DNA of 33,231 nt from the NCBI GenBank assembly GCA_016201215.1, contig JACQDH010000202.1, forward strand, positions 1 to 33,231, in the 5' to 3' direction. The translations under genes and the position numbers were made by a program. Positions 1-33,231 of the stretch are shown one piece after another (the first letter of the stretch is position 1; the number at the start of each line of letters is the position of its first letter). The notes beneath the pieces are model-generated. The model was not told the origin of the DNA and ran no database searches. It saw only the letters and a program-made list of their open reading frames with translations. This DNA comes from Acidobacteriota bacterium (GTDB lineage Bacteria; Acidobacteriota; Terriglobia; Acidiferrales; UBA7541).

Positions 1-619
1 GGCGGCGGGCATCCCGGTGACGGCCTTCGCCCAGGCGGGAACCGAGGGGGACGCCGTCGAGGCGGCCCGGCGGATCGGCTTCCCCGTGGCGGTCAAGCTG
101 AACTCCCCGGACGTCACGCACAAGTCCGACGTGGGCGGAGTCGTGCTGGGGGTGGCAGACGAGGCCGGGGTGCGGGCCGCTTTCCGAAAGTTCCGACAGA
201 TCGAGGAGGCCGGGGGATTCCGGGCCGGTGGCGCGCTCGTGTGCGCGATGGCGCCGCCGGGCCGGGAGGTCATTGTGGGGGTGACGCGGGATTCCCAGTT
301 CGGCCACGCGGTGATGTTCGGGATCGGTGGGACGCTGGTGGAGGTGCTGAAGGACGTCTCGTTCCGGCTCGTTCCGCTCTCAGGTGCGGATGCGGCGGAG
401 ATGATCTCGGAGGTCCGGGGCTCGAGAGCCCTGAGAGGGGTCCGGGGCGGCAAGGCGGCGGACTTCGCCGCACTGAAGGACCTGCTTCTCCGAGTCTCGG
501 ACCTGGTCCGAAAGAACCCGGACGTCGAGGAGATGGACCTGAACCCCGTGTTCGTCTACGAGAAGGGGGTGCTCGTGGCGGACGCGCGGGTCGCGCTGGG
601 GAGCTCCCGCCGGGGCTGA
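1..619 (+). CDS. Acyl-CoA synthetase (ADP/NDP-forming), C-terminal ATP-grasp part, 5' truncated
   Basis: The window opens inside this gene; the frame is open from base 2 and the GTG at 17 is internal, so the true start lies upstream. About 205 residues are visible and they match the ATP-grasp subdomain of ADP-forming acetate/acyl-CoA ligases. Recognisable blocks are PVAVKLNSPDVTHKSDVGGV near the start, GREVIVGV and FGIGGTLVEVLKDVSFRLVPL in the middle, and EEMDLNPVFV near the end, which carries the acidic/Asn metal-binding signature. The family interconverts acyl-CoA, ADP and phosphate with free acid, CoA and ATP in the cytoplasm through a phosphohistidine. Whether the gene is a fused alpha-beta protein or a separate beta subunit cannot be seen. 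The stop is TGA at 617-619. Substrate unknown. Confidence 0.85.
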   Translation, partial: AAGIPVTAFAQAGTEGDAVEAARRIGFPVAVKLNSPDVTHKSDVGGVVLGVADEAGVRAAFRKFRQIEEAGGFRAGGALVCAMAPPGREVIVGVTRDSQFGHAVMFGIGGTLVEVLKDVSFRLVPLSGADAAEMISEVRGSRALRGVRGGKAADFAALKDLLLRVSDLVRKNPDVEEMDLNPVFVYEKGVLVADARVALGSSRRG

Positions 620-1215
620 ACGGGGCGAGTCGTGCGGAGCCTGAAAGGGGAAACGCTGTTCATTATGGGAGCTAGAGGGGGATTCGGGAAAGCGTGCGTC
701 TTCGGCACTTGGGGGACTTCCTGTTCAGATAGCCTAGAGGGGAGTGCTGAGCAGATGCAGCGAAGCCAGGGTTTAGGTCTGCGGTTCACCCCCAAGCCGC
801 GCCAGACAGCGCGGCCTCTCCGGTCACAACGGTGGTACTGTGGAGGGCGCGCTCTTTCCCTGCGGCCCCTGATGCTCCGATCCAACCGGTTTTCGCCCGA
901 GCGCTGACGCCTCGCAGTTTCTCACTCCCATACCGGCAGGTGACACCAAGTTTGGCATGAAACACCGCCGGTGACTCCCAGCCGAGGTCTCCCTTAAAAA
1001 ACGGCAGTATGTTGCATTTTTCGGCAAGCACAGCCAACTCGTTCTTTTTCGTCGGAGCCACGAGGGAGATACTCTTGGAGTGTTGGAAAGATTACTCATT
1101 GCTATGATGAGCATGGCTCCCCCTCCGTGTACAGAAGTGTCTTTGTCCAATTCCTGCCTGCTCGCGCCGCGATAACGCTCTGAAGAGAGCTTGAGTCGTT
1201 CCGAAGGAGCACGCG
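620..1215. other. Intergenic stretch without a supported gene
   Basis: Short open frames exist on both strands but none shows a recognisable domain or a convincing ribosome binding site. The base composition drops below that of the flanking genes, with A/T-rich patches near 1000-1110. A perfect 7-bp stem (796-802 with 809-815, 6-nt loop) has no T run after it, so it is not a clear terminator. A second small hairpin (1177-1181 with 1186-1190) lies in the leader of the next gene. A possible extended -10 promoter is listed separately. I do not recognise a tRNA or a known RNA family here. Confidence 0.6.
1100..1108 (+). promoter_or_regulatory. Possible extended -10 promoter for the ATP-grasp gene
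   Basis: TGCTATGAT fits an extended -10 element (TG, one base, then TATGAT, five of six consensus bases). No good -35 lies at the usual distance. It would give a leader of about 100 nt containing the small hairpin at 1177-1190. Sequence match only. Confidence 0.3.
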
Positions 1216-2349
1216 ATGGGAGACCGACTGGAAACCCGCCTTAAAATCAAACGGGGCACCGCATACGTCGGTCGGCGTGTGCGGCGCTTTCTGGGGCTGG
1301 ACAGACCGGACGATGTCAAGCGGAAGCTGGAGACCTACCGCCGGTACTGGGAAGATGCGGCGCGAATCCTCTCCGCGGAGTTTGTACCTCTGACGGATGG
1401 ATTCTGGGAGGTTCGGCTGAATGGCCGGAGTACGCGGATCCACGGTTGGCATGTGCCGCTCGGCGATCCGGTGGCGATTGCGATCTCTCGGAATAAGCCG
1501 CTTTGCTATCAGTATGCGATGAACTGCGGTGTGCCCGTTCCCCCGCACGGAGTTTTCCGGCTGGAAGAAATGGCCCAGGCAAGGAAATTCCTCGCCCAGA
1601 ACCCGGGGATCTACGTCGTGAAGCCGACGAGCGGTGCCGTCTCCGGCGGCGCCATCACCACCCATGTCCGCACGCCCAGGCAACTGGAGGATGCAGCCGT
1701 TGCGGTTTCCTTTTTCACCGAAGAATTTCTTCTGGAGAGAATGATTTTCGGCGAGTCGTTTCGCCTGCTCTACCTGGACGGTGCTATGATCCATGCCGTA
1801 CGGCGGCGTGGAGTACGGGTAGTTGGAGACGGCCGCTCGACAATCGCAGAGCTGCTCACCGGGCAAGGTCTCGCGAAGGCTGCGCTCGACCTCACCACCT
1901 GGGCGACACTCGAGTCGCAGGAGTTATTGCCGCACAGCGTGCCCGCAAACGGACGGGAAATTCTGGCCCGGTCGTTGCCCGCAGGGCTGAGCAAGAGGCA
2001 GAAGCTGTGCACGGATTACGATGAAAAGATCACCCATCTCATCTGCCCGGCGATTGTCCGGGCCATCGAGCGCTTGCTGGAAGTTCTCGGAACCAAGATT
2101 GCCGGCGTGGATATTGTGACCACCGATCCCACCGCTTGCCTGAAGGAAAGCGGCGGAGTGCTGCTGGAAGTGAATCCGCTGCCGGGGATCCACCGCCACT
2201 ACATGACCCCGGAAGACCATGGGCCCGATTCGGTCGGCGTCAAAGTTCTCAAGTACCTGCTGCAGGAATCGAGGCACACCCCTCTGGAACCAGCACTTAC
2301 CATGGCCGGCTTCGCTGCGGATCGCCGAATTACCCACCCGCGCGACTAA
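1216..2349 (+). CDS. Stand-alone ATP-grasp ligase, cyanophycin-synthetase-like
   Basis: The 377-residue product starts at ATG 1216, with GGAG about seven bases upstream. It has an ATP-grasp fold: a nucleotide-binding strand with Lys136 (VVKPTSG, 134-140), a glycine-rich loop (SGGAITTHV), the block VVGDGRSTIAEL (202-213) typical of the cyanophycin synthetase ATP-grasp region, and the metal-binding end AGVDIVTTD (296-304) plus LLEVNPLPG (316-324, Glu318 and Asn320). ATP-grasp enzymes activate a carboxylate as acyl phosphate and join it to an amine or thiol. It lacks the C-terminal Mur-ligase half and the usual N-terminal domain of cyanophycin synthetase; only about 90 unassigned residues precede the fold. 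No partner biosynthetic gene is adjacent. Substrate is unknown; a role in peptide or amino-acid ligation is inference. Confidence 0.75.
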   Translation: MGDRLETRLKIKRGTAYVGRRVRRFLGLDRPDDVKRKLETYRRYWEDAARILSAEFVPLTDGFWEVRLNGRSTRIHGWHVPLGDPVAIAISRNKPLCYQYAMNCGVPVPPHGVFRLEEMAQARKFLAQNPGIYVVKPTSGAVSGGAITTHVRTPRQLEDAAVAVSFFTEEFLLERMIFGESFRLLYLDGAMIHAVRRRGVRVVGDGRSTIAELLTGQGLAKAALDLTTWATLESQELLPHSVPANGREILARSLPAGLSKRQKLCTDYDEKITHLICPAIVRAIERLLEVLGTKIAGVDIVTTDPTACLKESGGVLLEVNPLPGIHRHYMTPEDHGPDSVGVKVLKYLLQESRHTPLEPALTMAGFAADRRITHPRD

Positions 2350-2544
2350 GGACTGCAAATCGCCGGAGCGCGCTCCTCACCAGGGGATTTCCCGGGCGGA
2401 ACTCAGATTCCGCCTTTCTCCGCTCCGCTTCGAGAGCACAGGGGTTGACCGTGAGGGGCCGTCACCGGGCGCGATCCCGAAGCCACACGGAACCGGCAAC
2501 TTCCTGCCTTGTGCACTCCGTGGAACACCGGACCAATCCTGCAA

Positions 2545-2573
2545 TTGTGGGCTTCGGCGGCAACGAATATGAT
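2545..2573 (+). promoter_or_regulatory. Possible sigma70-type promoter for the cyclase/FecR pair
   Basis: TTGTGG at 2545-2550 and TATGAT at 2568-2573 are separated by 17 bp. Transcription would start near 2580, about 20 nt before the cyclase ATG at 2600. The -35 is weak (three of six), the -10 good (five of six). Confidence 0.35.
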
Positions 2574-2599
2574 TTCGTTCCAGAGGCCAGGAAGCTCAG

Positions 2600-4807
2600 A
2601 TGACCCTCAGAAGGCGCAGCGCGCTGCTGATCCGTCTAATCTGCGCGGGTACCGCTGTTCTGTGGATTCTGCTCGTGGTGGTGAATCCCAGTCTGCTCGA
2701 GCGGTTTGAACTGGCTGCCCTGGATACCGAACTGCACCTGGCGTCTGCTTCGCGCGCCTCCTCGGACATTGTCATCGTAGCACTCGACGAGCGTGCCGTG
2801 CACCGCTACGGGCCCTTGCGCTGGCCGCCGGCGCTGATGGCCGAAGTGCTCACCGCGCTCGACCGTGTCGGCGCGCGCGTGATCGCCTTTGATTTCGTTT
2901 TTTCGGGGGATGGCGACCGGCGCGCACAAGCGGCGACGCCGGGGCCGTCGCGTTACTTGCCGCTGTGCGAGGCGGTCGCGCGCAGCGGAAAAGTGGTTCT
3001 GGGCACCTACTTCGATTTTGAATCCGACCCGGAGGACCGTCCCGCTCCTCCCGACTTCCGCGAGCATCGCGCGCGGAGCGTCCGCTATCTCGGCGGCGCG
3101 ACCCCGGCGACGGCGGAGGCGCCGGTGCCCCTGGCCAGCGAAGTCCACCCGCTGGCGCCGGAACTGGCGGCCGTGGCGCACAGCTTTGGACATCTGAACA
3201 TCGTGCCCAGTCCCGGCGATGGGATCATGCGCTGGCTGCCCCTGGTCGCGCGCTATCAGAATGATTTCTACACCGACTTCGACGTGGAGGTGGCGCGCAC
3301 CTATTTGGGCAACGTCCGCGCCGAGCTGCTCCTCGGCCGGCGACGGGTCGAAGGCGTGCAACTGGGCCCGCGACGCATCACCACCGACGAGCGCGGGCAA
3401 TTGCTGATCCGCTTTGCCGGCGGGCGTGGCAGCTACACAACGCTTTCGGCCGCCGACCTGCTCGCCGCGAGAATCCCCCCGGAGCAGCTTCGCGATCGTA
3501 TCGTGCTGGTGGGTTCGACCGCGGCCGGCGCCGCCGACGTTTGGGCCACGCCGCTCGACCCGCTGCTGCCCGGCGTGGAGATCCATGCCAATGCGATTGA
3601 TAACCTGCTGCATGGCAACTATCTGGTGCGCAACTGGCAGACCCGCCTGCTGACCTTTGTCGTGCTCGCCCTGCTGGGCCTCGGCGGCGGGCTGGTTCTG
3701 CCCTGGGCGCTGGGTTTCGGCCTGCGGCGCCTCGGAGCGTTGGCGGCAGCGGTGGTTGCGGCCGGGCTGGTGGGCCACTACTTGCTGTTCACGCGCACGG
3801 GCTACGCCGTGGGCCTGGTGTCGCCGCTGCTGGCCATGGTGACGCTGCTGGGAGGCACCCTGGTGGCCAGCTACTTCACCGAAGAAAAGCAGCGTCAGCA
3901 GGTGGAACGCAGCTTCGAGCACTACCTGGACCGCAGCGTCATCAACGAGCTACTGGAGCGCCCGGAGCGGCTGCGGCTGGGCGGCGAGCGCCGCGAGTTG
4001 TCCGTGCTGTTCTGCGACATTCGCAATTTCACCAGCCTCGCCGAGGGCCTTCCCCCCGAGGCCACCGTGGAGATGCTGAACGAGTTCTTCACCACCATGA
4101 CTGGAGTGATCTTCTCGCGCCGCGGCTTGGTGGACAAGTTTGTGGGTGACCAGATCATGGCGGTGTGGGGCGCGCCGCTCGAGCGCGCCGACCACGCGGC
4201 GCAGGCCTGTGCGGCGGCGCTCGAGATGACCAAGGCTTTCGGCGAACTCAAGGCACGCTGGGCCAACCTGCCGGTCTGCGCCTGGGATCCGGCGCGGAAA
4301 GAAAGCCAGGCGGGGCCCACTACAATCAACTGCGGCGTGGGGATCAACTCCGGGCCCATGGTGGTCGGCAACATCGGCTCAGCGCGCCGAATTTCCTACA
4401 CCGTGATCGGCGACCACGTGAACGTGGCCTCGCGCCTCGAGTCGCTCAACAAGCTCTACGGCACGCAAATATTGGTCGGTCCGCCCACCTATGTGGCCGC
4501 GCGGGAGGAGTTTCGTTTTCGGGAAATCGATCGGTTGCGCGTGCGGGGACGCACGCAAGCGCAGGTCGTGTATGAGTTGCTCGGCCGCAACCACACGCCG
4601 GCGCTCGATGAGGATTGGCTGGCTGCGTTTGCCGAGGGCCTGGAAACCTACCGCCAGCAGGACTGGGCCGCAGCGGCCCGCGCCTTTGCCGCCGCGCTCG
4701 ACCGTAATCCATTCGATGCCTGCGCGAAGTTTTACCTGTCCCGCGCCGAGCATTTCGCTAAGAATCCTCCCAAGGAAGAGCGGGAAGGCGCCCTCTATCT
4801 TCGTTAG
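2600..4807 (+). CDS. CHASE2-sensor class III adenylate/guanylate cyclase
   Basis: A 735-residue membrane receptor cyclase. Order: TM helix at about 10-28; extracytoplasmic CHASE2 sensor at about 30-345 (DIVIVALDERAVHRYG, VIAFDFVFS, and the closing PGVEIHANAIDNLL); three TM helices at about 350-425; a short linker (SYFTEEKQRQQVERSFEHYL); class III cyclase domain at about 465-645; and a C-terminal TPR-like segment. The catalytic set is present: metal-binding Asp473 (FCDIRNFT) and Asp517 (DKFVGD), Lys513 and Asp605 (TVIGDHVN) at the purine-specifying positions, and Asn608/Arg612 for transition-state binding. The Lys/Asp pair fits adenine, so cAMP is the likely product. The FecR gene follows 55 bp downstream and is probably co-transcribed. 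The signal sensed is unknown. Confidence 0.93.
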   Translation: MTLRRRSALLIRLICAGTAVLWILLVVVNPSLLERFELAALDTELHLASASRASSDIVIVALDERAVHRYGPLRWPPALMAEVLTALDRVGARVIAFDFVFSGDGDRRAQAATPGPSRYLPLCEAVARSGKVVLGTYFDFESDPEDRPAPPDFREHRARSVRYLGGATPATAEAPVPLASEVHPLAPELAAVAHSFGHLNIVPSPGDGIMRWLPLVARYQNDFYTDFDVEVARTYLGNVRAELLLGRRRVEGVQLGPRRITTDERGQLLIRFAGGRGSYTTLSAADLLAARIPPEQLRDRIVLVGSTAAGAADVWATPLDPLLPGVEIHANAIDNLLHGNYLVRNWQTRLLTFVVLALLGLGGGLVLPWALGFGLRRLGALAAAVVAAGLVGHYLLFTRTGYAVGLVSPLLAMVTLLGGTLVASYFTEEKQRQQVERSFEHYLDRSVINELLERPERLRLGGERRELSVLFCDIRNFTSLAEGLPPEATVEMLNEFFTTMTGVIFSRRGLVDKFVGDQIMAVWGAPLERADHAAQACAAALEMTKAFGELKARWANLPVCAWDPARKESQAGPTTINCGVGINSGPMVVGNIGSARRISYTVIGDHVNVASRLESLNKLYGTQILVGPPTYVAAREEFRFREIDRLRVRGRTQAQVVYELLGRNHTPALDEDWLAAFAEGLETYRQQDWAAAARAFAAALDRNPFDACAKFYLSRAEHFAKNPPKEEREGALYLR

Positions 4808-4862
4808 TTCCACTCCGCGAGTGGGGCAGGGAACTGGACCAGCGCCGGCAAGGAGGCCGATG

Positions 4863-5690
4863 ATGAACGTGCTGCTCTCTATTGTCCTGGCATTGCCGGT
4901 GGCGCTTCAGCCGCAGGCTGCCGCGCCCCCGAGCGCGGAGGCTCAGCCCGTCGCCGCGGTGACTCAGGTGTCGGGCGAAGTCTTGGTGCGTCACGGGCAG
5001 GCGTGGGCCCTCGTGGACAAGGTGCCGATGAACCTGGTGAGCGGTGACACGGTGACCACCGACCGCGGCCGCGCCGAAGTCCACTTCCTGGCCGACGATT
5101 CCACTCTGGTTCTGGATGTGGGCACCCACCTGAGCATCTCCGAGACCCCCACGCGTACGGGCTGGCTGCGCCGCGTGGAGATTTTTCTCGGCGACGTATG
5201 GTTTCATATGCAACACAGCCTGAAAGGTAACACCGAGCTGGCCACGCCCACCGCCGTGGGCGGATTGCGCGGCACTCAGGGGCTGATCCACGTGGAGAAC
5301 GAGAATCAGAGCAATTTCACCTTGTCCGAAGGAGAGCTGGAGATCGCCCAGGTGGCCGGAGCCGGCGGCGGACCGGACGCCGCCAAGGGTATCAGTCTCC
5401 ATGCCGGTGAGACCTTGCAGGCGTCTCGCAACAAGCCGTTGCACGTGAGCAAAGCCGCTGCGCTGCCCGCGCGGCCGGCGGTCAATGTGCCTGCCAATCA
5501 ATTGCCCAAGCCGCGCGCGAACTGGCGGGAACTCATGAGCAAAGACCGGCGGCCGCCGGCGGTGAGTCGGGCCCCTGCGGTTTCCAGTCGCCCGGCTGCT
5601 CCAGGCAAGGCGGCCACGCCGGCAAAGCCCGGACAAACCACGAAGCCGGTGAAGAATGCTCAGCAGCACAAGCCGCCCTCGCTTAGATAG
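4863..5690 (+). CDS. FecR-domain exported protein
   Basis: A 275-residue protein with an N-terminal signal-like segment (residues 1-20) and a FecR domain at about 35-150. Key blocks are VSGEVLVRHGQAW, SGDTVTTDRGRAEVHFLADDS, GTHLSI and the strand TPTAVGGLRGTQG. The tail from about 205 is rich in Pro, Ala and Lys and probably disordered. Two adjacent ATGs occur (4860, 4863). 4863 is chosen because AGGAGG at 4851-4856 sits six bases before it; the other leaves only three. FecR domains in classic systems relay iron signals to ECF sigma factors, but no sigma gene is nearby. Here the neighbour is the CHASE2 cyclase, so a structural or sensory role at the cell envelope alongside it is inferred. Confidence 0.82.
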   Translation: MNVLLSIVLALPVALQPQAAAPPSAEAQPVAAVTQVSGEVLVRHGQAWALVDKVPMNLVSGDTVTTDRGRAEVHFLADDSTLVLDVGTHLSISETPTRTGWLRRVEIFLGDVWFHMQHSLKGNTELATPTAVGGLRGTQGLIHVENENQSNFTLSEGELEIAQVAGAGGGPDAAKGISLHAGETLQASRNKPLHVSKAAALPARPAVNVPANQLPKPRANWRELMSKDRRPPAVSRAPAVSSRPAAPGKAATPAKPGQTTKPVKNAQQHKPPSLR

Positions 5691-5847
5691 AGGTGAGCGC
5701 TCGGCACGTTCGAAACACCGCGAGTCTTGACCGCGGCTCGTGGAAAGTATCTGTGGATGCGCCAAGGAGGAGAGTGCGTGCCTGCTCCCTTCGCTTCCGA
5801 GAAGTCCGCGTCGGCGGAAAACCCCTTTCCGGCGTATCTTACCGCGC

Positions 5848-5853
5848 TATAAT
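5848..5853 (+). promoter_or_regulatory. Perfect -10 hexamer upstream of the efflux operon
   Basis: TATAAT lies 125 bp before the tolC-like start in the 287-bp gap after the FecR gene. No convincing -35 is seen 16-18 bp upstream. It would leave a leader of roughly 120 nt. In GC-rich DNA a perfect -10 is uncommon, which is the main support. Confidence 0.35.
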
Positions 5854-5977
5854 GCGGCCCGGCGTTGCGTAAACTTTCTTGTACCGCACTCACTTTCGGC
5901 CACGTCCCAGTTCATGGTGAGACGGGCGGCACGGCGCAGACCTCGACGGCGCTTCAGGACGATTCGGCATCCAAGTC

Positions 5978-7249
5978 ATGAGGCTTTCGGTGCTCTGGAG
6001 AAAGAAGTTGAAGGCGTTTGCTACCCTCTGCCTGCTGCTGGCGGCGGTCCCCGCGGAGAGCCAGCATAGCCAGCCGGAGCCCGGCGTTGCTTCGGCGCAA
6101 GTCCGTAAGCTCACGCTCCGCGACGCTCTGGAGCTGGCTGATCGGCAGAACTTGGACCTGGCCGCGGCCCGTCAGCGGCGCGCCGTGACGCAAGCGGGCG
6201 TGCAGATCGCCCGGCAGATCCCCAACCCGAACAGCAGCTTTGGGGCCAGCCGCGACTTCCCGCACCAGAGTCTGCTCTTTGAGCAGCCGCTGGAAATCGG
6301 CGGCAAACGCCAGCGCCGGATCGAACTCGCCAAGCAGCAAGTCACCCTGACCGGCCTGGAGATCGAAACCTTCGCCCGGCACGTGCGCCGCAGAGTTCGC
6401 CAGGCGTTTTTCGCCGCGGGGACCTCGCGGGGCCTCTCCGCCCAGCGGGCGCAAGCCCTCGAGCTTGCTCGACGCGTGCGCGACACCGCGCAGGCGCGCT
6501 TTGATGCCGGCGATGTCCCGCAGCTTGAGGTGTTTCAGGCCGAGCTGGAGGTGTCGCGCGCCCAGGCCGATCTGGCCGTGGCGCGGCAGCGCGAAAAAGT
6601 GGCCTTCAGCCAGCTCAATGCGCTGCTCAATGAGCCGCCGGAAACCATGTGGGATACAGCAGGCACGCTCGAAGATTTGCCGCCGCAAGTCGCTCTGCAA
6701 GATGTCGTCCAGCGCGCCTTGGAATCCAGCGCCGAGATCCGTCATCTCCTCCAGGAGCAGAGAATCGAGCAGAGCCGCCGCGCGTGGCTGCAGGCCGAGC
6801 GTATCCCGAACCTCAACGTGCAGTTCGGAAGCGATTTGGATGCGCCGGGAGACTTCCGTGTCGGCCCACGGGGACAACTCTCCCTCGTGGTGCCCCTGTT
6901 CACGCGCAACCAGGGAGAGATTGCTCAGTCGCTGGCCAGCCAGCGCGCGCTGGAAGGCGAAGTTGCAGCCGCGCGGCGTGCGGTGGCCGCGCGCGTCGCG
7001 GCGGTGTATTTTGAGTGGAACGCGCGGCAAACCCAGGTGGAGCTTTTCCGCCGCACCCTGCTGCCCGCCGGGCGGCGCCTGCAAAGCCTGGCCGAAGAGA
7101 GCTACCGGGCCGGCAAGGCCAACCTGCTGACCGTGCTGGACGCCCAGCGCAACGTCCAGCAGGTCGAGCGCGACTACCTGGAGAGTCTGCTCGCGCTCCA
7201 GGCCGCTTTCGCGGACCTGGAAGAGACGGTGGGAGCTTCACTCGACTAA
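5978..7249 (+). CDS. TolC-family outer membrane efflux protein
   Basis: The 423-residue product has a hydrophobic export signal (about 10-27) and the two-repeat outer membrane efflux protein architecture. The first repeat begins LTLRDALELADRQNLDLAAAR, and each repeat has long coiled-coil segments (for example LEIGGKRQRRIELAKQQV, ELEVSRAQADLAVARQ). The second half ends with the characteristic YRAGKANLLTVLDAQRNV block. The protein forms the outer membrane channel and periplasmic tunnel of a tripartite pump. No strong Shine-Dalgarno precedes ATG 5978. The next gene is open directly after its TAA. The IGGKRQRR motif is frequent in CusC/CzcC-like members, but that alone does not assign a metal substrate. 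Confidence 0.93.
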   Translation: MRLSVLWRKKLKAFATLCLLLAAVPAESQHSQPEPGVASAQVRKLTLRDALELADRQNLDLAAARQRRAVTQAGVQIARQIPNPNSSFGASRDFPHQSLLFEQPLEIGGKRQRRIELAKQQVTLTGLEIETFARHVRRRVRQAFFAAGTSRGLSAQRAQALELARRVRDTAQARFDAGDVPQLEVFQAELEVSRAQADLAVARQREKVAFSQLNALLNEPPETMWDTAGTLEDLPPQVALQDVVQRALESSAEIRHLLQEQRIEQSRRAWLQAERIPNLNVQFGSDLDAPGDFRVGPRGQLSLVVPLFTRNQGEIAQSLASQRALEGEVAAARRAVAARVAAVYFEWNARQTQVELFRRTLLPAGRRLQSLAEESYRAGKANLLTVLDAQRNVQQVERDYLESLLALQAAFADLEETVGASLD

Positions 7250-7399
7250 ATGCGCGACCCATCCAACTTGCTCAACGGGATGAAGGTAGCCCGGTTCCTC
7301 AGACTCGGGGCAGTAGCCTTCAAGAGCCCCGCCTCTCCAGAAGCGGGCGGCACAGGCTACAAAGGCAGGGCCCAGATTACGACACGCACTCACCCAGCG

Positions 7400-8506
7400 A
7401 TGATGTTGTCTCTGCTCTTGCTTCTGACCGGCGCTTCCTGCTCGCACAGGTCCTCGGCGGGGGACGACCAGGGGGAGGGGAAGGACAATCTTGGCGCGGT
7501 GGTTGCGGAAGTGACGCTGACACGCGTCGCGCGCGCCGAGATCAGCCAGATGCTGGTGGTGACCGGCACGATCGCCGCGCTGCCCAATCAGGATGTACGC
7601 GTCAGCTCCCTGGTCCCCGGCCGCCTCGCGCAGATGAAGGTTGCCGAGGGCGACCGCATCTCCGCCGGACAATTGGTGGCGCAGATTGAAGAGCAGCCTT
7701 TCCGCGACCAGCTTCAGCAGGCCGAGGCAGCCGCGGCCACCGCACGGGCAAATCTTGAGAATGCCAAACTCTCTCGCGCCCGCAACGAAAACCTTTTCGC
7801 GCGCGGTATTGCCGCTCGCAAGGACTTGGAAGACGCGCGAACACTGGAAACCGTCGCCGAGGCCGCCGTCCGCCAGACTGAAGCTGCGCTGGCACTGGCC
7901 CGCCTGCAACTCTCGCGCTGCGAAGTTCGCTCGCCACTGAGCGGCAGCGTGGTCAAGCGCTTCGTCAATGTGGGCGAGCAGGTGGACGGCTCGGCGGCTC
8001 AGCCCATCCTCGAAGTGGCCAACCTCCGCGAGGTCGAGCTGTTTGGCAACGTGTCCTCAGTTTACCTCGGCAAAATGCGGCCAAACCAGACTCTGCCCAT
8101 CTTGAGCAGTGCTTCTCCCGGTAGAGCATTCTCCGGGCGGGTGGTGGCGATTTCGCAGGCGGTTGATCCGGCCACCAACTCCGGTCTGATCCGCATCCGC
8201 ATTGCCAACGGAGACGGGCTGCTGCGTCTGGGGATGTTCCTCAATGCGCAGGTGCCCGTCGAAACGCACGCCCAGGCGCTCGTCGTGCCGCCTCAGGCCA
8301 TCTATCGCGACCAGCAAGGCCAGCCGCACGTGTACCGGGTCGAGGGCGAGAACGCCACTTCGATCCCGGTGCAGACCGGTATCGAGTCGTCGGACCATAT
8401 TGAGTTGCTTTCCGGCGTTGCGGAAGGCGACGCGATCATCCTGGGTGGCGGCTATGGTCTCGGCGAGAAGACCAGGATCAAGGTGCCGGCCCGGGCCAAG
8501 CCATGA
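7400..8506 (+). CDS. Periplasmic adaptor (membrane fusion protein) of RND efflux pump
   Basis: HlyD/RND-type adaptor joining pump and TolC channel. From ATG 7400 the protein has 368 residues: a signal-like hydrophobic run (MMLSLLLLLTGASC), then lipoyl half-motif VSSLVPGRLAQMKVAEGDRI, an alpha-hairpin with RNENLFARGIAARKDLEDA, the second lipoyl half CEVRSPLSGSVVKRFVNVGE, and beta-barrel and membrane-proximal domains (LVVPPQAIYRD). The same frame is open to an ATG at 7250 that abuts the tolC stop. That would add 50 non-secretory residues before the signal segment, so 7400 (or 7403) is preferred although it lacks a good ribosome binding site. The Cys after GAS could be lipidated, but Gly at -3 makes a poor lipobox. 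Its stop overlaps the pump start as ATGA. Confidence 0.9.
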   Translation: MMLSLLLLLTGASCSHRSSAGDDQGEGKDNLGAVVAEVTLTRVARAEISQMLVVTGTIAALPNQDVRVSSLVPGRLAQMKVAEGDRISAGQLVAQIEEQPFRDQLQQAEAAAATARANLENAKLSRARNENLFARGIAARKDLEDARTLETVAEAAVRQTEAALALARLQLSRCEVRSPLSGSVVKRFVNVGEQVDGSAAQPILEVANLREVELFGNVSSVYLGKMRPNQTLPILSSASPGRAFSGRVVAISQAVDPATNSGLIRIRIANGDGLLRLGMFLNAQVPVETHAQALVVPPQAIYRDQQGQPHVYRVEGENATSIPVQTGIESSDHIELLSGVAEGDAIILGGGYGLGEKTRIKVPARAKP

Positions 8507-10041
8507 ACGTGGTGCGCTTCTGCCGGGAGAACCGCTACGCGGTTTACCTGCTGACCGCATTTCTGACCGTCGCGGGTTTTTCCTCGGTTTTCCTCCTTCC
8601 GAGCAACATTTATCCCGAGCTGAACTTTCCGCGCATCCTTATTCTGGCGCACTCGGGCGACCTCGCGCCGGAAACCATGCTGCTGACGGTCACGCGCCCG
8701 CTCGAGGAATCGGCCAGCACCGTGCTGGGCGTGCGACGGGTGCGCTCGAAGACCATTCGCGGCGCCAGCGAGATCGCCGTACTTTTTCACCCGGGCATGG
8801 ACATGCAGTACGCGCTGCAACTCGTCCAGGCGCGCGTCAGCGAAGCGCGTGCCGCGCTTCCCGCGGACACGGACATCGTGGTCGAGCGCGTCACCCCCGC
8901 TGTCTTTCCCGTGGTCAGCCTGATCCTGAATGGCCCGGTGCCCAGCCAGGACTTGCGCGACTACGCCTTCTACGTCCTGCGGCCGCTATTCAGCCGGGTT
9001 TCGGGCGTGGGCCGGGTCGAAGTCCAGGCCAGCGACACCCGGGAAATCTCCGTCATCGTGGACCCCCAGAAGCTGTTAGCGCACCATCTCTCGCTCGTGG
9101 AGGTTGCCGACCGGCTCCGCGCCACCAACCAGGTGACCTCGGTGGGGCGGTTGCAGAAGGACTACCTGCAATACCTGGTCTTGACCACTAGCCAATTCCG
9201 CGATCTCGAAGAGATCCGCAACACCGTGGTGGCCGTTGAAGGTCAGGTTCCCATCCGCCTGCGGGAAATCGCCGAGGTGCGCGACGGCGTAGAGGATCGC
9301 CGCACGCTCATCACCGGCAACGGGCAGCCGGCGGCGCTGATCAATATTTCCCGGCAGATCGGCGGCAATATCTTGCAGATCGCCAGCGACGTCAAGCACC
9401 TCGCCACCCACTTGGGCACGGCCATTCCGCAGACCCTGCGTCTCTCGCTGGTCTATGACCTCGCCGAGTTCGTCGAGAGCGCCATCGGCAACGTCCGCGA
9501 CGCCATTCTGATCGGCGCGGTTCTGGCCGTGCTTATCCTGTTTGTGTTTCTCCGCGAAGGCCGCACCACGCTGATCGCGGCCACGACGCTGCCGCTCTCC
9601 GTCATTGGCACGTTCTTCTTCCTAAAGGTCTTCGGCGGCACGCTGAACCTGATGTCGCTCGGCGGCCTGGCGATTGCCATCGGCCTGATCATCGACGACG
9701 CCGTAGTGGTCATCGAAAACATCTACCGCCACGTGGGCCTGGGCAAATCTCCGGCGCAGGCCGCTGAGCTGGGCACGCAGGAACTGCTCGGGCCGGTGGT
9801 GGGCTCGACCGCAACCACGCTGGTGGTCTTCCTGCCGCTCGGACTGCTCAAAGGCGTCGTCGGCGAGTTCTTCACCGCGCTGTGTCTGACGCTCGGCGTC
9901 TCCGTTCTTCTCTCCTTGGCCTTTGCGCTGACCATCATCCCGCTGCTGTCGCAGCGGTTCCTGCGGCGCGAGGCGTACCGGCCGTCCTCGGCACGGTTCA
10001 TCGAGCCCGTAAATCGCGCCTACGAGAAGGCTGTGCGCTAG
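8503..10041 (+). CDS. RND efflux pump, N-terminal half (ends at in-frame TAG)
   Basis: This 512-residue frame is the first half of an RND transporter: TM1 (about 12-32), porter subdomains PN1/PN2, and TM2-TM6. TM4 carries the proton-relay Asp pair Asp398-Asp399 in LIIDDAVVVIENIYRH. It begins at ATG 8503, overlapping the adaptor stop as ATGA. It ends with TAG at 10039-10041 just after the amphipathic helix that follows TM6. The same frame then continues without interruption into the second half, together about 1010 codons, the usual length for the family. So it is either a nonsense mutation in one gene or a genuine split. In related pumps a Trp or another residue often fits the stop position; TGG to TAG needs one base change. 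Substrate not predictable. Confidence 0.9.
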   Translation: MNVVRFCRENRYAVYLLTAFLTVAGFSSVFLLPSNIYPELNFPRILILAHSGDLAPETMLLTVTRPLEESASTVLGVRRVRSKTIRGASEIAVLFHPGMDMQYALQLVQARVSEARAALPADTDIVVERVTPAVFPVVSLILNGPVPSQDLRDYAFYVLRPLFSRVSGVGRVEVQASDTREISVIVDPQKLLAHHLSLVEVADRLRATNQVTSVGRLQKDYLQYLVLTTSQFRDLEEIRNTVVAVEGQVPIRLREIAEVRDGVEDRRTLITGNGQPAALINISRQIGGNILQIASDVKHLATHLGTAIPQTLRLSLVYDLAEFVESAIGNVRDAILIGAVLAVLILFVFLREGRTTLIAATTLPLSVIGTFFFLKVFGGTLNLMSLGGLAIAIGLIIDDAVVVIENIYRHVGLGKSPAQAAELGTQELLGPVVGSTATTLVVFLPLGLLKGVVGEFFTALCLTLGVSVLLSLAFALTIIPLLSQRFLRREAYRPSSARFIEPVNRAYEKAVR

Positions 10042-10044
10042 GCC

Positions 10045-11538
10045 TTGCGCCGCCGCGCCGCAATAGTGGGCGGCACTCTGCTCTCGGTGCTTGTGGGCGT
10101 GTTGCTGTTCTACTGGATGGAGACCGGATTCCTCCCGGAGATGGACGAAGGCGGGTATGTCCTGGATTACTGGACTCCGCCGGGAACCTCGCTCGCGGAG
10201 ACCGACCGAATCCTCCACCTGATCGAGCAGCGCATCCAGCAGATGCCGGAGACGACCTCATTCTCACGGCGTACCGGTGCCGAACTGGGAATGTTTGCCA
10301 CCGAACAGAACCGTGGCGACATTCTGGTCAAGATGAAGCCGCGCTCCCAGCGCAAGCGCTCGATCGCTGAGGTCATCACCGACCTGCGCGCCCAGATCCA
10401 GCAGAACATTCCCGGCGTGCTCGTGGAGTTTGTCCAGATCCTTCAGGACATGATCGGCGACATGGAAGGCAACCCGGAACCGGTGGAGATCAAACTGTTT
10501 GGTAGCAGCATGCCCGTGCTGGTAAAAGCGGCCGAGGAGCTGGGCCCGAAGATCCGAAAAATTCCAGGCATCGTGGACTACAAGGCGATTCAGAAAGGCA
10601 ACCCCGAGATCATCTTCCACGTGGATCCCATCCTCGCTGGCCGCGTGGGCCTGACCGTGGATCAGGTCTCGCAGCAGGTCAGCGCCGGATTGCTTGGCCT
10701 CACGGAGACGCAGTTCCGCGAGGCCGACCGCACCATCGGCATCCGCGTGCGATTTCCAGACAGCTTTCGCTGGAACTACGCCAACATCCAGCAGTACCCC
10801 ATCGTGACCTCGGCCAAGCAGATTGTGCCGCTCGCCTCGGTGGCCCGGATCGAGCAGGTGCGCAGCGCCAACCAGCTCAATCGGGAGAACCAGCGGCTGA
10901 TGGTGGCGCTGACCGCGCGGCTGGAGAACCGCGACCTGGGCAGCGCCATTCGCGACGTCCAGCGCGTGATGCGCGAGGTGCACCTGCCCGTCGGCTGCAC
11001 CTACGAAATCGGCGGGCAGTACGAAAGCCAGCAAAGTTCCTTCCGCGACCTGCTCTCTGTGCTCGGCCTGGCGCTCGCCGCGGTGTTCACCGTACTGGTC
11101 GTTCAGTTCCGCGCCTTCCGGCCGGCCCTGATCATCCTCTCGGCCGCACCGCTTTCCCTGGTCGGTGTTTTCGCCATGCTGAAGCTGACCGGCACCCCGC
11201 TGAACGTCTCCTCGTTCATGGGCATCATTCTGATGATCGGGCTGGTGGTGAAAAACGGCATCATCCTGTTTGAATACGTGGATAAGCTCTGGGCGGAGCA
11301 GGGATTGCCCTTGCGCGAGGCGCTGGTGGCCGCGGGCACGATCCGCGTGCGCCCCATCCTGATGACTACCCTGGCGACCTTGTTCGGGCTGCTGCCGCTG
11401 GCGCTTGGACTGGGCGCCGGCGCCGAACTTCAAAAGCCGCTGGCGCTGGCGGTGATCGGCGGGCTGACGCTCTCGACGTTCGTCACCCTGCTGGTCATGC
11501 CCGTGCTCTACTCGCTGCTGGAGCGCCGCAGCGCATAG
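10045..11538 (+). CDS. RND efflux pump, C-terminal half (after in-frame TAG)
   Basis: This is the continuation of the preceding RND gene in the same frame, one codon after the TAG; TTG 10045 is the first possible start. The 497 residues contain TM7 (about 7-25), porter subdomains PC1/PC2 (FSRRTGAELG, EFVQILQDMIGDMEGNPEPVEIKLFG) and TM8-TM12. TM10 carries the conserved Lys in MIGLVVKNGIILFEY, part of the proton pathway with the Asp pair of the other half. No clear ribosome binding site precedes TTG 10045, so expression would need readthrough or reinitiation after the stop. All expected RND motifs are intact and no second disruption is seen, which argues for a recent mutation, a sequencing or assembly error, or a functional split. 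Confidence 0.85.
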   Translation: MRRRAAIVGGTLLSVLVGVLLFYWMETGFLPEMDEGGYVLDYWTPPGTSLAETDRILHLIEQRIQQMPETTSFSRRTGAELGMFATEQNRGDILVKMKPRSQRKRSIAEVITDLRAQIQQNIPGVLVEFVQILQDMIGDMEGNPEPVEIKLFGSSMPVLVKAAEELGPKIRKIPGIVDYKAIQKGNPEIIFHVDPILAGRVGLTVDQVSQQVSAGLLGLTETQFREADRTIGIRVRFPDSFRWNYANIQQYPIVTSAKQIVPLASVARIEQVRSANQLNRENQRLMVALTARLENRDLGSAIRDVQRVMREVHLPVGCTYEIGGQYESQQSSFRDLLSVLGLALAAVFTVLVVQFRAFRPALIILSAAPLSLVGVFAMLKLTGTPLNVSSFMGIILMIGLVVKNGIILFEYVDKLWAEQGLPLREALVAAGTIRVRPILMTTLATLFGLLPLALGLGAGAELQKPLALAVIGGLTLSTFVTLLVMPVLYSLLERRSA

Positions 11539-11540
11539 GG

Positions 11541-11565
11541 GAAGCCGCTACGGCCTCACGGCTTC
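11541..11565. terminator. Hairpin between convergent pump and hydrolase genes
   Basis: GAAGCCG (11541-11547) pairs with CGGCTTC (11559-11565) across an 11-nt loop, immediately after the pump stop and overlapping the end of the convergent hydrolase gene. T-rich bases follow on the plus strand, but there is no long T run, so termination strength is doubtful. Confidence 0.35.
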
Positions 11566-13454
11566 TTCTTGGCCACAAACGTCCCCTTGGGCTGGTAGAA
11601 AACTGCTCCGGTCACCATGCCAGATGTATCCTGGTTGAACTCGATGCTGTAGCCGCTGACGCCCTTAAGCTCGAACAGCGTCCCCCTTCTTGGAACCAGC
11701 TCGTACTCGCGGCTGGCCAGCGTTAGGATCAGCGTCTTTTCGCCGCGGAGAGAGACGGCCGCCACGTTTGGGCCCACTTCATACTGTCCGACGAGGATTT
11801 CGAGGAACGCGCGTTCCGTCATCCGCCGATCGGGCCGGCGCGTGAAGACAACCGGCTTCACCGCGGGCTCCATGGGGATGGTGAGGCTGCCGATGTCCCC
11901 CGCGTCGTTGGTGAAGAAGCTGACCTTGGTTCTCTCAATGGGATTCAGGGGATCGGGCGGGGTCTCGAAGATGTCGTAGTGGAAATGCTTGAGCAGGGAG
12001 GAGAGCCGGTTGTAGGTAAGCGTCAGTTCATCCTTTTCCCTCCCGATCCCGACGCTCCCATAGCCTGGATTCTCGTACTCCCCCACGTACTCCTGCAAAT
12101 CGTGCGCGGGATGAGTGCCCTTCTTCTGGATTGTGAATCCCTTCTGCTTTGCCTCCGCCTCGGACGCGTCGTTCTTGTGCAGGTCATCGAGCAGGCGCTG
12201 GTTCCAGGGAACCTGGTCCAGGCCCAGCAGCCGGTCATAGGTGTTGTAGGCGAGGATGCTCGGCAAGCTGTTCCGGTTGGATTCGAGGTTCGTCAGCACG
12301 ACCACGCCGAGGTTGTCCTGCGGCAGGAAGCTCAGCAACGCGGTGAAGCCGTCGATGGCTCCCCCATGGGAAACCATCTTGTGTCCGCGGTAGCTGCTGA
12401 TGCTGAGCGCCATGCCGTAGCTCACGTGGCCGATCTCCGGGTAGCGCAGCGCGCTGGGTGCGACCATCTGCGGGGTGGTCATCTGCGCCACGTTGCTTTC
12501 CGACAGCACACGCGTCTCTCCGTGTTTTCCCCTGCCGAGGTACATCAGCAGGTACTGCGCCATGCCCTCCGCGTTGGAATTGATCGATCCTGCCGGACCA
12601 AGGGCATCGATCACGCGGAAGGGCACCTCCTTGACTTCTTCCGTGCTTCCCTCCTTGGCCACCTTGTAGGGATGCGCGAAGTCCGAGGACTTCTGCGAAT
12701 CGCTCACGGCAAAATTGCTGCTCTGCATTCCCAGCGGGGCAAAGATTCTCTGCTGCACCAGGTCTTCCCACTTCACTCCGGAGACATGGCTGGCCAAGTA
12801 TCCGGCGGTCACGAACATCAGGTTGTTGTACTGGTAGGTGCTGCGGAAATCCTTGCTGGGCTCGAGGTAGCGGAGCCGCTCGACCAGTTGCGCGCGCGTC
12901 AACTCGGAGTTGTACCACAGGGCGTCGTGTCGCGGCAGGCCCGAGCGGTGCGTCACCAGGTCGCGCGGTGTCATGTGCTCGCTGGCCACCTCGTCGTACA
13001 TCCGGAAGCTCGGCATGTACTCGCGCACCGGTTTGTCCCATTCGAGCTTGCCCTCGTCCACCAGCCGGGCCAGCGAGGCCGCGGTGAAGGACTTGGTGAT
13101 CGAGCCGATGGCGAACAGCGTCTGCGGTGTCACGGGGAGTTGGTTCTTCACGTCGCGGAAGCCGTAGCCCCTTGACAGGATCACCTTGCCGTCCTGCACG
13201 ATCACCAGGGACAACCCGGGAACTTTCCAGTCCTTCATCGCCTGGGCCACGAAGGTATCGAAGCCCTCCAGCTTGGAGGTTGTTGCGGCCTGTTCGGCCG
13301 CGCGGGTCGTCGGTTTGCCTTTGGGAGCCGGTTTGGTCTTCTGCTGGGGCGCCACGGGTGGCGTGGTCACGCGAATTTCCTGCTGGGCCGCGACCCGGAT
13401 ACTTGGGGTCACGAGCAGGGACAAACACAGACCAAGGGACAGCCAGCTACGCAT
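11556..13454 (-). CDS. Exported serine beta-lactamase-like hydrolase with DUF3471-type domain
   Basis: 632 residues from ATG 13454, chosen because GAGGAGG lies just upstream and a signal peptide follows directly (MRSWLSLGLCLSLL, cleavage near VAAQ); the frame is open 36 codons further but that extension is not protein-like. A class C beta-lactamase/penicillin-binding fold spans about 60-440, with nucleophile Ser118 and Lys121 in GSITKSFT, Tyr209/Asn211 in YQYNN, and His363-Gly364-Gly365 in VSHGGAIDGF as the KTG-box equivalent. The part beyond about residue 470 (LQEYVGEYENPGYG) resembles the DUF3471 beta domain found at the C-terminus of such esterases and peptidases. It probably acts in the periplasm on an ester or a D-amino-acid peptide. 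A minus-strand TACAAT at 13508-13513 may be its -10 element. Confidence 0.9.
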   Translation of the reverse strand: MRSWLSLGLCLSLLVTPSIRVAAQQEIRVTTPPVAPQQKTKPAPKGKPTTRAAEQAATTSKLEGFDTFVAQAMKDWKVPGLSLVIVQDGKVILSRGYGFRDVKNQLPVTPQTLFAIGSITKSFTAASLARLVDEGKLEWDKPVREYMPSFRMYDEVASEHMTPRDLVTHRSGLPRHDALWYNSELTRAQLVERLRYLEPSKDFRSTYQYNNLMFVTAGYLASHVSGVKWEDLVQQRIFAPLGMQSSNFAVSDSQKSSDFAHPYKVAKEGSTEEVKEVPFRVIDALGPAGSINSNAEGMAQYLLMYLGRGKHGETRVLSESNVAQMTTPQMVAPSALRYPEIGHVSYGMALSISSYRGHKMVSHGGAIDGFTALLSFLPQDNLGVVVLTNLESNRNSLPSILAYNTYDRLLGLDQVPWNQRLLDDLHKNDASEAEAKQKGFTIQKKGTHPAHDLQEYVGEYENPGYGSVGIGREKDELTLTYNRLSSLLKHFHYDIFETPPDPLNPIERTKVSFFTNDAGDIGSLTIPMEPAVKPVVFTRRPDRRMTERAFLEILVGQYEVGPNVAAVSLRGEKTLILTLASREYELVPRRGTLFELKGVSGYSIEFNQDTSGMVTGAVFYQPKGTFVAKKKP

Positions 13455-13555
13455 AGCGCCTCCTCGAGGAGTGAACACCGACCCGATATCAGGCCGCACG
13501 GAGCCCGATTGTACTGAAACAGGTAATACATCGTCTCCGTTTTTGCGACAGGTGA

Positions 13556-13584
13556 TTGACACTGCCTGGCTCGAGGGCTACCAT
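13556..13584 (+). promoter_or_regulatory. Strong sigma70-type promoter for the exported two-gene unit
   Basis: A perfect -35 TTGACA (13556-13561), 17-bp spacer and TACCAT (13579-13584, four of six). The predicted start near 13591 leaves about 30 nt before ATG 13621. It is the best-matching promoter I find in the window. Confidence 0.6.
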
Positions 13585-13620
13585 CCACCAAAGTCTAAGG
13601 GTCGGTCGCGAGGGATTCAC

Positions 13621-14121
13621 ATGCCAGCGTGTTGCAGATTTCTCGTGGCTTTCCTGCTGCTGTTCTTGGTGGCGGGGGTCGCTCCGCGCGCTGCCGCGCA
13701 GGGCGATTTCGAGTGGCGCGTGCAATTGAAGCAGAACATCGTCGCCCCGAGCAACATCGAGGCGGAGAACATCTGTCACCGCACGCACAGCTTTCAGGTC
13801 GAGCCGGCGTCTTTGCCGTTCATGCGCCTGCTCGGGCCCGGCTCGTTTTCGGTCAGCCCCGGCCGGTCCCACAAGGTCCCGGTCGAGTTCGACACGCGCA
13901 ACCAGAAACCAGGGCAACAGGAGGCCGTCATTGTGGTGAAATGTCTGACCTGCAAGAGCGAGAAAGGCTGCCGTCAAGACCACAAGAACCTGCATGTCTT
14001 TCTCACCGTTCTTCCTGCCGCGCCCAACTGGTCCGGCGTCCATCCCGAACAGAAGGGCTCGGCGACGCAGAGCCCCACGCTGCGGTGGTCAAACGTTTCG
14101 CCCGAAAAAAAGCCGCTGTAG
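13621..14121 (+). CDS. Small exported Cys-containing protein, unknown function
   Basis: 166 residues from ATG 13621, preceded by a GAGGG-type ribosome binding site. A clear signal peptide (hydrophobic 8-20, cleavage near RAAAQ) shows export. The mature part has a beta-sandwich feel: alternating strands with FQVEP, FSVSPGRSHKVPVEFDTR and EAVIVVKCLTC, similar to the pattern of ASPM/SPD-2/Hydin-type immunoglobulin-like domains, but I cannot assign a family. Four mature Cys (ICHRTH, and CLTCKSEKGC) could form disulfides or bind a metal. The C-terminal 30 residues are polar and probably flexible. The gene ends 42 bp before the tetrad-repeat gene and shares its promoter, so the two exported products may act together (inference). 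Confidence 0.75.
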   Translation: MPACCRFLVAFLLLFLVAGVAPRAAAQGDFEWRVQLKQNIVAPSNIEAENICHRTHSFQVEPASLPFMRLLGPGSFSVSPGRSHKVPVEFDTRNQKPGQQEAVIVVKCLTCKSEKGCRQDHKNLHVFLTVLPAAPNWSGVHPEQKGSATQSPTLRWSNVSPEKKPL

Positions 14122-14163
14122 GGGTTCCGGGCGGCGACATTCCGTTTTACTGTGAGGTCGGCA

Positions 14164-16221
14164 ATGAGTCTTGCGCTCCTGCGTTCCCGTTCTTCCGTAT
14201 GGATGGTTCCTTTCTGCCTGGCGATTCTCGCCGGACTGCTGCCCGGGGTCGCCCACGCGCAGTTGCCCTACGCCCCCCCGACCGCCTGCAAGCAGCTTTG
14301 GGATGAAGCCAGCGCCCAGGCCGCGCAGGCCGCGCAGGAAAAGGCCAGCTTGGCGGCGGGTGCTGCACCGAGCGCCGCGGCCAGCCGTTGGGCGCAAGCC
14401 TGGACGCAAGCCTGGATCGCCCCTTGGACCGCGCCGGCCACGGGGTTGCAGCCGTCGCGCGCCGACCGTTGCTGCGACAGCAACTGGTTCGAACTCGCTG
14501 CGCAAACCGGCAAGGCCGGCTGGGTAACGGCATGGAAGGCGGCCGGCGGGTTGAGCGGCCCAGACAAGGCGTGGGCCGAAAAGTATGCCGACAGCTACGC
14601 CGGGGAATGGGCAAGAGAGTGGTTCGTGTCCTATCCGTGGTTGTGTGCCATGGCGCGCGCGAAGGCTCAAGCCGAGCGTTTTCGCGATCGCGCGCGCTTC
14701 AGCGACGCCACTGCCGACGCGTGGGCGTGGGCCTGGGCAGACCTCGACGTTTGGGCGCAAGTGCGTGCGTCGGTCTGGACTGAAGTGTGGACGAAGGCAG
14801 GATCCGCCGCCTGGGCCAAGGCGGGCGCCGAGGCGATGACCGCCGCGGCGGCATCCGCGGAGAGCACGGCCCTGGCCGCAGTCTCAGGCAATTGCGCCCT
14901 TGCGGCGGCCAGCGCCTGCGCCAGAGCCGCTGCGGCTGCCTACGCTGCAGCTTGGGCCGCGGCAGGTTCCAGTGCGTACAGCTCCGCGTACGCAGAGGCT
15001 TCCGCCGAGGCCATGGCGCGAGCGTTCGCAGAAGCCTGGGCCGGGGCGATGTCCGGCGCAAACGCGGAAGCATTTGCAGCCGCCTATGCGAAAGCGTTTG
15101 CGAAAGCGGGAGCAAAGGCGTTTGCTGCCGTTTGGCGATTGCGGCTGGCTGACGAAGGGCAGCTATCCCAGATTGTTAAATGGTGGAAAACCCCGGGGGT
15201 CCCGCAGCCTCCATTCCAGTCGATTTGGAAACTCCTCGCTGCGGCACGGGCCGAGGCAACCAAGAAAGCGGTAGCAGAGGCTTGGGCTATTGCCTGGGCA
15301 GAGGCCCCGCCCGCCTTCGCTAGCGATTTCAAACACGTGCGATCATACGTGTACGAATACCTACACGCCTGGACCAGTAGCTGGGTCAACTCCTGGACGG
15401 AAAGTTGGGCATATGCCTGGGCCCGCGCCTGGGCAGAAGCCTACGCCTTGGCCTGCTCGCGGGCGGCCGCTGTGGCCTGTGCCCAGTGCCCGCCGTGTAC
15501 CACGACGACCACAACGGGGCGCCCGCGCACCATCGAGCGGCCAAGTGGTTTCACTTATACGCTGGTCGGACTAGGCGTGACCGCCGGCAGCATCATCCAG
15601 ATCGTCGTGCGCAACACCACCGGCGAGCCAATCGTCGTCGAGGTGCCCGCCGGCACTGTCTTCAAGCCCAGCGACCCGCAGCACCAGCGCATGGTCATCT
15701 CCGAGGATCAGCGCGTCACCGTGCCATCCAATCAGACCACGCAGGCTCCCTTGCAGGGATACTGTCTTGATTACGGCAAGCTGCCACCCCCACCCACGAC
15801 CCTGGGCGCGCTGGCCACCGAACCTGTGCTCGTGGCCGCGCTGGACCCCAGGTTCGCTTTGTCTTCCACGCTCGGTCCGCAGGCCCCGGGCGGCGCTGTG
15901 AAGTATCAGCTCGATGAGAATCCCGCTGCCTACGCGCCGTTCCTCCGCATTATCGAGTCGGGGAATCGTCTGGCGGGTGAAGGCAAGTTCCACACGGACC
16001 TGCCGCCGGACAAGCACAAACTGGCTGTCATCCAGCGCGCCTTGTGGACCTACGCGACGCGCAACACGCCCACGCCGCACACCCGCGAGACTCTGCTCGC
16101 CGACATCCGCCGCCAGGTGAAGGAATCCGGCGGGACACAGACCGAGGAGCAAATCCAGGAGCTGGTGACGCACATCGCCGAAGACATCGAAAGCGTCCTC
16201 CGCGCCGCCGAACGGAAGTAA
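14164..16221 (+). CDS. Exported tetrapeptide-repeat protein rich in Ala and Trp, unknown function
   Basis: 685 residues from ATG 14164, with GTGAGG seven bases upstream; a GTG four codons earlier is less likely. The signal peptide ends near VAHA (32). Residues about 35-445 are extremely Ala-rich with some 33 Trp. An aromatic or other large residue recurs every fourth position, for example W76/80/84/88, a 17-position run from Y260 to W324, and W403/407/411/415/419/423/Y427. Conserved-looking Cys lie at the repeat ends (C431 and the CAQCPPC cluster). A Thr-rich linker leads to a beta-rich region at about 455-540 (IVVRNTTGEPIVVEVPAGT) ending GYCLDYGKLPPPP, then a helical tail containing VIQRALWTYAT (Q624). 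I do not recognise the repeat family. A surface, fibre or adhesive role is inference. The preceding exported gene is 42 bp upstream. Confidence 0.8.
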   Translation: MSLALLRSRSSVWMVPFCLAILAGLLPGVAHAQLPYAPPTACKQLWDEASAQAAQAAQEKASLAAGAAPSAAASRWAQAWTQAWIAPWTAPATGLQPSRADRCCDSNWFELAAQTGKAGWVTAWKAAGGLSGPDKAWAEKYADSYAGEWAREWFVSYPWLCAMARAKAQAERFRDRARFSDATADAWAWAWADLDVWAQVRASVWTEVWTKAGSAAWAKAGAEAMTAAAASAESTALAAVSGNCALAAASACARAAAAAYAAAWAAAGSSAYSSAYAEASAEAMARAFAEAWAGAMSGANAEAFAAAYAKAFAKAGAKAFAAVWRLRLADEGQLSQIVKWWKTPGVPQPPFQSIWKLLAAARAEATKKAVAEAWAIAWAEAPPAFASDFKHVRSYVYEYLHAWTSSWVNSWTESWAYAWARAWAEAYALACSRAAAVACAQCPPCTTTTTTGRPRTIERPSGFTYTLVGLGVTAGSIIQIVVRNTTGEPIVVEVPAGTVFKPSDPQHQRMVISEDQRVTVPSNQTTQAPLQGYCLDYGKLPPPPTTLGALATEPVLVAALDPRFALSSTLGPQAPGGAVKYQLDENPAAYAPFLRIIESGNRLAGEGKFHTDLPPDKHKLAVIQRALWTYATRNTPTPHTRETLLADIRRQVKESGGTQTEEQIQELVTHIAEDIESVLRAAERK
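14389..14427 (+). repeat. First tetrad repeat block (W76-W88)
   Basis: Encodes four Trp spaced exactly four residues apart (76, 80, 84, 88). The DNA has a 12-bp rhythm around TGG codons but is too diverged to be an exact nucleotide repeat. Confidence 0.8.
14752..14838 (+). repeat. Second tetrad repeat block (W197-M225)
   Basis: In one phase of four, the positions read W197, R201, W205, W209, G213, W217, G221, M225, with Val or Ala just before most of them. It is preceded by a denser WAWAW run (187-191). Confidence 0.75.
14941..15135 (+). repeat. Main uninterrupted tetrad block (Y260-W324)
   Basis: Seventeen consecutive positions at spacing four read Y W G Y Y S M F W M N F Y F G F W; eleven are aromatic. 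The residue before each is Ala in 15 of 16 cases and the middle residues are mostly Ala with Glu, Lys, Arg or Ser. Codons vary between units, so the pattern is held at protein level rather than being a fresh DNA expansion. Confidence 0.9.
15370..15444 (+). repeat. Last tetrad block (W403-Y427)
   Basis: Six Trp and one Tyr at exact four-residue spacing (403, 407, 411, 415, 419, 423, 427), with Cys431 continuing the phase. The first tetrads use Ser/Thr/Asn between the Trp, the last use Ala/Arg/Glu. Confidence 0.88.
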
Positions 16222-16490
16222 CGAAAGTCGCCACGCCGAGTTCGTTTTCGGATCGAGCGCCATGGTCTGGGCGCCGCCCGGCTGGCGGATATAACCCGAG
16301 TCATTGCTCAGGGCATCCAATAACACGGGGAACTGGGTCAAGGAATTCATTTGGCAGAGCGGCTGCGAAGCGATATCCTCCTGTTTCAGCCTTGGACGCT
16401 TCCAGCCGCGTTCCGCAGCGACTTCCAGCCCGGCCCGAAAGCAACGAGCAAGAGGACTACAGATTCAGTCTTTTTCTGGGGGCATCGGTC

Positions 16491-17324
16491 ATGAAACGAC
16501 TCATCGTGCGTCGAGCTTTGCTTGCGCTTTTTGGCATGTTCGCCTTGGCTCTCTCGGTGTCGGCCGACACGCTAGAACTGAAAGATCGCCGGGTGATCGT
16601 CGGGAAATACCTCGGCGGCACGCAGTCCAACATCCGCTTCGAGGTCAACGGTAGGGTCGAATTGTTTCCCGTCGAAGAGATCGTGGCCCTGACCTTCGGG
16701 GCAGACGCCAGGACTACGAGGGAAGAATCCCAGGCACCGGCCGGCGCTCCGCCGGTCACTTCTCGATCCGCTGCCGAACGCGCCGGTCGGCCCCATAGGG
16801 TCACTGTCCCAGCGGGAACGCGCATTCTCGTGCGCATGATCGATAGTGTGGACTCGGAGAGGAACCGCGTCGGCGACAAGTTCCGCGCCAGCCTCGAAGA
16901 AGATCTGACCGTTGAGGAGGTGGTCGTCGCGCCGAAGGGCACCGACGTGTATGGCCGGCTCGCCGAGGCCAAGGAGGCCGGGCATATTTCGGGCAAGTCG
17001 GAGCTGAAGTTGGAACTCACCGACATTCTGATCAACCAGCAGTTGCAGCCGATCGTCACCGGGGATTACGAGGTCAGTGGCAAATCGCGCGGCGGAAACA
17101 GCGCCGCAAAGATCGGTGGCGGCGCCGCCGTCGGCGCAATCATCGGCGCGATCGCGGGCGGCGGCAAGGGCGCCGCGATCGGGGCGGGCGTGGGCGCCGG
17201 CGCGGGCACGGTGATCCAGGTGCTCACCCGGGGAGAGCAGGTCCGCGTGCCCAGCGAGACCCTGCTGGAGTTCCGCATCGAGCAGGCTTTCACGGTCGAG
17301 CCGTCCCGGACCCTCAACCGCTGA
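16491..17324 (+). CDS. Exported glycine-zipper protein, unknown function
   Basis: 277 residues from ATG 16491. The frame is open far upstream but only this ATG is followed by a signal peptide (KRLIVRRALLALFGMFALAL, cleavage near SVSA at 25). A short N-terminal segment (LELKDRRVIVGKYLGGTQSN, FPVEEIVALTFG) resembles the small strand-rich repeats of exported acidobacterial-type proteins. A middle domain (about 105-200) begins VTVPAGTRILVRMIDSVDSE and includes VGDKFRASLEEDL and VVAPKGTDVYGRL. A glycine-zipper stretch (about 208-240, alternating Gly and Ala/Ile/Val) may insert in or lie on a membrane. A final strand region reads VPSETLLEFRIEQAF. The role is unknown; an envelope-associated structural function is inference. 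It is separated from the tetrad-repeat gene by 269 bp with no clear promoter. Confidence 0.78.
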   Translation: MKRLIVRRALLALFGMFALALSVSADTLELKDRRVIVGKYLGGTQSNIRFEVNGRVELFPVEEIVALTFGADARTTREESQAPAGAPPVTSRSAAERAGRPHRVTVPAGTRILVRMIDSVDSERNRVGDKFRASLEEDLTVEEVVVAPKGTDVYGRLAEAKEAGHISGKSELKLELTDILINQQLQPIVTGDYEVSGKSRGGNSAAKIGGGAAVGAIIGAIAGGGKGAAIGAGVGAGAGTVIQVLTRGEQVRVPSETLLEFRIEQAFTVEPSRTLNR

Positions 17325-17437
17325 GGTTGTGGAGGCAAGTGCGGCCCGAGAAGCGTCGGCGAAGGCCGTCCGTTCCCGGTTGATACAGCGATGACTCCGT
17401 GCTTCTCAGGCACATTGGCCTGCAAAAACCCCTTGCC

Positions 17438-17446
17438 TGCTATTAG
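17438..17446 (+). promoter_or_regulatory. Possible extended -10 promoter of the XRE gene
   Basis: TGCTATTAG (TG, one base, TATTAG) would start transcription near 17452. That places it downstream of the GTG at 17446 and supports the later start at 17485. Confidence 0.35.
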
Positions 17447-17484
17447 TGAGCTACGTAACATACCCGGGAAGCGGAGAGGCTGCC

Positions 17485-17901
17485 GTGCCAAAAGAAAAAC
17501 CGAAAGTCGCCATCGGAGAAGTGATTCGTAGCTACCGGGGCCAGCGCGGGCTGTCTCAGGGTGATATCGAGCGCCGGACCGGCCTGCTGCGCTGCTATCT
17601 CTCGCGGGTCGAGAATGGCCACACGGTCCCTTCGCTGGAGACCCTGGCGAAGATCGCGGAGGCCATGGACATCGGCCTGGCCGACTTTTTCCCGGGCGCC
17701 GAAACCGCCCGCGACCGCGATACGCAGAAAATGCTCGGGGAGCTCTCCGAGGACGAAATCCGTTTCCTCTCCGAGATCAAGAAACACAGCTCCACGCTTT
17801 CTGAGGGTGACAAGCGTCTGGTGCTGGCCATGATCCGCAAGATGGCCACGCTGATCCCCCCGCCGGCGCGCAAACCCACCCAGCGCCGCTCGTTGTACTA
17901 G
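17485..17901 (+). CDS. XRE-family helix-turn-helix transcriptional regulator
   Basis: 138 residues from GTG 17485, chosen over GTG 17446 because GGAGAGG lies seven bases before it and the earlier codons add nothing recognisable. A Cro/C1-type helix-turn-helix occupies about 10-66: IGEVIRSYRGQRGLSQGDIERRTGL, recognition helix around LLRCYLSRVENG, then VPSLETLAKIAEAMDIGLADFF. The C-terminal part (about 80-120) is charged and helical (LSEDEIRFLSEIKKHSSTLSEGDKRL) and may dimerise or bind a partner. It is monocistronic by position, with convergent genes downstream. Target genes cannot be told from the sequence. Confidence 0.9.
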   Translation: MPKEKPKVAIGEVIRSYRGQRGLSQGDIERRTGLLRCYLSRVENGHTVPSLETLAKIAEAMDIGLADFFPGAETARDRDTQKMLGELSEDEIRFLSEIKKHSSTLSEGDKRLVLAMIRKMATLIPPPARKPTQRRSLY

Positions 17902-18084
17902 CAGCGAGGCACGCCCAGGGGGCGCTCTCCAGCCACACCTGCTGACGCGCACAGCCGTCTGTTGGCCTGCCTCACTCCATGTGGGGGCCGGGACCTGGCG
18001 GGCGGCCGTGCCGAACCGACTCCCTATTCCGTCCGAGCTTCGAGCTCTGGCGCGAGAGTCGCTGGCTTAAGGGAATGTCGGGTG

Positions 18085-19275
18085 TCAGGGCGCGGGCTCC
18101 GCGCGGCCCGGCGAGTTCTGCGCCAGCGTTGGTTGGAGTTTGAGCAGGCTGGAGATGACCTCGGTCAGCGTGACACCGCACTGTACCCACAGGCGCCGCT
18201 TCAGGCTGCGGTAGTCCTGCGCGCCGCTGAATAGATCGGACATCAGCTCGCGAAACGTGGCACTCCGGCCGACGAACTGAATCATGCGCGTGGCCACCGC
18301 GCCCCCCAGGAATCGGCCGCGGTAGAACCGCCGCGCAATGCGCGTGGCGAATTCGAGGTTGGCGGAGAAGTCCGCGCGCACTCGTGCCGGGTACTCCTGC
18401 GGGGCGCCTGCCGCGAGCGACTGCCCCAACAGGTCGCCCGAGCGCAAGGCATAGTACAGGCCTTCGCCGGTGATCGGGTCCACCCACCCCGCGGCGTCGC
18501 CCACCAGCGCCCAGTTCTTGCCCACCACGCGCCGCGTGCGGAGCGTCTGGGGCTGGGGCGACGGGAGCACGTGGCTGTAAAGCCGCGCGCCCGCGGTGTC
18601 GATGTGTTCCTCGCGGAGGAAGTCGTGCAGGTGACCCCGCAACTCCTGGCTGGTGTGCCGCGCCATGCTGCCGCAGATCCCCACGGAAAGGTGGTCGCAG
18701 CGAGGGAACGACCACAGGTAGCCTTCGAATCGCCGCAGGAACTTCACCTGGATCGCGTCGGCGTGCGCGGGCACGAAGTAGCCCAGGGTGAGCTCCAGGT
18801 CGTCGCGCCGCAGTGGCCGGGTTTCGGGCACCAGCGTGTTGCGCGCGCCGGCGGCCAGGACCACAAAATCCGCGGTGCGTTCGGCACCACCCGCCAGCAG
18901 GCGCACCCGCTCGCCGGTGGTGTCCACCTGCGTCACGCGCGATCGAACCACCTGGCAGCCCGCCGCGGCGGCGCGGTCCAGCAGCAGACCGTTCAGCACC
19001 GCGCGCGAGTAGATGACAATGGGGCGGTCCAGTTGCAACCGCGCACGATGGCCGCGGCTGGAAATCAGTTCGACAGTGTAGATCAGCTTCTTTGGGTGGG
19101 GGCCGTCGAGCAGGAAGGGATAGGCCTGGATGGCCTTGTAGGTCAAACCTCCGCCGCAGGGTTTTTCCCAGGCCAGGTGCTCGTCGTAGAGCGTGACCTC
19201 AAACCCGGCGCGCGCCAGGCGTTCACCGCAAATCGACCCCGAAGGGCCGCCGCCTGCGATAGCTATTTCCCGCAT
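18085..19275 (-). CDS. Geranylgeranyl-reductase-family FAD-dependent oxidoreductase
   Basis: 396 residues from ATG 19275. The FAD Rossmann motif is at the N-terminus (IAGGGPSGSICGERLARAGF, ending in Glu/Asp-like YDEH). The family hallmark PCGGGLTYKAI is at 39-49, the second FAD contact ALVGDAAGWVDPITGEGLYYALRSG at about 256-280, and a basic C-terminal helical region follows. Members reduce isoprenoid double bonds of geranylgeranyl chains (lipids, quinone or chlorophyll side chains) or act as related halogenase-like flavoproteins. No photosynthesis gene is nearby, so lipid or quinone side-chain reduction is the better guess. It is downstream of the membrane hydrolase gene on the same strand (58-bp gap) and probably co-transcribed with it. 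Confidence 0.9.
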   Translation of the reverse strand: MREIAIAGGGPSGSICGERLARAGFEVTLYDEHLAWEKPCGGGLTYKAIQAYPFLLDGPHPKKLIYTVELISSRGHRARLQLDRPIVIYSRAVLNGLLLDRAAAAGCQVVRSRVTQVDTTGERVRLLAGGAERTADFVVLAAGARNTLVPETRPLRRDDLELTLGYFVPAHADAIQVKFLRRFEGYLWSFPRCDHLSVGICGSMARHTSQELRGHLHDFLREEHIDTAGARLYSHVLPSPQPQTLRTRRVVGKNWALVGDAAGWVDPITGEGLYYALRSGDLLGQSLAAGAPQEYPARVRADFSANLEFATRIARRFYRGRFLGGAVATRMIQFVGRSATFRELMSDLFSGAQDYRSLKRRLWVQCGVTLTEVISSLLKLQPTLAQNSPGRAEPAP

Positions 19276-19333
19276 GAGTCCACTCCGCTCATTGCTGCTT
19301 TGATATGTTGAGACGTTGCAGCGCGGAAGCCAG

Positions 19334-20872
19334 TTACGTCAGCGGAAACACTGCCGCAATAAACCAACCCGTGAGTATAGCACCAATCATTGCGGCGGCG
19401 GCCAGCGAGCCCGTGCGGCGTCGCACCGCGTCCGAGGCCCCTCGCTGCGCGACGCAGACCAACAACAAATAGATCGCCAGCAGGACGACCAGAATCTGCC
19501 GGCTCCGGAAGGCGTAGAGGGCCAGCAGAAGCGCCAGCCACAGTTCGAGGCGAAGGACGAGAAACAGCGCGAAGCGTCCCCGGCGTTTTCCGGCTGCGGG
19601 CGGCCCGAGCGCGAGTTCCTCGGCGAGAAAGTAGGGCAGGCACACCAGCGTCGCGGCCACAAAGCGCCAACAGCGGGCGGCATTCATCCAGGCATCGGTG
19701 AGCTGCCAAGTGAGCCAGGCGCCGAAGGCCAGGACCGTGGCCAGGCTGAGCGCGCACGCCAGGACCACAGCGCGGGCATCCCAATGAATCCCCGCCCGTG
19801 CCTCCTTCCACAGCAGGACGAGGAGGAGGCCGCCGGAAAGCAAGAAAAACGACGCGAGGTAATCCCCCGTAAGTAGCCGCAACCCTTTCAGCGGCACCCA
19901 AAATCTCTGCAGTGAGACCGCAGATAGACTCGCTGCTGCCCACAGCGCAAGCACTTTCCCCGTGGTGGGGAACGCCGATGCTTGCTCCGTAGCCCTCCCG
20001 CCAAGCAGGGAACTCAAACCGCTGGCGGCTGCAGGGAAGAGCAACAGCAGCCCCGCGAGCCCCAGGAGGCCGCCGGCAACGGGCGAGCCCGCAGAAACGC
20101 TGACGGCAGACGGCTCGTTCAAGGCGCTGCGGATCCAGTCCACGCTCCAGTCCTTCACCCGGCGGTCGAAGAGCAGGCTGGTGTGAGTGGCCATGCGGAT
20201 GACCACGAGTTTCGCCGCGCGGCGCTGCCGGAAATCTTCGCGCTGGAGGCGTTCGCCGCCCGCGGCGCGCATCAACGCCTGGTCCGCTTCCGCGCTGATC
20301 GCTGGCTCCCATCCCCCCACGAAGACCAAGAGATTCACAGGCATGCGACGCGGCAGGGCGTACGGCTGCATCTCCGGCGGCAGCTTCTCAAGCCGCACCA
20401 GTGGCGCGGGGGAGACCGCGATGGTTGCCGCCGTGGGGAAACGGTCGGCCAGGCGAATGGCGATTGCGCCGCCCAGGGAGTGCCCGAACAGCACGGTGCT
20501 GTCGAGATGGATCTCGCCGCTCCGCGCAAGCGACTCGACCAGATCCCCGGCGCACTGCTCGGCGTGCGAGAACGAAAACGGTTCGGTGCTGTCGCCGTGG
20601 CCCGGCGAATCCACCAGGTACACACGCAGCCCCAAGGCCGCGAGCCACTGCCCGGCCGTCTGCATGAGCCCCCGGCTGGCGGAAAGCCCGTGGAGGATCA
20701 CCGCGGAGCCGATCCGCCGCGGCGCCTGCGGCTCGAGGATGCGAACCGGTGTGTGACAGATGTCGGTGACCACTATGTCGCGCGCGGGCCCCTGCGCGAA
20801 GCGGACCAGGGGCCAGGCCGCGGCCAGCAGCACGAGCCCCAACAGCGCCCGAACCCGCTCGTGGCGTTTCAT
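19334..20872 (-). CDS. Alpha/beta hydrolase fused to a polytopic membrane domain
   Basis: 512 residues from ATG 20872. After one N-terminal hydrophobic segment (about 8-26) comes an alpha/beta hydrolase domain at about 30-250, with oxyanion loop VILHGLSASRGLM, strand-loop DSPGHGDS, nucleophile elbow GHSLGG with Ser132, and His230 in MATHTSLLF; the acid may be Glu189 in GGWEP. From about 260 to 510 the protein is almost entirely hydrophobic, with seven or eight predicted membrane spans. The N-terminal segment suggests the hydrolase faces the periplasm, but topology is uncertain. The substrate is probably a lipid or ester (inference). It is first in a two-gene unit with the geranylgeranyl-reductase-like gene, hinting at membrane lipid or isoprenoid processing. 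Confidence 0.82.
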   Translation of the reverse strand: MKRHERVRALLGLVLLAAAWPLVRFAQGPARDIVVTDICHTPVRILEPQAPRRIGSAVILHGLSASRGLMQTAGQWLAALGLRVYLVDSPGHGDSTEPFSFSHAEQCAGDLVESLARSGEIHLDSTVLFGHSLGGAIAIRLADRFPTAATIAVSPAPLVRLEKLPPEMQPYALPRRMPVNLLVFVGGWEPAISAEADQALMRAAGGERLQREDFRQRRAAKLVVIRMATHTSLLFDRRVKDWSVDWIRSALNEPSAVSVSAGSPVAGGLLGLAGLLLLFPAAASGLSSLLGGRATEQASAFPTTGKVLALWAAASLSAVSLQRFWVPLKGLRLLTGDYLASFFLLSGGLLLVLLWKEARAGIHWDARAVVLACALSLATVLAFGAWLTWQLTDAWMNAARCWRFVAATLVCLPYFLAEELALGPPAAGKRRGRFALFLVLRLELWLALLLALYAFRSRQILVVLLAIYLLLVCVAQRGASDAVRRRTGSLAAAAMIGAILTGWFIAAVFPLT

Positions 20873-20890
20873 CGTGGCTGTCGGGCCGCG

Positions 20891-20899
20891 TGATAGAAT
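20891..20899 (+). promoter_or_regulatory. Possible extended -10 promoter for the rfaE2-mfd operon
   Basis: TGATAGAAT (TG, one base, TAGAAT) lies 75 bp before the rfaE2 start, in the divergent gap with the membrane hydrolase gene. There is no good -35. Confidence 0.35.
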
Positions 20900-20973
20900 G
20901 AATGACGGAGATGGGATTTTGTTGCGCGCGCGGTGCGCGGCAGGCGTGAGGGAATCCCGGGGGAGCGCCCGAA

Positions 20974-21489
20974 TTGGGGCATGTCGTTTCGCAAGACGAA
21001 CTCATTCTCCGCGTGGCCGAGCGAAAACGCAACGGCCAGCGCGTCGTATTCACCAACGGGTGTTTCGACCTGCTCCATCCCGGCCACACCCGGTGTCTCG
21101 AGGAGGCGCGCGCGCTGGGGGACGTGCTCGTGGTGGCCATCAACAGCGACGCAAGTGTGCGCCAGGTGAAAGGCCCGGCCCGGCCGCTGATGCCGCAGAG
21201 CGAGCGCGCCGAGATTTTGGCGGCGTTGGCCGCGGTGGACTACGTGGTGATTTTTGAGGAACCCACACCGCGCCAGTTGATCGCGCGTGTGCTCCCGGGC
21301 GTGCTGGTCAAAGGCGGTGACTGGGGCCCAGAGGAAATTGTCGGCCGGGAGGAGGTGGAATCGGCCGGCGGCCGCGTCGTCTCCGTGCCCCTCGAGCCGG
21401 GCTACTCCACAACGCGCATCCTCGAGCGCATTCGCGCCGCCTGGAGCTGTCCGCAAGAACGGAGTCTGAAAAACGGCCATCCCGAATGA
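20974..21489 (+). CDS. rfaE2: D-glycero-beta-D-manno-heptose 1-phosphate adenylyltransferase
   Basis: 171 residues. TTG 20974 is the only usual start after an in-frame TGA at 20947, and GGGGGAG lies eight bases upstream. The cytidylyltransferase-fold signature is clear: VFTNGCFDLLHPGHTRCLEEAR with the HPGH nucleotide-binding motif (35-38), INSDASVR, LMPQSERAEILAALAAVDYVV, LVKGGDW, and STTRIL near the end. The enzyme adenylates heptose-1-phosphate to ADP-heptose for the LPS inner core; here it is separate from the kinase half of HldE. It implies LPS-type surface glycans. Its stop overlaps mfd as ATGA, so translation is coupled. Confidence 0.93.
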   Translation: MGHVVSQDELILRVAERKRNGQRVVFTNGCFDLLHPGHTRCLEEARALGDVLVVAINSDASVRQVKGPARPLMPQSERAEILAALAAVDYVVIFEEPTPRQLIARVLPGVLVKGGDWGPEEIVGREEVESAGGRVVSVPLEPGYSTTRILERIRAAWSCPQERSLKNGHPE

Positions 21490-24400
21490 TCCTGCCCTCG
21501 GTCGCCGAACTTCTGGGGCGCATTCGCCGCCATCCCGCCGTCGAAGCCACACTCGATTCGCTCCAGCGGGGCGGGCGCGAGACCCGCCTGGCGGGGCTCA
21601 CTGACCCGGCCAAGGCACTGATCGTGGCCCAGGTGGCTGCGGCGCTGCACCGGCCGGTATTGTTCCTGGTGGAATCGAACCAGCGCGCGGAGACTTTGGC
21701 GGAGCCCGTGCGCTTCTTCTATCGCGCGCTCAGCGGCAAGCCTGCCACGCAGGTCGCCACGCTGCCCGCGCTGGACGTTCTCCCCTGGCAAAACCTTTCT
21801 CCGCACCCGGAAATCTTGGAAACCCGCGCCGTGGCGCTCTGGCGGTTTGCGAGCGGACAGGCGCCGCTGGTGGTGGTGCCGATCGCCGCGGCGCGCCTGC
21901 GGCTGCGCGAAGCCGAGTTCTACCGGGGGCTGGCCCGCACCCTGGCTCGCGATGGGGACGTCTCGCTCGACGACTTGGTGGCCCACCTGACGAGCGTGGG
22001 CTATGAGCGGCACGAAACGGTTGAGATGCCCGGGCAATTCGCTGTGCGCGGCGGCATCGTGGACGTGTTCTCGCCGGAATCGCCCCGCCCGGTGCGTCTC
22101 GAGCTGTTCGGCGACACCCTGGACTCGCTGCGCGAGTTTGACCCCAGCACCCAGCGGTCGGTCGGGCCGCTCGAGCGCGTCACCCTGCCTCCGCTGACCG
22201 AGTTCCCGCGCCGCAGCGACCTGGTGGAGCGCATTTATGCGCTGGCCGCCGTCCGCGCCGGTGCGCCGGCCGGCGAGGAAACGCGCTACGCCGACGCTTT
22301 CCCCGGCTGGGAGTTTGAGGCCGCGCGGCTCGAGCCGGGCACGGCCTCGCTGTTCGAGCTGAGCGACCCGCCTATCGTCATCCTCGACGAACCGCAAACG
22401 CTGGAACGGGTGGCTGAGGAATTTCGTGAGCGACTTGCGGAAGCCTGCGCGCGGACTCGCGAGCGTTCTGACTTTGGGAGTCAGGCCGTTGGGCCGGAGG
22501 TTTATTACTTCAGCGAGGACGAGTGGCAGCGTGCGCTCGAACCTCGGGAGCGGCTGCTGCTCGAGCATCTGCCGTTGCACCGGGAGGGCCCCGCGCCGCG
22601 CGTGAACTACGAGCCGTGCGTGCTGGTGACCCAGCCCACGACGCGCTATCACGGCAACGTGGCCGCCTTCCTGGCCGAGGTCCGCGGGCGAATTGTGGCC
22701 GGCGAACAAGTGATGGTCGCGGCCGCCAGCACCGGGGAACTCGAGCGCCTGGCCGATCTCTGCCACGAGTATGAAATGCCCTATCGCCTGGGCGAACTCG
22801 AAGAAAATGTGACCACGGTGCGGCTGGCCGAGGACTCCAGCGCGGGAAGCGTCCCGGCGATGGTGTTGTGCAAGGCGCCGCTCAGCGAGGGCGTGGTCTT
22901 CCCGGAGTGCAAGCTCGCGCTCTACGGAACCTCTGACCTGTTTGAGACCCTGGCGGCGCCGGCCCGGCCGAAGCGTCGGCCAAAGACGGCCAGCTTTTTC
23001 AGCGATTTCTCGGAGGTGAAGCCGGGCGACTTTGTGGTGCACGTGGATCACGGCATCGGCCAGTTTGAGGGCCTGCGGCAACTGGAGGAGGAAAGCGCAC
23101 GGGGCGAGTTCATGCTGTTGCGTTACGCCGAGGACGCGCGCCTCTATGTACCGCTCGAGCGGATGGATCTGGTGCAAAGCTACCGCTCGCTGGAAGGCGC
23201 TAGGCCGCAGCTCGACAACCTCGGCGGCACGGCCTGGGTCGCGCGTAAAACGCGCGTGCGCAAAACGCTCAGCGATCTGGCCGACCAGTTGCTTCGCCTC
23301 TATGCTGAACGGAAAACCTCGCCCGGCTTCGCCTTCGCCCCCGACGTGCCCTGGCAGAAAGAGTTCGAGGATGCTTTCGAGTTTGAGGAGACGCCCGACC
23401 AAGCCGCAGCCATCGCCGACGTCAAGCGCGACATGGAGCGCCCGCTGCCGATGGACCGCCTGCTGTGCGGGGATGTGGGCTACGGCAAGACCGAAGTGGC
23501 CATGCGCGCCGCCTTCAAAGCTGTGGCCGATTCGAAGCAGGTGGCCGTGCTGGCCCCCACTACCGTGCTCGTCTTCCAGCACTTCGAAACGTTCCGCCAG
23601 CGCTTCGCCGCCTTCCCCGTCCGTGTCGAGATGCTCAGCCGCTTCCGCAGCTCCCGCGAGCAGAAAGGAGTTCTCGCCGCCATCGAAGCGGGCACGGTGG
23701 ACATCGTCATCGGCACACACCGGCTGCTGTCCCGCGACGTTCGCTTCCACGACCTCGGCTTGCTGGTGGTGGATGAAGAGCAGCGCTTCGGCGTGGCACA
23801 CAAGGAGCGGCTGAAGGAGCTGAGCAAGAATGTGGACGTGCTGACGCTTTCGGCCACGCCCATCCCGCGCACGCTGAACATGTCGCTCGTGGGGCTGCGC
23901 GACATGTCGGTGATCGAAACCCCGCCGAAAGACCGCTTGGCGATCCAGACCGTCGTCGCCTCGTTCCAGGAGTCGCTGATTCAGCGGGCCATCGAGCAGG
24001 AACTGGCCCGCCAGGGCCAGGTCTTCTTCGTGCACAACCGCGTGGAGTCCATTCACTCGATGGCCTCGCTGGTGCACAAGCTGGTACCTCGGGCGCGCGT
24101 GGTGGTCGGGCACGGCCAAATGAGCGAGAAGGAGCTGGAGCGCGTCATGCTGAAGTTTGTCCGCGACCTCGCCGACGTGCTCGTCTCCACCACCATCGTC
24201 GAGAACGGGCTGGATATCCCCCGCGCCAATACCATCATCGTTAATCGAGCCGACCGCTTCGGACTCTCCGAGCTCTATCAGCTTCGCGGGCGCGTGGGCC
24301 GCTCGAACCAGCGGGCCTATGCGTACCTTCTGGTGCCGCCGGAGGCCTCTCTGCCCCCGCTCGCGCGACGCCGCTTGGCCGCGCTGCGAGAATTCAGCGA

Positions 24401-25001
24401 ACTGGGGGCCGGCTTCCGCATCGCCGCGCTCGATCTGGAGCTGCGCGGCGCGGGCCATCTACTCGGCCGCCAGCAGCACGGCCACATCAACGCCATCGGC
24501 TTCGATCTCTACTGCCAGATGCTGGAGCGCGCCGTAGCCGGACTGAAGGGCGAAGCGCCCGCGCCGGAACTGCGGGCGACACTCAACCTGGGGCTGGATA
24601 TCCGCATCCCACCGGAGTACATCCCGAGCGAGAACCTGCGCCTGCGCACGTACAAACGCATCGCCGGGATTTCGAGCGAGGCCGAGCGGGAAGAAGTCCG
24701 CCGGGAGTTTGAAGATCGTTTCGGCCCCGCACCGCCGGCGATCGGCAACCTGCTCGACTACGCCGTGCTCAAGGCGCTGTGCGAGCGGTTGCTGGTGGCC
24801 TCGGTCGAGCGCCACGGCGAGCAGGTGGCCATCAAGTTCCACCCGCAGACGCCGGTGCGGGGAGAGCAGGTTGTCCATGTGATCCGGACGCGCCGCGGCT
24901 TGCGCCTGGATCCCAGCGGGGTGCTCTGGACGGAGGTCAGGCGCGAGCAGGGCAGCTTGACCCAGGCGGTCAGAAACGTATTGCTCCAACTCCAACCGTA
25001 A
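21486..25001 (+). CDS. mfd: Transcription-repair coupling factor Mfd
   Basis: 1171 residues, full length for the family. Order: UvrB-homology region (about 1-350; ALDVLPWQNLSPHPE, FAVRGGIVDVFSPESPRPVRLELFGD), a degenerate middle domain, the CarD-like RNA polymerase interaction domain at about 505-580 (KPGDFVVHVDHGIGQFEGL), the SF2 translocase with Walker A 662-669 (GDVGYGKT) and DEEQ 763-766, then SATPIPRTL and the motif V/VI region (ENGLDIPRANTIIVNRADRFG, GRVGRSNQRAYAYL), and the C-terminal TRCF domain. Mfd dislodges RNA polymerase stalled at DNA lesions and recruits UvrA. Its ATG sits in the rfaE2 stop (ATGA). The next gene starts 28 bp downstream. Confidence 0.98.
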   Translation: MILPSVAELLGRIRRHPAVEATLDSLQRGGRETRLAGLTDPAKALIVAQVAAALHRPVLFLVESNQRAETLAEPVRFFYRALSGKPATQVATLPALDVLPWQNLSPHPEILETRAVALWRFASGQAPLVVVPIAAARLRLREAEFYRGLARTLARDGDVSLDDLVAHLTSVGYERHETVEMPGQFAVRGGIVDVFSPESPRPVRLELFGDTLDSLREFDPSTQRSVGPLERVTLPPLTEFPRRSDLVERIYALAAVRAGAPAGEETRYADAFPGWEFEAARLEPGTASLFELSDPPIVILDEPQTLERVAEEFRERLAEACARTRERSDFGSQAVGPEVYYFSEDEWQRALEPRERLLLEHLPLHREGPAPRVNYEPCVLVTQPTTRYHGNVAAFLAEVRGRIVAGEQVMVAAASTGELERLADLCHEYEMPYRLGELEENVTTVRLAEDSSAGSVPAMVLCKAPLSEGVVFPECKLALYGTSDLFETLAAPARPKRRPKTASFFSDFSEVKPGDFVVHVDHGIGQFEGLRQLEEESARGEFMLLRYAEDARLYVPLERMDLVQSYRSLEGARPQLDNLGGTAWVARKTRVRKTLSDLADQLLRLYAERKTSPGFAFAPDVPWQKEFEDAFEFEETPDQAAAIADVKRDMERPLPMDRLLCGDVGYGKTEVAMRAAFKAVADSKQVAVLAPTTVLVFQHFETFRQRFAAFPVRVEMLSRFRSSREQKGVLAAIEAGTVDIVIGTHRLLSRDVRFHDLGLLVVDEEQRFGVAHKERLKELSKNVDVLTLSATPIPRTLNMSLVGLRDMSVIETPPKDRLAIQTVVASFQESLIQRAIEQELARQGQVFFVHNRVESIHSMASLVHKLVPRARVVVGHGQMSEKELERVMLKFVRDLADVLVSTTIVENGLDIPRANTIIVNRADRFGLSELYQLRGRVGRSNQRAYAYLLVPPEASLPPLARRRLAALREFSELGAGFRIAALDLELRGAGHLLGRQQHGHINAIGFDLYCQMLERAVAGLKGEAPAPELRATLNLGLDIRIPPEYIPSENLRLRTYKRIAGISSEAEREEVRREFEDRFGPAPPAIGNLLDYAVLKALCERLLVASVERHGEQVAIKFHPQTPVRGEQVVHVIRTRRGLRLDPSGVLWTEVRREQGSLTQAVRNVLLQLQP

Positions 25002-25010
25002 GGATAGAAT
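24981..25010 (+). promoter_or_regulatory. Possible internal promoter before the SurA-like gene
   Basis: TTGCTC (24981-24986), 18-bp spacer and TAGAAT (25005-25010) span the mfd stop; the start codon is at 25030. A weak match that may allow the downstream genes to be expressed apart from mfd. Confidence 0.3.
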
Positions 25011-25029
25011 CTCGGCGAGTGAGAGACCC

Positions 25030-26133
25030 ATGAAAATGAAGTGGGCGTTGCTGGCTATGTTCTTTGTTTGCGCTCAGTTGGCCGCGCAGACCAAAGGGCG
25101 CGTGGTCGAAGAGATCGTCGCGCGCGTGAACAACGAAATCATCACCAGCTCGGAACTGCAGCGCGCACAGAGCGCCCTGCATGAGGAGATCAAGCAGGAC
25201 TGCCCCAACTGCACGCCCCAGCAGTTGCAGATGATGCAGGCCGAGAAAGAAAAGAACCTCCTGCGCGACCTGATCGACCAATCGCTGCTCACCCAGCGCG
25301 CCAAGGACATGGGCATCAGCGTCGAAAGCGAAATCGTCAAGCGCCTGGATCAGATCCGCCAGCAGAACAACATCGCCACCATGGAGGACTTGGAACGAAA
25401 GATCAACGAACAGGGGCTCAACTTCGAGGACTTTAAGAACAACATCCGCAGCGGCATGCTGACCCAGGAAGTTATCCGCCGCGAGGTGGGGTCGAAAGTC
25501 ATCATCGGTCGCGACGAAACTGAGAAGTACTACAACGAACACAAGAACGACTTCCAGCGCCCCGAGCAGGTCGCTCTCCGCGAGATCTTTGTGAGCACGG
25601 AAGGCAAGAAGGAAGAGGAGATCCCCGAGCTGGAGAAGAAGGCCAAGAACCTGCTCGAGCGGGTGAAGAAAGGCGAGGATTTTGGTGAGCTGGCCAAGCG
25701 GTATTCCGATGGCAGCACAGCCAACCGGGGCGGCGAACTGGGCTTGTTCGAGCGCGGGCAGCTCTCCAAGGAACTCGAGGCGATTGTCTTCAAGCTCAAC
25801 CGCAACCAGATGACCGACGTGGTCCGCACCAAGACTGGCTTCCTGGTCCTGCAGGTGTTGCAGCGGTACGAGGCCGGCCTGCAGCCGCTCGACAAGGTCG
25901 AAGGCGAGATTTCCAACCGGTTGTTTGCGGAAAAGATGGAGCCCGGCCTGCGCCGCTATCTGCAGGATCTGCGCCGGGAAAGCTACGTCGTGGTGAAGCC
26001 CGGCTACACAGACGCCGCCGCGGTGGCCAGCACGCCGATCCAGGAAGTCGCCGCCGTGCCGGATGAAGAGAAGCCCAAGAAGGGCAAGCGGAGCTTTCCG
26101 CTGATCGGCAAACGCAAGAAAGCAGCACAATGA
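25030..26133 (+). CDS. SurA-like periplasmic peptidyl-prolyl isomerase (parvulin type)
   Basis: 367 residues from ATG 25030 with GAGAG upstream. The signal peptide (KMKWALLAMFFVCA, cleavage near QLAA at 19) shows export. A SurA N-terminal chaperone-like helical region covers about 25-160 (IVARVNNEIITSSEL, EKNLLRDLIDQSLL). A single PpiC/parvulin rotamase domain covers about 181-281 (VALREIFVS, FGELAKRYSDGSTANRGGELGLF, TKTGFLVLQVLQ). The C-terminal tail is Lys/Ala rich. SurA-type proteins chaperone outer membrane proteins across the periplasm. Classic SurA has two rotamase domains; this has one, as in many non-proteobacterial members. Two Cys (58, 61) occur in DCPNC. Its end overlaps the next gene as ATGA. 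Confidence 0.92.
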   Translation: MKMKWALLAMFFVCAQLAAQTKGRVVEEIVARVNNEIITSSELQRAQSALHEEIKQDCPNCTPQQLQMMQAEKEKNLLRDLIDQSLLTQRAKDMGISVESEIVKRLDQIRQQNNIATMEDLERKINEQGLNFEDFKNNIRSGMLTQEVIRREVGSKVIIGRDETEKYYNEHKNDFQRPEQVALREIFVSTEGKKEEEIPELEKKAKNLLERVKKGEDFGELAKRYSDGSTANRGGELGLFERGQLSKELEAIVFKLNRNQMTDVVRTKTGFLVLQVLQRYEAGLQPLDKVEGEISNRLFAEKMEPGLRRYLQDLRRESYVVVKPGYTDAAAVASTPIQEVAAVPDEEKPKKGKRSFPLIGKRKKAAQ

Positions 26134-27149
26134 AATCCGCCTACGTCGCCGACCTCGAGGCCGACCAGACCATCACCTCGTTCTTCCTGGTCTGTGACAA
26201 GGAAATCCGCGCCACGCGCGAAGGGAAGCCTTTCCTCCGGCTGGAGCTGGGCGACCGCACCGGCACCGTGGAAGCGCGCATGTGGGACCACTTCGAGGAA
26301 ATAGCCAGCAGCATTTCACGCGATGACTTCGTCAAGGTGCAAGCGCGCGTCGAGCTCTACCGCAACAAGACCCAGTTGGCGCTCGATCGCCTACGCCGGG
26401 CGGAACCCGCGGAAGTGGATCTCGCCGACTATTTCCCGCACACCAGCGAAGATATCGAGAAGCTTTACACCGAACTCTGCTCCTATGTGGCCTCCGTCGG
26501 CAACCCGTGGCTCAAGCGCCTGCTGGCCGGCGTGGTGGAAGACCCCGAGGTCGTGCCGAAACTCAAGCGCGCCCCAGCGGCCATGAGGATGCACCACGCG
26601 TATCTGGGCGGGTTGCTCGAGCACATCGTGAGCCTCTGCGGCCTGTGCCGCGCCGTTGCCGCACGCTACCCCGAGGCCGACGCTGACCTGTTGCTCACCG
26701 GAGCGGTCTTGCACGACCTCGGCAAAATCCGCGAATTGACCTACGAGCGCTCCTTTGGCTACAGCACCGAGGGGCACCTGCTGGGCCACATCATATTGGA
26801 GCTGGAGCTGGTCACGAAGAAAATCGACGCCCTCGAAGGTTTTCCGGCCGAGTTGAAAACGCTGGTGCAGCACCTGCTCATCAGCCATCACGGACAATAC
26901 GAGTTCGGGTCGCCGAAACTCCCCATGTTCCGCGAAGCCATCCTGCTGCACTATCTCGACGACCTGGATTCCAAGATGGCTTCGATCCGCTCCACGTTGG
27001 CGTCGGACAAGAACGAAGGAGAATGGACCGCCTGGACCGCGGCGCTCGACCGCCGCCTGCTGCGCACCGAGTTCTACCTCCAGGGCGAGGTGAGGTCCGC
27101 CGACGCGCCTCAGCAGCTCACTCTCGAACCTCCCGGAAAGAAGGAGTGA
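26130..27149 (+). CDS. OB-fold plus HD-domain phosphohydrolase, YhaM-like 3'-5' exoribonuclease
   Basis: 339 residues, starting in an ATGA overlap with the SurA-like gene. An N-terminal OB-fold (about 10-92; TSFFLVCDKEIRATREGKPF, LGDRTGTVEARMWD) is followed by an HD domain at about 150-300 with metal ligands His156, His165, and His195-Asp196 (VLHDLGKI), then HHGQYEFGSP further on. This pair of domains is the layout of YhaM/CBF1 exoribonucleases, which trim RNA 3' ends in Mn-dependent fashion in the cytoplasm. Family assignment is firm; activity is inferred from it. It is third in the mfd-surA run. Confidence 0.9.
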   Translation: MKSAYVADLEADQTITSFFLVCDKEIRATREGKPFLRLELGDRTGTVEARMWDHFEEIASSISRDDFVKVQARVELYRNKTQLALDRLRRAEPAEVDLADYFPHTSEDIEKLYTELCSYVASVGNPWLKRLLAGVVEDPEVVPKLKRAPAAMRMHHAYLGGLLEHIVSLCGLCRAVAARYPEADADLLLTGAVLHDLGKIRELTYERSFGYSTEGHLLGHIILELELVTKKIDALEGFPAELKTLVQHLLISHHGQYEFGSPKLPMFREAILLHYLDDLDSKMASIRSTLASDKNEGEWTAWTAALDRRLLRTEFYLQGEVRSADAPQQLTLEPPGKKE

Positions 27150-27152
27150 GCG

Positions 27153-27659
27153 GTGGCTGCTTCCGCGCAACCCCTCAAGGGTCACGCTCCCCGCAAGTCC
27201 ATCCTGGACTTGGCGCCTCTCGAGCTCGACTGCATGAACACGCTCTGGCCGCTGGGCGAAGGCACGGTGCGCCAGATTCAGCAGGCGCTGGCCGCGTCCC
27301 GGCCGCGCGCCTATACCACGATCATGACCATCATGGATCGCCTGGCGCATAAGGGTGTCGTGGCGCGGCACAAGGTCGGCCGCGCCTATGTTTACCGCGC
27401 GAATCTCAGTGCGGAGGAAGCGCGCGCGCACGCGGTCGAACAGGTAGTGGATGGTTTCTTCGAGGGTTCCGCCGAGGCCCTGGCGGCGCACCTGGGCCCC
27501 AGCGGCGGCCGTCCGGAAATGCCGCCGAGCCGGGCGGAGCGACGCCCGCGTGCCGAGTTGCCACGCCCAGCTCTGCGCTTACCCGCGGAGAGCGAGGAAA
27601 CGCCGGCGGAGGCACCACAAGTTCTTACCACTCCGCGCTTGGATGAGAGTCTGCTATGA
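27153..27659 (+). CDS. BlaI/MecI/CopY-family transcriptional repressor
   Basis: 168 residues from GTG 27153, three bases after the previous stop. A winged helix covers about 18-90: LAPLELDCMNTLWPLGEGTVRQIQQAL, RAYTTIMTIMDRLAHKGVV (recognition helix region), then KVGRAYVYRANLS. The family normally ends soon after a dimerisation helix. Here about 50 further residues rich in Pro, Arg, Glu and Ala follow (from 117) and are probably disordered. No BlaR1-type sensor protease is adjacent, so the classical beta-lactam pair is absent. Autoregulation of this operon is possible but no operator is identified. Its stop overlaps dus as ATGA. Confidence 0.88.
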   Translation: MAASAQPLKGHAPRKSILDLAPLELDCMNTLWPLGEGTVRQIQQALAASRPRAYTTIMTIMDRLAHKGVVARHKVGRAYVYRANLSAEEARAHAVEQVVDGFFEGSAEALAAHLGPSGGRPEMPPSRAERRPRAELPRPALRLPAESEETPAEAPQVLTTPRLDESLL

Positions 27660-28657
27660 GCCCCATGCTTCCCGCGGCGCTGACCATTCGCGACCTCTTG
27701 ATTCGCCCGGCGACGGTGCTGGCGCCGATGGCCGGTGTTACCGACACGGTGTTCCGCCGCGTCATCCGCGGCCTGGGCGGCTGCGGCCTGATCATGACCG
27801 AGTTCACCAGCGCCGAGGGCGTGACGCGCAACGCTGGCCGGACGCTGCACTATCTGTATTTCGAACCGGACGAGCATCCCCTCACCGCGCAACTGTTCGG
27901 CGCCAACCCGGAGGTGATGGCCGCGGCCGCCTCGCTGGTCGAGGAGCTGGGCTTTGATCTGGTGGACGTCAACCTCGGTTGCCCGGCCAAGAAGGTGGTC
28001 AAGTGCGGGGGCTCCGGCCTGCTGCGCGACTTGAAGCTGCTCGAGCAGATTCTGCGTGCGGTGCGCGCGGCCGTGCGCATCCCGTTGACCATCAAGATCC
28101 GCGCCGGATGGGATGAGAACAGTATCGTCGCTCCCGAAGTGGCCCGCATGGCCGAGCAGGTGGGCGTTGAAGCTATCGCCGTGCACCCACGCACGCGGGT
28201 GCAGGGGCTGAACGGCCGTGCGGACTGGCGCATCATCGCCGCCGTGAAGCAGGCCGTGCGCATGCCGGTCATCGGCAACGGCGACATCGCCTCCGCCGAA
28301 GACGCCGCGCGCATGATCGGCGAGACCGGCTGTGACGCGGTGATGATCGGGCGCGCTGCGGCCACCAATCCTTGGATCTTCCGACAGATGGAGCAGTTCA
28401 CCGCCACGGGCCGCTACGATCAGCCTTCCGAGGCCGACCGCTACCGTTTGCTTTCGGGCTATTTCCGTAGTCTGGTCGAAGCCGAGATCCCGGACGCCGT
28501 CGGCAAGATGAAGCAGTTTGCCTGCTGGTTTACCCACGGCGTGCGCCACGGAAGCGACTTGCGCCGCCAGGTGCATTCGGCGCATACTCCCGCCGAAGTG
28601 CTCGAGCGCGTGGATTCGTTCTTCGCCGATACCATCGCTGCCGGAGGAAACCGATGA
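27656..28657 (+). CDS. dus: tRNA-dihydrouridine synthase (DusB/NifR3 type)
   Basis: 333 residues, beginning in the ATGA overlap with the BlaI-like gene. FMN-binding TIM barrel with the family signature LAPMAGVTDTVFRR near the N-terminus, MTEFTSAEGV, catalytic Cys109 in VDVNLGCPAKKVVKCGGSG, IKIRAGWDENS, and the FMN phosphate region PVIGNGDI and GCDAVMIGRAA. It reduces specific uridines in the tRNA D-loop using NADPH. The motif set fits the NifR3/DusB group rather than DusA or DusC. The last codons overlap the PilZ gene as ATGA. Confidence 0.95.
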   Translation: MSPMLPAALTIRDLLIRPATVLAPMAGVTDTVFRRVIRGLGGCGLIMTEFTSAEGVTRNAGRTLHYLYFEPDEHPLTAQLFGANPEVMAAAASLVEELGFDLVDVNLGCPAKKVVKCGGSGLLRDLKLLEQILRAVRAAVRIPLTIKIRAGWDENSIVAPEVARMAEQVGVEAIAVHPRTRVQGLNGRADWRIIAAVKQAVRMPVIGNGDIASAEDAARMIGETGCDAVMIGRAAATNPWIFRQMEQFTATGRYDQPSEADRYRLLSGYFRSLVEAEIPDAVGKMKQFACWFTHGVRHGSDLRRQVHSAHTPAEVLERVDSFFADTIAAGGNR

Positions 28658-29019
28658 GCTCACAGAGCGCAACCGGACAGGCCCGCGAGCGGCGCATGGA
28701 GCGTCGCATCAAGGTGCATCTCCCCATGCGCGTGCGTGGCACCGGCCACGACGGCGTGCGCTTCGAGGAGATCACGGAAAGCGAAAACGTCTGCCGCACC
28801 GGCGCAGCCTTTGCCACCTGGCATCAGCTCGACCTGGGCGACGACGTCGAGATCATCATACCCATGCCCAAACAGAAGAGCGACTCCGAAGGCGACTTTG
28901 CCACCCGCGGGCGCGTGGTCCACGTCGCGCCAGGCATGGGCAAGCGCGAGCGCATCGTCGGTGTCGAATTCACCGGCCCGCGCTTCCACCGCGTCTTCGT
29001 TCCCGAAACCACTGCCTAG
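28654..29019 (+). CDS. PilZ-domain protein, possible c-di-GMP receptor
   Basis: 121 residues, coupled to dus by ATGA. A single PilZ beta-barrel fills the protein. The N-terminal Arg pair (R14, R18 in RRMERR) matches the RxxxR arm. The second motif, usually Asp/Asn-x-Ser/Ala-x-x-Gly, appears as NVCRTG (45-50) with Cys in place of Ser/Ala. The rest (LGDDVEIIIPMPK, RGRVVHVAPGMGKRERIVGVEFTGP) is typical. PilZ proteins bind cyclic di-GMP and alter motility or exopolysaccharide; no cognate cyclase or effector is adjacent. c-di-GMP binding is likely but unproven given the substitution. Confidence 0.85.
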   Translation: MSSQSATGQARERRMERRIKVHLPMRVRGTGHDGVRFEEITESENVCRTGAAFATWHQLDLGDDVEIIIPMPKQKSDSEGDFATRGRVVHVAPGMGKRERIVGVEFTGPRFHRVFVPETTA

Positions 29020-29020
29020 C

Positions 29021-29054
29021 GATGACCGATCGTTGTGACCTGTGACGGATGACT
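29021..29054 (+). repeat. Degenerate heptamer tract, left
   Basis: Directly after the PilZ stop, 7-base units read GATGACC, then (after six bases) TGTGACC, TGTGACG, GATGACT. The shared core is TGAC. The tract resembles short tandem heptamer repeats known between genes in some bacteria. Confidence 0.5.
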
Positions 29055-29162
29055 CTCGTCTCTTCACTCGTACCGCGCGGTCCCTTTCCGAGAGTACCTG
29101 GAAGGGAATCCCGTGGTCTGAGTCGAGCACCGGCGAGTAAGGGTCAAGTCTGGTCACACGGA

Positions 29163-29183
29163 TCACGAACCACGAGTCACGAA
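29163..29183 (+). repeat. Degenerate heptamer tract, right
   Basis: Three contiguous 7-base units TCACGAA, CCACGAG, TCACGAA, just before the end of the minus-strand rsmI gene. Variation is limited to the first and last base of the unit. Confidence 0.6.
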
Positions 29184-29200
29184 GCTCAGGGGGCTGGCAA

Positions 29201-30061
29201 CTAACTGCGGTCATCCAGAAGCTGCTTGTAGGCCTCGCGCCTGGGGAGCCCTCGTTCGCGCGCAGCCTGCTTCAGCGCTGCTTTGCGGTCCACGTTCTGC
29301 TCGCGCATGATCTGGGCCACGCGCGCAGCCAGGGAAACCTGCGTGGCGGCAGGCTGCGTCCCGCTGCCGGGTCCGATCAGGAGGGTCATCTCGCCGCGTG
29401 GCGGTTTGCGGCGCACCCGCTCGAGCAGCTCACCGAGGGTGCCGCGGATGAACTCCTCGTGCACCTTGGTCACCTCCCGCGCGATGACTGCGGGACGCGG
29501 ACCCAGGGTTTCCAGAGCATCCTTCAAAGTATCTTCCAGCCGATGCGGCGCCTCGTAAAAAATCAGCGTGCGGGGCTCGGCGGCCAGGTCCACGAGCGCC
29601 CTGCGCCGCTCTCCGCTGCGCGCGGGCAGGAAACCCACAAAGAGGAATTCCTCGGTGGGCATCCCCGAAGCGGCCAGCGCCGCCACCAGTGCTGAGGGTC
29701 CTGGAATGGGCACCACGGGAATGTGGTGCCGCAAGCAGAGCGTCACCAGGCGGTGGCCCGGGTCGGAGATCACCGGCGTGCCCGCGTCGCTCACCAGTGC
29801 CGCCCGCGCTCCCTGTTCCAGTTCGATCACCACCTCCGGCGCGCGCGTCAGTTCGTTGTGCTCGTGGTAGCTGACCAGGCGTTTGCGGATCCCGTAGTGA
29901 TTTAGCAGCTTCTGTGTCTGGCGGGTGTCTTCGCAGGCGACCAGGTCCACTTCCTTGAGCACGCGCAGGGCGCGCAGGGTAATGTCCTCGAGGTTGCCGA
30001 TCGGTGTGGCCACCAGATACAGGCAGCCGGTTTCTGCCGTCGCTTTGTTCGCGCCAATCAT
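29201..30061 (-). CDS. rsmI: 16S rRNA (cytidine-2'-O)-methyltransferase RsmI
   Basis: 286 residues from ATG 30061. Tetrapyrrole-methylase fold with the N-terminal signature YLVATPIGNLEDITLRALRVL, then ACEDTRQTQKLLNHY, VSDAGTPVISDPG, the PIPGPSAL loop and the RREAYK-type end (ARERGLPRREAYKQLL). It methylates the 2'-O of C1402 in 16S rRNA using S-adenosylmethionine. It is transcribed divergently from the FmdB gene; the 102-bp gap contains A/T-rich sequence likely holding both promoters, but I see no strong hexamer pair. Confidence 0.96.
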   Translation of the reverse strand: MIGANKATAETGCLYLVATPIGNLEDITLRALRVLKEVDLVACEDTRQTQKLLNHYGIRKRLVSYHEHNELTRAPEVVIELEQGARAALVSDAGTPVISDPGHRLVTLCLRHHIPVVPIPGPSALVAALAASGMPTEEFLFVGFLPARSGERRRALVDLAAEPRTLIFYEAPHRLEDTLKDALETLGPRPAVIAREVTKVHEEFIRGTLGELLERVRRKPPRGEMTLLIGPGSGTQPAATQVSLAARVAQIMREQNVDRKAALKQAARERGLPRREAYKQLLDDRS

Positions 30062-30163
30062 CGGAAAGCCATCGGAAGCACGCTTGCGGGTCGCGCTTCA
30101 CGAATACTTTATCACCCGTGGTAAGATTTTACGTGGGTTTTCCCTTGCCAGGGGAGTGTTCGC

Positions 30164-30463
30164 TTGCCTCTATATGAATATGAGTGCCGGAAGTGCGGCC
30201 ACCGCGCCGAGAGGATCGAGAATGTTTCCGGGCCGCACCTGAAGAAGTGCCCGAAGTGCGGCGGCAAGGTGGAGCGCTTGCAGTCCGCGCCCGCCATCCA
30301 GTTCAAGGGTTCGGGCTGGTACGTGACCGACTACGCCCGGAAATCCGCCGCCAGCGATACAGCCAAGAGTGAAAAACCCGAGGTCAAGGAAACCCAGGTG
30401 TCGAAGGAGCCCGCTCCCGCCAAGGAAGCCAAGAAACACCACCACGGCCACAAAGAGAAATAG
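30164..30463 (+). CDS. FmdB-type zinc ribbon protein
   Basis: 99 residues from TTG 30164, nine bases after GGGGAG; the canonical MPLYEYEC start fixes this codon. A small zinc ribbon has Cys8/Cys11 (ECRKCGH) and Cys29/Cys32 (CPKCGG), followed by VERLQSAPAIQFKGSGWYVTDY. The C-terminal 45 residues are Lys, Glu, Pro and Ala rich and end in a His-rich HHHGHKEK tail that could bind metal. The family is named for an amidase-operon regulator but most members are of unknown role. It is convergent with galU (26-bp gap). Confidence 0.9.
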   Translation: MPLYEYECRKCGHRAERIENVSGPHLKKCPKCGGKVERLQSAPAIQFKGSGWYVTDYARKSAASDTAKSEKPEVKETQVSKEPAPAKEAKKHHHGHKEK

Positions 30464-30489
30464 GCGGCGGGATCAACAGGGAAGCAACT

Positions 30490-31383
30490 CTACGGCTTGA
30501 GTAAACGCAGGTAGGCGCGAAAGTCTTCGCCGAATTCCGGGTTCTTCAGCGCCATCTCTACCGTGGCCTTCAGGAAACCGAGTTTGTCGCCCGCATCGTA
30601 GGACGTTCCTTCATAGATGTACGCCCAGAGACCTATCTCCTGGGCCAGCAAGCGCAGCGCGTCGGTGAGCTGAATCTCCCCGCCACTGCCGGGCGATGTG
30701 CGTTCCAGGCAGTCGAACACTTCCGGAGGCAGGACGTAGCGCCCGGTGATGCCGAGATTCGACGGCGCTTCGTCGGGCTTGGGCTTCTCCACCAGGTTGC
30801 GCACGCGCAGCAGGCGCGCGCCCCAGGGTGGCTGCGGCGCAGGCTCCCCGTCCGCGATGCCGTACAGATGCGTTTTCTCGCGCGGCACTTCCTCCACGGC
30901 GATGGCGCCGATGCCGGTGGCTTCGTACACCTCCACGAGCTGCTGGGTGGCCGGCCGCCGGTCGGGAATGATCACGTCGCCCAGCAACACGGCGAAGGGT
31001 TCGTCGCCTACCAGCTCCCGCGCGGTCAGCACGGCGTGCCCCAGCCCCAGCGGCTCTTTTTGCCGCGTGTAGCTGAAGTGGACCATGTTGCTGATCTGGC
31101 GCACCTGCTCGGCCTGCTCCTTCTTGCCGCGCTCCTCGAGGAAGCGCTCCAGCTCCGGCGACGAATCGAAGTGATCTTCAATCGCGTTCTTGCCCCTGCC
31201 GGTGACGATGATGATGTTCTCGATGCCGGAGGCCACGCACTCCTCGACCACATACTGGATCAGGGGCTTGTCCACAATCGGCAACATCTCCTTGGGCTGC
31301 GCCTTGGTGGCGGGCAGGAAGCGCGTTCCCAGGCCGGCGGCGGGTAGGACCGCCTTGCGCACGCGTTTAGTCTTCGCCGTCAT
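30490..31383 (-). CDS. galU: UTP-glucose-1-phosphate uridylyltransferase
   Basis: 297 residues from ATG 31383. Nucleotidyltransferase fold with the GalU signature VLPAAGLGTRFLPATKAQPKEMLPIVDKP (12-40), then ENIIIVTGRGKNAIEDHFD, EPLGLGHAVLTA, FAVLLGDVII, LVEKPKPDEAPSNLGITGRY, GGEIQLTDAL and YDAGDKLGFLKATVE. It makes UDP-glucose for glycan, LPS and trehalose pathways, consistent with rfaE2 elsewhere in the window. The ribosome binding site is weak (GAAG about six bases upstream). Confidence 0.97.
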   Translation of the reverse strand: MTAKTKRVRKAVLPAAGLGTRFLPATKAQPKEMLPIVDKPLIQYVVEECVASGIENIIIVTGRGKNAIEDHFDSSPELERFLEERGKKEQAEQVRQISNMVHFSYTRQKEPLGLGHAVLTARELVGDEPFAVLLGDVIIPDRRPATQQLVEVYEATGIGAIAVEEVPREKTHLYGIADGEPAPQPPWGARLLRVRNLVEKPKPDEAPSNLGITGRYVLPPEVFDCLERTSPGSGGEIQLTDALRLLAQEIGLWAYIYEGTSYDAGDKLGFLKATVEMALKNPEFGEDFRAYLRLLKP

Positions 31384-31860
31384 TCGCTTCGTGTAGTGCG
31401 AGCGACCGCTCGTGGCTCTTTGGCACCCGGTTTGAGCTCACCACAAGTCTCCGCGCTCAACGCAAGAGGTGAACAGGCACGATAAGCGGCATCGGTATGT
31501 CTGTCAATCCGACAGCGCCGTCGAGCGTGGCGAAAGGGGCATCTTTCTGAAATTCCGCCACCCCAGCGCGCTCCCGGGGAGTTCCTCTGCGCTGCTGGCC
31601 GGTGTAGCCAGAGCCGCCTGGCAGGGCCTCCGCTAGGCAGGCGATCGATTCGGATATGCTAACATACCAAATCTGGGTCGCAGGAACGGGTTGTCCAGGT
31701 GACCTGCAATGTCTTGTAGCCCGCCGGTTCAGAGGCCGGGTAGTGAGCATTCGCCACGATCCTATGGCGATGCTGCCGCCTGAGCCGTGGCGGCCGGGAA
31801 GCGCCGCCAGAGAATCCCCCGGCTCTCAAGGGCCGGGCTGCATTTTTAACGGAAGTCAGC
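31384..31860. other. Noncoding divergent region between galU and tsaD
   Basis: 477 bp with no supported gene. Small open frames on both strands lack recognisable domains. The last 75 bases before tsaD hold two GC hairpins and a T run (listed separately). Promoters for both flanking genes are expected here, but no convincing -35/-10 pair was found. A GGTTCAGAGG near 31724 superficially recalls a tRNA T-loop, but no cloverleaf folds around it. Confidence 0.6.
31788..31847 (+). promoter_or_regulatory. Tandem hairpins with T run before tsaD, attenuator-like
   Basis: Hairpin 1: TGGCGGC (31788-31794) pairs with GCCGCCA (31803-31809), 8-nt loop. Hairpin 2: CCCGGCTC (31818-31825) pairs with GGGCCGGG (31830-31837) with one T-G wobble and loop TCAA, followed after five bases by TTTTT (31843-31847), so it looks like an intrinsic terminator. 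GCCGGG occurs both in hairpin 1 (31793-31798) and in the right arm of hairpin 2 (31832-31837); both copies can pair with CCCGGC (31818-31823), so mutually exclusive folds are possible. The tsaD start is 14 bases after the T run. Confidence 0.4.
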
Positions 31861-33003
31861 ATGCCCACGCGCATTCTGGGGATTGAATCCTCCTGCGACG
31901 AAACGGCCGCCGCGGTCGTCGCCGACGGTCGCGACATCCTCTCCAACATTGTAGCCTCGCAGGTGGACATCCACCGCAAGTACGGAGGCGTGGTGCCGGA
32001 GCTGGCCTCGCGGGAGCACCTGCGGCAGATCGTGCCCGTGGTGCGCGAAGCGCTCGAGCAGGCCAACCTCACGTTTCCCGACCTCGACGCGATCGCCGTC
32101 ACGCGGGGCCCCGGCCTGGTCGGCTCACTGCTCGTGGGGATCACCTACGGCAAGGTGTTGGCCATGGCGCTGGGGAAACCTTTGGTGCCGGTGAACCATC
32201 TCGAAGGGCACGTGCATGCCGTGCTGCTCGAAGCGCGCGCGGCGGGCCGCGAGCCGGCGCTTCCAGCGATTGCTCTGGTCGTCTCGGGCGGCCACACGGT
32301 GCTCTATGACGTTCAGCCTGTGAAGTCGAAAGACGGGCCGCTCGCACTGAGTTTCCATTACAAACGCATCGGCCAGACGCGCGACGACGCGGCCGGCGAA
32401 GCCTACGACAAAGTTGCCAAGCTGCTGGCCCTCGGCTACCCGGGCGGGCCCATCATTGATCAGCTTACTGGCGCGGCGGAGCTGACCGGGACGCCGGCCA
32501 ACCCCGACGCGGTGCGCTTCGGCCCGACAAAGATGAAAGGCAATCCCCACGACTTCAGTTTCAGCGGAATCAAGACCGCCGTGCTTTACTACGTGCGCGC
32601 GCATCCCGATCTGAAGTCCGAAATCGAGACCCGGCAGCAGGCGCTCGCCCGCGGGGATCGCCGCGCCGACCAGTTGCGCCCGCTGTGCAGCCGGCAGACG
32701 CTCGACCTGATCGCCAGCTTTCAGAAAGCGGTAGTAAACGACCTGGTGAGCCACACACTTGCCGCAGCCGAAGAGCTTGCTGCCCGCTCCGTGCTGGTGT
32801 CAGGAGGCGTCGCCGCCAATCGCCACCTGCGCCGCGCGTTCGAGGCGGAAGCGCGGACGCATGGCCTGGACGTATATTTCCCCAGCCGGCAGCTCTCCAC
32901 CGACAACGCCGCGATGATTGCCGCGGCGGCCTATCCCAAGTTAGTGGCCGGCGAGCGCGCCAATTGGCAACTCAACGCGGAAGCTATCTTGCCCCTGGCC
33001 TGA
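31861..33003 (+). CDS. tsaD: tRNA N6-adenosine threonylcarbamoyltransferase TsaD
   Basis: 380 residues from ATG 31861, with GGAAG five bases before it. ASKHA-fold protein with [16 protein letters not shown] at the N-terminus, [26 protein letters not shown], the metal-binding His113 and His117 in [51 protein letters not shown] and the late STDNAAMIA block. With TsaB, TsaE and TsaC it makes t6A37 on ANN-decoding tRNAs; those partners are not in the window. It is slightly longer than E. coli TsaD, partly because of a polar insert (about 255-275). It ends 25 bp before a convergent gene. Confidence 0.97.
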
Positions 33004-33028
33004 CGCTCAGTAGCTCCCAAAGACCGGC

Positions 33029-33231
33029 CTATTGGTCTGCGTTCCAGATGTCCGCAGCGGCTTTCCAACTCCCATCGGACTGTTTCTTCCAGACCACGAC
33101 GTACTTTCCTATGGTCGTCGTGGCCTTGCCCTTCTTGTCCTTCGCGCTGAGTTGGAAGGTGCCGGTTTCATAGCCGATGTCGCCGGACTTGGCGGCCTCG
33201 ATTCTGCTGGACGCCGTCTCGAGCGCGACCC
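33029..33231 (-). CDS. SnoaL/DUF4440-like protein, C-terminal 66 residues, 5' end outside window
   Basis: A minus-strand frame is open from the window edge to TAG at 33029-33031; the start lies beyond the window. The visible residues include GDIGYETGTFQLSAKDKKGK, IGKYVVVWKKQSDGSWKAAA and DIWNADQ, which match the end of the NTF2-like fold of the DUF4440/SnoaL group: strand pairs with the Gly-Lys-Tyr and Asp-Gly-x-Trp pattern. Family members are small cone-shaped proteins, some ketosteroid-isomerase-like, many of unknown role. It is convergent with tsaD. Family assignment is good; function unknown. Confidence 0.8.
   Translation of the reverse strand, partial: VALETASSRIEAAKSGDIGYETGTFQLSAKDKKGKATTTIGKYVVVWKKQSDGSWKAAADIWNADQ

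Follow-up and report, generated by a model that had tools for sequence, protein, structure and literature searches.

An exported Acidobacteriota protein with aromatic residues at every fourth position and a possible helical fold

In the stretch of DNA analysed here (33,231 nucleotides, referred to below as the window), a soil-type Acidobacteriota bacterium encodes an exported protein in which Trp, Tyr or Phe occupies each fourth position, with Ala in between. This locus raises the question of whether such spacing belongs to the protein or is left over from a DNA repeat, and of what a chain of this kind could fold into. The gene is an uninterrupted plus-strand frame (14164-16221, in an open span of 14152/14164-16221) with its start at ATG 14164 and GAGG a few bases 5' of it; residues are numbered from that Met. 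Export had already been proposed in the original prediction, and agrees with a predicted signal peptide at residues 1-32 ending in AHA, the probable cleavage site lying between AHA and Q, after residue 32. Further along, the same frame continues into a conserved C-terminal module, which argues that it is translated. The parts of the protein are the following:

14164..14259 (+), predicted signal peptide: Arg-rich start, hydrophobic core, A-H-A site
14389..14427 (+), tetrad block 1, W76-W88 (4/4)
14572..14634 (+), tetrad block 2, W137-Y157 (6/6)
14752..14814 (+), looser tetrad stretch, W197-W217 (4/6)
14941..15135 (+), tetrad block 3, Y260-W324 (11/17 aromatic)
15370..15444 (+), tetrad block 4, W403-Y427 (7/7), with the best HMM self-match (6.7e-9)
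15454..15516 (+), Cys cluster (C431, C439, C442, C445) and Thr6 linker, at the boundary between the repeat region and the C-terminal module
15532..16218 (+), C-terminal module, with a beta-sandwich-like and a helical half in the model (pLDDT about 80 in ordered parts)

The unit of the repeat is aromatic-Ala-(polar or Ala)-Ala. An earlier count of about 33 Trp was reproduced (33 in the mature repeat region), and the three blocks described at that time proved exact, namely W76/80/84/88, the track from Y260 to W324 (17 positions, 11 of them aromatic, with Ala preceding 15/16) and W403/407/411/415/419/423-Y427. Block 2 (W137-Y141-Y145-W149-W153-Y157, a perfect step of four) and the looser stretch were absent from that description. 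Within the mature repeat region, 28 aromatic pairs are found at i,i+4, against 7.8 ± 2.4 expected from 2000 composition-preserving shuffles of the same region (z 8.5), and W-W pairs taken alone reach z 7.2; further peaks appear at spacings of 8, 12, 16 and 20, with depletion at 3, 5, 7 and 9. A partner four residues away is present for 42 of the 56 aromatics, and the best 17-position step-4 track holds 11 of them; in 3000 shuffles the best track averaged 6.3 and never exceeded 11. When position counts are pooled from the 28 units, edges included, of the three blocks named earlier, position 0 is aromatic in 22/28 units, position 1 is Ala, Thr or Ser in 25/28, position 2 is mostly charged, polar or Ala, and position 3 is Ala or Ser in 24/28.

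The original prediction also held that codons differ between units and that the pattern is maintained at the protein level, and both statements are borne out by a codon test. Of 36 Ala-codon pairs at i,i+4 within the blocks, 11 match (0.31, vs 0.32 predicted from codon usage), and the tandem arrays detected by TRF within the tetrad blocks reach at most 2.3 copies of 12 bp. On the other hand, Ala-codon identity four residues apart is 0.85-1.0 in seven phage tetrad ORFs. Since the codon match is at chance level here while the phage tetrads are near-identical, the window pattern would be old and not a product of recent slippage; the phage arrays, by contrast, look freshly slipped, whereas the window pattern looks to have survived synonymous saturation. 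Synonymous changes have saturated the DNA and yet the protein pattern persists, which we regard as the strongest evidence suggesting that selection keeps the four-residue spacing itself. The same data bear on the explanation that the region is an old 12-bp slippage array in decay, with a spacing that has no function and a chain that is low-complexity filler from signal peptide to C-terminal module. Phage tetrad genes show how readily 12-bp Ala/Trp arrays arise in GC-rich DNA (Tweety gp54, PMC2884959), and the gene sits in a variable slot without a homologue in its order. Nonetheless, synonymous positions are fully randomised and the strict blocks still keep aromatics in 22/28 and small residues in 24-25/28 units; as unselected non-synonymous positions would have drifted like the synonymous ones, we consider this explanation very unlikely.

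Regarding known families, the earlier statement that none with this pattern could be recognised holds in one respect and fails in another. No family was matched in Pfam, NCBIfam, PHROGs or the PDB, the first three giving none over any part of the protein, but a published parallel for Ala/aromatic tetrads exists. The mycobacteriophage protein Tweety gp54 carries 40-48 Ala-Ala-x-x units with unique ends on either side, and how many repeats it has tunes its role in counter-defence (PMC2884959, PMC9262239). Together with Che8 gp57 and PMC gp51, it resembles the window protein in having a long Ala-rich run of strict period four, some Trp/Tyr at fixed positions, unique termini and GC-rich DNA, and it differs in its near-identical 12-bp DNA units, copy-number changes and A-A-[GWQ]-[SY] unit (PMC2884959). 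The window protein also repeats every four residues and keeps Ala at set places in the unit, but the first two residues of its unit are not invariant Ala (Ala alternates with x and the aromatic, as aromatic-A-x-A), it bears a signal peptide and other termini, its DNA contains no tandem 12-bp array by either TRF or codon identity, and it is not phage-encoded, given its chromosomal neighbours and the lack of a PHROGs match. As it is like the phage tetrads in period only, differing in unit phase, termini, DNA array and export, it is not classed with them, and the likeness is a resemblance only.

Uncharacterised phage proteins with AAAW or AYAD tetrads (L105, L115, L145, L151; some in PHROG 18326, 3416 or 8332) likewise combine Ala and aromatics at period four, and some even share the aromatic-A-polar-A unit, but their codons are near-identical, their flanking domains are others, no signal peptide is obvious by eye, and no homology to the window protein was detected. 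It is hardly credible that the gene encodes a phage tetrad-repeat protein that was captured or domesticated: although A-aromatic-A-polar tetrad proteins occur in viral contigs (L151, L112), the flanks of the phage versions are unrelated, PHROGs gives no match for the tetrad protein, its chromosomal neighbourhood is free of phage genes, and a protein-level scan returned no viral relative. More broadly, unrelated four-residue-repeat proteins of Ala/Trp, Ala/Tyr or Ala/Gly/Trp type were seen in many viral contigs (L105, L115, L138, L145, L172, L183, L133, L117, L151, L112), where they sit behind varied N-terminal domains as a recurrent, little-described phage feature; an ORF in viral contig L148 (5969-6583) alternates almost without exception between Ala and Tyr/Asn (AYAYANAY...) and is probably a simple repeat in the DNA. 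A different kind of parallel is offered by the CryoSeek II freshwater glycofibrils, outlined in an article that cites them as extracellular, glycan-coated linear chains of tetrapeptide repeats (PMC12967142). On that outline, the extracellular location and the four-residue protein period are shared with the window protein. These glycofibrils reportedly need glycosylated Ser/Thr and modified Pro, with a glycosylated Ser, Thr or Pro per unit, whereas the 28 window tetrads hold few Ser/Thr and two Pro.

Whole-protein and repeat-HMM searches for relatives of the tetrad region came back empty in the order (95 genomes), in the family and in 396 genomes drawn from the phylum; more than three repeat-HMM matches in those 396 genomes occurred in the window's own genome only. 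Homologues with the same spacing but a different sequence, named in the original prediction as prospective support, were thus not found for this region. A DNA search of the phylum for Trp/Tyr codons at step four recovered mostly out-of-frame simple GC repeats, and among the loci kept only the window has a long tetrad-run ORF; a plasmid search gave no match and a viral-structure search no significant one. Two weak candidates were set aside: an own-genome match at C248, an MFS-type transporter by sequence and taken as chance, and the PDB match PE8 (E 0.064), which probably reflects Ala composition. The gene and its upstream neighbour lie between two conserved genes:

11556..13562 (-), left flank, serine beta-lactamase-family protein, syntenic in a same-genus genome
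16491..17324 (+), right flank, conserved secreted protein of unassigned function, beside an HTH gene in most relatives examined

In the one same-genus genome (G088) the flanks are kept, the beta-lactamase-family gene with an RND operon on one side and, on the other, the conserved gene with HTH and FAD genes, and phage or transposon genes were not found in the neighbourhood of the gene pair. Judged from this gene order, the pair is lineage-specific and fills a variable slot whose neighbours on both sides are conserved. In G088 the slot (L235 2417-6292) contains instead a gene resembling class A beta-lactamases and genes for a YVTN-type beta-propeller and a FecR-type protein, all names being read from sequences. 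Elsewhere in the window, the RND efflux transporter (8503-11538) comprises two ORFs split by a single in-frame stop (TAG, 10039-10041) past which the frame continues, the frame at the same site being uninterrupted in the same-genus relative; the split means that the gene is broken or that the assembly is wrong here. Next to this efflux operon (2600-5690) lies a CHASE2-adenylate cyclase gene, and the gene after it, which overlaps it, looks FecR-like from a reading of its sequence, with no Pfam match.

The immediate upstream neighbour, which the original prediction left out, is on the same strand as the tetrad gene and 42 bases from it:

13556..13584 (+), promoter-like site TTGACA-17-TACCAT, 36 bases 5' of the upstream gene (10/12 in a consensus scan)
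13621..14121 (+), upstream gene (P0002 family), encoding a 166-aa secreted protein with a signal peptide and a Cys-rich domain (ENICHRTHSF...CLTCKSEKGCRQD)

The consensus scan placed this promoter-like site before the upstream gene and none in the space separating the two genes, a consensus match alone being no proof of function. By eye, the Cys-rich domain, which is not in Pfam, is probably a beta-sandwich. In a sample of 327 phylum genomes, its clear homologues are confined to a single other genome, G201 (E 2.7e-16), where two proteins carry an upstream-type domain fused directly ahead of a coiled-coil region (L245 8183-10111; L246 4686-11927); one of the fusions lies in a 2414-aa open frame. 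These fusions follow the order of the two window genes, the Cys-rich secreted domain coming first and a helical region after it; they differ in being one polypeptide, with heptad-like Ala spacing and no aromatic tetrads, and a C-terminal module of the window type was not seen in them. An alignment of the tetrad protein's N-terminus to the fused coiled-coil tail is not compelling, as 1/300 shuffles reach its score over the region and 67/1000 do so for the first 43 residues, both stretches being Ala-rich. Fusion of the upstream domain to a coiled coil in G201 points to a functional association of the window pair, and by this gene-fusion argument the tetrad protein and the 166-aa protein probably act together. 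Where the coiled coil sits in the fusions also speaks for a helical tetrad region.

The last third of the tetrad protein (about 230 aa) was likewise missing from the earlier account, which was incomplete in this, in the close tandem secreted-protein gene and in the Tweety gp54 parallel. Following the Cys cluster and six Thr, it is a separate beta-plus-alpha module, modelled by AlphaFold2 as a beta part and then helices with pLDDT near 80 where ordered. Its homologues are the C-termini of two longer secreted Acidobacteriota proteins, L012 (826 aa; 24 per cent identity, E 6e-11) and L011 (964 aa; 22 per cent, E 3e-9), with short lipoprotein-like proteins as more distant relatives; a genome-wide scan with the module found nothing beyond these two loci. 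The window protein has the YC....K.PP and Q.A.WT segments of the module family, its C-terminal position and, as read from the sequence, a signal-peptide-like start. L012 and L011 share with it that start, the homologous module and a helical N-terminal part at the position matching the tetrad region, but this part consists of ordinary coiled-coil or helical segments without aromatic tetrads. Against the PDB, the best Foldseek matches of the module are mostly Ig/Fn3-like domains, none of them significant (best E 0.085), and the weak ones include glycoside hydrolase beta-sandwich domains and a cellulose-binding domain. Along with a secreted protein bearing 33 Trp and many Tyr, these weak matches would fit a surface-exposed aromatic ladder that binds polysaccharide, a membrane or a hydrophobic surface, the protein being an adhesin or carbohydrate-binding protein and not a scaffold. 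We think this distinctly unlikely, as the matches are non-significant and concern the C-terminal module instead of the tetrads, carbohydrate-binding families are absent from the Pfam and NCBIfam results, and an aromatic stripe on a period-4 helix is not flat.

The fold of the repeat region is where the evidence pulls in two directions. AlphaFold2 gives ordinary helices with breaks and no strands, at pLDDT 38-64 and with alignment depth in the C-terminal module only; a phage tetrad protein, modelled alongside, was likewise predicted as a single long helix, with low confidence overall and in the distal tetrads, and does not settle the fold. As homologues of the repeat region were not found in the genomes searched, no argument from covariation or conservation applies. 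The earlier suggestion of a fibre or a non-standard helix finds no support in these models. The geometry argument that accompanied it does hold: continuous coiled coils have a hydrophobic period of about 3.3 to 3.9 residues per turn, the highest observed being 3.8 (PMC4786415), and the tetrad blocks repeat at exactly 4.0 across 4-17 units, beyond that range, so a single long continuous coiled coil is unlikely. Against a helix stands an independent Ala parity, Ala-Ala pairs being enriched at even spacings up to 12 (z +4.6 to +8.2) and depleted at odd ones (-2.3 to -3.1); Ala at every second residue is what would be expected of a beta strand. The main rival is accordingly a beta-type fibre, with one all-Ala strand face and another of alternating aromatic and polar residues, stacked face to face, as silk-like peptides or alternating ones that self-assemble do, into an extracellular fibre or amyloid-like mat. 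The charged, polar or Ala residues at position 2 and a period inaccessible to continuous coiled coils also agree with it. It is still judged unlikely: Ala, Glu, Lys and Met strongly favour helices, beta-branched residues are scarce in the tetrads, AlphaFold2 predicts helix everywhere, though weakly, and proteins with either module bear coiled coils instead.

Our preferred reading, in which our confidence is evenly balanced, is that of a secreted structural or scaffold protein that works with the upstream secreted protein and whose alpha-helical tetrad region forms a multi-helix bundle or stalk, packing along an aromatic stripe that drifts. Its layout would be a signal peptide, then about 400 residues of Ala-rich alpha-helices striped with aromatics at period 4 and, after a Cys/Thr hinge, the C-terminal module, with an Ig-like beta half and a small helical half, that may anchor or dock the protein. 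On a period-4 helix the large aromatics would form a ridge winding slowly, about +40 degrees per unit, flanked by small Ala and with the polar residue roughly opposite. This ridge would pack large-into-small on adjoining helices with a contact face that keeps turning, hence runs cut into blocks of 4-17 units, register changes, and Pro/Gly/charged breaks between them. Alone or with partners, the region would thus fold as a multi-helix bundle or stalk and not as one long coiled coil, and the protein would act at or outside the cell surface along with its small upstream companion. Observed are the pattern and its survival of synonymous saturation, the signal-peptide-like N-termini, the homology of the module and the G201 fusions; helical fold, bundle or stalk, joint action and surface location are what we infer from them. 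We hold it improbable that the protein represents a novel exported architecture in which aromatic/Ala units of period 4.0, under selection for their pattern and not for their sequence, make up an assembly of helices (or an alternating beta fibre) beyond known coiled-coil geometry.

The locus brings to notice two uncharacterised secreted modules in Acidobacteriota, each paired with helical regions. In addition, it lets one ask of a natural protein whether a chain with aromatics at a strict period of four folds stably, a period that coiled-coil theory puts out of range.

Follow-up and report, generated by a model that had tools for sequence, protein, structure and literature searches.

Repeats of four residues rich in alanine and tryptophan have been described in phages, for instance in gp54 of mycobacteriophage Tweety, where the repeat unit contains two adjacent alanines (PMC2884959). 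A related regularity is known from the ionic-complementary peptides EAK16 and RADA16, in which Ala alternates with larger residues and which form β-sheets (PMC2387071, PMC8216384). Among helical assemblies, the periods accessible to coiled coils range from 3.33 to about 3.9 residues per turn, and a period of 4.0 has been named as lying outside this range (PMC4786415). Thioester domains (TEDs) of bacteria, in turn, are recognised by two motifs, [YFL]C followed by a hydrophobic and a hydrophilic residue (PMC4450167) and QxxPhiW (PMC4450167, PMC6194298), and the Gln of the latter is not essential for the thioester bond in known domains (PMC4450167, PMC6194298). A survey from 2015 confined TEDs to Gram-positive bacteria (PMC4450167). 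The protein analysed here, encoded in a window of 33,231 nt from an Acidobacteriota bacterium, touches on all of these systems. It is a real, unusual and structurally unexplained protein that consists of an Ala/aromatic repeat followed by a C-terminal (tail) domain, and the family to which this tail domain belongs is a more general discovery than the repeat itself.

The reading frame of the repeat gene is open from a GTG at 14152 or an ATG at 14164 to 16221 on the forward strand (689 and 685 codons, respectively). Because the GTG chosen by the ORF finder overlaps the GAGG that sits 6 nt upstream of the ATG, ATG 14164, the start also preferred in an earlier sequence-only reading of this DNA, is the better one. 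Residues are numbered here in the 689-aa frame counted from the GTG, which adds 4 to the numbers of that reading. Judged from its sequence pattern, the protein is probably exported by means of a plausible signal peptide ending in AHA|Q, as had been proposed. The full-length protein matches no family in Pfam or NCBIfam, and a search for the whole protein with 8-mer patterns in 60 relatives and in genome contigs gave no match; the gene was found in one genome. Its main features are as follows.

14154-14157, forward strand: Shine-Dalgarno sequence GAGG, 6 nt 5' of ATG 14164, read off the sequence
14164..14259, forward strand: predicted Sec signal peptide, putative cleavage AHA|Q, from the sequence pattern
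14260..15477, forward strand: Ala/aromatic repeat region, residues 37-442, 33 Trp, unit aromatic-Ala-polar-Ala
15478..15516, forward strand: Cys/Pro/Thr linker CAQCPPCTTTTTT, from the sequence
15559..16218, forward strand: C-terminal domain, residues about 470-689, family with thioester-domain-like motifs and 11 other full-length members

The gene lies in an interval whose content differs from that of a same-genus genome (G001), with collinear flanks on both sides. In blastn against the corresponding locus (L167), 7592-13331 is collinear at 77% identity and 16512-17305 at 75%, and collinearity extends to 19509. In the same interval G001 encodes FecR-like, YncE-like and β-lactamase-like proteins, named by reading their translations. 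The repeat gene is preceded by a gene for a small protein that probably belongs to the same operon.

13332..16511, no strand: variable interval between collinear flanks
13621..14121, forward strand: small exported-type protein of 166 aa with a signal-peptide-like N-terminus, 42 nt upstream of the repeat gene

This small protein, scanned as the longer ORF 13186-14121, has no Pfam or NCBIfam match and, of 299 genomes searched in the class, occurs in one, the source genome. No tRNA was found in the window. Outside the interval, an AcrB-type efflux pump gene (8503-11538, forward strand) is interrupted in frame by a TAG (10039-10041), and its two halves match ACR_tran in the same frame; the AcrB-type gene of the same-genus relative has no stop at that position.

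The mature N-terminal part of the protein (Q37-C446, 410 residues) contains 33 Trp, 57 aromatic residues in all and 135 Ala, in line with the earlier count of about 33 Trp in some 400 Ala-rich residues. The aromatic residues recur at an exact spacing of four, with 28 pairs at lag 4 against 7.7 expected (z 8.4), a number reached by none of 5000 shuffles. An excess of pairs is likewise seen at lags 8, 12 and 16, and a deficit at lags 3, 5 and 7. The three runs on which the sequence-only reading had built its claim were all recovered. In its own numbering, W76-W88 (four of four positions aromatic) and W403-Y427 (seven of seven) hold as described, and so do the 17 positions, 11 of them aromatic, of Y260-W324, in which Ala precedes 16 of the 17 positions. 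In the present numbering, and with one run that had not been listed, these stretches are:

14389..14427, forward strand: run W80-W92, four Trp at spacing 4
14572..14634, forward strand: run W141-Y161, six aromatics at spacing 4, the run not listed before
14941..15135, forward strand: run Y264-W328, 17 positions, 11 aromatic, strict Ala alternation
15346..15444, forward strand: run Y399-Y431, nine consecutive aromatics at spacing 4 (YYWWWWWWY), the longest exact aromatic run

The dominant period of the region is nevertheless 2, with Ala alternating with larger residues, a signal that is stronger than the aromatic spacing and had been missed. Ala pairs at lag 2 number 78 against 43.9 expected (z 7.7), and the Ala signal of residues 261-328 has a spectral power of 36.8 at 180 degrees (shuffle 95% level 7.3) and of 0.1 at 100 degrees. 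Power at 180 degrees exceeds the shuffle 95% level in residues 185-245, 261-328 and 399-434, and hardly any power is present at 100 degrees over 261-328 and 399-434. Strict alternation is confined to parts of the region, namely residues 185-245, 261-331 and 399-434. Among about 1,800 other frames of at least 200 aa in the loci compared, stronger Ala alternation occurs only in two frames of a simple-repeat locus (L020).

At the DNA level no corresponding repeat is found. Adjacent 12-nt units share 5.5-7 of their 12 bases and none are identical, identity at a 12-nt step is 0.48-0.49, and Tandem Repeats Finder reported nothing on the two longest runs. The units being diverged and a 12-nt DNA repeat absent, the pattern resides in the protein sequence, which agrees with the earlier view that it is kept at protein level. 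This also separates the gene from the phage tetrapeptide-repeat proteins (Tweety gp54; AAWD/AAR arrays), with which it shares an exact period of 4, richness in Ala and the frequency of Trp at one position. Phage arrays mostly have a 12-nt step identity of 0.8-0.96 and a unit with two adjacent Ala, whereas here Ala occupies phases 1 and 3 and, unlike the phage proteins, the repeat is accompanied by a signal peptide and, at the C-terminus, by a domain from a different family. Among the matches listed, arrays of Ala/Trp/Arg tetrapeptides abound in viral contigs (e.g., L100, L256, L261). The statement that no described family has this pattern thus stands for this particular repeat, and not for four-residue Ala/Trp repeats as such, which are known from phages. 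No homologue of the repeat with the same spacing was found. A BLAST search with the repeat alone in phages and plasmids, with the low-complexity filter on, gave no match, and a scan of 299 genomes for the WxxxW DNA pattern was swamped by chance and out-of-frame matches. One candidate, a locus of genome G006 with hydrophobic residues at every fourth position, was rejected as unsupported, the long frame there encoding an RHS-like protein.

A recent, possibly functionless low-complexity gene, in which an Ala/Trp stretch arose in a variable locus beside a borrowed tail and the pattern is unselected, would fit the occurrence of the repeat gene in one genome, the absence of this variable site from G001 and the codon usage, GCA and GCT making up 26% of Ala codons in the repeat gene versus 13-15% in the two neighbouring genes. 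However, 685 codons are open with the signal peptide and the full tail domain in frame, and the period is exact despite a unit identity of 0.48 (0.8-0.96 in most phage arrays), while drift would blur it. We regard such an origin as improbable.

The fold of the repeat region can be approached from the same periodicities. The earlier reading calculated correctly that in a helix a step of four residues advances by 40 degrees, and proposed a coiled or stacked fibre or a non-standard helix. An aromatic period of 4.0 and the lack of power at 100 degrees seem to exclude a regular coiled coil; the other part of the proposal, a non-standard helix or a fibre, keeps its place because a period of 4.0 falls outside the published coiled-coil limits (PMC4786415). 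Structure prediction, which that reading had suggested, was carried out with AlphaFold2 (AF2). The full-length model, built without related sequences, has a pLDDT of 54 and places helices over most of residues 43-445 (block pLDDT 41-71). AF2 may be prone to predict helices in Ala-rich chains when related sequences are lacking, which weighs against taking this model at face value. It is possible, at less than an even chance, that the region forms an α-helical bundle or stalk devoid of β structure, in which the aromatics would wind round each helix and pack among short helices. Such a bundle agrees with the predicted helices and with the abundance of the helix formers Ala, Glu, Lys, Arg and Gln, and the full model loosely matches generic seven-helix bundles (microbial rhodopsins, Z about 10, rmsd 6.3). 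This last match is a generic arrangement, and a rhodopsin-like identity of the protein was rejected on that ground. The near absence of power at 100 degrees in the strict segments and the period outside 3.33 to about 3.9 (PMC4786415) argue against helices of this kind.

Alternation of Ala with period 2 is equally typical of β-strands. By analogy with EAK16 and RADA16, the repeat might form silk-like or ionic-complementary β-sheets with one face of Ala and the other of alternating aromatic and charged residues, stacked into a fibre. The strong 180-degree signal over residues 261-328 speaks for such sheets, as does the behaviour of the two Ala-alternating peptides (PMC2387071, PMC8216384). The likeness is one of pattern and not of kinship, since the precedents are short peptides that lack an aromatic at every fourth residue, and EAK16 was studied for the way in which its structure changes with conditions (PMC2387071). 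Moreover, the alternation is strict only in the three segments given above and the AF2 model calls the repeat helical. β-sheets are a somewhat doubtful proposition for this region.

The C-terminal third of the protein, which had gone unnoticed, forms a conserved domain of its own. It scores over the cut-off of no family in Pfam or NCBIfam and, by sequence comparison, represents a family not described before and absent from both collections. As a query, the domain alone yielded mostly chance matches, several of them with stops, and one real, weak match in genome G237 (L005). Profiles starting from this match led to G403 and G456 and then to G697, G721 and G762. The family comprises 12 full-length members including the repeat protein, all from Acidobacteriota, plus one partial member in G721. 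Two loci of Acidobacteria bacterium ND5_Bin_50 (L180, L181) are apparently the G403 members. The contig title of L179, apparently the G456 member, says Cyanobacteria, while G456 is placed in Acidobacteriota. A scan with the tail domain (A3) found none in viral contigs, none in plasmids and three loci in genome contigs, apparently ones already known, and a sequence search of solved structures with A2 or A7 gave no relative. The domain is always C-terminal and the N-termini of its members are unrelated to each other, including FecR (PF04773, E 5.4e-15), a coiled coil, HExxH-containing and Pro/Gly-rich segments and a frame of 2164 aa. In two members, L202 and L196, the N-terminal HExxH (HENFH and HEFWH, respectively) suggests metallopeptidases. 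In L198 (G721) three members lie close together on one strand, the third being partial.

Invariant in the 12-member alignment are G475, G479, C538, P546, Q628 and W632. Three of these residues fall in the two motifs below, which also hold when two further sequences (L204, L205) are added to the alignment.

15763..15765, forward strand: invariant Cys538, motif [YF]C-hydrophobic-hydrophilic (GYCLD)
16033..16047, forward strand: QxxPhiW motif QRALW, invariant Gln628 and Trp632

The Cys motif reads [YF]C in 12 of 12 members, with the hydrophilic position in nearly all, and the second motif (QRALW, QWAMW, QWSIW, etc.) is predicted to lie in a helix, the leading Thr of the TED motif TQxxPhiW not being conserved. 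TED is the only Pfam family that recurs over the wider set of 14 sequences, matching four of them in register (E 0.00072, 0.0055, 0.041 and 0.054), all under the cut-off. Two of these four matches are TED-like proteins from the source's own GTDB family that lie outside the core members. One, L204 (G024), is a 151-aa frame with AYCANFGK and LQAAVW, just under the cut-off at E 0.00072, and may connect the new family with TED. The other, L205 (G033), is a PEP-CTERM protein with FYCVDF and QWAIW (E 0.0055, sub-threshold) and could be a thioester domain outside Gram-positive bacteria. The curated PF08341 cut-off is 22 bits; the repeat protein has no match to this family, and the best core member scores 14.7 bits (E 0.041). 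The idea of a thioester domain was drawn from the motifs, ahead of any fold search. The L179 domain, modelled with AF2 from four sequences (pLDDT 74.5, pTM 0.70), is predicted to consist of β-strands followed by a helix bundle. This four-sequence model aligns to the SfbI thioester domain (5a0l) over 134 residues (15-210) with Z 4.9 and rmsd 4.3, a Z in the range of common arrangements that proves nothing alone. 5a0l ranks second among 995 aligned chains and gives the longest alignment among the matches listed; no second thioester-domain entry stands among those listed, which carries no weight in either direction. Foldseek gave no match at E 0.001 or better, and a comparison with the thioester-domain protein encoded by plasmid pLS20 brought out no useful profile match for the family.

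With TEDs (PF08341; SfbI 5a0l, class I and II) the tail domain has in common both motifs, a β part followed by a helix bundle as predicted by the model, and occurrence in exported-type modular proteins. It differs in lying under the Pfam cut-off, in its C-terminal instead of N-terminal position, in its acidobacterial host without a sortase signal seen and in the strand of the bond-forming Gln (Phi-Q-zeta-Phi-Phi): no second conserved Gln occurs in the 12 members, and the region after QxxPhiW is predicted to be helical. The domain therefore looks like a relative of thioester domains outside Gram-positive bacteria and, by its sequence and model, may work like a thioester-domain module. That it is a canonical thioester-domain adhesin, in which Cys538 would form an internal thioester and react covalently with a target, would agree with the two recognisable motifs, the invariance of the Cys, the sub-threshold Pfam matches in register and the presence of 5a0l in the fold list. 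It is nonetheless very unlikely, given that a strand for the bond-forming Gln is missing, that the Gln of QxxPhiW is dispensable for the bond in known domains (PMC4450167, PMC6194298) and that no member exceeds the Pfam cut-off.

The reading towards which we lean, still tentatively, is that of a modular exported protein in which a structural repeat is borne by a thioester-domain-like tail. The Sec signal would take the protein out of the cytoplasm, where the 400-residue low-complexity segment of aromatic-Ala-polar-Ala units would serve as a structural element (a stalk, a fibre or a matrix-forming segment). In an extended conformation of this segment, one side would carry Ala and the other an alternation of aromatic and charged residues. 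The Cys/Pro/Thr linker would connect it to the tail domain, predicted to be a small β domain with the invariant Cys packed on a helical bundle that carries the invariant Gln and Trp, an arrangement known from bacterial thioester domains. The likely task of the tail is to keep the protein attached to the cell surface or to a partner. What the sequences themselves establish is the repeat pattern, the open frame, the domain family with its common motifs and the C-terminal placement of the domain behind differing N-termini; we infer export, a structural function for the repeat, anchoring or binding by the tail and any chemistry of the Cys. A bolder version, to which we give little credence, is a bacterial aromatic silk, i.e., an exported Ala/aromatic chain in β-sheet fibres fixed to the cell or its neighbours by a thioester-domain relative that would use Cys538 in a new way, within a family that displays unrelated exported proteins of Acidobacteriota.

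In all, a natural chain of 400 residues built of aromatic-Ala-polar-Ala units is a rare test case for the fold of such patterns. In Acidobacteriota, a phylum whose surface biology is poorly known, the tail-domain family stands on many exported-type proteins in the manner of a module for sorting or attachment.
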